64,000 bases of DNA from positions 32,246,464 through 32,310,463 of the forward strand of contig NC_083582.1 of the NCBI RefSeq assembly GCF_027579695.1. The letters are read 5' to 3'. Below the pieces are notes generated by a model. It was not told the DNA's origin. It saw only the letters and a program-made list of their open reading frames with translations, and searched no databases. The stretch is from Neoarius graeffei. Lineage: Eukaryota; Chordata; Actinopteri; Siluriformes; Ariidae. Positions 1-64,000 of this stretch are shown one piece after another. Both the position numbers and the translations under genes were made by a program. Position 1 is the stretch's first letter; each line of letters opens with the position of its first letter.

Positions 1-83
1 AGGTCATATCATCCTCATCCTCGTCTCTCCAGAGGAAGCGGTGATGTTCTCTCACCACGTCCATATCCGTTTTGTCGTTTGCC
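1..83 (-). CDS. fra10ac1: fra10ac1 coding exon, continues beyond window
   Basis: A minus-strand acceptor (tgcag) precedes the exon at 83. One nucleotide completes the Thr codon begun in the previous exon. The translation contains [17 protein letters not shown] followed by an acidic stretch ending DDMT, the signature centre of FRA10AC1. The exon is open to position 1. Confidence 0.9.
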
Positions 84-3000
84 CTGCACGCACAGTGCAT
101 TCAGGTTAGACAACTCACATCAAAATTAATCAGCTGCACAAGATGACGGAAATGGATTACTCAATATATTATAGACACGAGCGTTTTACTGGGAAATACA
201 CCACTCGTATTTCTCATACGAGCTCCATCCGGGACATGGAGAACCAAAATCGTGACAAATCTCGAAATGTCACTGGTGAGGAAATCGATGAATTGTTTTG
301 ATAAATTTGGGTCCTTTTTGTTTGTTTCGATATAATAAAAAGAAAAATCACACGTTGGCTTGAAGATATGAAGTTTATCTTCTTGTGTTGAAAAACTCGC
401 ATTTTTCATACGAAATACATCACGGATCTGAGTGACGTATTTAAATAATATTGGCTGGCGTTGAGTGGTATATCAGATATATTCCATTCGGCTAGAAACA
501 TACTGAACAAGCCAAAGATAAGTTCAACATCAAGCTAGCTGAATGGAATATATCTGATAGACCATGAAAAAAAGCTAGCCGATATTATCATCATCATCAT
601 AAATACACATTCTTTCGGGTGTTCAATGTGTCTTTGTCTTTCAAAATTCTCTCAAAATCTTCAGTATTTAACGAAGCAAACCTGGCGGCCATGTTTGTTT
701 ACGAATTCTCACAGTCGCTCGCTAGCGCAGAAGTTTTACGTCTCCGACGCGTGACATCATGTTGTCTTGACCACCATGCAATATCGTGAACCATATTCAA
801 CGCTCATTCTCCATTGGGTAGAGTGACATAATACACGTAGGATAAGCGATATGCTAACAATATTGCATGCTGTCAAACCAAATGAATGAAACCCACCAGA
901 AGGGAATAGAACATATGTTTTTATTCCATTGAAAAAGTGTCCTGTACACTAGAGGTCTGCGCGGGTCGGATTTTTCAGTCCCGCTCCCGCCCGCATTGTG
1001 CAGTCCCACTCCCGCCCGCACCCGCAAAGAATTATGATTTTCAGTCCCGCTCCCGCTCGCGCCCACAAAAATATTATGATTTTCAGTCCCGCTCCCGCCC
1101 GCGCCTGCCATATTTTGTCCCGCTCCCGCCCGCAAATCCCACATGATGCAGACGTTCTCAGGAAAGTTCTTGTCTTGACACAGCGTGATGGTGCCCCACC
1201 CCCTACTTTGAGTGGATTTGAGCATAAATATCTACAGCTCACGTTTGTTATTGTTTACCTTGTTTCTGAATTCAGCATGTAGTATCTCTAATAATAATAA
1301 TTAGTGCTGTTAAACGATTAAAATGTTTAATCGCAAATCGCACATTTTTATCACATGAGAAACCATTGTAATTCTCTGATCAGTATAAAAAAGTGAATGG
1401 CTTGCTTTGTACCAATGTTTTTTTTTTTATTGCAAAGCAGAGCTAGTAAAAGAAGTGAATTGGTTTACTGCTTGCGTTAGTCTACAACTTTAATCAGAGA
1501 GACATGTTACACAGTGACGGTAGGCTTGACTCAATGCTATCCCAGAAATCCTTCCTGTAATATGCAAATTTGGCTGTCCAATCAGAGGCGGCCAAATTTG
1601 CATATTACAGGAAGGATTTCTGGGATAGCATTGAGTCAAGCCTACCGTCACTGTGTAACCTGTCTCTCTGATTAAAGTTGTAGACTAACGCAACAAGTAA
1701 ATCAATTCACTCATGGTTCTCTTGCTAGCTGGGTGTGAACTGCGAGTCATTAGAATGATCAAAGAATTTCCCGTTAGGATGATCAATGGCAAGTTTAAGA
1801 TGCCATTTCTCACTCAATCTGGCAATCTGACTTTCTCTGCAAATTTAGGCATCTTAAAATGTTTTTATTAATGCCAAATAAAATGTCCAGCATGAATTAT
1901 ATATGATAGACATAAATTAATAATTTATAAATTTTATTTCAAGCACGTTTTTAGTTAGCGGGACTGCAGCTTATCACCGCTCCCACCCGCGCTGCATATG
2001 TGCACTCCCGCTCCCGCCCGCATATGTGCACTTCCGGTCCCTCCCGCGCCCGCAATGAGCTTTCAAAATTTGTCCCGCGCCGCACTGCTTTGCAGCGGGT
2101 CCCGCGAGTCCCGCGGGACTCCCGTGGGAGTGCAGGGCTCTACTGTACACTACCGTTCAAAAGTTTGGGGTCACCCAGACAATTTTGCGTTTTCCATGAA
2201 AAGTCACACTTTTATTTCCCACCATAAGTTGTAAAATGAATAGAAAATATAGTCAAGACATTTTTCTGGCCATTTTGAGCATTTAATCGACCCCACAAAT
2301 GTGATGCTCCAGAAACTCAATCTGCTCAAAGGAAGGTCAGTTTTATAGCTTCTCTAAAGAGCTCAACTGTTTTCAGCTGTGCTAACATGATTGTACAAGG
2401 GTTTTCTAATCATCCATTAGCCTTCTGAGGCAATGAGCAAACACATTGTACCATTAGAACACTGGAGTGAGAGTTGCTGGAAATGGGCCTCTATACACCT
2501 ATGGAGATATTGCACCAAAAACCAGACATTTGCAGCTAGAATAGTCATTTACCACATTAGCAATGTATAGAGTGGATTTCTGATTAGTTTAAAGTGATCA
2601 TTGAAAAGAACAGTGCTTTTCTTTCAAAAATAAGGACATTTCAAAGTGACCCCAAACTTTTGAACGGTAGTGTATGTATAATAATTAACAGTTATTCCAC
2701 TAAATCGGGTTGTACACGAGCTGACAGCCGATGAGGCACATAGCACCGAATTGGCTACAAGTCATGTACGACGAGATTGAGAAATATAGAAAATTCTAAA
2801 GAGTTCACAAACTTTCACGCACCACTGTAACCAGACATAAAACCACGCTCTAGGTGCTGGTCACTAGATGGCGGTGTTGGGTGATTTGACCTTCGATTCT
2901 CTAGCCTGTTGGGTTGCAGGTCTACTACTATTCTTATTTCAGTTGCTATATTGTTCAATATTATTTGGGGTTTTTTTTGTTGTGCAATAAAATAACATTT

Positions 3001-6000
3001 CTCTGAACTGACTCTTTCCAGTGTTATTTCAAATCTAATTTTGCCCCTTGCATATCTGACAAGGTAAAAAGCAACAAATGTAATAATGTTGAATTGTGCC
3101 TAAATCAGCCCTAGATGCTGCCAGAATGCACCATTCGAAGTCTCGAATTTCAAAAGTTTCCAGGGGAACATGTCCCCGGACCCCCCCGAGCAACTTTCCG
3201 CACGTAAACATCTCCTATTCCCCTATGAAAATGAGTAAAAACTATAGAAATAGGTTAAATTTAGTCATCTTTAAAATAACAGTACGATTAAAGAGCGTGA
3301 AGATCTGAATTGAAAACTTGTTTAATTTTGTAAATATATATTTAAAAAAAAAAAAAGGTTATGAACATTTGAAAATCCAGTGTTCTATACAGTGGTGCTT
3401 GAAAGTTTGTGAACCCTTTAGAATTTTCTATATTTTTTTGCATAAATGACCTAAAACATCATCAGATTTTCACACAAGTCACTAAAAGTAGACAAAGAGA
3501 ACCCAGTTAAACAAAGGACACAAAAATATTATACTTGGTCATTTATTTATTGAGGAAAATGATCCAATATTACATATCTGTGAGTGGCAAAAGTATGTGA
3601 ACCTTTGCTTTCAGTATCTGGTGTGACCCCCTTGTGCAGCAATAACTGCAACTAAACGTTTGCGGTAACTGTTGATCAGTCCTGCACACCGGCGTGGAGG
3701 AATTTTAGCCCATTCCTCCATACAGAACAGCTTCAACTCTGGGATGTTGGTGGGTTTCCTCACATGAACTGCTCGCTTCAGGTCCTTCCACAACATTTCG
3801 ATTGGATTAAGGTCAGGACTTTGACTTGGCCATTCCAAAACATTAACTTTATTCTTCTTTAACCATTCTTTGGTAGAACGACTTGTGTGCTTAGGGTCGT
3901 TGTCTTGCTGCATGACCCACCTTCTCTTGAGAGTCAGTTCATGGACAGATGTCCTGGCCCAGATGCAGCAAAACGGGCCCAAACCATGATACTACCACCA
4001 CCATGTTTCACACGTTCTTATGCTGGAATGCAGTGTTTTTCTTTCTCCATACATAACGCTTCTCATTTAAACCAAAAAGTTCTATTTTAGTCTCATCCAT
4101 CCACAAAGCAATTTTCCAATAGCCTTCTGGCTTGCCCATGTGATCTTTAGCAAAATGCAGACGAGCAGTAATGTTCTTTTTGGAGAGCAGTGGCTTTCTC
4201 CTTGCAACCCTGCCATGCACACCATTGTTGTTCAGTGTTCTCCTGATGGTGGACTCATGAACATTAACATTAGCCAATGTGAGAGAGGCCTTCAGTTGCT
4301 TAGAAGTTACCCTGGGGTCCTTTGTGACCTCGTCGACTATTACACGCCTTGCTCTTGGAGTGATCTTTGTTGGTCGACCACTCCTGGGGAGGGTAACAAT
4401 GGTCTTGAATTTCCTCCATTTGTACACAATCTGTCTGACTATGGATTGGTGGAGTCCAAACTCTTTAGAGATGGTTTTGTAACCTTTTCCAGCCTGATGA
4501 GCATCAACAACACTTTTTCTGAGGTCCTCAGAAATCTCCTTGGTTCGTGCCATGATACACTTCCACAAACATGTGTTGTGAAGATCAGACTTTGATAGAT
4601 CCCTGTTCTTTAAATAAAACAGGGTGCTCACTCACACCTGATTGTCATCCCATTGATTGAAAACACCTGACTCTAATTTCACCTTCAAATTAACTGCTAA
4701 TCCTAGAGGTTCACATACTTTTGCCACTCACAGATATGTAATATTGGATCATTTTCCTCAACAAATAAATGGCCAAGTATAATATTTTTGTCTCCTTTGT
4801 TTAACTGGGTTCTCTTTATCTACTTTTAGGACTTGTGTGAAAATCTGATGACGTTTTAGGTCATATTTATACAGAAATATAGAAAATTCTAAAGGGTTCA
4901 AGCGCCACTGTATGAATGGCAGTCAGTGCATGCAGCGAAACCCTTTATTTTCATTTCTGGGTTGAGTACCAGGATAGTCTAGACCTATATATATTACAAT
5001 ATCTTCCTATTTCTATAGTAATTACTCATTTTCAGAAGGGAATAGGAGACATTTACGTGCGGAAAGTACTCTGCATTGTTCAATTTATGGTACTGATTTT
5101 TGCAGAAAGCCCTGAATGTGTTATTTATTCTCGAATCGACACTGGCTTTATCTAAACACTTTTAAACATCTTTAAAGGCCAAACGAAAACATGTTCTCCC
5201 ATACGAACGTATGGGAGGTTCATCAGCGCAATGGCACGCTGTCAAGCCTATTTACAGTCCCACTTCGGAGGGACGGATAGGAGAGGAGAGGAGTGGAGTG
5301 TCTCATACTCACGTGGATCTTTTGAAATCCTCCAGCTTTCCTCCATAGTACAGTACGTAGTCGCTGACAAACTTCTTATGCCTTTCAAACTTTAAGACGG
5401 CATCAAGGATCAACAGCTCTTATAGAAACACTAAGTGCTCACTATAGTGCTGTGCCAGGTTACAAATCAAACTGCATTCACAAATATATCAAGTGATAAT
5501 CATCAGTTTCGATAACGGAGCCTTTTGTAAGCCCAAGGTTGATTAATGAAATACCGAACGCCAACTGTTTACAATCATAAACAAGGTATCAGCCATGACA
5601 CATTTGGTTTAAAAAACTGCTAAATTATTCGACGTTCACTGAAAGGATACAGCATTCATGGATATGAGGTGGTGGCGCCGATTCCTGGCCTCCTCCCTGT
5701 AGTGCAGCAGAAAACAGCGTTAGGACTCAGCTATAGACCGACGCGTTACACCTTGTATTATGTCTCGGGTACCTGTCCCATTCATCTGCAGCCACATTTC
5801 TGTGAGCGACCTTGGCGTGTTTCCCTCTCTGGAATGGTTTCTGCAGCAGCTCATCTTCACGTGCCCTGTTAAGGAGGTGAAAGGACACACCTTAGTACAA
5901 CCCCGATTCCAAAAAAGTTGGGACAAAGTACAAATTGTAAATAAAAATGGAATGCAATAATTTACAAGTCTCAAAAACTGATATTGTATTCACAATAGAA

Positions 6001-7652
6001 CATAGACAACATACCAAATGTCGAAAGTGAGACATTTTGAAATTTCATGCCAAATATTGGCTCATTTGAAATTTCATGACAGCAACACGTCTCAAAAAAG
6101 TTGGGACAGGGGCAATAAGAGGCTGGAAAAGTTAAAGGTACAAAAAAGGAACAGCTGGAGGACCAAATTGCAACTCATTAGGTCAATTGGCAATAGGTCA
6201 TTAACATGACTGGGTATAAAAAGAGCATCTTGGAGTGGCAGCGGCTCTCAGAAGTAAAGATGGGAAGAGGATCACCAATCCCCCTAATTCTGCGCCGACA
6301 AATAGTGCAGCAATATCAGAAAAGAGTTCGACAGTGTAAAATTGCAAAGAGTTTGAACATATCATCATCTACAGTGCATAATATCATCAAAAGATTCAGA
6401 GAATCTGGAAGAATCTCTGTGCGTAAGGGTCAAGGCCGGAAAACCATACTGGGTGCCCGTGATCTTCGGGCCCTTAGACGGCACTGCATCACATACAGGC
6501 ATGCTTCTGTATTGGAAATCACAAAATGGACTCAGGAATATTTCCAGAGAACATTATCTGTGAACACAATTCACCGTGCCATCCGCCGTTGCCAGCTAAA
6601 ACTCTATAGTTCAAAGAAGAAGCCGTATCTAAACACGATCCAGAAGCGCAGACGTCTTCTCTGGGCCAAGGCTCATTTAAAATGGACTGTGGCAAAGTGG
6701 AAAACTGTTCTGTGGTCAGACGAATCAAAATTTGAAGTTCTTTATGGAAATCAGGGACGCCGTATCATTCGGACTAAAGAGGAAAAGGACGACCCAAGTT
6801 GTTATCAGCGCTCAGTTCAGAAGCCTGCATCTCTGATGGTATGGGGTTGCATTAGTGCGTGTGGCATGGGCAGCTTACACATCTGGAAAGACACCATCAA
6901 TGCTGAAAGGTATATCCAGGTTCTAGAGCAACATATGCTCCCATCCAGACGATGTCTCTTTCAGGGAAGACCTTGCATTTTCCAACATGACAATGCTAAA
7001 CCACATACTGCATCAATTACAGCATCATGGCTGCGTAGAAGAAGGGTCCGGGTACTGAACTGGCCAGCCTGCAGTCCAGATCTTTCACCCATAGAAAACA
7101 TTTGGCGCATCATAAAACGGAAAATACGACAAAAAAGACCTAAGGCAGTTGAGCAACTAGAATTCTACATTAGACAAGAATGGGTTAACATTCCTATCCC
7201 TAAACTTGAGCAACTTGTCTCCTCAGTCCCCAGACGTTTACAGACTGTTGTAAAGAGAAAAGGGGATGTCTCACAGTGGTAAACATGGCCTTGTCCCAAC
7301 TTTTTTGAGATGTGGTGTTGTCATGAAATTTAAAATCACCTAATTTTTCTCTTTAAATGATACATTTTCTCAGTTTAAACATTTGATATGTCATCTATGT
7401 TCTATTCTGAATAAAATATGGAATTTTGAAACTTCCACATCATTGAATTCCGTTTTTATTTACAATTTGTACTTCGTCCAAACTTTTTTGGAATCGGGGT
7501 TGTATCCTGCACTTCATCGTCACTGATGATAAATGATAATCAGTCAGCATTCATCATGTGAAAGACATTTTTATGGACTAAAAATTTTCAGATGTCACAT
7601 AAAGTGTCAATTTAGAATCTTTTACATATTGAGCTTCATATTATAAATGCAA

Positions 7653-7690
<38 letters not shown>

Positions 7691-10372
7691 TTATATGCGA
7701 AAAATAATATAAATACAGTGTGGGAAATAAGGCCGGACCGGTGAACATTGACCGGTAATTTTCGCATTTGTCCGTCTGTATTTCAAAAGCATCAAACTGG
7801 ATGGGCTATGAAAAAATTGTAAAGATATCATAGGTCTAATCTACTTCTAATTTTCTTCCAAATGTTACACTGGGCGAATACGTCATGTCGGAACACGGCC
7901 TGTGAAATGGGCGCTCCTGCGGACGCGACTTTAAAAATTCGTAACTCGGCCATCGAAGGTCCGAGCCCCGTCAAAATTTACAGGCACCTCCTTCTCCCCA
8001 AGCCCTTTCAAACCAGCCCAGGCATGACCAGGTAGGACCCCACCTCAGCCCGTTATTCACCCCAAATCCCCTGCGCAAGCGCTGCTCGTCAAAAACTTTA
8101 ATACGAGCCCTGGCTCGAGCCAGCCTTTAAAAATTCTTATATCGGCCACCGAATGGCACAGCCCCACCAAAATTTACAGGCACCTCCTTCTCCCCAAGCC
8201 CTTTCAAACCAGCCCAGGCATGACCAGGTAGGACCCGGCCTCAGCCTGTAATCCGCCCTCGAATCCCCTGCGCAAGCGCTGCTCGTCAAAAACTTTAACA
8301 CGAGCCCTGGCTCGAGCCAGCCTTTAAAAATTCTTATATCGGCCACCGAATGGCACAGCCCCACCAAAATTTACAGGCACCTCCCTCTCCTCGAGACTTT
8401 TCGAACGAGCCCAGGCACAGCCTGATCTGATGTCAGGAGCAAGTGCGGCTCACGGAAAGCTTTAGCACAAGCCCTAGCTCCAGCCACTCTCATGTGCGGG
8501 GATTTAAAAATTCATAACGCAGCCACCGAAGGTCCGAGCCCCACCAAACTTCATAGGCACCTCCCTCTCCCCGAGTGGCACACTAAATAAGACAATAATA
8601 ATACACTCAGTATTCACTGTTGTTTTTATTGCACGATGCAGCTGAACTCGTGCTTTAGGGCTGACAGTATCTGATTGATCCAGTCGGTTGATTAAGAGTT
8701 CAGTTCACATGAAACTTTGCACTACAGTATTATGTTAAATGCCAAACTGCCAATCAATGGTCATGTTATTATTATGTGCATTTTTTTATTCATAATAAGA
8801 ATGACAGTCAGTTATAGTGATATGCTTTGGACGATGTAGATTTATATTTTAATAGAGTTTTTATTTTCTAAGTTCTAGTCCCGCAGATTTTAGTCTGAAC
8901 GCTAAATGATATTCCCATGTCGAGGTCGGAGTCGTTTTAAAAGTCATTTGGTTACAAAGTCACTTGGGATCTCGTCCTCAAAATTTTAACTCTATTATGT
9001 AAGAATGGTTGTATTGTTAATTATTCAATTTCGTATAGACTTATTATAGACACAGTATAAAGACATTCATTGTTGACAATGTTTGATGAGTGTTATTATC
9101 GTACTTATATATGATGACCAGTAAGTTGTAACCAACTGGAACATCCTTGGCCCCCCCATACTTTTTTTTTTTTTTTTTAGACATGGAACTGACCCGTGTG
9201 TGCTACTGTTTTCTTGGCTCGAACTTTAAGCACGTTTTTCTTGAAACTTCTGACATTTTCTTGTAAATTAGATTCAATTTGTAGTGTAATTAGCAACTAA
9301 TGTCTAGCGTAATTTGGCCTTTGAAGATCACAAAAATGTGCCTGGAAATATCTGAGAAGCCATCTCCAGCTTCCGGGCCCCGCTTTCCGCCAGCCGCATT
9401 GTTCGAGGCCTTTGGCCCGTTATTCGGACAGGCTGAAATTTGGACATACAGACAACATTTCAGACCCATCTGCCCTGTACCAGTCTGCTTAAAGGAACAG
9501 TCCACCGTACTTCCATAATGAAATATGCTCTTATCTGAATTGAGACGAGCTGCTCCGTACCTCTCCGAGCTTTGCGCGACCTCCCAGTCAGTCAGACGCA
9601 GTCAGACGCGCTGTCACTCCTGTTAGCAATGTAGCTAGGCTCAGCATGGCCAATGGTATTTTTTGGGGCTGTAGTTAGATGCGACCAAACTCTTCCGCGT
9701 TTTTCCTGTTTACATAGGTTTATATGACCAGTGACATGAAACAAAGTTCAGTTACACAAATTGAAACGTAGCGATTTTCTATGCTATGTTAAGTCCGCAC
9801 TATAATGACAGGCGTACTAACACCTTCTGCGCGCTTCGGCAGCGCATTGATATCTGAGCTCCGTATCAATGCGCTGCCGAAGCGCGCAGAAGGTGTTAGT
9901 ACGCCTGTCATTATAGTGCGGACTTAACATAGCATAGAAAATCGCTACGTTTCAATTTGTGTAACTGAACTTGTTTCATATCACTGGTCATATAAACCTA
10001 CGTAAACAGGAAAAACGCGGAAGAGTTTGGTCGCAACTAACTACAGCCCCAAAAAATACCATTGGCCATGCTGAGCCTAGCTACATTGCTAACAGGAGTG
10101 ACAGCGCGTCTGACTGACTGGGAGGTCGCGCAAAGCTCGGAGAGTTACGGAGCAGCTCGTCTCAATTCAGATAAGAGCATATTTCATTATGGAAGTACGG
10201 TGGACTGTTCCTTTAAAATTCCTTATTTCCCACACTGTAAATATGTTTAAAAAGATTCCTGTCCAACAACAAATCGAACAAAAACTCCTCACCTCTTCCC
10301 TCCACGTTGTGATGAGCCTCCTCCGGCCTCATCATCACTGAAATCCGAGTCATACCCACCGCCTCCGTGAAC
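1..10372 (-). CDS. fra10ac1: fra10ac1, 5' part of the coding region (five exons, runs off left edge)
   Basis: FRA10AC1 is a conserved nuclear protein reported in spliceosomal complexes; its human gene lies beside LGI1. Five minus-strand exons splice in phase at 10372-10293, 5865-5773, 5696-5651, 5389-5313 and 83-1 (80+93+46+77+83 nt). They give peptides matching the N-terminal half of vertebrate FRA10AC1: [54 protein letters not shown] and [17 protein letters not shown]. Every junction is GT-AG. The first exon seen begins at codon phase 0 with Val and has no in-frame ATG, so the initiator must sit in an upstream exon to the right, which I could not find. Introns of 4.4 kb (5866-10292) and 5.2 kb (84-5312) are swollen by transposons, while intron 5697-5772 is only 76 bp. 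Orientation is head-to-head with lgi1, as in human. Confidence 0.9.
84..949. other. fra10ac1 intron, repeat-like DNA with an imperfect hairpin
   Basis: There is no gene here. Around 465-545 a segment (tatcagatatattccattc) recurs inverted about 30 bp further on, giving a hairpin of MITE type. The rest is AT-rich and not identified. Positions 942-949 (CTGTACAC) are the target duplication of the hAT element that follows. Confidence 0.5.
950..2142. mobile_element. Non-autonomous hAT element with 8-bp target duplication
   Basis: Both flanks carry CTGTACAC (942-949 and 2143-2150), an 8-bp duplication typical of hAT. The ends are TAGAGGTCTGCGCGGG and, inverted, TAGAGCCCTGCACTCCCACG. Both subterminal zones (950-1140 and 1960-2140) are built of short GC-rich repeats of the cccgctcccgcccgc type. 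There is no transposase. The interior holds a fragment of another hAT family from 1302 (start resembling 51724) and a long hairpin (1454-1711). Confidence 0.85.
1454..1711. repeat. Foldback repeat, two ~121-bp arms with a 16-nt loop
   Basis: The sequence from 1454 to 1574 recurs as its reverse complement from 1591 to 1711 with few mismatches, leaving a loop at 1575-1590. The arms meet at gcaaatttggc/gccaaatttgc. There is no coding potential. It lies inside the 950-2142 hAT. Confidence 0.9.
2148..2672. mobile_element. Tc1/mariner-type MITE (525 bp)
   Basis: Perfect 27-bp terminal inverted repeats begin CACTACCGTTCAAAAGTTTG at 2148 and end at 2672, with TA at 2146-2147 and 2673-2674. There is no transposase. 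This is a common teleost non-autonomous family. Its left end overlaps the 8-bp duplication of the adjacent hAT. Confidence 0.88.
2781..2827. repeat. Lone Tc1 terminal repeat
   Basis: These 47 bp match the right-hand terminus expected for the Tc1 family at 3390-4910 (aaaattctaaagagttcac then caccactg, followed by TA). There is no matching left end, so this is a remnant of a deleted copy. Confidence 0.7.
3390..4910 (-). mobile_element. Tc1-family transposon, inactive copy
   Basis: TA dinucleotides flank a 1521-bp unit (3388-3389 and 4911-4912). The left end is CAGTGGTGCTTGAAAGTTTG. The inverted right end reads CAGTGGCGCTTGAACCC and lacks about 10 bp relative to the left. Inner direct-repeat-like motifs (gtgagtggcaaaagtatgtg) occur near both ends. 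It encodes a frameshifted transposase on the minus strand. Confidence 0.92.
3611..4553 (-). pseudogene. Tc1 transposase, frameshifted
   Basis: The start is the ATG at 4553 ([12 protein letters not shown]), a typical Tc1 N-terminus with paired helix-turn-helix and a GRP motif ([13 protein letters not shown]). The first catalytic Asp is in [12 protein letters not shown], the second in [10 protein letters not shown], and the Glu in [11 protein letters not shown], giving a DD34E-type layout. The frame shifts near 4015 (after FQHKN), so no single frame covers the protein. It ends at 3611. Confidence 0.92.
5313..5389 (-). CDS. fra10ac1: fra10ac1 coding exon
   Basis: Seventy-seven nt encode [17 protein letters not shown] and KLEDFKRS plus two nt of a split codon. 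The donor is gtgagt from 5312 downward. The acceptor AG is at 5391-5390. The YYGGK-EDFKR block is diagnostic of FRA10AC1. Confidence 0.92.
5651..5696 (-). CDS. fra10ac1: fra10ac1 micro-exon (46 nt)
   Basis: After a ctacag acceptor the exon completes an Arg codon and encodes [15 protein letters not shown], then donor gtatcc. It matches the EEARNRRFHLIAMDA segment of the human protein. Both neighbouring exons fit it in phase. Confidence 0.9.
5773..5865 (-). CDS. fra10ac1: fra10ac1 coding exon
   Basis: Ninety-three nt: acceptor cttaacag, donor gtaccc. It encodes [19 protein letters not shown] and [11 protein letters not shown] plus a split Arg codon, matching the LLLQKPFQKEKHGKVAHKQ segment of human FRA10AC1. 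The next intron is just 76 bp. Confidence 0.92.
5898..7502 (+). mobile_element. Tc1-family transposon, structurally intact, IR/DR type
   Basis: TA flanks at 5896-5897 and 7503-7504 enclose 1605 bp. The outer ends are perfect over CAACCCCGATTCCAAAAAAG. Each end carries an inner repeat, tctcaaaaaagttgggac, at 6090-6107 and inverted at 7293-7310, so both terminal regions are exactly 210 bp. This matches the IR/DR architecture known from active fish Tc1 elements. It lies in a fra10ac1 intron. Confidence 0.95.
6260..7282 (+). CDS. Tc1 transposase, full-length uninterrupted ORF (340 aa)
   Basis: This is a cut-and-paste DD34E transposase that would bind the 210-bp ends and insert at TA. I chose the ATG at 6260 ([14 protein letters not shown]) because it gives the usual 340-residue Tc1 length; the same frame opens upstream. 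An N-terminal paired-like helix-turn-helix region ([20 protein letters not shown]) is followed by a second DNA-binding region. Catalytic residues are Asp154 (LWSDESKFE), Asp244 ([11 protein letters not shown]) and Glu279 ([11 protein letters not shown]), with exactly 34 residues between the last two. There are no stops or frameshifts, unlike the other Tc1 copies in this window. Whether it is active cannot be told from sequence. Confidence 0.95.
7654..7688. repeat. (TG)n microsatellite
   Basis: About 17 uninterrupted TG units. Confidence 0.98.
7932..8580. repeat. ~196-bp tandem repeat (minisatellite), about 3.5 units
   Basis: The phrase caggcacctcc begins at 7981, 8177 and 8374, with a variant at 8552, giving periods of 196, 197 and 178 bp. 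Each unit also carries tttaaaaattc and a GC-rich block gccaccgaa. There are no ORFs of note. Confidence 0.9.
9493..10212. mobile_element. 720-bp palindromic MITE flanked by TTAA
   Basis: TTAA at 9489-9492 and 10213-10216 brackets a near-perfect palindrome. The outer ends are AGGAACAGTCCACCGTACTT and its complement. The arms run 9493-9852 and 9864-10212, with an 11-nt centre between gcgcattgata and tatcaatgcgc. A TTAA target is used by piggyBac and Kolobok elements. It has no coding capacity. Confidence 0.9.
10293..10372 (-). CDS. fra10ac1: fra10ac1, first recognised coding exon
   Basis: After acceptor tatatag the exon reads [19 protein letters not shown] then SSQRGGK plus a split codon, with donor gtgagg. 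It matches the human N-terminus [16 protein letters not shown]. There is no ATG in frame, so the initiator is in an unseen upstream exon that ends on a codon boundary. Confidence 0.92.
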
Positions 10373-10899
10373 CTATATAACAATACCATCAGAACTGTTG
10401 GAAAATCAATGCTACATGACGTTTGTCTCCTATACCAGTGCCTCCCTGGATTTGCAAACTTCTGTATTGGGATTCAAAGAATTGTCATATCATTCATTTC
10501 TGAGACATGCATCATCAACAGAAATAGCTGAAATGCACTTTGTCATCTTTACAGGAAGTGAATGTCAGCTCCCAGAAGCTCCATTTCAGCAAAGTGCCAT
10601 ATATCTGATCCTGATCATCCGAGACTGCACACACTGTATTGGTTTAAGGTGAAGGGCAATCAATTCCCACTTATTCTGAATCACTAACAACGTAATGGAA
10701 TGAAGCCTATAGAACATAAGACTCACAAACATGTGACAACAGCGTACATTTCACTTTCCTAAAAATCTATTCTGCCTTGCAGAACGAACAACACGAGACT
10801 GCTTGTACAGTTTTGCACTCGAGTTTCCATCAATTGAAGAGTTTATAACATCAACGAAACTGACTTCATGTTAAAACTGTTAATGTTATAGTCAGGCTG
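10373..10899. other. No gene seen
   Basis: Non-coding DNA on the 5' side of the recognised fra10ac1 exons. I looked for a minus-strand exon 1 ending at a codon boundary and found no convincing one. Confidence 0.5.
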
Positions 10900-11130
10900 T
10901 CTGTTGTCGCCCAAATGAGGATGGGTTCCCTTTTGAGTCTGGTTCCTCTCGAGGTTTCTTCCTCATGCCGTCTGAGGGAGTTTTTCCTTGCCACCGTCAC
11001 CACAGGCTTGCTCATTGGGGATCGATTAGGGATAAAATTAGCTCATGTTTAAAGTCATTCAAATTCTGTAAAGCTGCTTTGCGACAATGTCTATCGCTAC
11101 AAGCGCTATAGAAATAAACTTGACTTGCTT
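10900..11130 (+). repeat. Dispersed retroposon fragment (copy 1)
   Basis: The segment containing ggttcctctcgaggtttctt and, near its end, ctgtaaagctgctttgcgac recurs in reverse orientation at 62873-63065. The tail (cgctatagaaataaacttga) is typical of a widespread fish LINE/SINE 3' end. Confidence 0.8.
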
Positions 11131-11137
11131 GTAGTAG

Positions 11138-11403
11138 GAGTGGCACGGTGGTGCATCGGGCAGCGTTGAAACTTTACAGCTCCCTGATCCGATCCTGTGT
11201 CATGTGTTTGCGTGGGTTTCCTTCCACCTGCCAAAAACATGCCAGTCGCTGGACTACTCATTCTAACTCGCCCTTGGGTGTGAATGACTGTTTGCATGGT
11301 GCGGCTGGATTGGCATCCCATCCAGGGTGCACAAAGCGTTCCCAGGAAGGACTCCGGCTCCACCGCCAGCCTGGCCACGATAAAGTGGTTACTGAAGATG
11401 AAT
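11138..11403 (+). repeat. Diverged tRNA-type SINE relative
   Basis: It begins gtggcacggtggtgcatcgg and shares the gcgtgggtttcc block with the main SINE family of the window, then diverges. It ends in a gaatgaatg tail. Confidence 0.65.
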
Positions 11404-11429
11404 GAATGTTGGCAGAAGAAACTCAGTTA

Positions 11430-11682
11430 CTATGCTGTAAATTTAGATAGGAGACACAGTAAAGCCAGAAATACTGTGTGTCTGCTGCTGTGTACGATTT
11501 TTCACGGGGAACCCTGAAGAAACTTTTATTAGTTTCATAGTTTGATCGATTTGAACAACGCAAGCGTAAGGCATTTTTCATGCGAGCAATGCACCTTCTT
11601 CGTACAACTGAGCCTTGGTAGACCACCAGCTAAAGTTTTGAATAACTAATGAGGCGGATGTGACGTTACGTGAAACCCAGCA
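11430..11682 (-). pseudogene. ISL2EU-like terminal fragment with THAP-gene remnant
   Basis: A minus-strand segment around 11600-11515 encodes [19 protein letters not shown], the start of a THAP-type zinc finger also found at 37849 and 55090. The unit ends at 11682 with the terminal repeat gtgaaacccagca followed by AT, the same end as the 37736-38851 element. The other end is missing. Confidence 0.65.
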
Positions 11683-11824
11683 ATAGGGTTGGTTTGTTTC
11701 CTTGGCTGTTTGAGTATTGATACTCCAACAGCATATTACACTCGGCAGTCCGGTCACTTGTTCAGTTGGCACTAGAACTTTCTTGTCTAGAAGGTTCAGC
11801 ACTTCGTATACCTGACTTTTTCGC

Positions 11825-11880
11825 TCATTGTACGTCGCTCTGGATAAGAGCATCTACTAAATGCCATGTAATGTGATATT
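11825..11880 (+). repeat. L2/CR1-type retroposon 3' tail
   Basis: gtcgctctggataagagcat followed by ctactaaatgcc is the characteristic 3' end of a large group of fish LINEs and SINEs. No body is attached. Confidence 0.6.
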
Positions 11881-11904
11881 GATTGGGAATGCGCAATATC
11901 TTTT

Positions 11905-12958
11905 GAATCTTCTTCTTTTGGCTGCTCCCAATTAGGGGTCGCCAAAGCGGATCTTTCGTCTCCATTGCTCCCTGTCTTCCGCATCCTTCTCTACCACACC
12001 TGCCACTTTCATGTCCTCTCTCACCACATCCATGCATCTCCTATTTGGCCTTCCTCGTTTTCGTGTGCCTGGCAGCTCCATCCTCAACATTCTCCTTCCA
12101 GCATGCTCTGCATCTCTTCTCAGGACATGCCCATACCATCTCAGTCTCATCTCTCTTAGCTTAATTCCCAAGCTCTCCACATGTGCTGTCCCTCTGATGT
12201 GCTCGTTCCTTATCCTGTCCAACCTCGTCACTCCCATCGCAAACCTCAACTCCACCACCTCCAACTTTACCTCCTGTCTCTTCGTTAAGCGTACTGTCTC
12301 CAATCCATACATCACAGCTGGTCTCACTACTGTCTTATACATCTTACCTTTCACTTTTGCTGGGACTTTCCGATCACAAATGACTCCCGAAATCCTCCTC
12401 TGACTGTTCCACCCTGCCTGCACTCTCTTTCTCACCTCACTATCGCAGCCCCCATTTTCCTGCACAGTTGACCCCAGGTACTTGAATTCACCAACTTTCT
12501 TTACGTCTACTCCTTGCATCTTCACTACACTCTCATCCCCAATCTCACTGATGCACAAGTATTCTGTTTTGCTCCTGCTCACCTTCATTCCTCTTCGTTC
12601 CAATGCATCCCTCCATCTCTCCAAACCCAACTCAACCTCCTTTCTACTTTCACCACATATCACAATATCATCCGCAAACATCATGTTCCATGGTGACTCT
12701 TACCTCACTTCGTCCGTCAAGCTATCCATCACTATGGCAAACGAGAAAGGACTCAAAGCAGATCCTTGATGAAGTCCCACCTTCACCTTGAACCATTCAG
12801 TCGCTCCAACTGCACACCTCACTGCTGTTTCACTGTTCTCACATGTCTCGCACCACTCTAATATACTTCTCATTCACTCCACTCTTTCTCATACAATACC
12901 ATAACTCATCTCTCGGCACTCTATCGTATGCCTTCTCCAGGTCTACAAACACACAATG
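11905..12958 (-). pseudogene. Non-LTR retrotransposon reverse transcriptase, C-terminal part
   Basis: The minus strand encodes a reverse transcriptase: [14 protein letters not shown] near 12940, FADDIVICGESRKEV near 12670 with the catalytic FADD, then YLGSTVQENGGC and a C-terminal GRPNRRCMDVVREDMK ending FGDP at 11932. A frameshift or deletion after VVRDM (about 12855) and a stop before the FADD segment break it. The 5' continuation (REGQRNL) lies at 16612-16586, beyond a Tc1 that inserted at a TA in the codons for NLHCVFVD. The style is RTE-like; the clade assignment is an inference. Confidence 0.85.
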
Positions 12959-13337
12959 TACAGTGGCATGCAAAAGTTTGGGCACCCTTACTGAAAATGT
13001 CTGTTACTGTGAATAGTTAAGTGAGCAGAAGATGAACTGATCATCAAAAGGCATAAAGGTAAAGACGATACATTTCAGCGTTTTCTGCAAGATTTGTGTA
13101 TTATTTTTATTTTGTACAATCGGAGAGTGAAAAAAGAAAAGGAACACCATGCGAAAGTTTGGGCACCCCAATACATTCGAGTTCTCAGGTAACTTTTACC
13201 AAGGTTCCAGACCTTAATTAGCTTACTGAGCTGTGGCTTGTTCAAATTCTTCGTTAGGAAAGGTCAGATGATGCAGATTTCAAAGCTGTAGCTATAAATT
13301 CTCTGACTCCTCAAACTTGTCCCTAAAATCAACAGCC

Positions 13338-14290
13338 ATGGGCTCCTCTAAGCAACTCCCTCGCATTCTGAATAATAAAATAATTGATGCTCACAAAGCA
13401 GGAGAAGGCTACAAGAACGTAGCAAAGTATTTTCAGGTAGCCGTTTCCTCAGATCATAATGTTATTAAGAAATGGCAGTTAACAGAAACAGTGGCGATCA
13501 AGGTGAGGTCTGGAAGATGAAGAAAACTTTCTGAAAGAACTGCTCGTTGGATTGCTAGAAAGGCAAATTAAAAAAAACCCTGTTTGACTGCAAAAGACCT
13601 TCAGAAAGATTTAGCAGACCCTGGAGTGGTGGTGCACTGTTCTACTATGCAGCGACACCTGAACAAATATGACCTTCATGGGAGAGTCATCAGAAGAAAA
13701 CTGTTCCTGCGTCCTAGCCACAAAATTCAGCGTCTGAAGTTTGCAAATGAACATCTAAATAAGCCTGATGCATTTTGGAAACAAGTCCTGTGGACTGATG
13801 AAATCAAAATAGAATTTTTTGGCCACAATGTGCAAAGGTATGTTTGGAGAAAAAAGGGTGCCAAATTCCAAGAAAAGAACACCTCTCCAACTCTGAAGCA
13901 TGGGTGTGGATCGATCATGCTTTGGGGTTGTGTTACAGCCAGTGGCACAGGGCACATTTCATTGGTCGAGGGAAGCATGGATTCAAATAAATACCAGCAA
14001 ATTCTGGAAGCAAACGTCACACCATCTGTAAAAAAGTTGAAATTAAAAAGAGGATGGGTCCTACAATAAGACGATGATCCAAAACACACCTCAAAATCTA
14101 CAATGGAATACCTCAAGAGGCACAAGCTGAAGGTTTTGCCCTGACCCTCACAGTCCCCTGACCTAAACATCACTGAAAATCTGTAGATAGATCTCAAAAG
14201 AGCAGTGCATGCAAGACAGCCCAAGAAACCTGTAGAACTGGAAGCCTTTTGCAAGGACGAATGTGTGAAAATCCCCCAGGTAAGAACTGA
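13338..14290 (+). pseudogene. Tc1 transposase, several stops
   Basis: The reading starts MGSSKQLPRILNNKIIDAHK. Recognisable parts are the LHGRVIRRK helix region, the first catalytic Asp in LWTDEIKIEFFG, a stop directly before DDDPKHTSKST, and a damaged SPDLNITENL with stops on both sides. The C-terminus is cut by the element at 14298; a short remainder (agctggctacaaaaagtgt) resumes at 15308. Confidence 0.9.
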
Positions 14291-14297
14291 AAGATTA

Positions 14298-15304
14298 CAC
14301 TGGGGAACAATTTGAAAAAATTGAAAAATTTCTGTTGAGTTAGATTTTTATGCTGATTAAAACTAAAATTGGCATGCTGATTCCAAAATTGCAGTCAGTT
14401 TTTTTCTAGCACGTCAAGTTTTTTCTCCACAGCTTACCCTCCAGATAAGCAAAATTCCACTGATTAGCTGTAGTAAGACTATTTATTTGAAGGTTATGGA
14501 AGAATGTTATCAGGGTAGATGGGATGTACATATGATGGCTGACTATTGTTGGAGCATCAAACGCGATAGTCCTCAAGTTGAACACTCCAGAAAGAGCTAT
14601 AAATGTAAATTTTTACCTTAACTACTTGCACGGGCGGCATGGTGGTGTAGTGGTTAGCACGGTCGCCTCACAGCAAGAAGGTTCCAGGTTCGAACCCAGC
14701 GGCCAGGCGAGGACCTTTCTGTGTGGAGTTTGCATGTTCTCCCCGTGTCTGCGTGGGTTTCCTCTGGGTGCTCTGGTTTCCCCCACAGTCCAAAGACATG
14801 CAGTTAGGTTAACATGGGGCGGCCTTGGGCTGAGGTGCCCTTGAGCAAGGTACCGAACCCCTGACTGCTCCCCAGGCGCTCTGATGTGGCTGCCCACTGC
14901 TCTGAGTGTGTGCGCGTGTGTTCACTGCTTCAGATGGGTTAAATACAGAGGATGAATTTCACTGTGCTTGAAGTGTGCATGTGACAAATAAAGGTTTCTT
15001 CTTCTTGCACACAATTATAATTACAGTAGCCATATCCTTTGTAAAAACATAATAGTGTTAAATAAACATTGCAGTCATGCCTGTTTCTTTCATATTTCAT
15101 TGTATGTCAATATTTGTAAATTTTTATAAAACAAGCACATATCTGTTTACAGTATTTTTCATATTTTTTTAAGAAAACGGGGGTCCTATAGTTAAAAAAC
15201 TTGACGTGATAGAGAAAAACTGAGATCAGTTTTGGATTCCGCACCCAAAAATTAGTTAAAAACAGCTGTCAGACCTAACTCAACAAAAATTGTGTTCCCC
15301 AGTG
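14298..15304. mobile_element. CACTA-like (EnSpm-type) non-autonomous element, 3-bp TTA duplication
   Basis: The ends are CACTGGGGAACAATTTG and inverted CACTGGGGAACACAATTTT. TTA at 14295-14297 and 15305-15307 collapses to the intact Tc1 sequence. CACTG-type ends with 3-bp duplications fit CACTA elements; a Harbinger-type origin is the alternative. A SINE is nested inside. No transposase is present. Confidence 0.65.
14632..14996 (+). repeat. tRNA-derived SINE, alternative-tail subfamily
   Basis: It has the same head as the main SINE family (ggtggtgtagtggttagc and the B-box-like gttcgaaccc) but switches after gacatgcagttaggttaac to a different body ending gtgacaaataaaggtttctt. A cttgcac duplication flanks it. 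It is nested in the CACTA-like element. Confidence 0.9.
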
Positions 15305-15413
15305 TTATTAGCTGGCTACAAAAAGTGTTTACAAGCTGTGATACTTGCCAAAGGGGGTGTTACTAGGTACTAACCATGCAGGGTGCCCAAACTTTTGCTT
15401 CGGGCCCTTTTCC

Positions 15414-15790
15414 TCATCTCATCTCATTATCTGTAGCCGCTTTATCCTGTTCTACAGGGTCGCAGGCAAGCTGGAGCCTATCCCAGCTGACTACGGGTGA
15501 AAGGCGGGGTACACCCTGGACAAGTCGCCAGGTCATCACAGGGCTGACACATAGACACAGACAACCATTCACACTCACATTCACACCTACGGTCAATTTA
15601 GAGTCACCAGTTAACCTAACCTGCATGTCTTTGGACTGTGGGGGAAACCGGAGCACCCGGAGGAAACCCACGCGGACACGGGGAGAACATGCAAACTCCG
15701 CACAGAAAGGCCCTCGCCAGCCACGGGGATCGAACCCGGACCTTCTTGCTGTGAGGCGACAGCGCTAACCACTACACCACCGTGCCGCCC
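15414..15790 (-). repeat. tRNA-derived SINE, main family (copy 1)
   Basis: This is a full-length minus-strand copy. The tRNA-like head at its right end has an A box in ggtgtagtggttagc and a B box in ggttcgatccccg. The family body follows, with a gatgagatgag tail at the left. The target duplication ggcccttttcc lies at 15403-15413 and 15791-15801. Confidence 0.95.
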
Positions 15791-16612
15791 GGCCCTTTTC
15801 CTTTTTTGCCATTTTGAAAATGTAAAAGATGATAATTTAAAAAAAATTGTTTTTGCTTAAAATATAAAGGGAATGAGTCATCTTTAACTTTATGCCTTTT
15901 GGAGATCATTTCATCTTGCTTAACTGTTCACAGTAACAGCAATTTTGACCGGGGTGCCCAAACTTTTGCATACCACTGTAGGTTTCTCTGGCCTTCCCTG
16001 TGCTTCTCCATCTCATCTCATCTCATCATCTGTAGCCGCTTTATCCTGTTCTACAGGGTCGCAGGCAAGCTGGAGCCTATCCCAGCTGACTACGGGCGAA
16101 AGGCGGGGTACACCCTGGACAAGTCGCCAGGTCATCACAGGGCTGACACATAGACACAGACAACCATTCACACTCACATTCACACCTACGGTCAATTTAG
16201 AGTCACCAGTTAACCTAACCTGCATGTCTTTGGACTGTGGGGGAAACCGGAGCACCCGGAGGAAACCCACGTGGACACGGGGAGAACATGCAAACTCCGC
16301 ACAGAAAGGCCCTCGCCGGCCACGGGGCTCGAACCCGGACCTTCTTGCTGTGAGGCGACAGTGCTAACCACTACACCACCGTGCCGCCCGGCCCTTTTCC
16401 TTTTTTGCCATTTTGAAAATGTAAAAGATGATAATTAAAAAAAATTGTTTTTGCTTAAAATATAAAGGGAATGAGTCATCTTTAACTTTATGCCTTTTGG
16501 AGATCATTTCATCTTCAACTTGCTTAACTGTTCACAGTCACAGCAATTTTGACCAGGGGTGCCCAAACTTTTGCATACCACTGTAGGTTTCTCTGGCCTT
16601 CCCTGTGCTTCT
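15421..16612. repeat. ~600-bp local tandem duplication (SINE + Tc1 end + LINE bit)
   Basis: SINE, Tc1 right terminus and the LINE flank ggtttctctggccttccctg appear twice in the same order, displaced by about 599-604 bp. The junction lies at 16010-16011, where ttctcca runs straight into tctcatctcatc of the SINE tail. Confidence 0.9.
16011..16389 (-). repeat. tRNA-derived SINE, main family (copy 2, duplicated)
   Basis: Nearly identical to copy 1 and followed by the same Tc1 terminus. It lacks its own left target duplication, consistent with origin by duplication rather than retroposition. Confidence 0.93.
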
Positions 16613-16649
16613 CCATTTTTTTTTTTTAAACGTGTCTTAGTATTGATGC

Positions 16650-16743
16650 TATTTGTACCGGCAAAGGACAGCAAACCAATTTCGTTGTACTGTACTTGTG
16701 CGTTACAATGACAATAAAGGTCTATTCTATTCTATTCTATTCT
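16650..16743 (+). repeat. LINE 3' end with (ATTCT)n tail
   Basis: gacaataaaggtctattcta followed by repeats of ttctat is the usual 3' end of a fish non-LTR element. The body is absent. Confidence 0.7.
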
Positions 16744-17827
16744 GTGGGAGGAGGATCCACCAAAAACGTCATAGTTCACATAAAGTCCTACATTTGATCC
16801 AGTGTTGTAATTTTCATTTCAATGCAGTATTCGTGAGCTAATTATATCATACTTGATTGGTAAGGGTTAAACAGACTCCCTACTTGATATACAGTGCGCC
16901 ATCTCGGGTATATAAGTCAATATTATAAAATTCCAAGCAGTACACGTGTATTTATAAACAGGGATTTGGAATCATCACGAAGACACTAAGAAACACAAAC
17001 AGTTCTCATGTTCAATAATATTATAATGTTCTTCCCCAATGCTCGAGTTAAATAGCTATTAATAAGCACCTTGACGAGGTCGAGACCGCTCTGATCCATG
17101 CTCACATCTGTGTTTACGCGCCAGCAGTAGACATTTTTCGAGGCGCGCAGTGATGACGTGTACGAAGGGGGTGGAGCCGGCCCCAAAACAAAGAGCACTC
17201 AGGCTTCAATGGAAGTTGACTTGAGTCCTAAGTTATATTAGTGGAGATTTGGTTATTGCATGTGCCGTAGGCTATTATATTGCACAATAGTAGTGTCTCA
17301 GCCATATAAATAACATATTTATGGTTTGATAAACAAACATAAAGGCTAAATTGTCTTTGTGAAGATGTGAAGAAAAGGTCTCATGGCTACATTGGCCTTG
17401 TTTTCATCTCTAAATGAAAATATTCAGAGAGGAGAAGGAGGAGGAGGACTGGATGCATTTTTGTCAGACCATAACAACCGGTCTCTTATTCTGTGAAATG
17501 TTCTAGATGAATGAACTGCAGAGAGGGACAGCGGGTCAAACGCTGAAACAAAACTTGACTGTTTATAAATCTTTATGAGAAAAGATGAAAAAATGCCCCA
17601 GTGAATGGAACAAAGAATGGCTCAGCCATACAGAGTTCACCACAACTGCCAAATTTTTACTGCATGATAAATAGACTAATGAACAGAAATATTTAGGTTC
17701 CTGTATCCCTGCTGAAAAAACACAGCGCACACCAACCAGTTACCAGCAGCCAAAAACAGCCCGGGCTGATAAACTGGTAGAGCGTCTTTGCGAGGTAAAA
17801 GAAAGGATATATATGTTATTTCCCAGC
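16744..17827. other. No gene recognised
   Basis: Intergenic DNA. A modest CpG-richer patch around 17080-17180 on the minus strand could be a promoter, but no exon is demonstrable. The remainder is AT-rich. Confidence 0.4.
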
Positions 17828-17953
17828 TGGGAGGTCCGTATGGTGAAATACCGTGACCGAGGTCTTGAAAGTACTGAGCGAGGCCCTCTGGGCCGAGGTC
17901 AGTATTCAAGGCCGAGGTCACGGTATTTCACCATACAGACCGACCTTAAGCTG
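17828..17953. repeat. Foldback repeat with ~60-bp arms
   Basis: gtatggtgaaataccgtgac near 17836 recurs inverted at 17921-17941, and the inner parts (gaggtcttgaaagtactgag and its partner) also pair, leaving almost no loop. It is probably the core of a larger foldback element; DNA up to 18359 is otherwise unassigned. Confidence 0.8.
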
Positions 17954-18359
17954 GTAAATAATATATTTATTTTTTTCTTGACCAAATTCTAACAGAAAAC
18001 CGAGCCAAGCCGCCATTTTGAATCCTCATTCACAGCTGTAATGCAAATGGCTTCCTCCTCGGTATACAAGTGCACTTCCATGGCAGGAAAAAAACTAAAT
18101 TTTTCTGCTTATGTAGTCCCCTATTTATACAAATAAGAGTCATTCAGGATTCAGCCATGTTTTTGCTCGGCGTTAGCAACAGTTACAAGTTTTTAGCTTT
18201 CTCCTGAAATGTTTTCTTTAATTTCGTCTTCCTCAGGGTAGTAAAACTCGCTTTCGCTGTGAACACTGTTGTTATCGCTATCCATGCTGTAAAATTAATG
18301 CTATTCTCCTGAGAAATGCAAAAATAAATGTTGACAAAAATTGCTACTATGTTTGTTGT

Positions 18360-18737
18360 GGGCGGCACGGTGGTGTAGTGGTTAGCGCTGTCGCCTCACA
18401 GCAAGAAGGTCCGGGTTCGAGCCCCGTGGCCGACGAGGGCCTTTCTGTGTGGAGTTTGCATGTTCTCCCCGTGTCCGCGTGGGTTTCCTCCGGGTGCTCC
18501 GGTTTCCCCCACAGTCCAAAGACATGCAGGTTAGGTTAACTGGTGACTCTAAATTGACCGTAGGTGTGAATGTGAGTGTGAATGGTTGTCTGTGTCTATG
18601 TGTCAGCCCTGTGATGACCTGGCGACTTGTCCAGGGTGTACCCCGCCTTTCGCCCGTAGTCAGCTGGGATAGGCTCCAGCTTGCCTGCGACCCTGTAGAA
18701 CAGGATAAAGCGGCTAGAGATAATGAGATGAGATGAG
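18360..18737 (+). repeat. tRNA-derived SINE, main family
   Basis: A full copy from ggcggcacggtggtgtagtg to a gatgagatgagatg tail. Confidence 0.95.
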
Positions 18738-18934
18738 ATGTTTATTGTTGTTGTGAACGAGCGAGTCGCCAGAGGTCCGTAACCGGGGTCTGTATTGTAG
18801 GATACGGACCCGCTTGCCAGCCAATCAGAGTGCAGGATGGAAACCAGACCACGAAAAAATAATCTGAACTATCATCCATCAACCAGATACTTTTTCGAAA
18901 ATAAAAAAACACTACAGCCGTTAGAAAATCTCAT

Positions 18935-19306
18935 CTCATCTCATTATCTCTAGCCGCTTTATCCTCCTACAGGGTCGCAGGCAAGCTGGAGCCTATCCCA
19001 GCTGACTACGGGCGAAAGGCGGGGTACACCCTGGACAAGTCGCCAGGTCATCACAGGGCTGACACATAGACACAGACAACCATTCACACTCACATTCACA
19101 CCTACGGTCAATTTAGAGTCACCAGTTAACCTAACCTGCATGTCTTTGGACTGTGGGGGAAACCGGAGCACCCGGAGGAAACCCACGCGGACACGGGGAG
19201 AACATGCAAACTCCGCACAGAAAGGCCCTCGCCGGCCCCGGGGCTCGAACCCAGGACCTTCTTGCTGTGAGGCGACAGCGCTAACCACTACACCACCGTG
19301 CCGCCC
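18935..19306 (-). repeat. tRNA-derived SINE, main family, 16-bp target duplication
   Basis: CGTTAGAAAATCTCAT flanks it at 18919-18934 and 19307-19322. It is full length, minus strand. Confidence 0.97.
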
Positions 19307-19385
19307 CGTTAGAAAATCTCATGTATAAATAAGATGGGAAAATAATGCACCAACTGGTAAAGATTTTCCTCAAGGGTGATGCTAT

Positions 19386-19590
19386 GATGACATCCACTAC
19401 TCCATCTATCCATTTTCTACATCTCTAATCCACCTCTCTTTGGACTGTCGGAGGAAACCAGAGCAACCAGATGAAACCCACACAAGCACAAAGAGAACAT
19501 GCAAACCCCACATGGAAAGGCATCAGTCAACTGGCAGGTTTGAACCCAGAACCTGCTGACTGTTCTGCGACACTGCGAAGCACCATCTTG
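19386..19590 (-). repeat. Old diverged SINE copy
   Basis: It aligns with the SINE body (tttggactgtcggaggaaac, acatgcaaaccccaca, tttgaacccagaacct) with many substitutions. This is an older insertion than its neighbours. The flanking DNA 19591-19868 is AT-rich with no gene. Confidence 0.7.
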
Positions 19591-19869
19591 AACATATTGT
19601 CGCTAATATTTCATGTTATATTTATTCAGCTATAACAATCTATAGACATACACCTGTTACAGTTATTCAAGCTTCACTTAATGTCATTGAGAAAAAGTGA
19701 TTTATCTGAAGAATTATCTCTGCACCATGATATTTTATTCCTTTTTCTAGCTTGGAAGGCTTTGCACTATGAATCATTTGTAATAATTTTTTTGTCATGT
19801 AATATTATTTGAAGTGGTAACTTTTTTATTTTTTGGCAGAGTACAATATTTATTATTCATTAACCTCTT

Positions 19870-20249
19870 ATCCATCCATCCATCCATCCATCCATTATCT
19901 GTAGCCACTTATCCTGTTCTACAGGGTCGCAGGCAAGCTGTAGCCTATCCCAGCTGACTATGGGCGAAAGGCGGGGTACACCCTGGACAAGTCGCCAGGT
20001 CATCACAGGGCTGACACATAGACACAGACAACCATTCACACTCACATTCACACCTACGGTCAATTTAGAGTCACCAGTTAACCTAACCTGCATGTCTTTG
20101 GACTGTGGGGGAAACCGGAGCACCCGGAGGAAACCCACGTGGACACGGGGAGAACATGCAAACTCCACACAGAAAGGCCCTCGCCAGCTGCTGGGCTCGA
20201 ACCCAGAACCTTCTTGCTGTGAGGCAACAGTGCTAACCACTACACCACA
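19870..20249 (-). repeat. tRNA-derived SINE, (GGAT)n-tail subfamily
   Basis: A minus-strand copy whose tail is a run of ccat units rather than gagat units. The head is at the right. Confidence 0.95.
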
Positions 20250-20815
20250 CACTCACACTCACTGTCCACTTTAATCGGGAACTTGTTCTTTGTTCTAAGA
20301 TTCCTGTTCTTGGCTGCAGGACTGGAACCCAATGTGTTCTTCTGCTGTTGCATGCTGAGATGCTTTTCTGCTCACCACGGTTGTAAAGAGTTGCTATGAG
20401 TTGCTCTCTCCTTCCTGGCAGCTCAAACCAATCTGGCCATTTTCCCCTGACCTCTCTTATCAACAAGGCGCTTGTTTCCACCCACAGAGCTGTCACTCAT
20501 TCAATGTTTTTTGTTTTTCGCACCATTCTGTCTGTGTAAACTCGAGAGACTGTTGTGTGTGAAAACCCCAGGAGATCAGGAGCAGTTTCTGAAATACTCA
20601 AACCAGTCCATCTGCCTCAAACCAACACCCATGCCACAGTGAAAGAAAGTCACACTTTGAGATCACAATTGTTCCCATTCTGATGTTTGAACATTGTGAA
20701 AATTAACTGAAGCTCTTGATTTGTATCTGCATGATTTGATGCATTGTGCTGCTGTCAAGCGATCGGCTGATTAGAGAACTGTATAAAATAAAACAGCAGG
20801 TGGCTTATTGGTGCA
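20250..20815. repeat. Dispersed teleost repeat (DNA-transposon type)
   Basis: It begins cactcactgtccactttaat and contains ctgtctgtgtaaactcgaga and aggagatcaggagcagtttc, a layout common in fish genomes. The right end is degraded. No coding capacity. Confidence 0.6.
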
Positions 20816-20987
20816 TTATTATTATGGTATCATTCTTGCTTATACTGGCTTACAATCAACACAAATGATGATTAAACCGTTCATAACAATTGCTTGCACG
20901 AAAGGTCTAAATGCTACCACTACTCATAGCACACCAACAAGAAGATGCGCGTAAATATAACAGGAATTTATTTATTTATTTATTTAG

Positions 20988-21360
20988 GGCAGCACGGTGG
21001 TGTAGTGGTTAGCGCTGTCGCCTCACAGCAAGAAGGTCCGGGTTCGAGCCCCGTGGCCAGCGAGGGCCTTTCTGTGCGGAGTTTGCATGTTCTCCCCGTG
21101 TCCGCGTGGGTTTCCTCCGGGTGCTCCGGTTTCCCCCACAGTCCAAAGACATGCAGGTTAGGTTAACTGGTGGCTCTAAATTGACCGTAGGTGTGAATGT
21201 GAGTGTGAATGGTTGTCTGTGTCTATGTGTCAGCCCTGTGATGACCTGGCGACTTGTCCAGGGTGTACCCCGCCTTTCACCCGTAGTCAGCTGGGATAGG
21301 CTCCAGCTCGCCTGCGACCCTGTAGTACAGGATAAAGCGGCTACAGATAATGAGATGAGA
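20988..21360 (+). repeat. tRNA-derived SINE, main family
   Basis: A full copy flanked by ttatttatttatttag duplications (20971-20987 region and 21361-21380). Confidence 0.95.
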
Positions 21361-21404
21361 TTATTTATTTATTTATTTAGGCTGTTCCTGTACAGCCTGA
21401 TGGT

Positions 21405-22731
21405 CAGGGGCGTAGCTGGGGGGTCCTGGGGTGCCCGTAACCCCCCCCCCCCCCTTTGTTGGACCATACATTTTTTCCAATAGCCGCATAAGAATATTAG
21501 AAAAGTGCCCACTGTAATTTTTCTAACTTTTTTTTTTTTGTTAAAACTAGATTGTCACCTCAGCCAGAGACTTCCTGTGGTTTGGGCATGAAAACCCAGT
21601 TTGTCAGAGTGTGTGTGGGAGAGGCAGATGTAAGTGCAGATATGTTAAATAATACACAGTGCGATATGAGCATAAAGTATGTGAAACGCACGCAACAGGC
21701 AAACAGTCCGAAACAGCAGGCAAAGTCGCAATCGAGGCGCAGACAGAATATCAGAGGCAAAGCTATACAACATCAAGGGACAAGAAACAGGAGTCGAAAA
21801 ACCAGGAGGTCAACAAGAATAGGAAACAAGGCTCAGTAAGGCATACTAGGCGCGACGTAATACTTCATATCGTCCTTGCATGGGCGCAGTCCTTAAGCCT
21901 AGGTCACAACCGGATGTACGATTTTTTTGGCCGTGCGATTTTTGGCGTTTCCCAAATCGCTACGGTTTTTTTGTTCGTGGAGAAAGACATACGTTGGCCG
22001 TAAGTTTGTTTTGCAACCTGAAAAAAACATAAGCGCCCGTAGAGTTTGTTTGACATGACAAAGAACCTCTGCGGCTGGTCTGCGGCCAGTCTACGGCTCG
22101 AAAATCAGCACGTCACACACGCGCCCTCCGTGCGTTTCTTGTGTTTTTTTGCACGTAGACCAGCCGTAGGAGCACGTACGGCCGGTTGTGACTGAGGCTT
22201 TACATAGCCCAAACATAGTTCATTGATTAAAGACAGGTGTTCTTTGTTAACGGCGCGCGTGCTGGAGCTCGTTAGGCGCACACGCAGCCCGAGGCATGAC
22301 TTCAGGTGCACGAGCCAAGGCGCGCAGGACTGATACAGCACACGCCCAACACGATCGCACTAGAAAGCATGGTCAAGCTGCCAGTGTCGCTGCAGTCTTT
22401 TTAGTTACGAATTACGAGTATTTCCTCTTGTGTTAATAATTTGCCATGTCAAAACAAGCGTAACTTTCCTCCTTCTTTCGACGTGAAGAGAGGTAAGCAG
22501 TTTATTATATATTTTTTTCCATCAAAGTTGCATTTTGTGGCTTCGAAGCTAAGTTTTAGTGCCGTTTCTAGAACACAACATCAAGAAAACGTGGAAGAAA
22601 CAGCAATAATGGAAGAGCCGGTTTCTAAGCTGCCTAAAACTAGCAATGGTAATTATTTTTTGTTACATAATGTACTCAGGCTGCCAGTCAGTGTGTGACT
22701 CCCACTCTGAAAAATCCCAGTTACACCCCTG
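21405..22731. mobile_element. hAT5-like non-autonomous element, 5-bp duplication
   Basis: The ends are CAGGGGCGTAGCTGGG and inverted CAGGGGTGTAACTGGG, with ATGGT at 21400-21404 and 22732-22736. A 5-bp duplication suits hAT5-type elements. A run of 14 C lies near 21440. A Harbinger-type MITE is nested inside. The internal frames look non-coding. Confidence 0.75.
21896..22199. mobile_element. Harbinger-type MITE (304 bp, TTA duplication)
   Basis: AGCCTAGGTCACAACCGG at the left is matched by inverted AGCCTCAGTCACAACCGG at the right, with TTA at 21893-21895 and 22200-22202. The interior is rich in cgtacggc/ggccgtac-like motifs. Confidence 0.85.
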
Positions 22732-23089
22732 ATGGTTGACACAAAACACGGGTTAAAGGGCACATCTTGGGTAAATTCAGGAGCAAGATCAGTGTAATTC
22801 TCCTATTTTATATTAAACTTTGGTCAAATATCTGTCACATTTTGCATTTTGTGCAATTTTTTTTACCTTGCGCAATACCAGAAAAACTCAGTTGAAATCA
22901 AGCCATTTGAGGCAAATTGGTCCACCTATGAAAAAACTTGGCGTTTGGATTTCCCGGCAAACATTGATTTTCGTGACGTCGCGTGCGGGACGCCTCCCTC
23001 TGAATCCTACGTCAGCGCTGGTTTGTTTATGAGAAAACAACCTGGTGGTTTTCTGCAAATTTCTTCAACGTTATCACGTAATTATTAAA

Positions 23090-23200
23090 ATGGTTAACAG
23101 ATGTATCGTAGGAGGGTGTAGCAACACCAATCGTGATGGGATTAGTACTCATTGTTTTCCAAAAGACCGGACAATGAGAGAGAAATGGGAGCGCTTCATG
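23090..23200 (+). pseudogene. THAP zinc-finger N-terminus, truncated
   Basis: The ATG at 23090 opens MVNRCIVGGCSNTNRDG and continues STHCFPKDRTMREKWERFM before a stop. The C-x4-C spacing and the HCFPKD block are those of a THAP DNA-binding domain as found in P-like and ISL2EU-like transposases. After the stop, GTWKNWQHALLE continues the likely original frame. The rest of the ORF is lost. Surrounding DNA (22737-23510) looks like transposon sequence. Confidence 0.7.
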
Positions 23201-23524
23201 TGAGGCACCTGGAAAAACTGGCAACATGCATTACTTGAATCATCATCAAATCCAAACAGATGAAGCCCCAATTCTGACATCTCATTATATTCTTCATCCA
23301 AAGGTGAATTGCGCTCAGGCGGCAATTCCATATTTCAATGCAAACTCGCTAGCTGCTAAACTTGGTCTACACAGACTGTGCACTGAACCCATGCAGGGTC
23401 TCTTAGCCTGCTGGCGCTTCCGCAGGTGACGTCACGAGCATGGAATAATCTGGCTCCAGACTCCCTTGGGATTTTTCCAGACGTGTTTTGTTATTTTATT
23501 TTTTTCTGCTGTAGACAGATGGCC

Positions 23525-23893
23525 GGGGCGGCACGGTGGTGTAGTGGTTAGCGCTGTCACCTCACAGCAAGAAGGTCCGGGTTCGAGCCCCGTGGTCGGC
23601 GAGGGCCTTTCTGTGTGGAGTTTGCATGTTCTCCCCATGTCCACGTGGGTTTCCTCCGGGTGCTCCAGTTTCCCCCACAGTCCAAAGACATGCAGGTTAG
23701 GTTAACTGGTGACTCTAAATTGACCGTAGGTGTGAATGTGAGTGTGAATGGTTGTCTGTGTCTATGTGTCAGCCCTGTGATGACCTGGCGACTTGTCCAG
23801 GGTGTACCCCGCCTTTCGCCCGTAGTCAGCTGGGATAGGCTCCAGCTTGCCTGCGACCCTGTAGAACAGGATAAAGCAGCTAGAGATGAGATG
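23525..23893 (+). repeat. tRNA-derived SINE, main family, 12-bp target duplication
   Basis: agacagatggcc flanks it at 23513-23524 and 23894-23905. Confidence 0.97.
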
Positions 23894-23939
23894 AGACAGA
23901 TGGCCTTGTGCAAAATTACCCTTCTGGATGAGTGTGTAA

Positions 23940-24944
23940 TAGGGTGCATCAGTTGCCCCCTAAAAATGAAAAGTTCCTCCGATCATGATGCATTTTTGTT
24001 TTTATGTTCCTTTTGGTAAGAAAACACACTGGGTGAAATATTTTGACAAAATTCAAAAGTTTAATGGTGGCACCAGGAGCTCAAAGTTATGGAAAAAGCT
24101 GCTATTTTATGACTTTTATGACAAAATTTCGATCACTTTTCATGAAACATTATGGCACCTTATAGAGTATACCAAATATCTTAGAGACACATTTTTAGTG
24201 CATATTCTAAATATATTATCAAGCACAGTTTGAGTTTTAGCTGTTCATTGAATCATTGTTCAACTACTTTTAAACAATACAAATGTATTATGAATCCATT
24301 AATGCTTCTCAGGCGGCACGGTGGTGTAGTGGTTAGCACTGTCGCCTCACAGCAAGAAGGTCCTGGGTTCGAGCCCCGGGGCCGGCGAGGGCCTTTCTGT
24401 GTGGAGTTTGCATGTTCTCCGCGTGGGTTTCCTCCGGGTGCTCCGGTTTCCCCCACAGTCCAAAGACATGCAGGTTAGGTTAACTGGTGACTCTAAATTG
24501 ACCGTAGGTGTGAATGTGAGTGTGAATGGTTGTCTGTGTCTATGTGTCAGCCCTGTGATGACCTGGCGACTTGTCCAGGGTGTACCCCGCCTTTCGCCCG
24601 TAGTCAGCTGGGATAGGCTCCAGCTTGCCTGCGACCCTGTAGAAGGATAAAGCGGCTAGAGATGATGAGATGAGATGAGATAATGCTTCTCAATCCCTTG
24701 CAAAGGTTCTTAAATGATCTCTGGCTCACAAGAAATCAATAAATGGAGTCCAACATTGTGATTCAAACCTTACGCGAAAACATAAAATTAGCGTTTTTTG
24801 GCAAAAAAAATTAACCTCATGGTGCCACCATTAGACTTTTGAATATGGTCAAAAAATTCTACAGGATGTCTTTATTGGTGAAAAGGAACACCCAAACAAA
24901 AATGCATCAGATTTTATGAAAGTGAGGGCAACTGATGCACCCTA
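23940..24944. mobile_element. hAT-like non-autonomous element carrying a SINE
   Basis: TAGGGTGCATCAGTTGCCC at the left is mirrored by GGGCAACTGATGCACCCTA at the right. The flanks gtgtgtaa and atgtgtaa match at 7 of 8 positions, fitting an aged 8-bp duplication. No transposase is present. Confidence 0.75.
24312..24680 (+). repeat. tRNA-derived SINE, main family, 8-bp internal deletion
   Basis: The duplication taatgcttctca flanks it (24300-24311, 24681-24692). It lacks 8 bp near 24418 and has the gtagaaggataaag variant shared with the copies at 26098 and 36673. Confidence 0.97.
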
Positions 24945-25114
24945 ATGTGTAAAGGGACATACTTTCATATTAAAAAAAAAACACTAAATTGGTCCAGGAT
25001 ATACGGAAGCCGCGAGGGTCCGTGTATCATCCGATCATTCAAGTATTCCATTCAATCTGGAAAACGAAAAAACAAAAAAAACCACTCAATATTTCGTTTT
25101 CCTGTTTTTCATAT

Positions 25115-25932
25115 ACTCAGCAAAAATAAAAACTTGACACTCATTATTTTTCAAATAGTGTTTAGAAACTTTTCTTGAAAGAGTTCTTGTTGTGATTATG
25201 GTTAAATGCATTGTCAAGGGCATTACGTCACACATTCATTCTACTGGTCGGGCCTATGTAGCACGTGCGAGAGCACTGCACGCTAAAATCACGTTTCCAC
25301 GTGACACAAGTGACGTGACCTATTGATACATGTGCAATTGATCTCACGGTAGCAGAGTAGAGTGTCATCTCAGAAAAACAAGGTTTTATGGTTAATTATT
25401 CGTTAATTTGCAATGCCACGACTGTCAAACATTCAGCGTGAACGTGCCATTGGCATGCTGAATATGGGAACATCCGTCACTGACATTGCGAGGGTTATGG
25501 GATGCAGTCGACAGACCATCCATAATCTCCAGACACGTCTCCATCAAACTGGCACCACAGGAACCACTGGAACCCTCCACAGACCTTGCAGGAGCTTGGT
25601 GCCATGTTGGTACAAATATGGCGGCGCATTCCCCAAGCTGTGTTCAGACGCATCATCCAATCCATGAGGAGACGTTGTATCGCAGTTGTGAACGCCCATG
25701 GAGGACACACCCGATATTGACATGATTTCATTAAGTTGTGACTCACAGTTTTTGATCATGGACATTGTCGTCGCATTTCCGGTGGAACCGATTCCATGAC
25801 AAACATGATCTGTATGCTATAGCATCTTTAATGACAAGATAATTGAATACAATCGTTATTTCAAACCTATTTTCCAAAATGTTAAAATTATTGACTTTGA
25901 AACAAGTGTAAAGTTTTTATTTTTGTTGAGTT
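25115..25932 (+). mobile_element. Internally deleted Tc1/mariner element
   Basis: The terminal repeats actcagcaaaaataaaaac and, inverted, aactcaacaaaaataaaaac define the unit. It lies at a TA-rich site within the left arm of the IS3EU-like element. Confidence 0.8.
25413..25790 (+). pseudogene. Tc1/mariner transposase remnant
   Basis: An N-terminal helix-turn-helix is readable from the ATG at 25413 (MPRLSNIQRERAIGML, then VMGCSRQTIHNL). A deletion then joins it to a C-terminal piece (ELGAMLVQIW-like in another frame). All catalytic residues are missing. Confidence 0.8.
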
Positions 25933-26097
25933 TATAATCTTTTTTTTATTCACCTTGTTATCCCGAGATAACGAAATAATTAATTCAGGATGTCGAGAAA
26001 ACAACACAACTAATTCGAGATCTCGAGAAAACAAAACCGTTATTTCGAGATCTCGAGAAAACAAAACAATTATTTCATGATCTCGAGTAAACAGCTG

Positions 26098-26464
26098 GGC
26101 GGCACGGTGGTGTAGTGGTTAGCGCTGTCGCCTCACAGCAAGAAGGTCCGGGTTCGAGCCCCGGGGCCGGCGAGGGCCTTTCTGTGCGGAGTTTGCATGT
26201 TCTCCCCGTGTCCGCGTGGGTTTCCTCCGGGTGCTCCGGTTTCCCCCACAGTCCAAAGACATGCAGGTTAGGTTAACTGGTGACTCTAAATTGACCGTAG
26301 GTGTGAATGTGAGTGTGAATGGTTGTCTGTGTCTATGTGTCAGCCCTGTGATGACCTGGCGACTTGTCCAGGGTGTACCCCGCCTTTCACCCGTAGTCAG
26401 CTGGGATAGGCTCCAGCTTGCCTGCGACCCTGTAGAAGGATAAAGCGGCTACAGATAATGAGAT
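26098..26464 (+). repeat. tRNA-derived SINE, main family
   Basis: The duplication gagtaaacagctg flanks it (26085-26097 and 26465-26477). Nested in the IS3EU-like element. Confidence 0.97.
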
Positions 26465-26570
26465 GAGTAAACAGCTGAGAAATGGTTCATTCAGGTGTGC
26501 CAAGAGACTTGTGATATGCTGACTTTGGGGCTATTTCTCATTCTGTATAGACGCAACTTTGGTCATTAGA

Positions 26571-26672
26571 ATGTCTGGAATAATCGATCACCTAATAAAG
26601 CAGTATTTTGATCAGGGGTTGACACAGGGAGAGATTGCATTAAGTCTTTTAAGGGATCATTTCAAGGGATAA
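26571..26672 (+). pseudogene. Helix-turn-helix fragment of an IS3EU-like transposase
   Basis: The ORF MSGIIDHLIKQYFDQGLTQG continues EIALSLLRDHFKG then a stop; downstream codons still read RHLRRRLAQLRLYRRR. This pattern resembles the N-terminus of integrase-type transposases in fish. The catalytic core is absent. Confidence 0.5.
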
Positions 26673-27259
26673 TTTCCGCGGCACCTCCGCAGAAGACTGG
26701 CCCAGCTTCGTCTCTACCGACGGAGATACAGTGATCCAGCTGAGATCATGAAATAATTGTTTTGTTTTCTCGAGATCTCGGAATAACGGTTTTGTTTTCT
26801 CGAGATCTCGAATTAGTTGTGTTGTTTTCTCGACATCCTGAATTAATTATGTCGTTATCTCGGGATAACAAGATGAATAAAAAAAGATTATATGAAGGGC
26901 CTCTCGCGGCTTCCGTAAGGATATGCACTTTAATAAAGCTAGAAAGCCCAGTCGGGTCCTTTTCTCCAGGCTGGGGACTCAGGTGCGGGGTTTTTTTTTG
27001 TCTCATGAATATTCTAATGAGCTTAATTCCCAGGATGCGCTCGTGCGCAATCGCAGGGAAAGAAAAAAACCCCCAACAACAAAGAGAAGCAGAAGCGCAC
27101 TGGCTGGGCTGCGACCCGACACCCGTCTTTATTTACTGCATGTGCTTTGGTGGGGTGGGGTGGCGTGGTCTCTACACAAGGCTTTCTGTCCAGTTATGGT
27201 TTGTTATACCCAGGCTACTCGGTTGCATTAGGTTTGCTGTAGCTGGTGTTTTGTTTGTT

Positions 27260-27600
27260 AATCTGGGCACTCCTGGCTGCGGGTCTTTATCCTCGGGACG
27301 AGCCGCTCGGATGCCTTTCTGAGACCCTCTTGTATGATCTGCGGCGCATCTTCACTCTCAGCCTCCAGTCGTGATCTCCTGCTCTGAGCTGGCAGGATGG
27401 GCCCCGGCGGCGGGACTCTGGGCTTCAGGACAGTGGCGCTGCTGCTGTGCGCCGCGGCGCTGTTCCTCTCGGCGGAGAGCCGCAGGGCCGGGAAGCAGCG
27501 CTCCCGGTGCCCCGGGGGATGCACGTGCACCAAAGATAACGCCTTGTGCGAAAACATCAGGACCGTTCCGCACACCTTCCCTCCAGATGTCATCTCCTTG
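27260..27600 (+). promoter_or_regulatory. CpG-rich lgi1 5' region
   Basis: GC and CpG density rises sharply around the first exon compared with the AT-rich flanks, as expected for a CpG-type vertebrate promoter. No confident TATA box or start site can be named. DNA from 26924 to 27260 shows no gene. Confidence 0.5.
27397..27599 (+). CDS. lgi1: lgi1 exon 1: signal peptide and LRRNT
   Basis: The ATG at 27397 gives a leader with an uncharged hydrophobic core followed by basic RRAGKQRSR and the LRRNT cysteines. The donor is gtaagt at 27600. The last codon is split as TT|A, which reads Leu with exon 2. Confidence 0.96.
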
Positions 27601-30600
27601 TAAGTTTGGGCTCATGAGATTCTCCTCGTGTGTGTAGAATATACTGATGCGCTCCCTGTCCCTGTCTCTCCAACAGATCCTTCGTCAAGTCTGGATTCAC
27701 TGAGATCGCTCCAGGAAGCTTCCTGCACACACCATCCCTGCAGCTTCTGTGAGCTGAGCTCTGTTATCCATGTGCAGTAGACTAATCCCCAACCAAACCC
27801 TGCGGAAAGAAAACTCTTTATAATCATCTCATAGGATAGCAAGCAGGCGGGGACGTCGCCATGGCAACACAATGGCTACGGGTTTTTTTTTTTTTAATAT
27901 ATCCATGCTGCTGCTGTTGGTTTTGTGTTGGTGGTTTTGTGTTGTTGGTGTTGGTATTGTTGGTGGTGTTGTTGGTTTTGTGTTGGTGGTTTTGTGTTGT
28001 TGGTGTTGGTATTGTTGGTGGTGTTGTTGGTTTTGGTTTTGTGTGTTGTTGGTGGTTTTGTGTTGTTGGTTTTGGTTTTGTGTGTTGTTGTTGGTTTTGT
28101 GTTGCTGGTGGTGTTGGTTGTGTTGTTGTTGGTTTTGTGTTGGTGGTGTTGGTTGTGTTGGTGTTGGTTTTGTGTTGCTGGTGGTGTTGGTTGTGTTGTT
28201 GTTGGTTGTGTTGTTGGTGTTGGTTTTGTGTTACTGGTGGTGTTGGTTGTGTTGTTGGTGGTTTTGTGTTGTTGGTGTTGGTTTTGTGTTGCTGGTGTTG
28301 GTTTTGTGTTGCTGGTGGTGTTGGTTGTGTTGTTGTTGGTGTTGGTTTTGTGTTGCTGGTGGTGTTGGTTGTGTTGTTGGTTTTGTGTTGCTGGTGGTGT
28401 TGGTTGTGTTGTTGGTGGTTTTGTGTTGGTGGTGTTGGTTTTGTGTTGCTGGTGGTGTTGGTTGTGTTGTTGGTGGTTTTGTGTTGGTGGTTTTGTGTTG
28501 CTGTTGGTATTGGTTTTGTGTTGCTGGTGGTGTTGGTTGTGTTGTTGGTTTTGTGTGTTGTTGGTTTTGGTTTTGTGTTGTTGGTGGTGTTGGTTGTGTT
28601 GTTAGTGGTTTTGTGTGTTGTTGGTTTTGTGTGTTGTTGGTGGTTTTGTGTTGCTGGTGGTGTTGGTTGTGTTGTTGTTGGTTTTGTGTGGTGTTGGTTT
28701 TGTGTGGTGTTGGTTTTGTGTTACTGGTGGTGTTGGTTGTGTTGTTGGTGGTTTTGTGTTGTTGGTGTTGGTTTTGTGTTGCTGGTGGTGTTGGTTGTGT
28801 TGTTGTTGGTGTTGGTTTTGTGTTGCTGGTGGTGTTGGTTGTGTTGTTGGTTTTGTGTTGCTGGTGGTGTTGGTTGTGTTGTTGGTGGTTTTGTGTTGGT
28901 GGTGTTGGTTTTGTGTTGCTGGTGGTGTTGGTTGTGTTGTTGGTGGTTTTGTGTTGGTGGTTTTGTGTTGCTGTTGGTATTGGTTTTGTGTTGCTGGTGG
29001 TGTTGGTTGTGTTGTTGGTTTTGTGTGTTGTTGGTTTTGGTTTTGTGTTGTTGGTGGTGTTGGTTGTGTTGTTAGTGGTTTTGTGTGTTGTTGGTTTTGT
29101 GTGTTGTTGGTGGTTTTGTGTTGCTGGTGGTGTTGGTTGTGTTGTTGTTGGTTTTGTGTGGTGTTGGTTTTGTGTGGTGTTGGTTTTGTGTTGGTGTTGT
29201 TGGTGGTTTTGTGTTGTTGGTGGTTTTGTGTTGTTGGTGGTTTTGTGTTGTTGGTGTTGGTATTCTTGGTGGTTTTGTGTTGGTTGTGTTGTTGGTGGTT
29301 TTGTGTTGGTTGTGTTGTTGGTGGTTTTGTGTGTTGTTGGTGGTTTTGTGTGTTGTTGGTGGTTTTGTGTGTTGTTGGTGGTGTTGGTTTTGTGTGTTGC
29401 TGGTAGTTTTGGTTTTGTATGTTGTTGGTGGTGGTTTTGTGTGTTGTTGGTGGTTTTGTGTTGCTGGTGTTGTTGGTTTTGTGTGTTGTTCGTGGTTTTG
29501 TGTTGTTGGTTTTGTGTTGCTGGTGGTGTTTGTTGGTTTTGTGGGGGGTTTTTTTGGTGGTGGTTTTGTGTTGTTGGTGGTGTTGTGTTGGCGGTTTTGT
29601 GTTGGTGTTGTGTCGTTGGTGTTGGTATTGGTGGTTTTGTGTTGTTGTTTTTTTGCGTACCCTTTGTGTTATTGTGTGTCTGTTCTTGGTTACTAAAGCC
29701 TGGACGGCAGTATAAGGTATGCAAATGTCTGTACACAAACACTGTCTGTTCCTTCACCCCAATCCTGCAATATTAAGGAGTCCATTAATCTCCGTATCTA
29801 ATGGCTTAAAATGCTTAAATAGGGTTGCCAGGTTGAACACCAGGCCTACATTACAATTAAATCAGGAACTAGAAGGGCACGCGGTAGGGTGCATACCTCC
29901 ACCAAGCCACATATTATCAACATCAAAATCAAATCACTTGAACCTCTGATAATACTAAAGCTATCCACCAAATTTCACCAAAATCCGTTCACTACTTTTA
30001 GAGTTACATTCAGAACAGACAAACAAACAGAGGTGAAAACATCACTTCCTTCAGTGTTGGGAACAGACAAAGAAATCTTGGATCCGCATCCATATTTGGA
30101 TCCTGGATCCACATACACTTCCGGATTTGCATCAAAATCTAATCAACCGTTCCTTGACCCATGTCAGTGAGGTTGAGAACATGGCTCTGTGTAGGACACC
30201 AAGATTCTTCCACTTCAGCTTGAGTAAACCATGTCTTCATGGAGCTCGCTTTGTGCATGGGGTAATGTTATGCTGGAACAGGTTTGAGTCTCTTAGTTCC
30301 AGTGAAGGAAATTATAATGCTACAGGATACAAAGACATCTTATACTAGCTCAAAGTCTGCTTCCAGCTTTGTGGTAACAGTTAGCAGAAGTCCCACATAT
30401 GGGTGTGACGGTCAGGTGTCCACAAACCTTTAGTATTATTTTCCTTTGTTCCACATCCATCAGCTGTTTGTCTATGCTTTAGATGAAAATGTGAATTTAA
30501 CTAATTTCATCTAAACCTTAAAGGAACATTACATTTTTAGAAGTGTATTTAAATTACAGTACCTTTAAGACCAGCGCTTAAATTTAGTAGTGTGTTTAGT

Positions 30601-33600
30601 GTGCAAGAGGTCACAGGTTCAAATCCGGGACGAGCCCCCATTTTGTTAGGACCCGGCTCAAGAATGTGCATGACAAAAGAGGAGCACACGTCTTTAAATT
30701 AGAAAACTCAAGGATTTATTGGAATAAACATAAACAAATCTTAAAGTGAAGAAAGAACTAAAGACAAACAAAATAAGCAAATGGGTCTGGATGGATAGTC
30801 AGGAACCAATAGTGTAAGGAAAGTGTCTGGATGAAGGTGTCAAGATACGGTGTCCTGTAAAATAAATAAATAAATAATTATATATAATGCAACAAAAAAA
30901 CCCACAAACCAAGAAGGCTCAAAAAGGACAGCTGCCCCCCCCCCCCCCAACAAGCCCAGAGATCGTTATAATACCTTTACTGAAATTTGGAAATTCATTA
31001 AATATACTCGTAACTTTAAGACCCTTTATTGGTATTCTTAAAAGTAATAGTGACTTTAAGTACATTTACATGTTAAATTTAGTAACTTTAAAGCTAGACG
31101 GCTTTTCGATTTCATAAAATTGGTGAAATTTAGTTCCCTCTGAAATTTGGTCATCGTGATATACGTTGATTTTTGTAATATCTAAAAAAAAAAAACAGGC
31201 CATTCTGTGGCTGGGAAGTTCTTTAATTTGAGGTGATTCCTGAGCAAATAATGTGCATGAAATTGCTCGCTTCACGCAGTCAAGCAGACAGAGGACGTCT
31301 GTTTGCGCATGCACAGGTTTACCACCTTCTTCTTCTTTTGGGTTTTACAGCAGCTGGCATCCACAGTGTTGCATTGCTGCCATCTACAGGTTTACTTTGA
31401 CCGTGCACTGACAGTTCCATCATTTTGTCTGTTACTGTAGTCGGTCTTTCATGTTTCAGTCTCACACTCATGTCCTCCATTTTTCTCTCTGGTTTCAAAT
31501 TTGTATCCCACAATGCCTTGAGTGAACGGGGAAAGCCCATCATGTCATGCATGACGTAGTATCTTGAATTGGGTCATGGTGAAGCAGGAAAAAATAGTGG
31601 TGAATTTAGGGCCATGTGGCCCCAAATTCATTAATTGTTCTATTTTAAGAAAACTAATAAAATTGGAAGTCTGTGATTCAAATTCAGTAGTTTTCGGTCC
31701 ACTAAACAAAACTAATTGGGTGTCGGGGAAAACTCTTTTTATGACCTGCACTTGAAAAATCTGAAAGGCAGTCTACCTTTAAGTGACATCTTAAGTTCTT
31801 TTTAACAGCATTTTGTTATCTTTAAGAAATCGTGGAAACTCACATAAAGGTGTACTATACGAATTCTTAAAGTTCTAAGTAAATATACTGAAATTTAACA
31901 TTTTGTAAACTTTTAGAACACTTTAAGAATATCTTAAAGCTGTTACTTCATCTAGTGATGCTTAAAAAAAAAAATCAGCTACACAACACAGGCCAGGCTT
32001 ATCAAGCTAGGAGACCATCTTTGTTCATAAGTGCTGGGAGAAGGAAACATTTTCTGGACTACCAATTAGAATATTGCGAACATTTATTGATCAGTTGAGG
32101 CATGTAATAATGAAGCTGGCAATAACTCATTTTAGATGGTCTACCAGTTTCACCAGTTCAGTGTGTTTTTTTTTTTTTTCAGAGCAAGTTAGATTTTTCA
32201 CCAGGGTTTTTTTTTTTTTGGTGTTGTTGCCTGACTACAGTATTATCCTTTTACAGTATAACTGCTTTAGGGATCCTGTAACCACACTAATCCATCCATC
32301 CATTATCTGTAGCCGCTTATCCTGTACAGGATCGCAGGCAAGCTGGAGCCTATCCCAGCTGAATACGGGCGAAAGGCGGGGTACACCCTGGACAAGTCGC
32401 CAGGTCATCACAGGGCTGACACATAGACAAGCAACCATTCACATTCACACCTACGGTCAATTTAGAGCCATCAATTAACCTAACCTGCATGTCTTAGGAC
32501 TGTAGGGGAAACCGGAGCACCCAGAGGAAACCCACGCAGACACGGGGAGAACATGCAAACTCCGCACAGAAAGGCCCCGTTGGCCACTGGGCTCAAACCC
32601 AGAACCTTCTTGCTGTGAGGCGACAGCGCTAACCACTACACCACCGTGCCGCCCTACCACACTAATCTATATGAGCAATAATTTGAATCACATTTGCACA
32701 GAAAATCCCAAGTTTCTCCAGAAATTTTATTGCAGGAAAGTCCACTTTCTCAGACTGTTTATTCTGCCAAAGTATTTTTTTCCTAACTCTGTCTAGAACT
32801 ATATAGACCATAACCAAAGTCACGTTATGATGGCTTAAAGTAGTCAGTGCCACCATTGCCTGATCTGAATTTTGCTAAATTATATAGCTCCACTGCCCAT
32901 AAACATTGTTCTATCCCAGATGTGATTGAAATACTTGTAGTTAAAAAAAAAATCACCACTGCCCAATCTGGCAACGCTGCACTTTGTTGTGGTGTGTAAA
33001 TTATGCAGTGCAGCTGCTCTACTGGCCTTGTCGTCTAAATTTTATGGTTTTAATTCAGTCACTGTTTGTTAAAAAAGTTTCCTATTCAGTGCCTAGGACT
33101 ATATATCTTGCATGAATCAATGATTATTTATTTGAATTCAAGAAAAAAAAATCTGACAAATTATGACAGCAGTCACTATTGTACAGACTATTCTAGTCAG
33201 AAGGGAAAACCTTCCAATTTCTGGTTGAAGCAAATTGTCCCAAAAAGCTTGACAATTTCCCAGTTTAAGGAAATTATTCCAAATAATGTTGCTATTCATT
33301 GACATCAGGCTTGTAGTACTCGAGTCTGACTCGTGCCCTAATTTTAAAGACTCGTGACTTGACTTGGACTTCAGCACTGATGACTCGGACTCGTGCATTA
33401 ACTGCATTCGGATTCATAAATTGGAGACGAGGACTCGGATTTTTTCTTTATTTTTTGTAACATGCCGTAATAATTTGGCATAAGAGATTTATATTTATAT
33501 CTACATTCATTTTTGTACTAATTTCGCACAAGAGTGCCACACCTGCGCGCCTTGTCGTGTGCATCAGATAGACTCTCGGGCGCGCTCCGGACAGCGCACG

Positions 33601-35019
33601 CCAAGCGGACTCTCACGTGTGCCGTAAACAACTCACACCTACTCAGAATTAAGGTGCAGCAGCGCACCGATATAAAAACTGTGAAAACACACTTACTTTG
33701 CAAAGTATTGAGTTGTGTTACTGACACATTACCGAGCCTTATTTCCTGGTTTGGTTTCCTGAGCCCTGATTTCCTGTTTCTCGTCTTTGATTCTCCCGAG
33801 TCTCCGATAGCCTGTTTGTGCGTTGCTCGACCTGTTGCCTGTTTCACCATTTTACGATTTTTCCTGCCGTTCTGGATTGTTTACCGTCTTCACTTGTATT
33901 AATAAACACACCTTCTGCACTTACATCTGTCTCCCAACTATCTCTGACAGAATACTTCACACTCCCTGATAAAGAGAGTCAATTTTTAATCTTAGTCTTA
34001 GCAGTGGGACTATACCTAGCTCATGGAAGACAGCACTGGTCCTTCCACTGTTAAAAGGTGGCGATCCCTCTATTTTAGATAACTACCGTCCCATTTCGAG
34101 GCTGTCTGTCACAGCTAAAGTTTTTGAATCTCTTGTAAATGAACAACTGAAGTGTTTTTTAACAGAAAATAATATTTTAAGTTCCTCACAATCAGGTTTT
34201 AGACAAGGCCACAGCACAATAACTGCAGTTACATCTGTTACAAATGATATCATCACTGCCTTGGATAACAAAAAATCACGTGCAGCACTTTTTGTTGACC
34301 TAACCAAAGCTTTTGACTCTGTAGACCATGGGCTTCTTCTACAGAGCCTGAAATGTATAGGTTGCAGTGATGGTGTATTGAACTGGTTCACTAATTATTT
34401 AACTGGGAGAACTCAGTGTGTGTCGGTTGAAAATTATAATTCTAAATATCTACAGGTGAAGATGGGTGTTCCTCAAGGATCCATTTTGGGGCCCATTTTG
34501 TTTTCTATTTTTATTAATAATCTTGGTGTAGGTTTAGAACCGGCTAAAGTTCACTGCTATGCAGATGATACAATTATCTACACCACAGCATCATCTGTTC
34601 AAAGGGCAGTAGATTCTTTACAGTCTTCTTTTAACACTCTGCAGGTCTCCCTTCTTAGGTTGAAATTGGTATTGAATGCCAAAAAGACTAAATTTATGGT
34701 TTTAACACGCTCTCGATTAACTAATTTAAATTATGTTGTTTCAACACTAGATGGCAGTCATCTAGAGAGGGTTACCTGTTACAAATACCTAGGTATATGG
34801 CTTGACGACAAACTGTCCTTTGGCACCCGCATAGATAGTCTCTTAAAAAAGCTAAGGCCAAAGTTAGGTTTTTATTTTCGTTTGAAAAAATTTTTTCCTT
34901 TTGCTGCCAGAAAGAAACTAGTTCAAAGTACTTTTATGGCAGTTATAGACTATGGTGATATAATATATATGCAGGGCCGCTGACAGCTTTGGCTGGGCCC
35001 GGGACAAAATGCTCTGAAT

Positions 35020-35054
<35 letters not shown>

Positions 35055-38000
35055 GCCAACACACACACACACACACCTCTCTTATCCCAGTCTGTACTCA
35101 CTCCAACCCTTAAATGACAGGTATTCAAAAACTATTCAACCGGTTCAACCATTCAACAACCATTCAACAACCATTTCATTTTAGCATTTCAACATTTTTA
35201 CAGTTTTAACATTTTAACATTTTCTTAGTCTGCAACTATTCAGGTGCGAAATGCAATGCGCCGGACTTTTGTTGTGCGTGCGTGCGTACTGTCCAGTGTG
35301 AAAAGCAGAGAAGAACACACCGCTCGAGAAACTGCGGGATATGATTGCAGGCTAATGTGAATATTCTTAGCTTCAATCAGATATATGAAACATAATGTTA
35401 TTAAGCCGTTGTGGTTATGAAATGATTCAATGCCCTGTGCGTTTGATATGGTGTTCAGTGTGACTTGCTCTCCCCTCGTTTGTAACATGAACTGCGTGCC
35501 GCGTGTGCCTTGGTTTGGGTTACTTTACGGGGCTGGAAAAAGTTGGCTGTGTCTTACCTGGCTCAGCTGCCCCACTGCCTTTGCTAGTACCTGCTGCATC
35601 ATCCGAATCTTTTTTAAAATATTTATGCAGTGAGCCCCTGAGTCTCTTGGTTTCTTCCTCTCTTTTTCTCTTTTCTTTTCTTTTCTTTTCTGTGCTCCTG
35701 ACTTGTGCATGTTGGCAAATGGCACGCACGCTGATTGTCGAAGCGCTATGATTGAACGATGTCGTTTTTTTCCCCTTAATCAAAGAGTCGGACCAAACCA
35801 TTTTTGCATTAGGGGTGGTAGGGGGTTCTTGACGCCTTTTTCAAAGACAATAAAGGCAAAAGATCTAGAAATCATTTATTGAATGCAAATACAGCACATT
35901 TCTCCCCCAAATCAACACATTTTGAAATGAAATAAAATAATCGCAACTTCATGAGAGCCCAGTTCTGCCCCCCCATTCCTGGGCCCGGGACAACATACCC
36001 GTTTGTCCCCCCCTGTCGGCGGGCCTGTATATATGCATGCTGGGACATCCCTTCTGAAAAAGTTGGATGTGGTGTACCATTCTGCCCTGCGCTTTATAAC
36101 AGGGGCAAACGCAAGGACGCATGACTGTAACCTTTATCATATGGTTCAGTGGACATCTCTGTCTATAAGAAGGAAAAGTCATATTTTAATATTTGTTGCA
36201 AAAGCTATCTTAGGTAAGTTGCCGTTCTTTATATCTAGTCTGCTTGTATGGCGTACTTACACTTATAGCACTCGTGCATCAGAGAAAATACTTTTTCAAA
36301 TTCCAATGTCACAAACAGAACTTGGTAAAACAGCCTTCTGTGCATATGCACCGTGTGCTTGGAATGAGCTACAAAATACACTAAATCTTGTGACGATACC
36401 CTCTATTGCATTTTTTAAAAATTGTTTAAAGTCAGTACTTACAGAAGAGTGTCATTGTTTTTAATCAAGGCTACTGCTTCTTCATTTTATACTACTTATG
36501 CTTTATTTCTTTTTTACTCTGTGTTCTATGTGTGATTGTTGACTGTTTTGTCCTGGTGTTTTGGTTTATGTTAGTCTGTATTTCTTGTATGAAACTTTTA
36601 AGTCGCTATCTTGGCCAGGACTCCCTGGAAAACGAGATATTGTATCTCAATGGGACCTTCGTGGTAAAACATCTCATCTCATTATCTCTAGCCGCTTTAT
36701 CCTTCTACAGGGTCGCAGGCAAGCTGGAGCCTATCCCAGCTGACTACGGGTGAAAGGTGGGGTACACCCTGGACAAGTCACCAGGTCATCACAGGGCTGA
36801 CACATAGACACAGACAACCATTCACACTCACACCTACGGTCAATTTAGAGCCACCAGTTAACCTAACCTGCATGTCTTTGGACTGTGGGGGAAACCGGAC
36901 CACCCGGAGGAAACCCACGCGGACACAGGGAGAACATGCAAACTCCACACAGAAAGGCCCTCGCCGGCCCCGGGGCTCGAACCCAGGACCTTCTTGCTGT
37001 GAGGCGACAGCGCTAACCACTACACCACCGTGCCGCCCTTGGTAAAACATGAGATAAATAAATAAATAAAGAGAAGCACATTGACCTGTTCATACGGCAT
37101 GTTCAGGAGCAAACTAATGTTAATGGCGCTGAAACAGACACCGTCAAATGGTGCGGTTGGAGTCTTGTTCTCGGACTCGACTCGAAATTTTCTTTAATGA
37201 CTTGGACTTGATTTGGACTTGAACACTGGGGACTCGAGACTGGACTCGGACTCGAGGTTTAGTGACTCGACTACAACACTGCATCACATTACCTTTACGT
37301 TATGTTTAGCATTCAGAAACATTGTGCAGACTCCAGACAGCAGATTACTCTTGCTTTGTCTGTAACTGATTTTACATTTGGTAGTTTCATGCACCTTGAT
37401 TGTCATGATTATATCCAGATGTAAATCTGTTTGTTCAAAGCACTTCAAGAGTTCTTCTGAGACAGATTTTAGCCACATGCTAAGTGCATACGTATGTCTT
37501 TCCAAGTCCCATCATCAGGATTTTTTTAACCTGTTCTTTATAGGGAAACTTCTGTTTTAGACAGCATTAACTTTTTCAACAGTTTGTGCTACAGTAGCTT
37601 TTCTGTAGGATTGGACCATATGGGCTAGCCTTCGTGCCCGATGTGAATCAACAAGCCTTCGACATCCATGACCCTGTCGCCGGTTCACAGATTGTCCTTC
37701 CTTGGACCACTTTTGGTCAGTACTAACCACTGCATTGCTGGGCTTCACGTGACATCACATCCGCCTCATTAGTTATTCAGAACTTTAGCTGGTGGTCTAC
37801 CAAAGCTCAGCTGACAAAGCATTTCTATGAAGAAGGTGCATTGCTCGCATGAAAAATGCCTTACGCTTGCATTGTTCGAATCGATCAAACCGTGAAACTG
37901 ATAAAAGTTTCTTCAGGGTTCCCCGTGAACTAATAAAAAAGGGTGAACGAACACAGGATTTCACAAAAAGACGTCGAGAAAGGCGGCTTTTGAACCTCTC

Positions 38001-41000
38001 GCTGAAATCGAAGGGAGCCAAGTCTAAGCATGCTCGAGTTTGCAGTGACCACTTGGTGAAAGGTTTGTATCCCTCTCAGCTATGTCCTTAGTGTTTTCCA
38101 AGTACTTTTCTTGCTATGTGTCGTTATTTTACGGTACTTTTTTTAGTCACAAAGCGCTAAAGTCCCCAGCTGTTTCTTTGTTTCCTCCTCACAAAGTCCA
38201 AATGCATGAAGGTCACTACAAAATTCTTCCCCAGCCATACAGTTACAATGCGCTGTGATCACTTCTCCGTCTTGTTTAACTAAGATCCAGGTCTTTAAAG
38301 GGGTTTCTGATGAGCTTTGTGAATGATTTAGCTGAGAGATAAGAGCCAACACAAGTGAGAATCAAGCCAACTGTTTGTTTACACTTCAACTTGCAGCGCT
38401 TCGTTGTAAAGATGCGAACGAAAAGCTTTTAAAAAAACATACTTACACGGGCAAAAACAATACAGGATTCATTCGGCAGTGACTTGATAGCGAGGTCCTT
38501 TACCCAGCCACATACAAAAAAGCTGTAAGCCTCCATACTCTTCCACGCTTTCATCTGTTTTGCGGTGTAGAAGGACATCTGCAACACCAGGTAGTTCGAG
38601 ATGTCGGGGAACTCGACTGAAGCGTAGTTTTCGAGATCGTATGACAAATCCTTCTTTCCCAGACTGTAGGGGTCGATTCCATTGCACATAGCAATCTTCT
38701 GAATATATCTAAAGTGAGCAGTGGCTTCTAGATTACAAGCGTACTCTGATAAGTTATCGCTAGTTGTTTGCACTATGGCAGCCGTTTAGACCACCAGCTA
38801 TTCCACTTCCGGTAAAACCGCTAAGAAAAGTCACGTTACTGAAACCCAGCAATACTGGTAACACCCCACAAGATGTGCCATTTTGGAAATGCTCAGACCT
38901 AGTCTTCTCACCACCACAATTTGGCCCTGGTCAAAGTTGCTCCTTACGCTTGCCCATTTTTCCTGCTTCCAACACATCAGCTTCAAGAACTGACTGTTCT
39001 CTTGCTGCCTAACATATCCCACCCCTTAACAGGTGCCATCGTAATGAGACAATCTTTCTGTCAGTGGTTTTAATGTTATGGCTGGTTGGTGTATCCTTAA
39101 CTTGCAGGTGACGTCAAAGTAAAATAGAAACCCGGATGACGGCCATGTTGGTGGAGATACAAATGTGGGGTCAAGCGACATTCCATACAAAACATAGTCA
39201 CACGTCTGCAACTCTCTTTGTTTTTCCACTGCTTTAAGCGTTCTTTTAGTTATGCCATTTCTTTGTGCTGTATATGTTGTGGTCACAACAATACTTGTGA
39301 CCGTGGCACGCTCCAATTTTTTAGAATTGCGTCCATGATTCGGAAAGAGGGTGAGGAAACTCTGAGGCTTAGTACGGAGAGGAGACAAGCACGGCTGAAC
39401 TACATCGGCAGGGGTGATCTAACGGAGGCTAAAACCAAAACAGGGTCATTCCGTGCCAGCTCACCTAGGGGTCCCCAGGTCACCCCCTCAGATTTTGCTG
39501 GAAAAATTCTTAAATGTAGATCTATATGTTTCTACACTCTCTGCAAAGTATTAGCTTTCAATTCCTCATAGATTCCGAAAAACAGGCCTTTGAAATTTGA
39601 CCCCCAAGAAGCTAAATTTGCAAAACGTGCTTTCTTCCAACTTCAGGAGCTTATAATTTTAAAATGGATTAAACCTGGAAGCCAATATTGCAGATATTTA
39701 CTAAATGGCATCCATATTTTTCAATTATGCCATCAGTTAGCCTCTGGGATGCTTATTTATCACTCTATAGGAAGCCAAAAATGGCTTTTCGGCCAAAATG
39801 AGCTAAAATAGGGTGTAACTATAGGAGCCATTCTGGAAAAATGGATCAACTCAGACTTTTCTCCTCATAACACAGTAATTATATGGTCATTATCTGTTCA
39901 TAGGTACATTTTTTCCAGGATAACACTGTTAGGTGATGAATTACAAAAGTTTTAACATAAGCCCATCTCTCCCGAGGGCCCAAAAAGAGCCCATTTTTGC
40001 CTCCCAGTTTGACCATGTGGCTAGGGGTTCAGGATCTTCATTTTTTTTCTAAATATTGTCTCTTATAGGATGTATCTACTGACCAAATTATTTTAACGAA
40101 CACCCATGGCTTCATATTTAAATCAATTTTTATGTACACAAACATTTTTTTATGATTATTCCATTTTTCTCATATTTATCAGCTTATAGGCCTGAAATGG
40201 AACTATCCTGGACAGAGGTACTACAGAGTTTTATAAGCTGCCATAAAACAGTTTAGATTGTTGTATCAGAATACCTCTAGAAAATGTTTATTTGAGTAGC
40301 ATCTCATTTCTTTTCTACATACAGATACACACATGTACACTCTATATAATATGCATGTATACAAAGACAAAGAATCATTTTTACCACTTTTAGAAAACTC
40401 CTTAATGCCATTTTCATCTGTCCTGACTCTTAATATCTAGTATTAAAAGGTGCATAACGTTACATCTTAGAAAACAGATCTTGAACATGCTTAAAGTCAT
40501 GCTGTGACAGTTGATACTGACGTCCTCCAGATTTTATGTCAGGGGCCTCAACCACACAAAGAATGTCCAGACAGACAGGCTGACTCTGCTGTCCCCAGAC
40601 TGTCACTCCATCTGGTGGTGTATGCCATAACTAAAATGACTTCAGTAAACTGTTAAAGTACTGTTGGACAGGTTTTTAAATAAAACTCCAAACATGTATG
40701 GATCATGATTGAAACAATATATTTATGAATAGCAAAAGTACCTAACATTATTACCAGTACTTTATGAGTAGAATAATCAATGTTGTCACATAACCTCACT
40801 TAAGGACCTCTTCATAAATAATTACCAGTTTGGGCCAAATTACCATTTTCAGTTTCCCATAGATAGAAAACTAAGCATTCTTCAGGCATTCTTATTCCAG
40901 AATATGAAAATGTGTATGCCAGTTTATAGATCTGGGCAGTATCACTTTTCTATCAGGGGCGATTTCTCAGAGACAACAAGGGAAGCCGAGCTTCCCCTAA

Positions 41001-44000
41001 AATTCTCTCCCCAAACTGCGGCGTCTACGACGTTGAATTCTCATTAAAACAATAACTTGCATAACATAATATATGCCCAAGATTGTATTTATGTTCAAAC
41101 CTATCCTGTAACTTATTTGAGTGATGTCTGACGAACTTGCAGTTCGCTACGAGAATCACCTTTGCTGCCAGGCTGTAACCTTTCTTATTTCAATGGGCTC
41201 TATGGACTGGCAGCAGTGTTGCCAGATTGGGCAGTTTTAAGTGCATTTTGGCGGGTTTTGAACATATTTTGGGATGGAAAACGTCAGCAGTATCTGGCAA
41301 CACTGATTGGCAGCCAGGTATCCGTTGCAGTCTACGAGACGGCTCTGAACAGCCAATTTCGGCTAGTTGTTATTGGTTAAAATCAACAAAATCGTCACTT
41401 CCAGGGAAGCCGGGCTTCTCTGGGACTAAACGAGACAGTGGGAGGGACAAGAAGCCGGGCTGATAAAGGATTATTGGAGGTAGTGTTTGAAAGACATGAG
41501 GAGGGCGGTACTTCGGCGAGGAACACGGAAGTATGATCAGTCAGTCCCTAGCGGATGTCGAGAAAGTGCAGTCGTGTGCCAAAGTGCTGTCCGAATTTCT
41601 TTTCGTATAAACGGTTCTTCTCATTGATGTCTCTGTACATTACTCTGTAAATAAATGTAAATATTACTCATTGTGCTCCATTAACTTTCATCCATTCTAT
41701 CAGTTTGATCATTTGTGAATTCACTCGTTTATTTCATTTGTAGTTCAATCTGGTTGTAGGCTAGCTTGAGCCTTATTGGGATCTGCAGTGCTAGCTGCTA
41801 ACAGAAATTGGTGAAGTCTCTGGAAAGCACAACCAGCTGGTATGACAGGGTCACAGACCATTTTCTGGAAAAGGAGCGGAGGGCAGAATGTGTGTATAAA
41901 TAGTGTTCATGTTCATGAATCTGAAGTGTGTATATTGTTCAGTAATGTTAAGAGAATGGTGGGCTCTGTGTTATAGGTTATACCTGGGTATAATATTCAA
42001 GGTTCTGTGTGTTGCATAGCCTACCTGGTTATGAATTTCCAGACTGTGTTGCAGAAGATGTTCAAGGATGTGTTGCACAGCTGGGTGTTGTGTTAAAGAC
42101 TCTGTGTTGCATATCAGGGTATGATGTTCAAGGCTCTTCGTTGAATAGCCAGTGATTTTTGGATGTTTGATATTTTTGATTAAGGATATGAGGCACTAGC
42201 CTGGCAAGCCAGACTATAAAATGAAATGTACAAGCAAAAATACTTTCTGCCACTAGGTAGGGTTGTCTAGTTCACTATGCTAATGGGGCACACCTTTCTA
42301 TGCTTTGATATCCGGCCTACAGGTTTTACGATGAATGCGTAAAATGGGCTTCCCCTGTTTTAAAAACCAGCAGCCGCCACTGTTTTCTATATAGTTCTGT
42401 TTCAGATTTATAAGGTCCTGAATATGACAAAACAGTGATTTATGAAAAAAACGTTCATTTACATAAAAATTGATTTAAATGTGAAGCCATAGGTGTTCGC
42501 TAAAATAACTTGGTCAGTTGATACATCTTATAGAAGACAATATCAAGAAAAAATGAGAAGATCCTGAACCCCTAGCCACATGGTCAAACTGGGGGGCAAA
42601 AATGGGCTATTTTTGGGCCCTCAGAGAGATGTGCTTATGTTAAAACTTTTGTAATTCATCACCTAACAGTGTTATCCTGGAAAAAATGTACCTATGAACA
42701 GATAATGACCATATAATTACTGTGTTATGAGGAGAAAAGTCTGAGTTGATCCATTTTTCCAGAATGGCTCCTATAGTTACACCCTATTTTAGCTCATTTT
42801 GGCCGAAAAGCCATTTTTGGCTTCCTATAGAGTGATAAATAAGCATCCCAGAGGCTAACTGATGGCATAATTGAAAAATATGGATGCCATTTAGTAAATA
42901 TCTGCAATATTGGCTTCCAGGTTTAATCCATTTTAAAATTATAAGCTCCTGAAGTTGGAAGAAAGCACGTTTTGCAAATTTAGCTTTTTGGGGGTCAAAT
43001 TTCAAAGGCCTGTTTTTCGGAAACTATGAGGAATTGAAAGCTAATAATTTGCAGGGGTTGTAGAAACATATAGATCTACATGTACGAATTTTTTTCAGCA
43101 AAATCTGAGAGGGTGACCTGGGGAGTTTCCAGAAATTTAGGTGAGTTGGCACGGAATGACCCAACAGCTCGTGTTTACAGTAATCATTTTATCTCAGGTG
43201 AGATTCAAAAACTTTCTTTATAATATCATGGAAGAATTTTATTTCATGTTGCTAGAATTTTGCTATAAAACGAGCGTTCTCTTGTTGTGGTTCACTCGGT
43301 TGTTGTTATAATTTTAACATGTGCATTACCATTTCGCTTCTAGGAGCGCCAGCAAAATTATACGATAGAAACAATCCAGACTGGGCACCCGCTCAGAAAA
43401 TGGGCTATGCTTCGTCCAAGGTCAGACTTGATTCTTTGGCAGCCAAACCACATAGAGTGCCTTGCAAAAGTATTCATCCCCCTTGGTGTTTGTCCTGTTT
43501 TGTCACATTACAAGCTGGAATTAAAATGGATTTTTGGGGGCTTAGCATCATTTGATTTACACAACATGCCTACCACTTTAAAGGTGCACATTGGTTTTTT
43601 TTTATTGTGACACAAACAATAATTAAGATGAAAAAACAAATCTGGAGCATGCATACAGTAGATATTCACCCCCTCAAAGTCAATACTTTGTAGAGCCAAC
43701 TTTTGCTGCAATTACAGCTGCAAGTCTCTTGGGGTATGTCTCTATTAGCTTAGCACATCTAGCCAGTGGGATTTTTCCCCATTCCTCAAGGAAAAACTGA
43801 TCCAACTCTTTCAAGTTAGATGGGTTGCGTTGGTGTACAGCAATCTTCAAGTTATGCCACAGATTCTCAGTGGGATTGAGGTCTGGACTTTTATTAGGCC
43901 ATTCCAAGACATTTAAATGTTTCCCTTTAAACCACTCCAGTGTAGCTTTAGCAGTATGTTTAGGGTCATTGTCCTGCTGGAACGTGAACCTTCGTCCCAG

Positions 44001-47000
44001 TCTCAAACCTCTGGCTGACTCAAACAGGTTTTCCTCCAGAATTGCCCTGTATTTAGCGCCATCCGTCTTTCCTTCAGTCCTGACCAGCTTTCCTGTCCCT
44101 GCAGATGAAAAACATCCCCACAGCATGATGCTGCCACCTCCACGCTTCACTGTAGGGATGGTGTTCTCAGGGTGTTGGGTTTGCGCCGCACATGGCGTTT
44201 CCCATGATGGCCAAAAAGTTCAATTTGTGTCTCATTTGACCAGAGAATCATCTTCCATGTGTTTGGGGAGTCTGCCACATGCTGTTGGGCAAACTCCAAA
44301 TGTGATTTTTTTTTTTTGAGCAATGACTTTTTTCTGGCCACTCTTCCATAAAGGCCCACTCTGTGGAGTGTACGGCTTAAAGTGACCCTATGGACAGATA
44401 CTCCCATCTCCACTGTGGATCTTTGCAGCTCCTTCAGTGTTATCTTTGGTGTCTTTGTTGCATCTCTGATTAATGCCCTCCTTACCCGGTCTGTGAGTTT
44501 TGGTGGGCGGGGCCTTCTCTTATCAGGTTTGTAGTGGTGCCATATTCTTTCCATTTTGCTATAATGGATTTAATGGTGCTCTGTGGGATATTCAAAGTTT
44601 AGGATATTTTTTATAACCCGACCCTGATCTATACTTCTCCACAACTTTGTCTCTGACCTGTTTGGAGGCTCCTTGGTTTTCATGTTGCTTGCTTAGTAGT
44701 GTTGCAGAGTCAGGGTCCTTCCAGAACAGGGTGATTTATACAGACATCATGTGACAGATCATGTGACACTTTGATTGCACACAGGTGGATCTTAATCAAC
44801 TAATTATGTGACTTATGAAGTGAATTGGTTGGACCAGCTCTTATTTAGGGGTTTCATACGAAAGGGGGTGAATACCTATGCATGCTCCAGATTTCTGTTT
44901 TTTCATCTTAATTATCGTTTGTGTCACAATAAACAAAACAATGTGCACCTTTAAAGTGTTAAGCATGTTGTGTAAATCAAATGGTGCTAACTCTCCAAAA
45001 ATCCATTTTAATTCCAGCTTGTAATGCGACAAAACAGGACAAACACCAAGGGGGATGAATACTTTTGCAAGGCACTGTAGAACGCGATATCTGGGTACTT
45101 GATGGTCGGTAGAAGCGTCTTATCTTCAGAAAAGTCTGACTTTTTAAAATAATATGGGTCAAAACCACACACATCTATCTTCTCTTTGTATCGAATCTTT
45201 GCTCGACCGTTCAAATCGTGGTAATGCTGAATTTTCTCAGCATTGTTTAGAGACACGCTTTCAGCGGCTGCCATCCTAGTTGCTTTGTAGATCCACCATC
45301 ATGGCGGACGCTCATGACGTAGCACATTTTGATCACGTGGTTGCAAGTCATCGATATGAGAGAATGAAAGCATGCCTTATGTAGTGTTATTCTACTCTAA
45401 ACTCTGGAGCAATGCAGGAAAAACTCATTGCGATTTCGACACTTCCTCACATGTGGCTGCATGAAATCTGACGCACTTCTGTGGTAACTTTTTTTTTTTT
45501 TATTGAAAAAGAGAATCAGGAAAATTCCAGTCACAGAATTACAATTTACATTTTTTTTTATAGTTAAACACATACATACCAGTATATGCATATGTACATA
45601 CAATATACCAAAATATATATACATAATATATACATACTTACATACACATGAAAACTTCAATTATATATGAAAAAAAAACAAAACAAAAGAACAATAAACA
45701 AAAAAAACACTACCCTACCACCCCCCGCCCCTCCCGTCTCCCACGGCTCGTCCTGACAAAAAAAAAAAAAATGATACTGGTTACCGATGCATTCCTGAGT
45801 ACAACAGACACACTCAGTTGGGCAGTACCTCCAAGTTAGTGAAATATGAAATAAAGGGTTGCCATTTGTGAAAAAACTTGTCCGTACATCCTCTCAATGT
45901 ATACTTAATTTTCTCCAGTTTTAGGAAAAACATGGTGTCTTTAAGCCACCTGAAAATGGAAGGACATTTAGCAGATTTCCAATGCAACAGTAAAGAACGT
46001 CTTGCTAGTAAGGATGTATAAGCAATAATATCCTTTTGTATAGAATTCAGTGCAAGTGAGGCATCAGGAATCCCAAAAATGGCAACCAACGGGCAAGCCT
46101 GCAGATTTACACCAAGAACAGTGGACATAATGGAAAAATAGCCTGTCCAAAAACTATACAGCTCAGGGCAAAGAAAAAACATATGGCTGAGGTGACAGGG
46201 AGAGCCATGGCACTTATCACATGTATCTTCTACTTCTGGATACATTTCAGAAAGTCTTGACTTGGAAAAATGGACCCTGTGTAAAACTTTGAATTGGATA
46301 AGTCCAAGATGAGCACAAGAAACTTCTGTGGTAACTTTGACTATTTGCAACATAATCATATATTCTTGCATTCCTTCTCCCCCAAACCCACAAAATGTCC
46401 CGTTTCTAAAAGGATAAATTATAGACACACGTTTATTTATGTCCCAATAAGAGTACTGTTTATAGTATTTCCACAGATACACAAGCTAGAGATTAGGTAT
46501 TGTGGTATGCCAAGGTGTCATGGGAAAATTATAAGAATCACAAATGTCTGTCTAGCACTAAAATGTTGATATTTGGTTTCCAGCTTGTTTACAGCCAACA
46601 CTTTTGACTCCATTGATGAAGATGTGTTTCAGGGCCTGCCACATCTGGAGTACCTGTGAGTTGCTTTGCCCTTTTATTACTTTTTAATGTCGTAAATAAA
46701 TGCAGTAACTTCCTAAACATGACGCTTGATTACAGGTTTATCGAAAACAACAAAATCAAGTCCATGTCACCTTTGGCCTTTCGAGGTTTGAAATCTCTCC
46801 TCCATCTGTGAGTATATCCGAGCATAATTTATGATCTGAGAACAAACGATTAACTGTATATAACGGCTGTGAAAGCGTGACACGTTCATATTTATCTTTT
46901 TGCTGATCAGGAGCCTTGCCTATAATAATCTCGAGGCATTACCCAAAGATGTTTTCAAGGGGATGGATGCCTTAACCAAAGTGTATGTTTACATAATATC

Positions 47001-48615
47001 TCCATTTAATGTTCATGACGTCAACTTTATGATGACCAGATTGAGCAGGATATTAACTGGAAATATTACGTACTACCAGGGATCTTCGAGGAAACATGTT
47101 CGTCTGTGACTGTAAACTGAAATGGCTGGTTGAGTGGATACACAACACCAATGCAACAGTGGACCAGATTCACTGTAGCGGGCCGCCACTTTATCAAGGG
47201 AAGAAGATCAACGAGCTGATGCCCCAAGTGTTTGACTGTATAACTGCAGGTGGGGTGACGCTTCTTTATAATATTGTTAAATCTGAAACTATTGTTGTTT
47301 CTTACAAAACAACAAGACAAATCAAGATTGCACAAATCTCCAGAGTCAGAACAAGTACTCAAAGCTGCAGTTTTAAAACGGAAATATCCATCAGTTAAAT
47401 CATCCTTCTGTTACAGAGTTCGTTTCCAAGAAGACCCTGAAGTTCGAGTCCATTTCAGTCGAGACCTTCACCATTGGGAATGATCAGTATGTGGTGTTTG
47501 CACAGCCTTTTGCGGGAACATGTAGCTTCATGGAATGGGACCACGTCAACATGGAGTTCAGACCTTATGACAGTATAGAGAGTGAGAGCCGGCTAATACT
47601 GTATACACACTCAGAATGTTTGGTTTGTGGTGTTCGTTAATGAGATTACTGGAAAATAAACGTCTGAGTGTAACCAAAAGTCGACTAATCCATTTCGAAG
47701 CTACAGTCAAGATGTTCACCTGTGCTGAATGCTAACGTATGTCCCACGCCATACCATGAAGCTGTTCTTAACTGCTTTTATTTCTGTTTCTTCTTAGGCA
47801 CCTCCACCGTGGTCTGTAAGCCAATGGTGATCGATGACCAGCTTTTCATTATTGTTGCCCAACTTTTTGGGGGCTCACACATTTACAAGCGGGACACATC
47901 AGCCCACAAGTTCATCAAGATCCAAGACATTGATATCCTGAAAATCCGCAAGCCCAATGACGTTGAGACATTCCGCTTGGACGGCGAGTGGTTCTTCACA
48001 ATTGCTGACAGCTCCAAAGCAGGCTCCACTACTGTGTACAAGTGGAACGGCAACGGTTTCTACTCGCACCAGTCTCTACACCCGTGGCACCGTGACACGG
48101 ACGTGGAGTACCTGGAGATCGGAGGCAAACCCCATCTAATCCTGTCCAGCAGCTCGCAACGGCCCGTTGTCTATCAGTGGAACCGGATCCAGAAGAGGTT
48201 TGAGCGGCGCACAGACATCCCTGAGACAGAGGACGTATATGCCGTCAAGCACTTCAGAGCCAGAGGGGAGCTTTATATCTGCCTGACGCGCTTCATTGGT
48301 GATTCAAAGGTGATGCGGTGGGACGGTGCCATGTTCACCGAGGTGCAGAACGTGCCGTCACGTGGCTCCATGGTTTTCCAGCCTGTGAGAGTTGGAAGCT
48401 GGCAGTACGCCATCCTTGGCAGCGACTACTCACTCACACAGGTCTACAAGTGGGACTCCAAGAAGGGCCGCTTCGTTCACTTCCAGGAGCTGAACGTCCA
48501 AGCGCCAAGGGCCTTCTCTCTGGTATCCATTGACAACCATGAGCTCCTGCTCGCCTCCAGTTTCAAAGGGAGGACACAGATCTACGAGCACCTCATCGTC
48601 GATCTGAGTAATTGA
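27397..48615 (+). CDS. lgi1: lgi1, leucine-rich glioma-inactivated 1, complete coding region (8 exons)
   Basis: LGI1 is a secreted neuronal glycoprotein that bridges ADAM22 and ADAM23 at synapses. In-phase exons (203, 72, 72, 72, 72, 170, 165, 818 nt) give 547 residues, against 557 in human. A signal peptide covers about residues 1-28 (hydrophobic [15 protein letters not shown]). Then come a cysteine-rich LRRNT cap ([14 protein letters not shown]), four LRRs each on a 72-nt exon, an LRRCT cap ([19 protein letters not shown]) with an NAT glycosylation sequon, and seven-bladed EPTP/EAR repeats from about residue 225 to the end ([49 protein letters not shown]). It ends LIVDLSN. All introns are GT-AG. 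Intron 2 (27749-46583) is enlarged to 18.8 kb by transposons; introns 3-7 are 80-216 bp. The exact fish paralogue (lgi1a or lgi1b) is not resolved. Confidence 0.97.
27677..27748 (+). CDS. lgi1: lgi1 exon 2: first LRR
   Basis: 72 nt, acceptor caacag, donor gtgagc. It encodes [20 protein letters not shown] then LQL, matching SFVRSGFTEISEGSF of human LGI1. Confidence 0.97.
27905..29660 (+). repeat. 1.75-kb G/T-only minisatellite in lgi1 intron 2
   Basis: Starting about 160 bp after exon 2, the plus strand is almost purely G and T (units such as ttgtgttgttggtgg and ttttgtgttgctgg), with only scattered C or A. A higher-order duplication of about 470-490 bp is visible: ttactggtgg contexts lie at 28231 and 28721, and ctgttggtattgg at 28501 and 28971. 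Long stop-free frames are a by-product of composition. Confidence 0.95.
29661..30600. other. Intron 2 non-coding DNA with a dispersed repeat at 29870-30050
   Basis: The part containing gggtgcatacctccaccaag and aaatttcaccaaaatccgtt recurs at 62415-62580 (cgtgcatacctcctctaaac), so it is an interspersed repeat of about 180 bp. The rest has no recognisable gene. Confidence 0.65.
30608..30900 (-). repeat. LTR-retroelement remnant: tRNA-Pro-type primer-binding site and LTR edge
   Basis: On the minus strand 30640-30623 reads TGGGGGCTCGTCCCGGAT, the complement of a tRNA-Pro 3' end including CCA. Complementarity extends further, through the T arm (gaggtcacaggttcaaatcc on plus). To its right, ttttgttaggacccggctca would be the inner end of an LTR. 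No coding region remains. This is read as a relic, not a tRNA gene. Confidence 0.55.
30901..32280. other. Intron 2 DNA, no gene recognised
   Basis: AT-rich sequence with a poly-C run near 30935 and poly-A/T stretches. The segment at 31320-31560 (tcttcttttgggttttacag and ctgccatctacaggttta) looks like another interspersed repeat. Confidence 0.45.
32293..32655 (-). repeat. tRNA-derived SINE, (GGAT)n-tail subfamily
   Basis: The duplication accacactaatc lies at 32281-32292 and 32656-32667. The tail is a run of ccat units. It has small deletions relative to the main family. Confidence 0.97.
33987..36660 (+). pseudogene. Non-LTR retrotransposon ORF2 (reverse transcriptase), split by a hAT element
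   Basis: An open frame from 33987 encodes the reverse transcriptase: [69 protein letters not shown], the catalytic CYADDTIIY and [12 protein letters not shown]. The hAT at 34972-36027 interrupts it after DYGDIIYM. The frame resumes in the next residues ([15 protein letters not shown]) and ends at the stop after LTEECHCF (36464). The 5' end and endonuclease are missing. The 3' end carries a SINE and an aataaataaat tail. CR1/L2/Rex1-like. Confidence 0.9.
34972..36027. mobile_element. Non-autonomous hAT, 8-bp duplication TATATATG
   Basis: The ends CAGGGCCGCTGACAG and inverted CAGGCCCGCCGACAG are flanked by TATATATG at 34964-34971 and 36028-36035. A run of about 33 C lies at 35021-35052. No transposase remains. 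It sits inside the LINE reverse transcriptase. Confidence 0.92.
36673..37039 (-). repeat. tRNA-derived SINE, main family
   Basis: The duplication tggtaaaacat lies at 36662-36672 and 37040-37050, within the 3' end of the LINE. It lacks one of the tgtgag repeats near 36832. Confidence 0.97.
37849..38091 (+). pseudogene. THAP-domain remnant of an ISL2EU-like transposase
   Basis: The frame carries [20 protein letters not shown], then [20 protein letters not shown] and [12 protein letters not shown]. The FFRVP and VCSDH blocks are the THAP zinc-finger core. The usual first cysteine lies in another frame (MPYACIV), so the reading is shifted near the start. The catalytic domain is absent. Confidence 0.7.
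38143..38352 (-). pseudogene. SWIM zinc-finger exon of the ISL2EU-like second protein
   Basis: Following an acceptor tctcag, the reading is [20 protein letters not shown] then [21 protein letters not shown]-x-C followed by a downstream C/H pair is the SWIM finger that precedes the YqaJ nuclease in this family. It is truncated before the nuclease. Confidence 0.7.
38429..38773 (-). pseudogene. First exon of the ISL2EU-like SWIM/YqaJ protein
   Basis: It encodes [40 protein letters not shown] and [17 protein letters not shown], ending CIVFAR before a strong donor gtaagt. The same protein is recognisable at 45274, 54290 and 58340. Exon-intron structure is retained between this and the SWIM exon. 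Confidence 0.75.
39443..43162. mobile_element. 3.7-kb element with ~720-bp terminal inverted repeats
   Basis: GGGTCATTCCGTGCCA at 39443 is mirrored at 43147-43162. The two arms (about 39443-40160 and 42440-43162) match with roughly nine in ten bases by eye, with a small deletion in the left arm. AACA borders both sides (39439-39442 and 43163-43166). No transposase is visible in the 40160-42440 centre, which contains a nested hAT. Each arm carries the same short 73-codon ORF, which looks like a by-product. The class is unknown. Confidence 0.85.
40954..42382. mobile_element. Non-autonomous hAT, 8-bp duplication TTTTCTAT
   Basis: The ends CAGGGGCGATTTCT and inverted CAGTGGCGGCTGCTGG are flanked by TTTTCTAT at 40946-40953 and 42383-42390. 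It contains ggaagccgagcttcccct-type motifs. No transposase. It is nested in the inverted-repeat element. Confidence 0.92.
43455..45077 (-). mobile_element. Tc1-family transposon, degraded
   Basis: TA flanks lie at 43453-43454 and 45078-45079. The ends are GAGTGCCTTGCAAAAGTATT (first base changed) and inverted CAGTGCCTTGCAAAAGTATT. It interrupts the ISL2EU-like element between its THAP and SWIM/YqaJ genes. Confidence 0.93.
43680..44683 (-). pseudogene. Tc1 transposase, frameshifted, first catalytic Asp replaced
   Basis: From the ATG at 44683 ([11 protein letters not shown]) the N-terminus is shifted several times. [20 protein letters not shown] and [16 protein letters not shown] are readable. 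The first catalytic site reads [12 protein letters not shown], Asn in place of Asp. [11 protein letters not shown] and [11 protein letters not shown] retain the second Asp and the Glu. A frameshift near 44150 separates the two halves. Confidence 0.92.
45080..45274 (-). pseudogene. First exon of the ISL2EU-like SWIM/YqaJ protein
   Basis: It starts [20 protein letters not shown] and continues [17 protein letters not shown] then [12 protein letters not shown] before the Tc1 cuts it. The FDPY-x-KKSDFS and YPDI motifs match the copies at 38773 and 58340. Confidence 0.75.
45492..46321 (-). pseudogene. L1-type LINE, 5'-truncated 3' fragment with target duplication
   Basis: The minus strand encodes the C-terminal part of an L1-like ORF2: [20 protein letters not shown], then a zinc-knuckle-like [18 protein letters not shown], ending near 45835. 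A poly-A tail (plus-strand T run) is at 45492. Acttctgtggtaacttt flanks both ends (45475-45491 and about 46322-46338), proving a target-primed insertion close to lgi1 exon 3. Confidence 0.9.
46584..46655 (+). CDS. lgi1: lgi1 exon 3: second LRR
   Basis: 72 nt, acceptor ttccag, donor gtgagt. It encodes [20 protein letters not shown] then LEY. Confidence 0.97.
46736..46807 (+). CDS. lgi1: lgi1 exon 4: third LRR
   Basis: 72 nt, acceptor ttacag, donor gtgagt. It encodes [20 protein letters not shown] then LLH, near identical to FIENNNIKSISRHTFRGLKS in human. Confidence 0.97.
46911..46982 (+). CDS. lgi1: lgi1 exon 5: fourth LRR
   Basis: 72 nt, acceptor gatcag, donor gtatgt at 46983. It encodes [20 protein letters not shown] then LTK plus a split Val codon. 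Confidence 0.96.
47080..47249 (+). CDS. lgi1: lgi1 exon 6: LRRCT cap
   Basis: 170 nt, acceptor taccag, donor gtgggg. It encodes [19 protein letters not shown] and the capping cysteines through FDCITA. The codon split (G|AG, Glu) matches the next exon. Confidence 0.96.
47417..47581 (+). CDS. lgi1: lgi1 exon 7: LRRCT-EPTP linker and first blade
   Basis: 165 nt, acceptor ttacag, donor gtgaga. It includes [20 protein letters not shown] and [19 protein letters not shown], the first EPTP blade. Confidence 0.96.
47798..48615 (+). CDS. lgi1: lgi1 exon 8: remaining EPTP repeats and stop
   Basis: 818 nt from acceptor cttcttag to TGA at 48613-48615. It carries the other six EPTP blades and the C-terminus [15 protein letters not shown]. 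Base composition is more GC-rich than the surroundings, as expected for constrained coding sequence. Confidence 0.98.
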
Positions 48616-49200
48616 AGATTTTTTTGCTGAAAGTGCAGGGGGACAGACTGATGGAGAAAGACGAGCTTGCTGTCTCCACTAGAACTCACACGCGTTCTCT
48701 AGATGACTAACGATGCTTCCAGATGACCGCCTCTCTAGAAGTCCTTTGTGTCCTTCCTCATTGTTGTCATCATCTAGTGTGCACTTTTTAACCCCTTCTC
48801 CTCTGAACAAAAACCATTGTTCGTGTATTATCGCCCCGCAAACAAAAGCCAACGGGACATTTCAGAGGGATAACAAAGAAACAGAAAACTGCAAATTAAG
48901 TGATTAACTGTTGACAGAATAATAGGTTGGCCAGGAAATTAGTAACACACTTTTACTGTAGTTTTGAGCAGTTTGTAACTTTTTTTTATACAAAAAATAA
49001 TTTTTTACACCAGTTATAGTAGATTAAATGGACAATTTTGTATTTGTTTTGCATTCAGTTTAGCCTAATCATAATGCCATGGATTTAGACGTGGTAGTAT
49101 TTTGTCGGGATGTGATTTTAGATCCAAGATCGAGTCCTAATTTGTTTCTTCTTTGTCATTTCATGTGTAGAAACAATAAACCACTTTAATATAAATGAAT
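48616..49200 (+). terminator. lgi1: lgi1 3' UTR with polyadenylation signal
   Basis: Non-coding DNA follows the stop. The AATAAA at 49175-49180 is the best polyadenylation signal, giving a 3' UTR of roughly 580 nt. The DNA from 49201 to 49600 contains no gene. Confidence 0.7.
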
Positions 49201-49599
49201 GTGATGTGTCTTATTGGATTAAGCATGGGAATCCTACAAAGTGGTGACTAAAGGTGACTAAGAATGTTATTCATAATTCCAAGCATGTTTTCTGGTCAGT
49301 TATTAGGAATCATATTTATTATATTCAAGTATCACTAACAAACACTTGGTAATGATATAATAATTAGGAGTAATTATTATTATTATTGGAAAAAAACGCA
49401 GGGAAACTACTCAGTTGGCCACCAAATTATTGCCCGTTCGACAAGGCTATGGTCGTGTTTAAAAAAACTCTCCAGGTCTCTGTTAAGTGTTCATGCTAAT
49501 CTTTAATATGAGGTTTTATCGAATCCCTTACGGACTTGCTAGGGTTTAATGTACAGTGCGTGTGTTTAAAAGCCGCCTGAGCACTACTTTGATTCGCAG

Positions 49600-50170
49600 G
49601 ATAGATTAGATTGGTGCGATAATGCTGTGTGTGGATTGGGACACGGCCGAAATCGCTCTGGCTCGCTCGCTCTCTTTTGCGCGTGCGTGCGCGCCCTCTA
49701 GTGGCAGAGCATGGCGTGTGCTAGTGCGCGTGTGTGAGGTGAGTGAAGTTGTGCGGCCGGGCCGGGCCGGCGGCAGAGTGAGTGAGTGATGAGGCGCGCT
49801 GCAGAGACGTGAGCACCTGTTGCATGCTGCTATGGCCGGTTTGAGGAACGGGAGCGGGGGGCAGGAGGATGAGGAGGACAGTGGTGGCGGATACACGGTT
49901 CTGTCGGTTGTCCCGTGTAGAGACGCGGGGTTTGTGAAAGTTGCCGGTGATGCGGAGGAGGAGGGAGAAGCTGGGCTCCGGGCCGGTGTGTGCGCGCGGA
50001 ACTCCTGCCTGTGCTTTGTTGGGAGCGGGCGCGAGGCGAACGCGGAGGAGAACGCGAACGCGGATGTGTCGCGCGCGGCGGTTCCGAGAGGTAAGCGGAT
50101 CCGCACTCGGCTCGCGCGCGCTTGACAAGCTGCAGTAGTTGAGCGCGCGCGCTCCGGGGGGAGCCGCACA
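49600..50170. promoter_or_regulatory. CpG island at the start of the third gene
   Basis: It has high GC and dense CpG (runs such as ggccgggccgggccgg) starting about 230 bp before the ATG at 49832 and extending past the exon donor. No TATA box is evident. Confidence 0.7.
49832..50090 (+). CDS. First coding exon of an unrecognised gene, continues beyond window
   Basis: The ATG at 49832 in a CpG island opens MAGLRNGSGGQEDEEDSGGG, then YTVLSVVPCRDAGFVKVAGD, an acidic patch and CARNSCLCFVGSGREA, ending VPR plus one nt at a good donor (gag|gtaagc at 50091). It is 86 codons, low complexity, probably disordered, with no signal peptide. No later exon is seen before the right edge. By human synteny slc35g1 is a candidate, but the sequence does not prove it; plce1 and others remain possible. 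It could also be a non-coding first exon with a chance ORF. Confidence 0.55.
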
Positions 50171-50476
50171 CTCACACCAACTTGTTTGTTTGTTTGTTTG
50201 TTTGTTTGTGGATGATTTTCCTCAGTTATTCAGTTTAAAGTGATGTTTTAACGCGGTCTTTAAACACAAACAAAAAGTCAGTCCTGAAATGTTTCACCCG
50301 GTTAAACTTCCTGATGGAAGCGACCTTACAGCCGCTGCTGTTTACCTACCGGTCTCCTCATTATATAAACTACTGACCGTTTGTGTCCGTCAGTCAGACT
50401 GACCAATCAGAAGCGCGCAGGCTTTGCGATGCTGGATTCTGATTGGCTAGAGCTGCCTGTATGGAGTTCGACGAAA

Positions 50477-51425
50477 GGAGTCTTTCTCTCTTTCTCCCTC
50501 TCCCTTTTCTTTCTCTTCTTTCTTTTTCTCTCTCTTTCTCTCTCTCCCTCTTTTTTCTCTCTCTCTCCCTCTTTTCTGTCTCTCTTCTCTCTTCTTTCTT
50601 TCTCTCTCCTTTCTCTCCCTCTTTTCTTTCTCTCCCTCTTTTCTTTCTCTCCCTCCCCCTCTTTTCTCTTTCTCTCTCCCTCTTTTCTTTCTCTCCCTCC
50701 CCCTCTTTTCTCTTTCTCTCTCCCTCTTTTCTTTCTTCTCTCTCTCCTTCTCTCTCTTCCTCTTTCTCTCTTTCCCTCTTTTCTCCCTCTTTTTCTCTCT
50801 CTCCCTCTCTCCCTTTTTCTTTCTCTCTCCCTCTCTCCCTTTTTCTCTCTTTTTCTCTCTTTCCTTTCTCTCCCTCCCCCTCTTTTCTCTCTCCCTCTTT
50901 TCTTTCTTCTCTCTCTCCTTCTCTCTCTTCCTCTTTCTCTTTCTCTCCCTCTTTTCTCCCTCTTTTTCTTTCTCTCCCTCTTTTTCTTTCTCTCCCTCTT
51001 TTCTCCCTCTTTTTCTCTCCCTCTCTCCCTTTTTCTTTCTCTCTCCCTTTCTCTCCCCCTCTTTTCTTTCTCTCTTTCTTTCTCTCCCCCTCTTTTCTTT
51101 CTCTCTTTCTTTCTCTCCCCCTCTTTTCTTTCTCTCTTTCTTTCTCTCCCCCTCTTTTCTTTCTCTTTCTTTCTCTCCCCCTCTTTTCTTTCTTCTCTCT
51201 CCCTCTTTTCTTTCTTCTCTCTCCCTCTTTTCTTTCTTCTCTCCTTCTCTCTCTTCTTTCTCTCTCCCTCTTTTCTTTCTCTCTTTCTCTCCCTCTTTTT
51301 CTCTCTCCCTCTCTCCGTTTTTCTTTCTCTTTCCCTCTTTTCTTTCTCTCTCCCTCTTTTCTTTTTCTCTTTCTCCCTCTTTCTCTCTCCCTCTTTCTTT
51401 CTCTCTCCCTCTCCCACCTTTTTTT
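50477..51425 (+). repeat. ~950-bp pure polypyrimidine tract
   Basis: The plus strand consists of C and T almost without exception (ctctttctctccctctttt-type units in irregular arrays). Sub-blocks repeat in tandem, for instance cccctcttttctttctctct at about 40-50 bp spacing between 51050 and 51190. It lies in the presumed first intron of the third gene. Long Phe/Leu/Ser frames here are not genes. Confidence 0.97.
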
Positions 51426-51715
51426 TAAGTAACACTATTTTTAAAAAAGTACAAATGTATAAAACCAATATGGCAACAACATCATGTTAAATATGGAGAA
51501 GAACAGAGAAATTATCAAAGGGAGCAATCTGATAATCTAGTATAAACAAATTTATAATACAACATTAAAAATAAATTATGCCGGAAATTCTGTAATTAAA
51601 GATGTCCATTGGGAGTTTCTCTTGTTCCTGTAGCTCTGTATCCTGTACCAGGGGTTCTCGGCCTTTTCTGCTTTAAGGCCCACCTATTCATACCTGTAAC
51701 GAGTCGGGGCCATTT
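51426..51715. other. No gene seen
   Basis: AT-rich DNA between the pyrimidine tract and a hAT element. The phrase ccaggggttctcggcctttt near 51648 resembles a hAT terminus without a partner. Confidence 0.4.
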
Positions 51716-51723
51716 AAAAAAAT

Positions 51724-52590
51724 TAGTGCTGTCAAGCGATTAAAATATTTAATCGCGATTAATGTCGCGACTGTCATAGTTAACTCGCGATTAATCGCAA
51801 TTTAATCGCACATTTTTGTCACATGAAAAACCTTTGTAATTCTCTTATCAGCATAAAAAAGTGAATGGGCTTGCTTTGTACCAATGTTTTTTTTTTTTTT
51901 TATTGCAGAGCATAACACGTCTTGTCACAGCCACTGACATCCATAACTTCCATATTAGATGAGAAAACCAAGGGATGAAAAATAAAGTGCATATCACTGA
52001 AAATTAAAAAAAAAATTATTTTACTCTTCATTAGTTTCTTTTGAAGAGAAGTATTTGCCATAAAAGAAGAAAAAACAGATAACAAAAATAAAAACATTCA
52101 TCATAGTGTGGCATTGTATTATCTAATGCTCACTGCTTATAACTCTACACCTCCCCGGTGGAGATGAGCTGGGAAACTGAAGACTGAAGGAACAGGATTG
52201 AAAAGTATTTTTCCAGTCTCACCTGTGAAAGGTAATCCCATGTGATCTCGTTTGGACGGTAAACCTGTTGGTAGAACGCAGCACATGTTAAACGCAGCAC
52301 ATGAATGAGGCATCTTTATTCTCGGCTACTGTCTAGACGCTATACCAGAGACGGTTGAAGAATCTCCACTTTGCCCCATCCAATATGGCGGCGAGGATGT
52401 TTATATGTCTATGCCTTTCTCCATCACTCACACGTACTCTTATTGAAGCAGCGCGCGACAAGCCTCAACAGGAACTACGGGTGACTCGCAGGGCCAAATT
52501 AGAATTTGCGTTAACGGCACCATTTTTTTTAATCGCGTTAAATTGAGATCACGTTAACGCATTATTATCGCGTTAACTTTGACAGCACTA
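51724..52590. mobile_element. Non-autonomous hAT, 8-bp duplication AAAAAAAT
   Basis: The ends TAGTGCTGTCAAGCGATTAA and inverted TAGTGCTGTCAAAGTTAACG are flanked by AAAAAAAT (51716-51723, 52591-52598). Subterminal zones are full of ttaatcgcg motifs. The left part matches the fragment at 1302 inside the first hAT. Confidence 0.92.
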
Positions 52591-52897
52591 AAAAAAATAA
52601 TAATAATTTTAGCTCATCTATTAGAATCTAATAATCTATTGTAAAGTGTATTAATAGGATACGACATCACTCCCTGTTACAGATGGGAGCCCAGGAATTA
52701 AATAAATGCAATAAAAACAATTTTTTAAATTGTAGGTATTGTATTTAAAACTGTATGATTGTGCCGGAAGCCAATATAAAGCCATGCATGCAGGGCATTC
52801 TCAGTCAAAAGGGGTTAATGATCCAAAAATGGAGTCTGGTCCATTAACACAAGAACTTATTGCCATGTTTGTGTTCAGCAAACAAGCAAGTTATTAA

Positions 52898-54275
52898 CCC
52901 TCTGGAGTCTGAGGGTGTTTTCTGGCACTCTAATGATTTTGGTATGCTCTGATTTTGTCAATTTCGACAAATCTAAAATAGTATTTTCAAAGTCATATGA
53001 CTTTTTTTTTATTCAGCACAAGTTCAGCTACAGTAATATCTCTGTAGTATGTATGTCATGATTGTACTTAAAAAAAAAAAGCAACAGATAAATGAAGATG
53101 TTGTAAAAAGCAGTTTTAGAACTGTGTTGGAATGTGTGAAAAAAAAAACGTGACCTTACTGATTGTGACAAACCGTTTTGGTCACTTGAGATGATTCTGT
53201 TTAGTCTTAGGAATGGATCAAACACAACTTAAATCTGCTCCATTGATTTGGACAATTAACCGGCCATCAAAATGTCCTATTGCTTTGGGATAAAGAGCTG
53301 GCAGAAGGGGTATTCAATGAGAAGGGTAAAAAATTCCATTCCATTCAATGAGAAGAGTGAAAACTCCCTCCCACTGCCAACTCTTAATCCCATCAGGTCG
53401 AGTCCCAATGGGTAAGGTCATGTTTTTTTCACACATTTCAACACAGTTCTAAAACTGCTTTTTACAACAGCTTCATTTATCTGGTATTTGACACTCTTCA
53501 GTGTGTCTCTTGTACTATTTTACTCAGTTCAGAGCCACAGCCTTCCCTGTTACACAATTACTCTGTAATTTTGCTCCCATTCCAACTCCAAATTTTACTC
53601 TCTAAACTCAAAATAGAGCAAAATTAATGATTTTGAGGAAAACACTTTTAACTCTGGAAAAATTGCTCAGTCATTTTTCCTGTGTATACAGTACAGCGCA
53701 CGCATATCAACCGATACGCTCATCAGAAATAGGAGAAACATTTGCTCGAGCTGATCTTTGGCTGGATCGAGTCGAAGTAAAAAAAAAAGGCACCACTTTA
53801 TTATCAGTGTCGCAGTTCTCAAGACTGAATTGAATCGCTGTCCTGAATCATCCGAAGCGCATAAAACCGCACGCCATCTCGTAACAAGTTTTACCTCCAA
53901 ATAGCCTGAACTATGGCTGACAGATTTTATCCTGTTTACGGTGGGCATTCCCACTGTGAAAGAGAAACTAATTGAAAGCGAAAGACTGAAGGTGATTATC
54001 ATGCCTTTACCATGTGAAGTCTTTTATGAATACGTAAGTGCTCGCTCAGCACTCCGGTGTGACTGAGTAAGGTGGCAAGTTTTATGTTTCATATAATTTA
54101 GGTAATTTAAAAACTATAATATCATTTGGCAGTGGGCACAGAGGAAAGTATAAAGTTTCTGTCAATATGTTTATCATGCTTGGATAATGAACTCGCGAAG
54201 ATATTTATCTAAATACCTGATCTACTCATTCTAAACCTGTCGAGCTTCACCGGTGACGCTCCCGACCCCAAAGGG
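52898..54275. mobile_element. piggyBac-like element, non-autonomous
   Basis: TTAA at 52894-52897 and 54276-54279. It begins CCCTCTGGAGTCTGAGGG and ends CCCCAAAGGG; CCY ends at TTAA fit piggyBac. An internal inverted repeat of about 70 bp (53085-53158 and 53414-53482, around aaaaagcagttttagaactg) lies within. No transposase frame is convincing. It interrupts an ISL2EU-like gene. Confidence 0.8.
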
Positions 54276-54279
54276 TTAA

Positions 54280-55222
54280 GACCAAGAAGTACACTTGAAA
54301 GAAGTGGATATAGAAACCACTCAATGGGATTAGATTCTTACACGCTAACAAAGAAGGATTTTTCCTAGGAAATGGAAAATTCTCCATCCATTGAGTTCCC
54401 CGACATCTCAAACTACCTGGTGCTGCAGACATCGTTCTATACAGACACACAGATGAAAACCTGGAAGAGCATGGAGGAGAACAACTTTTTATACGCGGGT
54501 GGGTTAAAGATCTGGAGATCAGGATACTCTACGATAAATCCTGTATTGTTTATTTTTGTCTGGGCAAGTCAGCATTTCTGGGCTTTTTGTCCGTGCCTTC
54601 GTGATGGTTGCTCGGACGCTACAAATTTTACAAGTTTGGTGTAAACAAACCACAGCCACTCGATTCTCAATCCTCCTTGCTCTTCTCTTCTGCATAAATC
54701 ATTCACAAAGATCCACAGAAACCCCTTTAAAGACCTGGGTATTATAGGTTTAATATACGTGTTAGTTTACAATCTGGCGACCACGATCAAACAGTAAACA
54801 AAAACACATCTGAGGACTTGAACGTCTCTTGAGCTTCAAAATAACGAAAAATGATTTGCGAATCCAAGCAAAATAAAGCTGAGGAATTTACAAACCTTTC
54901 ACGAAGTGATCACTGCAAACTCGAGCGTTCTTCGACTCCACTCCCTTCCATCGCAGTGAAAGGTCCAAGAGCCACCTTTGTTGTTGTCTTTTGGTAAAAT
55001 CCTTTGCTCTTTCACCCTTCTTATCACTTCACCAGGAACCCGGAAGAAATTTTTATCAGTTTCACGGTTTGTTTGATTCAAACAGCACAAGCGTAGGGCA
55101 ATTTAACAACTAGTAAGGTGCCCCAGCGATAGTAACACTTTGTGAACAGTGAGCTTAGCTGACCACCACTTCATGTCTTGCGTATCTAATGAGGCAGATG
55201 TGATGTTTGATGCAACCCAGCA
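54280..55222. pseudogene. ISL2EU-like remnant with SWIM/YqaJ (+) and THAP (-) fragments
   Basis: Plus strand: NHSMGLDSYTLTKKDFS, a stop, then [20 protein letters not shown] and a damaged remainder; a second exon near 54705 reads HSQRSTETPLKTWV. Minus strand 55090-54899: NQTNRETDKNFFRVPGEVIR. The right terminus ends aacccagca at 55222. Orientation is reversed relative to 37736-38851. The left end was cut by the piggyBac. Confidence 0.7.
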
Positions 55223-56048
55223 GTTGTACCCGACTAAAAATTGGCTTCAACTTGGGGGGGGGGGATTTGCAGTCCACTAGATGGCGTAGTGGTTAAGAAG
55301 CACTATCGTACATCACAAATATTCAAATTATGTAGGCTAGTAATTTTCTTTTCTGCAGTAATTTTTCTTTAATATTCTGGGACATACTGTACACCTTGGA
55401 CTTCAAAACAACCCATGCACATACTCATACATACACATTTGATAAATAGACGTGTGTCTTTTTAGATTCTTCTTATTTTTTATTACCTCGTCCGCGATGG
55501 AGTCAGCGGGACGAGGTATTGTAATCGGTGCGGTTTGTTTGCGTGTCTGTCTGTTAACAATCTAGCATCTAGACCAGGGGTGGGCAAACTTTTTGGCTCA
55601 GGGGCCACATTGACTTTTGAAATTTGCCAGGCGGGCCGGGCCAGCACCAAATTCATACATATCGAACATAAACCAGAAAAGCTTTAGTGTTATTGTAAGG
55701 CCTTCACTGACAGAGACCCAAATGCAGATCAGATTGACATTTATTTTAGTTCTCAGTCACCAAAGGCAGAGCAGAAAAATGCTTGCAGTTCAATAGATTG
55801 GCACTGGATCCATCCAGAAAAGTAATACATACACACACACACACACACACGCGCACATGTGACGGTAAGAAAAGTAGCACACTTAATTCTTAAATTACAT
55901 CTTTGAGCTGCCAGGATGAGTAGGATGCCAGTGTATTTGTATATTTGTATCATTTTATACATACAACTAAATTGCGTATCATTAAATTGAACTAAATTAC
56001 ATATCAGTACATATTGTTTTTGTACATTTCACTGAACTCGTAGATTTA

Positions 56049-56563
56049 AGGCCAATTTATGCTGACAACCCAGTCCTCGCAGATGGTGTCTGCGTAGCCC
56101 CCCCACCTTCGCAGACGCTCTGCGCGCACCTCCCAAAAATTGTGACCAAAAAATTGAAGCCTCGCAGACAGCGTCGCAGACAAGAGGGCTCTGATTGGTC
56201 CACTCTACATCCGCTGTACATGCACTTCCGCTTCCCTACTTTCCCGGTTTGGTTTGTTTTCACTACCGCCATTTTTAAAAACACGAGCGAAGATGGAGCA
56301 GCACGAAGAGCGGTTGATCGAGGAAGTGAGGAAGTACGTACATCTATACGACTCCAGTTCTAGTCATTATAAGTAACCGGAGGATAAACACTCCACTAAC
56401 CACACCCACCAACTACTCCTAGCGACTTCGCGACTTCGCGCCCCCTTGCGTTGTGGCGGTGAATAACATCGCGCACGCCTGTTACTCCCCGCTCAACGAT
56501 AAATTACAACTGTCTGCGAAAAGCTATCTGCGAAAGCCTTGTCGCAAGAGCATGCAGAGGCCC
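56049..56563 (+). mobile_element. Harbinger-type deletion derivative with MADF gene start
   Basis: AGGCCAATTTATGCT at the left and inverted GGGCCTCTGCATGCT at the right are flanked by TTA (56046-56048, 56564-56566). The interior keeps the ATG at 56293: MEQHEERLIEEVRKYVHLYD then SSSSHYK and a stop. This matches the opening of a MADF DNA-binding domain, the second protein of PIF/Harbinger elements. Confidence 0.75.
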
Positions 56564-56566
56564 TTA

Positions 56567-57424
56567 CACCTGAGTGATTTTTTTTTTTTTTAACCATCCA
56601 CTTCCAGCCTGCCAGTACAACCAACCACCATTAGTAGGAGAGGCACCACACCATTCCAAAATGTTTGCAGTTCAACAGTTTGGGTACCACACCATGCCAA
56701 CATGTTTGCAGTTCAATGGTTTGGCACTGGATCCATCCAGCCCACAAAATCAAACAAAACAGCTCAAGAAAGCAAAAAACTCCAAACTGGTTTTCAGGTT
56801 CAAAGTCACTCACTGAAATATTTCCAGTCCTCAAAAAATCAAAACACAGGTTCCAAACAGGTTTTCATATTCCAAAAGGCCACTCATAGATCAGAATAAC
56901 CTCCACAGGCAAAAGTCCAGGAACAGATATACATGCATGAAAATCCCTCACCTTTCGGCGAAATTCGCCGTTTTGAAACCAAAATGGGTGACCTACGTGA
57001 ATCGTGTAGATCCGATGAGAAAAAAAAAATGGGGGGGGTGGTTGATATTGACCCAAAGAGCAAGGAGGTTGCTTCGCACCCATAGACAGTTCGTGCCGGT
57101 TTGCGCCTCCTCCTCCTGCTTTGATATTGACGCCATAGCGACGAGTACATCTTGCTGCGAAGGGCAAGCAGCATCATTTCACGCCTCTTCTCCTGCTGGC
57201 CAGAGCGTGCACACATGAGTCGGAGTGCAGGCCAGACCGCTGGAAGCTGGATTGAGTCATCGGACTGAATTTCCTACTTTTTTCAAACTTTCCTGATTTG
57301 CCATCAAAACAAACAAAACTTCCGGCTTGATTACGTCAGCATTCTAAAGAGGGCGCGCGCGTCTTTTGACAATCCCTGTGTCCGAAATTGCTCGCTACTC
57401 ACTATAGAGGGCACTGTATAGAGG
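56567..57424. other. Interior of the 5.4-kb hAT, no gene
   Basis: Unassigned repeat DNA. A poly-G run lies at 57031-57039. Short frames here show no family resemblance. Confidence 0.4.
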
Positions 57425-57784
57425 GATTTCACTGACGTCACCCGAAACCGGAAGTAAACAGACCCTGCGCCATTTTGGAAGACCAACAAACTCGTGATTA
57501 GGGGGAAATAACGGCAGCGGTATGTGAACCCACGAGAATAAAGTGGAGTGGCAAACGACTTAAACAAATCTGAGCTGTTTTATTTATGATTTATTGGCCC
57601 AACAGTAGACTTGAAAGAAACCTGTGTGAGACTTGGCAAAAAACTGTGGATATAATGGATAAGTCTGTGCATGATCTGCGGACACTCTGAGGTAAGCAAA
57701 CGCAAGAAATTCAGATTTAAAACATGCTAAATTGGCCCCAAGTTGATAACTGGATGAGGAGCAAGCCTCCCAGACTTCTACAAT

Positions 57785-57819
<35 letters not shown>

Positions 57820-58465
57820 TTAGGATGGTTTGGGGCTTGCTCTCCCTCCTATTATATAAATAAAACATAGTTGTTGTGTAGGCATATATCATAAATACAT
57901 ATGTATAATTTGGATAAATGAACCTAAATTATGGATACCTTAATAGTAACAAAAAGTATTAATTTTTCAACTCAAAAGATATATTATTAAAAGATAAATA
58001 TCAACAAGATTACCTTGGCCATAACTATGTGTAGGTTATTCTTCATAACAGCTGTAATATCACGACCCAAGCCACTAACAACATAATTGTAAGCCTGTAG
58101 CCCTTTGTAGGCTTTCAAGTCATCAGCAGTGTAGGCACTGGGTGTAAACAACAAATAGTTTACAATGTCTGGGTAGCAAACAGATGGCAGAATTGGTGTC
58201 CGGTCCTCCTTATGTTTCCATTCTCCCTTGCCCCGAGTCTTATCATATGGGTCAAACCCATCAATCACAGCCAGTTTCTCCACATACCGTGCCCTTTCTG
58301 CAGCTGGTAATGTACTCGCATAACCCGAATTATCATCCATCGTGTCACTTCACTCTCGCTCGTACTTTGTTTTATATTGTGAGTGCATGTACTTGGTCTT
58401 CCAATATGGTGCCTAACAAAATCTCGCGGCGCGGTGACGTCATGCGATAGCCCTCTTGGAGACGC
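57425..58465 (-). mobile_element. ISL2EU-like fragment with first exon of the SWIM/YqaJ protein
   Basis: The ends agggatttcactgacgtcac and inverted agggctatcgcatgacgtca resemble each other. Minus strand 58340-57987 encodes MDDNSGYASTLPAAERARYV, KLAVIDGFDPYDKTRGKGEW, YPDIVNYLLFTPSAYTADDL and AYNYVVSGLGRDITAVM up to a donor after HIVMAK, without stops. An (AAT)n run lies at 57789-57820. The other genes of the element are deleted. Confidence 0.7.
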
Positions 58466-58587
58466 CATTTTGTAGCGCTGTCCGTGCTGAAAGAAATCAA
58501 ATTAAAAGTCTCAAATTTGATTTAATAAAAGACAGCAGCAAAGAAGAAAGTATTCAGCCTTGATTTAAAAAGAGCTGAAAGCTGCAG

Positions 58588-59286
58588 GTACTTCCATATC
58601 TTGGCAGGCTGAGTGGTATGCTGGGGCACCTCTTGCCAGCAGACCAGGATATCCAGAGGGAACTTGTGCGGTTCAGTGTTGACCTGACCATCCCCAGCTT
58701 CAAGGAGGGAGAGAGCATCGTGGAGTGGTGGGGTCATGTCTTCGACAAACCAGACAAGTGCCCCTCCCTGGGTGCACTGGTTAAGTGTTGCCTCTCCATC
58801 TTTCATGGACCTAGAGTCGAGTCCTCATTTAGTCTAATGAATGATGTAACTGATCAAAGGAGTGGCAACATGAATGTGGAAACATTTAATGCAATGCAGA
58901 CGGTCAAGTACACGCTGATGTCCAGGGGGAAGACAGCTATGCAGCTCTTTAGAAGGGAGGACGTGAAGTTTAGGGAAGTGGACAGAACATTGTGCAAGAA
59001 CATTAACTCTGCAGCAGCCACATACAAACACCAGCAGAGGGTGAACAAGGAGGAAAAGCAGCAGAGCAAGTATGGCTCTCAAGCAACTTGCAGTGCTCAG
59101 CAGGCCAAGAAACAGACTGCTGAAGGAGAGAAGCGGGCAAGGCTGAAACATGTGGCAACTCGGCGAAAGCGGGCCATGGAGACACTGGTGGTCCAGGCAA
59201 ATAAAAGGAAAAAATTATCACTATTCCTTGGGTTCCACTTTCTTCGTTCTATTATTCACATTTTTTTCCAGGGCATAATTTCACTA
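58588..59286 (+). pseudogene. C-terminal exon of a hAT-like transposase
   Basis: After a tgcag acceptor an open frame reads LPYLGRLSGMLGHLLPADQD, then KCPSLGALVKCCLSIFHGPR and VESSFSLMNDVTDQRSGNMN. The LSIxxxxxxxESSFS arrangement resembles the hAT C-terminal dimerisation region. A Lys/Arg/Gln-rich tail (HQQRVNKEEKQQSKYG) follows and the frame ends at 59286. It is on the opposite strand to the BED fragment at 60724, so it may belong to another element. Function is uncertain. Confidence 0.5.
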
Positions 59287-59620
59287 TAACTACACGTATT
59301 TGTACTGTATCTCCTTGTGCAAATGTCAATACAGTATAGTTAGTAAGGAGGCTATAATATTTATTCTGGGGGAGGACCGCCCAAACAAAATAAAACAACA
59401 CCAGAGGCCACGTCACCACTCGCGCACCCTTCTCACCTTTTTCACCCCTGACCAGTTTTCATGCCTGGATATAAGCAGAAGCAAGGTCAGCTGCTCATAA
59501 TACACCTATAATAGCAGACAGGGACATAAATGAGGGGCGGAGCAGACACCCAAAAGCACATGGTACTTAAAAACCAACACCAGCACTACAGCAGCCACCC
59601 ACGACAACCAAAATTACTAA

Positions 59621-60383
59621 CACTACGTTCAGACTGCAACCTGAAACGACCCATATCCGATTTGCTGTGAAATCCGATTTTTTTGTTAGGCCGTTCACAT
59701 TACCAATTATATGAGACTTGTATGCGATCTCCAATATGAACGGAAAACGACCCAAAAGTGTCCCGCATGCGCAAATTGACACGTAATAAGCACATCTACG
59801 TAATACGTAAAAAAAAAAAAAAAAGCGCACTCTTCAAGTTTGCAAGTAAAGCATGGAGATGAGGCGAGACCTGGCGATGTGGTTTTTGTGGCGGCGGCGG
59901 AACTCACACAATAATCTGATTAATGTGGGCAGCAGACTAATGAGACCGAAGGTGTCAAATTACTGGAAATTTCCAGAACAATCTTATAATCTTGTAATAC
60001 AGGATGGTTTAACATCCAGGTCCCTACCAAATCCACCATTAGCTTGATCAATTCTATAAAAGTCTATTTAAATTCTGAAAACTGCACAAAATGTTGTTGT
60101 TTTCCACCAAAGAGGTGGGATTAGCCAACGCAGAATAGTGACGTTTGTCTCTTGTTGATGACGTGTAGGTCGCGTGAACGCGACCTGTCCGGTCAGACTG
60201 CAGTCGCATGTGAAAATAACGGATATGCATCGGAATTAGGACCACATATCCAAGCGGCCTGGGTCGCATGTGAAAAAAATTGGATCTGTGTCGTTCAGAT
60301 TGTCAATAACAAATCGGATACAGGTCGCATATGGGCAAAAAAATCGGATATGGGTCGTTTCAGGGTGCAGTCTGAACGTAGTC
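59621..60383. mobile_element. Harbinger-type MITE (763 bp, TAA duplication)
   Basis: CACTACGTTCAGACTGCAAC and inverted GACTACGTTCAGACTGCACC, flanked by TAA (59618-59620, 60384-60386). Subterminal motifs atatccgattt and tcggatatgggtcg repeat inward. A short ATG frame at 59853 (MEMRRDLAMWFLWRRRN) may be the leader of the lost transposase. Confidence 0.85.
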
Positions 60384-60481
60384 TAAGAGTTATACTTTTT
60401 ATATTATTATGTCTGTAAACATGTGACTACCATCTTATTACAGCTCCAACATAGTTTTAAAAAGAGAAAGTGTTAATACTC

Positions 60482-60724
60482 ACATTCACTCAGCAACCGC
60501 TGAGCTGTATTCGTCCGTTCTTGCGCTGACTGGTTGTTAGCATAATTAGCATGTTTGGAGGAAAAGTGCCGTTTGATGTTCTATTCCTTTAAAACTGCAA
60601 CAGTTTCTTTGCAAATAAGGCATACAGCCTTTGATCGGACTTCAGCAAAAAAATATTTAGTTGTCCATTCTTTATTGAACACCCTGCACTCACTGTCCAC
60701 TTTTCTTTTTTTAGAACCACTCAT
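60482..60724 (-). pseudogene. BED zinc-finger N-terminus of a hAT transposase, one stop
   Basis: The ATG at 60724 opens MSGSKKRKVDSECRVFNKEW. The finger follows: AVCLICKETVAVLKE, an in-frame TAG, then NIKRHFSSKH. C-x2-C and H-x5-H are intact. The stop falls where family members usually have an aromatic residue. The frame continues YANNQSAQERTNTAQRLLSE. The catalytic part is not preserved in this orientation. Confidence 0.75.
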
Positions 60725-61351
60725 TGTAAAGATTTATCCTGTGTTCTCGAGATCATCAGTGGCACGGGCGCCAGAATGACTTCCATGGCACGCGCTGCAC
60801 CACTCTGCAAATGTAATCTCGCGTGAATACGACTGACTGGAAAGACGGATCTCTAGAACACCTGTCTACATGATAACACTGAAGCTTCTAGTTTATAGAT
60901 CTGCTCAATCGCGTTTATATGATTGTCTTCTGCGGGCCGGATTAAAAACGCCAACGGGCCGGATGTCGCCCCCGGGCCGTAGTTTGCCCACCTCGGATAT
61001 AGATGGTTGTACCAATTGACTTCAAATTTTCAGGGTAGATGGGCAATGGTCCGTAGATTACCTGATCACATTTTGAGGGTAATGGGGTGAAGGTCACTGG
61101 AAAGGTCAACCTTTCAGTCCAAATAACATTTTCCATTAGAACTAAAAAATGGTTTACGATAAACAGATGTTTACTATTATGAGCATATAGGAACTCCCAT
61201 ATGACCTTTCATTTGGCACCATGATCTTTGACCTTGAAAGGTCAAACTCAAGGTCATGGATTTTCAGAGGGCTGTAACTTGAAAACAGTTGATAGTAGAC
61301 AGATGTTTACCATTATCAACTTTTAGGAAGTGCCATATGGGCTTTCATTTG

Positions 61352-62018
61352 CAGGGTTTTTTCTAGAAAAATTTAGTATGAGGGCGCTCACCATGGCGAG
61401 GGAGCAAAGCGGGGGGGGGGGAGATGGTGCCGGTTGTGTCCCGTCCCCCCCCCCGCGCCGTGCAAAGCCTTTGAAAAATGCTCCAATGGGACATTCTGAG
61501 GCTATCTGAGAGGGAAATTGTAACAAATTGTCTGTCAACATTGAAAAAGAAAGAAGTAATCATCTTCTGCCCCGGACAGTCTTTGGCTTTCTTCCGCTTC
61601 GTGCTGCCGGATGACATCTTTAAATGCCCAAGTGTCAACAAAAACAACTCGCAAACTACTTCTGTCAAAAGCTCCCGCGCCGGTAGGTGAAAGGTCATTC
61701 AGTCTTGAGAAATCTCGCGCTACAAGTCAGCTGACCTTGTATGTAACCCATGTCAAATCTCGCAAGAGCAGCCGCGACAAGTAAACAACTAAACAACATG
61801 GCGCCTCAGTCTGGAAAACGCCAATTCGAATTGTTTTTGCACCGTCTGGCGGTGTATCTACTATGATTGGAATATTTTTGGAGCAATTATAACATATTTG
61901 ATGATCAGACACATTGTCACGTAGTGTTGCTGGGATGTTTTCACGGAGTCGGTAAGGGGGCGCACGCCGAGAGTAAGAGGGCACAGCACCCCTGTTCCCC
62001 CGTTTAGACGAAAGCCTG
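61352..62018 (-). mobile_element. Non-autonomous element with 5-bp duplication ATTTG
   Basis: CAGGGTTTTTTCTAGA and inverted CAGGCTTTCGTCTAAACG, flanked by ATTTG (61347-61351, 62019-62023). The minus strand keeps a short leader from 61617: MSSGSTKRKKAKDCPGQKMI then TSFF, resembling the N-terminus of a hAT-group transposase. G and C runs near 61410-61455. Confidence 0.75.
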
Positions 62019-62200
62019 ATTTGGAACCATGATCTTTGACCTTGAGTGACTGAAATGTCAAACTCAAGGTCATGGACTTTCATGGGACTATAACCTGACA
62101 GCTGATGATTGAGAAATATTACCATTATCAAAATATAGGTATAAAATAAGTGCTTCCTGGCGAGGTTTGTTTTGCCTGGCAACACTTGTTCTATTTATCG

Positions 62201-62872
62201 ACTTTTAAATAATTTTATCTAAACTGTTCAAGCACCACCCAACCACCAAAACGAATTCCTTGTACGTGAGAACGGACTCGGCAATAAACTCGACTTTCTT
62301 GATTCCGATCATAATCATCCAGTGCTGCTGAATTCTCCAGTCTGATTGGTCAGAAGGTGTTGGGCCCTTTTCTGTAACAGCAGGTCTGAGAGTAGTGCTG
62401 GCTCCAAGTCAGACTAGAAGGGCACCCGGTAGCGTGCATACCTCCTCTAAACTACATCTCCTCAACATCAAAACCACATCACTCGAACCTAGGATCATAC
62501 TAAAGCTGCACACCAAATTTCATCCAAATCCGTTCACTATTTTTTGAGTTACATTAGGAAGAAACTAAGGTGAAAACATAATCACAGGTTTATATTAATG
62601 CACTGGGACTAATATCGTTATCATTTCCGTAGTAACAGGACTGCATAATAAGCTTAATAAACAAATTGTAATTTTTAAGTCTTATAACGAGACATTTAAG
62701 TAAGGAGTCGGAGAACTTCTCTGCAACATCATCTACAACAAGCTGCATTGTGGGTGGGTTTTTTTTTTTGGGGGGGGGTCACTTCAGGATGTGATGATAT
62801 TGGAAAATAATCGAGTTCACATCAGGCCACATCACCTCGTTGATTATTTTCCATGAACAGCACAGCCAAAGT
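62201..62872. other. Non-coding DNA with a dispersed repeat at 62415-62580
   Basis: The repeat matches 29870-30050. The remainder is unassigned, with T and G homopolymers near 62760-62780. Confidence 0.5.
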
Positions 62873-63065
62873 TCAGTTCAATTCAGATTTATTTGTATGG
62901 CGATTTTAACAAAACATTGTCATAAAGCAGCTTTACAGGAATAAATGAGTGAGTCTGGGGTGACGGTGGGAAGGAAACACTCCCTGAGACGGCACGAGGG
63001 AGAAACGTTGAAAGGAACCAGACTCAAAAGGGAACCCATCCTCATCTGGGTGGCACCGGATCATG
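62873..63065 (-). repeat. Dispersed retroposon fragment (copy 2)
   Basis: The reverse complement of 10900-11130: caaaacattgtcataaagca, cctgagacggcacgaggg and gggaacccatcctcatctgg. Confidence 0.8.
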
Positions 63066-63079
63066 TGATTAATACTAGG

Positions 63080-63440
63080 GATGTTAACCGATGACCGTTT
63101 GACCGATGGTTGACCGAATCAATGTCAACCGGTTAATTTTTTTTGGTTGTCTGTTAAAAAAAAAATCGTTTTGAAGCTGCCGATTTTGGAGCAGAGAACC
63201 TGGAATTCTGTGTTGTAAACGCTTGGGGCATGCCATGCGGTGTAAGGACGACAGCTGACAAATCAGAAACACCCATTCAGTCATGTCCCGCCCTCCCGCC
63301 CCAGTTGAAGACCGCTGACAAATCAGAAACACCCATTCAGTCATGTCCCGCCCTCCCGCCCCAGTTGAAGACAGCTGCCACTCGGCGAAAGAAAAGTGTA
63401 GAGACAGGCTTTTTAGCTTACAAATTACTATTGTGTGTTT
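63080..63440. repeat. hAT-type terminus and a 60-bp tandem duplication
   Basis: ctagggatgttaaccgatga followed by gttgaccgaatcaatgtcaa resembles one end of a hAT family. Within it a 60-bp unit containing caaatcagaaacacccattc is present twice in perfect register (63252 and 63312), with a third partial start at 63372. Confidence 0.65.
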
Positions 63441-63468
63441 TTTTTTAAAAAATTATTATTAGAAGGCA

Positions 63469-63841
63469 TGGCGGCACGGTGGTGTAGTGGTTAGCGCTGT
63501 CGCCTCACAGCAAGAAGGTCCGGGTTCGAGCCCCGTGGCCGGCGAGGGCCTTTCTGTGCGGAGTTTGCATGTTCTCCCCGTGTCCGCGTGGGTTTCCTCC
63601 GGGTGCTCCGGTTTCCCCCACAGTCCAAAGACATGCAGGTTAGGTTAACTGGTGACTCTAAATTGACCGTAGGTGTGAATGTGAGTGTGAATGGTTGTCT
63701 GTGTCTATGTGTCAGCCCTGTGATGACCTGGCGACTTGTCCAGGGTGTACCCCGCCTTTCGCCCGTAGTCAGCTGGGATAGGCTCCAGCTTGCCTGCGAC
63801 CCTGTAGAACAGGATAAAGCGGCTACAGATAATGAGATGAG
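63469..63841 (+). repeat. tRNA-derived SINE, main family
   Basis: The duplication attagaaggca flanks it (63458-63468 and 63842-63852). A full-length, consensus-like copy. Confidence 0.97.
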
Positions 63842-64000
63842 ATTAGAAGGCACATCGAGTTTAGTCCTGCCTTGGCCAGTGCATTCTGAAAGTATGTTTC
63901 GGTCTGTAGCCAACAATGCATGTTATTGCAGATCATATCTCTCTACACAAACTAAAGGCGCAGATGCCGACTTTTGGAAGGAAGGGGAGAGAATGAAATG

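What the first reader, a model, noticed from the sequence alone, without database searches (positions are those of the whole stretch)
39443..43162. Possible undescribed element class with ~720-bp terminal inverted repeats
The arms are long and similar, the ends are sharp (GGGTCATTCCGTGCCA) and a 4-bp AACA duplication is likely. No transposase is recognisable and the ends do not match the usual fish superfamilies I know. The insertion is demonstrated because it splits a THAP exon cleanly.
Basis: partly seen in the sequence, partly recalled or inferred. Interest (0 to 1): 0.75.

Follow-up and report, generated by a model that had tools for sequence, protein, structure and literature searches.

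The report
Jumping element with very long arms
The window holds a real, repeated jumping DNA element with very long mirror-image ends, and the same fish genome also holds longer relatives, with matching ends, that carry the likely enzyme gene.

Summary
Arms 39443-40206 and 42391-43162 (764/772 bp) are inverted, share GGGTCATTCCGTGCCA ends and are flanked by AACA. A nested 1,429-bp hAT-like insertion (8-bp TSD TTTTCTAT) inflates the element; without it, it is 2,283 bp.

The exact 16-bp end occurs 164+154 times (reversed control 0). Of 35 two-ended copies checked, 32 have exactly 4-bp duplications (none 3 or 5-8 bp), of many sequences. A sister family ("B", arms 67-70% identical) includes a 5,860-bp copy with the same ends (one base changed) and TSD CTAA, holding part of a transposase gene; two other, imperfect B copies have frames of 772-792 aa. 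The window element keeps about 32 codons of that gene's 3' end. One element of a third clade (5.3 kb, end GGGTCATTCCATGTCA) encodes a 54%-identical protein.

So it is a non-autonomous cut-and-paste transposon with an identified likely transposase source, not a class without one. The protein has no significant Pfam, NCBIfam or PDB match.

The parts
39439..39442 (.). left copy of the 4-bp target site duplication AACA
39443..40206 (+). left arm (terminal inverted repeat, 764 bp), begins GGGTCATTCCGTGCCA
   Evidence: copies
39609..39962 (+). 354-bp core of the left arm, identical to the right arm
40207..40953 (+). internal region (747 bp), present wholly or in part in 18 of 20 fetched stretches of this family (no hit in L026 and L032)
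40460..40630 (-). stop-to-stop frame whose last part is a remnant of the C-terminus of the family's transposase ([32 protein letters not shown])
   Evidence: score 121 against shuffled maximum 47
40946..40953 (.). left copy of 8-bp TSD TTTTCTAT of the nested hAT-like element
40954..42382 (+). nested hAT-like element, 1,429 bp, ends CAGGGGCG.../...CCGCCACTG; not part of the family
   Evidence: no hit in 19 of 20 other fetched stretches, not all of which reach the site; hAT label from TSD length and ends, recalled
42383..42390 (.). right copy of TTTTCTAT
42391..43162 (-). right arm (772 bp), ends TGGCACGGAATGACCC
42633..42986 (-). identical core in the right arm
43163..43166 (.). right copy of the 4-bp target site duplication AACA
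39239..39442 (+). 5' part of the interrupted THAP-like exon
43167..43197 (+). 3' part of the interrupted THAP-like exon, up to a GT donor-like site

Best explanation
A non-autonomous cut-and-paste DNA transposon (family A, 2,283 bp without its nested hAT-like insertion). Shown: near-constant GGGTCATTCCGTGCCA ends, 764/772-bp inverted arms, 4-bp target duplications of varied sequence, many closely similar copies, and longer relatives (family B, 5.8-5.9 kb; one clade C element, 5.3 kb) with matching ends that encode a long protein with conserved LLDFAENY, YFSDG and SPCDG blocks. Inferred: that protein is a DDD-type transposase; it binds the arms of A and B in trans, cuts at the GGG/CCC ends, and inserts at staggered cuts 4 bp apart, giving the duplication. 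Inferred: A arose from a B-like autonomous ancestor by internal loss, leaving the last ~32 codons. Also inferred: the near-identical cores of the two arms come from exchange (gene conversion or foldback repair) in the founder copy, since seven other A copies show a broadly similar profile.
For: Ends and TSD in the window. 43 arm matches with 40 of 355 candidates scored. Exact end 164+154 times against 0+0 for the reversed pattern. 4-bp TSD in 32 of 35 two-ended copies: 13 of 15 in A, 19 of 20 in B. Most A copies share left arm, internal region and right arm. Family B arms 67-70% identical over the whole arm, first 16 bases the same (B loci were picked by exact ends). B copy C1:125507389-125513248, 5,860 bp, TSD CTAA, whose inner stretch L053 holds a 490-aa piece of the frame. 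Frames of 772 and 792 aa. Exon 1 conserved between B and C (E 1.9e-19, 38.6%), with a GTAAGT donor, and a TTTTCCAG acceptor in exon 2's frame. Asp421, Asp505 and Asp546 invariant in four sequences of clades B, C and D. Window remnant of the C-terminus. Pairwise identity, gaps left out: 97.4-98.3% in A (7 copies), 99.2-99.8% in the 2.78-kb B class (5 copies), 99.4-99.7% in the 3.42-kb class (4 copies).
Against: No transposition assay and no structure model. Trans-mobilisation of A by B is inferred from shared ends; arms differ by about 30% inside. Three of 35 two-ended copies lack an exact TSD (L021, a recombinant with left arms at both ends; L025; L036). The clade C copy (L066) has TATT/TACT, one mismatch, and its two ends differ from each other at base 13. 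Neither long-frame B copy is whole: L065 lacks the first 10 bp of one end; L064 lacks most of exon 1 and shows no second arm in the stretch read; each also differs at one residue of the conserved SHGKSPCDG block. The two-ended B copy on C1 has a shorter open frame (565 aa), one changed end base, and about 1.8 kb of its middle was not read. So no single copy is shown with two good ends and a complete gene. The arm-core profile is not uniform: L028 drops to 68 and 80% and L023 to 63% in single 60-column blocks.
Confidence: 0.88

Rival explanations
1. It is an ordinary member of the described Sola superfamily (group Sola1 or close to it), which specialists would recognise from the transposase.
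For: 4-bp TSD not restricted to TTAA or AWWT; a conserved Asp triad and no similarity to other known transposases fit the published definition as I recall it (Bao et al. 2009, not held); coding relatives of 5.3-5.9 kb, close to the mean 5,445 bp reported for bivalve Sola1 (PMC10294476, passages read).
Against: No Sola protein or terminus could be compared here; the recalled definition is a lead, not a test; relatives in prokaryotes, which Sola has (recalled), were not found (a scan limited to two short peptide patterns).
Confidence: 0.5
2. A distinct superfamily of DDD transposons that no library has named.
For: No significant Pfam match for the long frames of two clades (best chance hit E 0.04), none in NCBIfam for the 251-aa C-terminal part, none in PDB (one chance hit E 1.6); no held paper prints the motif words searched.
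Against: Pfam lacks models for several Repbase superfamilies (recalled); Repbase and Dfam not searchable; protein motifs are rarely printed in papers.
Confidence: 0.2
3. Kolobok relative (Kolobok or the KolobokP lineage): 4-bp TSD and 5'-RR...YY-3' termini.
For: Ends GG...CC fit RR...YY; TSD is 4 bp.
Against: TTAA in 0 of 33 TSDs (plus window); KolobokP has long terminal DIRECT repeats and was reported absent from vertebrates (PMC9587614, section 5 read); here the arms are inverted.
Confidence: 0.05
4. Not a transposon: a local inverted duplication or assembly artefact.
For: The 354-bp identical core could be produced by assembly of a palindrome.
Against: 318 exact ends in the genome and 4-bp TSDs in 32 of 35 copies checked; seven other A copies show a broadly similar arm profile.
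Confidence: 0.01
5. The window copy is mobilised by an autonomous element other than B, not yet found in this genome.
For: A and B arms are only 67-70% identical inside; the scans scored only part of their candidates (40 of 355; 150 of 1,067).
Against: The first 16 bases agree between A and B, and the first 20 for the window's right end and most A copies read; the A remnant is closest to the B C-terminus (121 against 56 and 50).
Confidence: 0.25

Closest known systems
Sola superfamily (Sola1/2/3)
   Same: 4-bp TSD; conserved Asp triad candidate; length of coding relatives near the bivalve Sola1 mean of 5,445 bp (PMC10294476 passage)
   Different: TSD is not AWWT as for Sola2 (PMC3627910 passage) nor TTAA as for Sola3 (recalled); sequence relation untested
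KolobokP
   Same: 4-bp TSD (Kolobok superfamily), RR...YY termini, long terminal repeats (PMC9587614)
   Different: direct instead of inverted long repeats; reported absent from vertebrates; protein relation untested
Galileo (P superfamily) and long-TIR Mutator-like elements
   Same: very long terminal inverted repeats, foldback-like shape (PMC3688188, PMC3310237: starts of abstracts in the listing)
   Different: P has 7-8-bp TSDs (PMC5199201 passage), Mutator 8-9 bp (recalled); here 4 bp
Academ
   Same: mean length 5,565 bp in bivalves; long protein (recalled)
   Different: 3-bp TSD in PMC5199201, 3-4 bp as recalled; here 4 bp

Membership tests
Class II cut-and-paste DNA transposon with terminal inverted repeats | constant inverted ends, fixed-length TSD, dispersed copies | tested here: met
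Class II cut-and-paste DNA transposon with terminal inverted repeats | transposase encoded by longer relatives with the same ends | tested here: met
   (frames and ends in relatives, none complete in all respects); enzymatic activity not tested
Sola superfamily | 4-bp TSD | tested here: met
   32 of 35; CTAA
Sola superfamily | DDD transposase | tested here: inconclusive
   Asp421, Asp505, Asp546 invariant in 4 sequences of 3 clades; Glu532 is invariant too; catalytic role inferred
Sola superfamily | significant similarity to Sola transposases | not testable with these tools
   no Sola sequences held; no significant Pfam match
Sola2 group | AWWT target preference | tested here: not met
   4 of 33 TSDs are AWWT (one search list plus window AACA)
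Kolobok / piggyBac / Sola3 | TTAA target duplication | tested here: not met
   0 of 33 TSDs are TTAA (plus window)
KolobokP | long terminal direct repeats | tested here: not met
   arms are inverted
Academ | 3-bp TSD (as stated in PMC5199201) | tested here: not met
   0 of 35 copies with a 3-bp match; a recalled 3-4 bp range would not exclude it
hAT, P, MuDR | TSD of 5-8, 7-8 and 8-9 bp | tested here: not met
   0 of 35 at 5, 6, 7, 8 bp; P length from PMC5199201, the others recalled
Harbinger / ISL2EU / Mariner | 3-bp or 2-bp TSD | tested here: not met
   (0 of 35 at 3 bp); 2-bp matches were seen only together with a 4-bp TSD

The most novel reading that the evidence does not exclude
A recently active vertebrate transposon superfamily of its own: DDD transposase of about 860 aa in two exons with a Cys/His-rich first exon, absent from Pfam, moving elements with 0.8-1.34-kb inverted arms (about 78% of a 3.4-kb copy) whose inner parts are kept nearly identical by exchange between arms, with a 4-bp duplication and no strict target sequence.
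Probability: 0.2. Interest if true: 0.65.

Novelty: new member of a known kind. Interest (0 to 1): 0.45.

Why it matters
It turns an orphan long-TIR repeat into a family with a likely partner: longer relatives with long open frames, near-identical (99%+) non-autonomous copies and clear target rules. That makes transposition testable in cells. If it is a Sola-type element, it would be a recently active vertebrate example; if not, it adds a transposase lineage that the profile libraries searched here miss. The very long, partly identical arms also give a natural system for exchange between inverted repeats.

Tried and rejected
searched papers for the 16-bp end, its reverse complement and its first 10 bases. 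The list puts papers with more terms first and none of the 20 shown (of 65) holds the 16-bp end; the reverse complement is absent from those 20 only. Of 4 papers with the 10-mer and 'transpos' (3 listed), one passage was read and is a primer (PMC11558072); the others were not opened; the end or an arm word in viral and prokaryote contigs; 4 stretches with the bare end and no longer match than 18 bp there, otherwise none; left arm (and internal region in 46) against phages and plasmids, no match; the protein against viral contigs, prokaryote genomes and phages, no relative (the contig scans rest on 2-6 short peptide patterns); no Rfam family at gathering score in 38800-43800; nine of the 44 listed frames were scanned; no Pfam hit but a chance-level DUF (E 0.13) in the nested element. 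Inserts in other copies lie at different places and were set aside by eye as nested elements.

Considered and rejected: solitary inverted duplication; Kolobok/piggyBac/Sola3 (no TTAA); P, hAT, MuDR (TSD length); retroelement (no such parts seen).

Not done: structure prediction. Its stated rule names the window and loci from three other tools, not stretches from the fetch from genomes, so the transposase was not sent.

Dropped before the TSD count: of 20 loci, five (L026, L027, L030, L031, L032) had only one end in the stretch read. All 20 loci were picked because both ends matched exactly, so they say nothing about end constancy. L039 and L040 share the same flanks, so the 35 copies are 34 independent sites. 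For L046 the fetched stretch was set 15 bp short and its end was corrected.
Full report
Checking the observation. The arms align over 764 and 772 bp with 49 substitutions and 14 gap columns. A 354-bp core has no difference, while the outer part differs at 13 of 166 and the inner part at 36 of 241 aligned bases. Shuffling the 55 difference events 20,000 times never gave a run longer than 171.

A nested insertion. Bases 40954-42382 are a separate 1,429-bp element with an 8-bp duplication TTTTCTAT. It sits 772 bp (and its TSD) from the right end; with it left out, weak arm similarity runs on to 851/857 bp. Among the 20 other stretches it was found only in L019; not all of the other 19 reach the site. 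The label hAT-like rests on the TSD length and the CAG...CTG ends and is recalled. Without it the window element is 2,283 bp.

The insertion site. The element splits a THAP-like exon. With the element and one AACA taken out, the protein reads on and, by eye, lines up without a gap with a second THAP-like exon at 37831-38091 (translations). The DNA aligner placed small gaps beside the junction, so the evidence is at the protein level. Pfam's THAP model gives E 0.0049 for the joined piece, no THAP hit for the left part alone, and 1.1e-4 for the second exon; both scores lie below the cut-off. Fish ISL2EU transposons encode a THAP or HTH transposase and a YqaJ nuclease (PMC9179366, passages read), so this exon may itself be transposon-derived; that was not tested.

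Copies in the genome. The genome search answered only three times among many busy replies. The window lies in a 2.34-Gb assembly of 38 contigs. The left arm gave 43 matches with 40 of 355 candidates scored. The exact 16-bp end occurs 164 times forward and 154 times reverse, against none for the reversed pattern. Twenty stretches were fetched (found by arm similarity, family A) and twenty (pairs with both ends exact, from the 100 places listed). Fifteen of the first twenty and all twenty of the second had two ends. Of the 30 ends of the first fifteen, 24 are exact over 16 bp and 6 have one changed base, at the same position of the element. Of the 35 two-ended copies, 32 have a perfect 4-bp duplication, none has one of 3 or 5-8 bp, and crossed flanks agree in 18 of 1,190 pairings. 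The sequences vary (AGCT, CATT, TATA, GAAG, TGCA, CACA and others) with a lean to A/T at the last base. The three without are L021, which has left arms at both ends and looks like a recombinant, L025 (ATTA/ATCA) and L036.

A second family with a longer content. Copies mostly of about 2,784 bp or 3.42 kb share the ends but have arms only 67-70% identical to those of the window. In L033 (3.42 kb) the arms are 1,329 and 1,341 bp at 96% identity, so they make up about 78% of the element, and their inner half is nearly identical. Seventeen of the 20 copies hold a frame of 162-266 aa with this C-terminus. It matches a frame on the minus strand of the window element (40460-40630): [32 protein letters not shown] against LHVLCVVEAPNIKSGGRHYQLTEDDFKLVKDL, score 121 against at most 47-50 for shuffles; against clades C and D the scores are 56 and 50, with shuffles up to 41 and 43.

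The transposase gene. A protein search of the own genome scored 150 of 1,067 candidates. It listed frames of 792 and 772 aa in the B family and of 767-774 aa in a clade about 49% identical over that part. L064 and L065 were read. Exon 1, on the minus strand of L065, encodes MDAEK... with a Cys/His-rich block (CLHHE...CCDPFKMH), ends at GTAAGT, and is conserved in clade C at 38.6% (E 1.9e-19); exon 2 has an acceptor TTTTTTTTTCCAG. Together this predicts about 860 aa; the splice is predicted, not observed. Blocks LLDFAENY, YFSDG and AEWHFFATSHGKSPCDGIGGTVKR are conserved, with Asp421, Asp505 and Asp546 invariant in four sequences of three clades; Glu532 is invariant too, so the third catalytic residue is not fixed by this alone. 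L064 and L065 each differ at one residue of the SHGKSPCDG block, which may matter for activity, and L064 lacks most of exon 1.

Ends of the longer elements. C1:125507389-125513248 (5,860 bp) begins with the exact end, finishes with an end carrying one change, has the duplication CTAA, and holds a 490-aa piece of the frame in the stretch read (L053; open frame 565 aa); about 1.8 kb of its middle was not read. L065 lacks the first 10 bp of one end. L064 has one end in the stretch read. The clade C copy (L066, C3:72541859-72547164, 5,306 bp) starts GGGTCATTCCATGTCA, its other end reads GGGTCATTCCATATCA, its arms are about 810 bp at 96%, and its flanks TATT/TACT differ by one base. Its arms resemble A's at the ends (scores 51 and 46 against 36 and 33 for shuffles), while the B-C score (41) is not above shuffles (42). 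By Repbase's rule for non-autonomous elements (same TSD length and 1 mismatch allowed in positions 1-11; PMC4455052 passage), A and B go together; C has the ends for it but no exact TSD was seen.

Age. Seven A copies are 97.4-98.3% identical to each other; five 2.78-kb B copies 99.2-99.8%; four 3.42-kb copies 99.4-99.7%, gaps left out. B has probably moved more recently than A.

How it probably works. Inferred: B transposase cuts at the GGG/CCC ends, joins to staggered target cuts 4 bp apart, and does the same for A in trans. The arms' inner identity is seen, broadly, in the seven other A copies profiled (L028 and L023 have low blocks), so it probably predates their spread and is best explained by exchange between arms of the founder.

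What it is. The TSD length excludes hAT, P, MuDR, Harbinger and Mariner types (lengths for these partly recalled); TSD sequence excludes Kolobok, piggyBac, Sola3 (TTAA in 0 of 33) and Sola2 (AWWT in 4 of 33; Sola2 rule from PMC3627910); KolobokP has direct repeats and was reported absent from vertebrates (PMC9587614). No significant Pfam, NCBIfam or PDB relative was found; the best chance-level hits were E 0.04-0.22 in Pfam and 1.6 in PDB. The Sola definition (DDD transposase, 4-bp TSD, groups with different ends) is recalled from Bao et al. 2009, which is not held. Bivalve Sola1 elements average 5,445 bp (PMC10294476). I therefore think Sola1-like is the most likely label (about 0.5), untested. 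What is said about absence from print rests only.

Noticed in passing
window 40954-42382 and L019 4433-6162: The same hAT-like family sits at the same site of family A in two copies, in opposite orientation (window TSD TTTTCTAT; L019 flanks TTTCCTAT/TTTTCTGT), which suggests an insertion hot spot inside the element.
   Followed up: partly
window 41214-41305: A 92-bp stretch with 14-bp perfect inverted ends (CAGTGTTGCCAGAT) and near 8-bp flanking repeats (ACTGGCAG/ATTGGCAG) lies inside the nested hAT-like element: a further level of nesting (sequence).
   Followed up: no
L021 (C12:75580433-75585232): Apparent recombinant copy with family A left arms at both ends and no target duplication, as expected from recombination between two copies.
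   Followed up: no
L015 and L026 (C25, about 8.7 kb apart): The right flank of one copy is the reverse complement of the left flank of the other, so an inverted duplication or inversion may have its breakpoint at this element.
   Followed up: no
L039 and L040 (C1:24443869 and C1:29667375): Two B copies share the same flanking 20 bp on both sides, 5.2 Mb apart: a segmental duplication or an assembly duplicate.
   Followed up: no
window 37831-38091, 38429-38785, 39239-39442, 45008-45298: THAP-like exons and minus-strand frames close together; may be pieces of ISL2EU-type transposons (recalled; only the THAP parts had weak Pfam support).
   Followed up: partly
window 43440-45100: A Tc1/mariner-like element (DDE_3 hit 43680-44219, minus strand, E 4e-11) interrupts the region just downstream of the THAP-like exon.
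   Followed up: no
window 47689-48615: Exon with six EPTP stretches (E 4e-72), from an LGI1-like host gene (name recalled).
   Followed up: no
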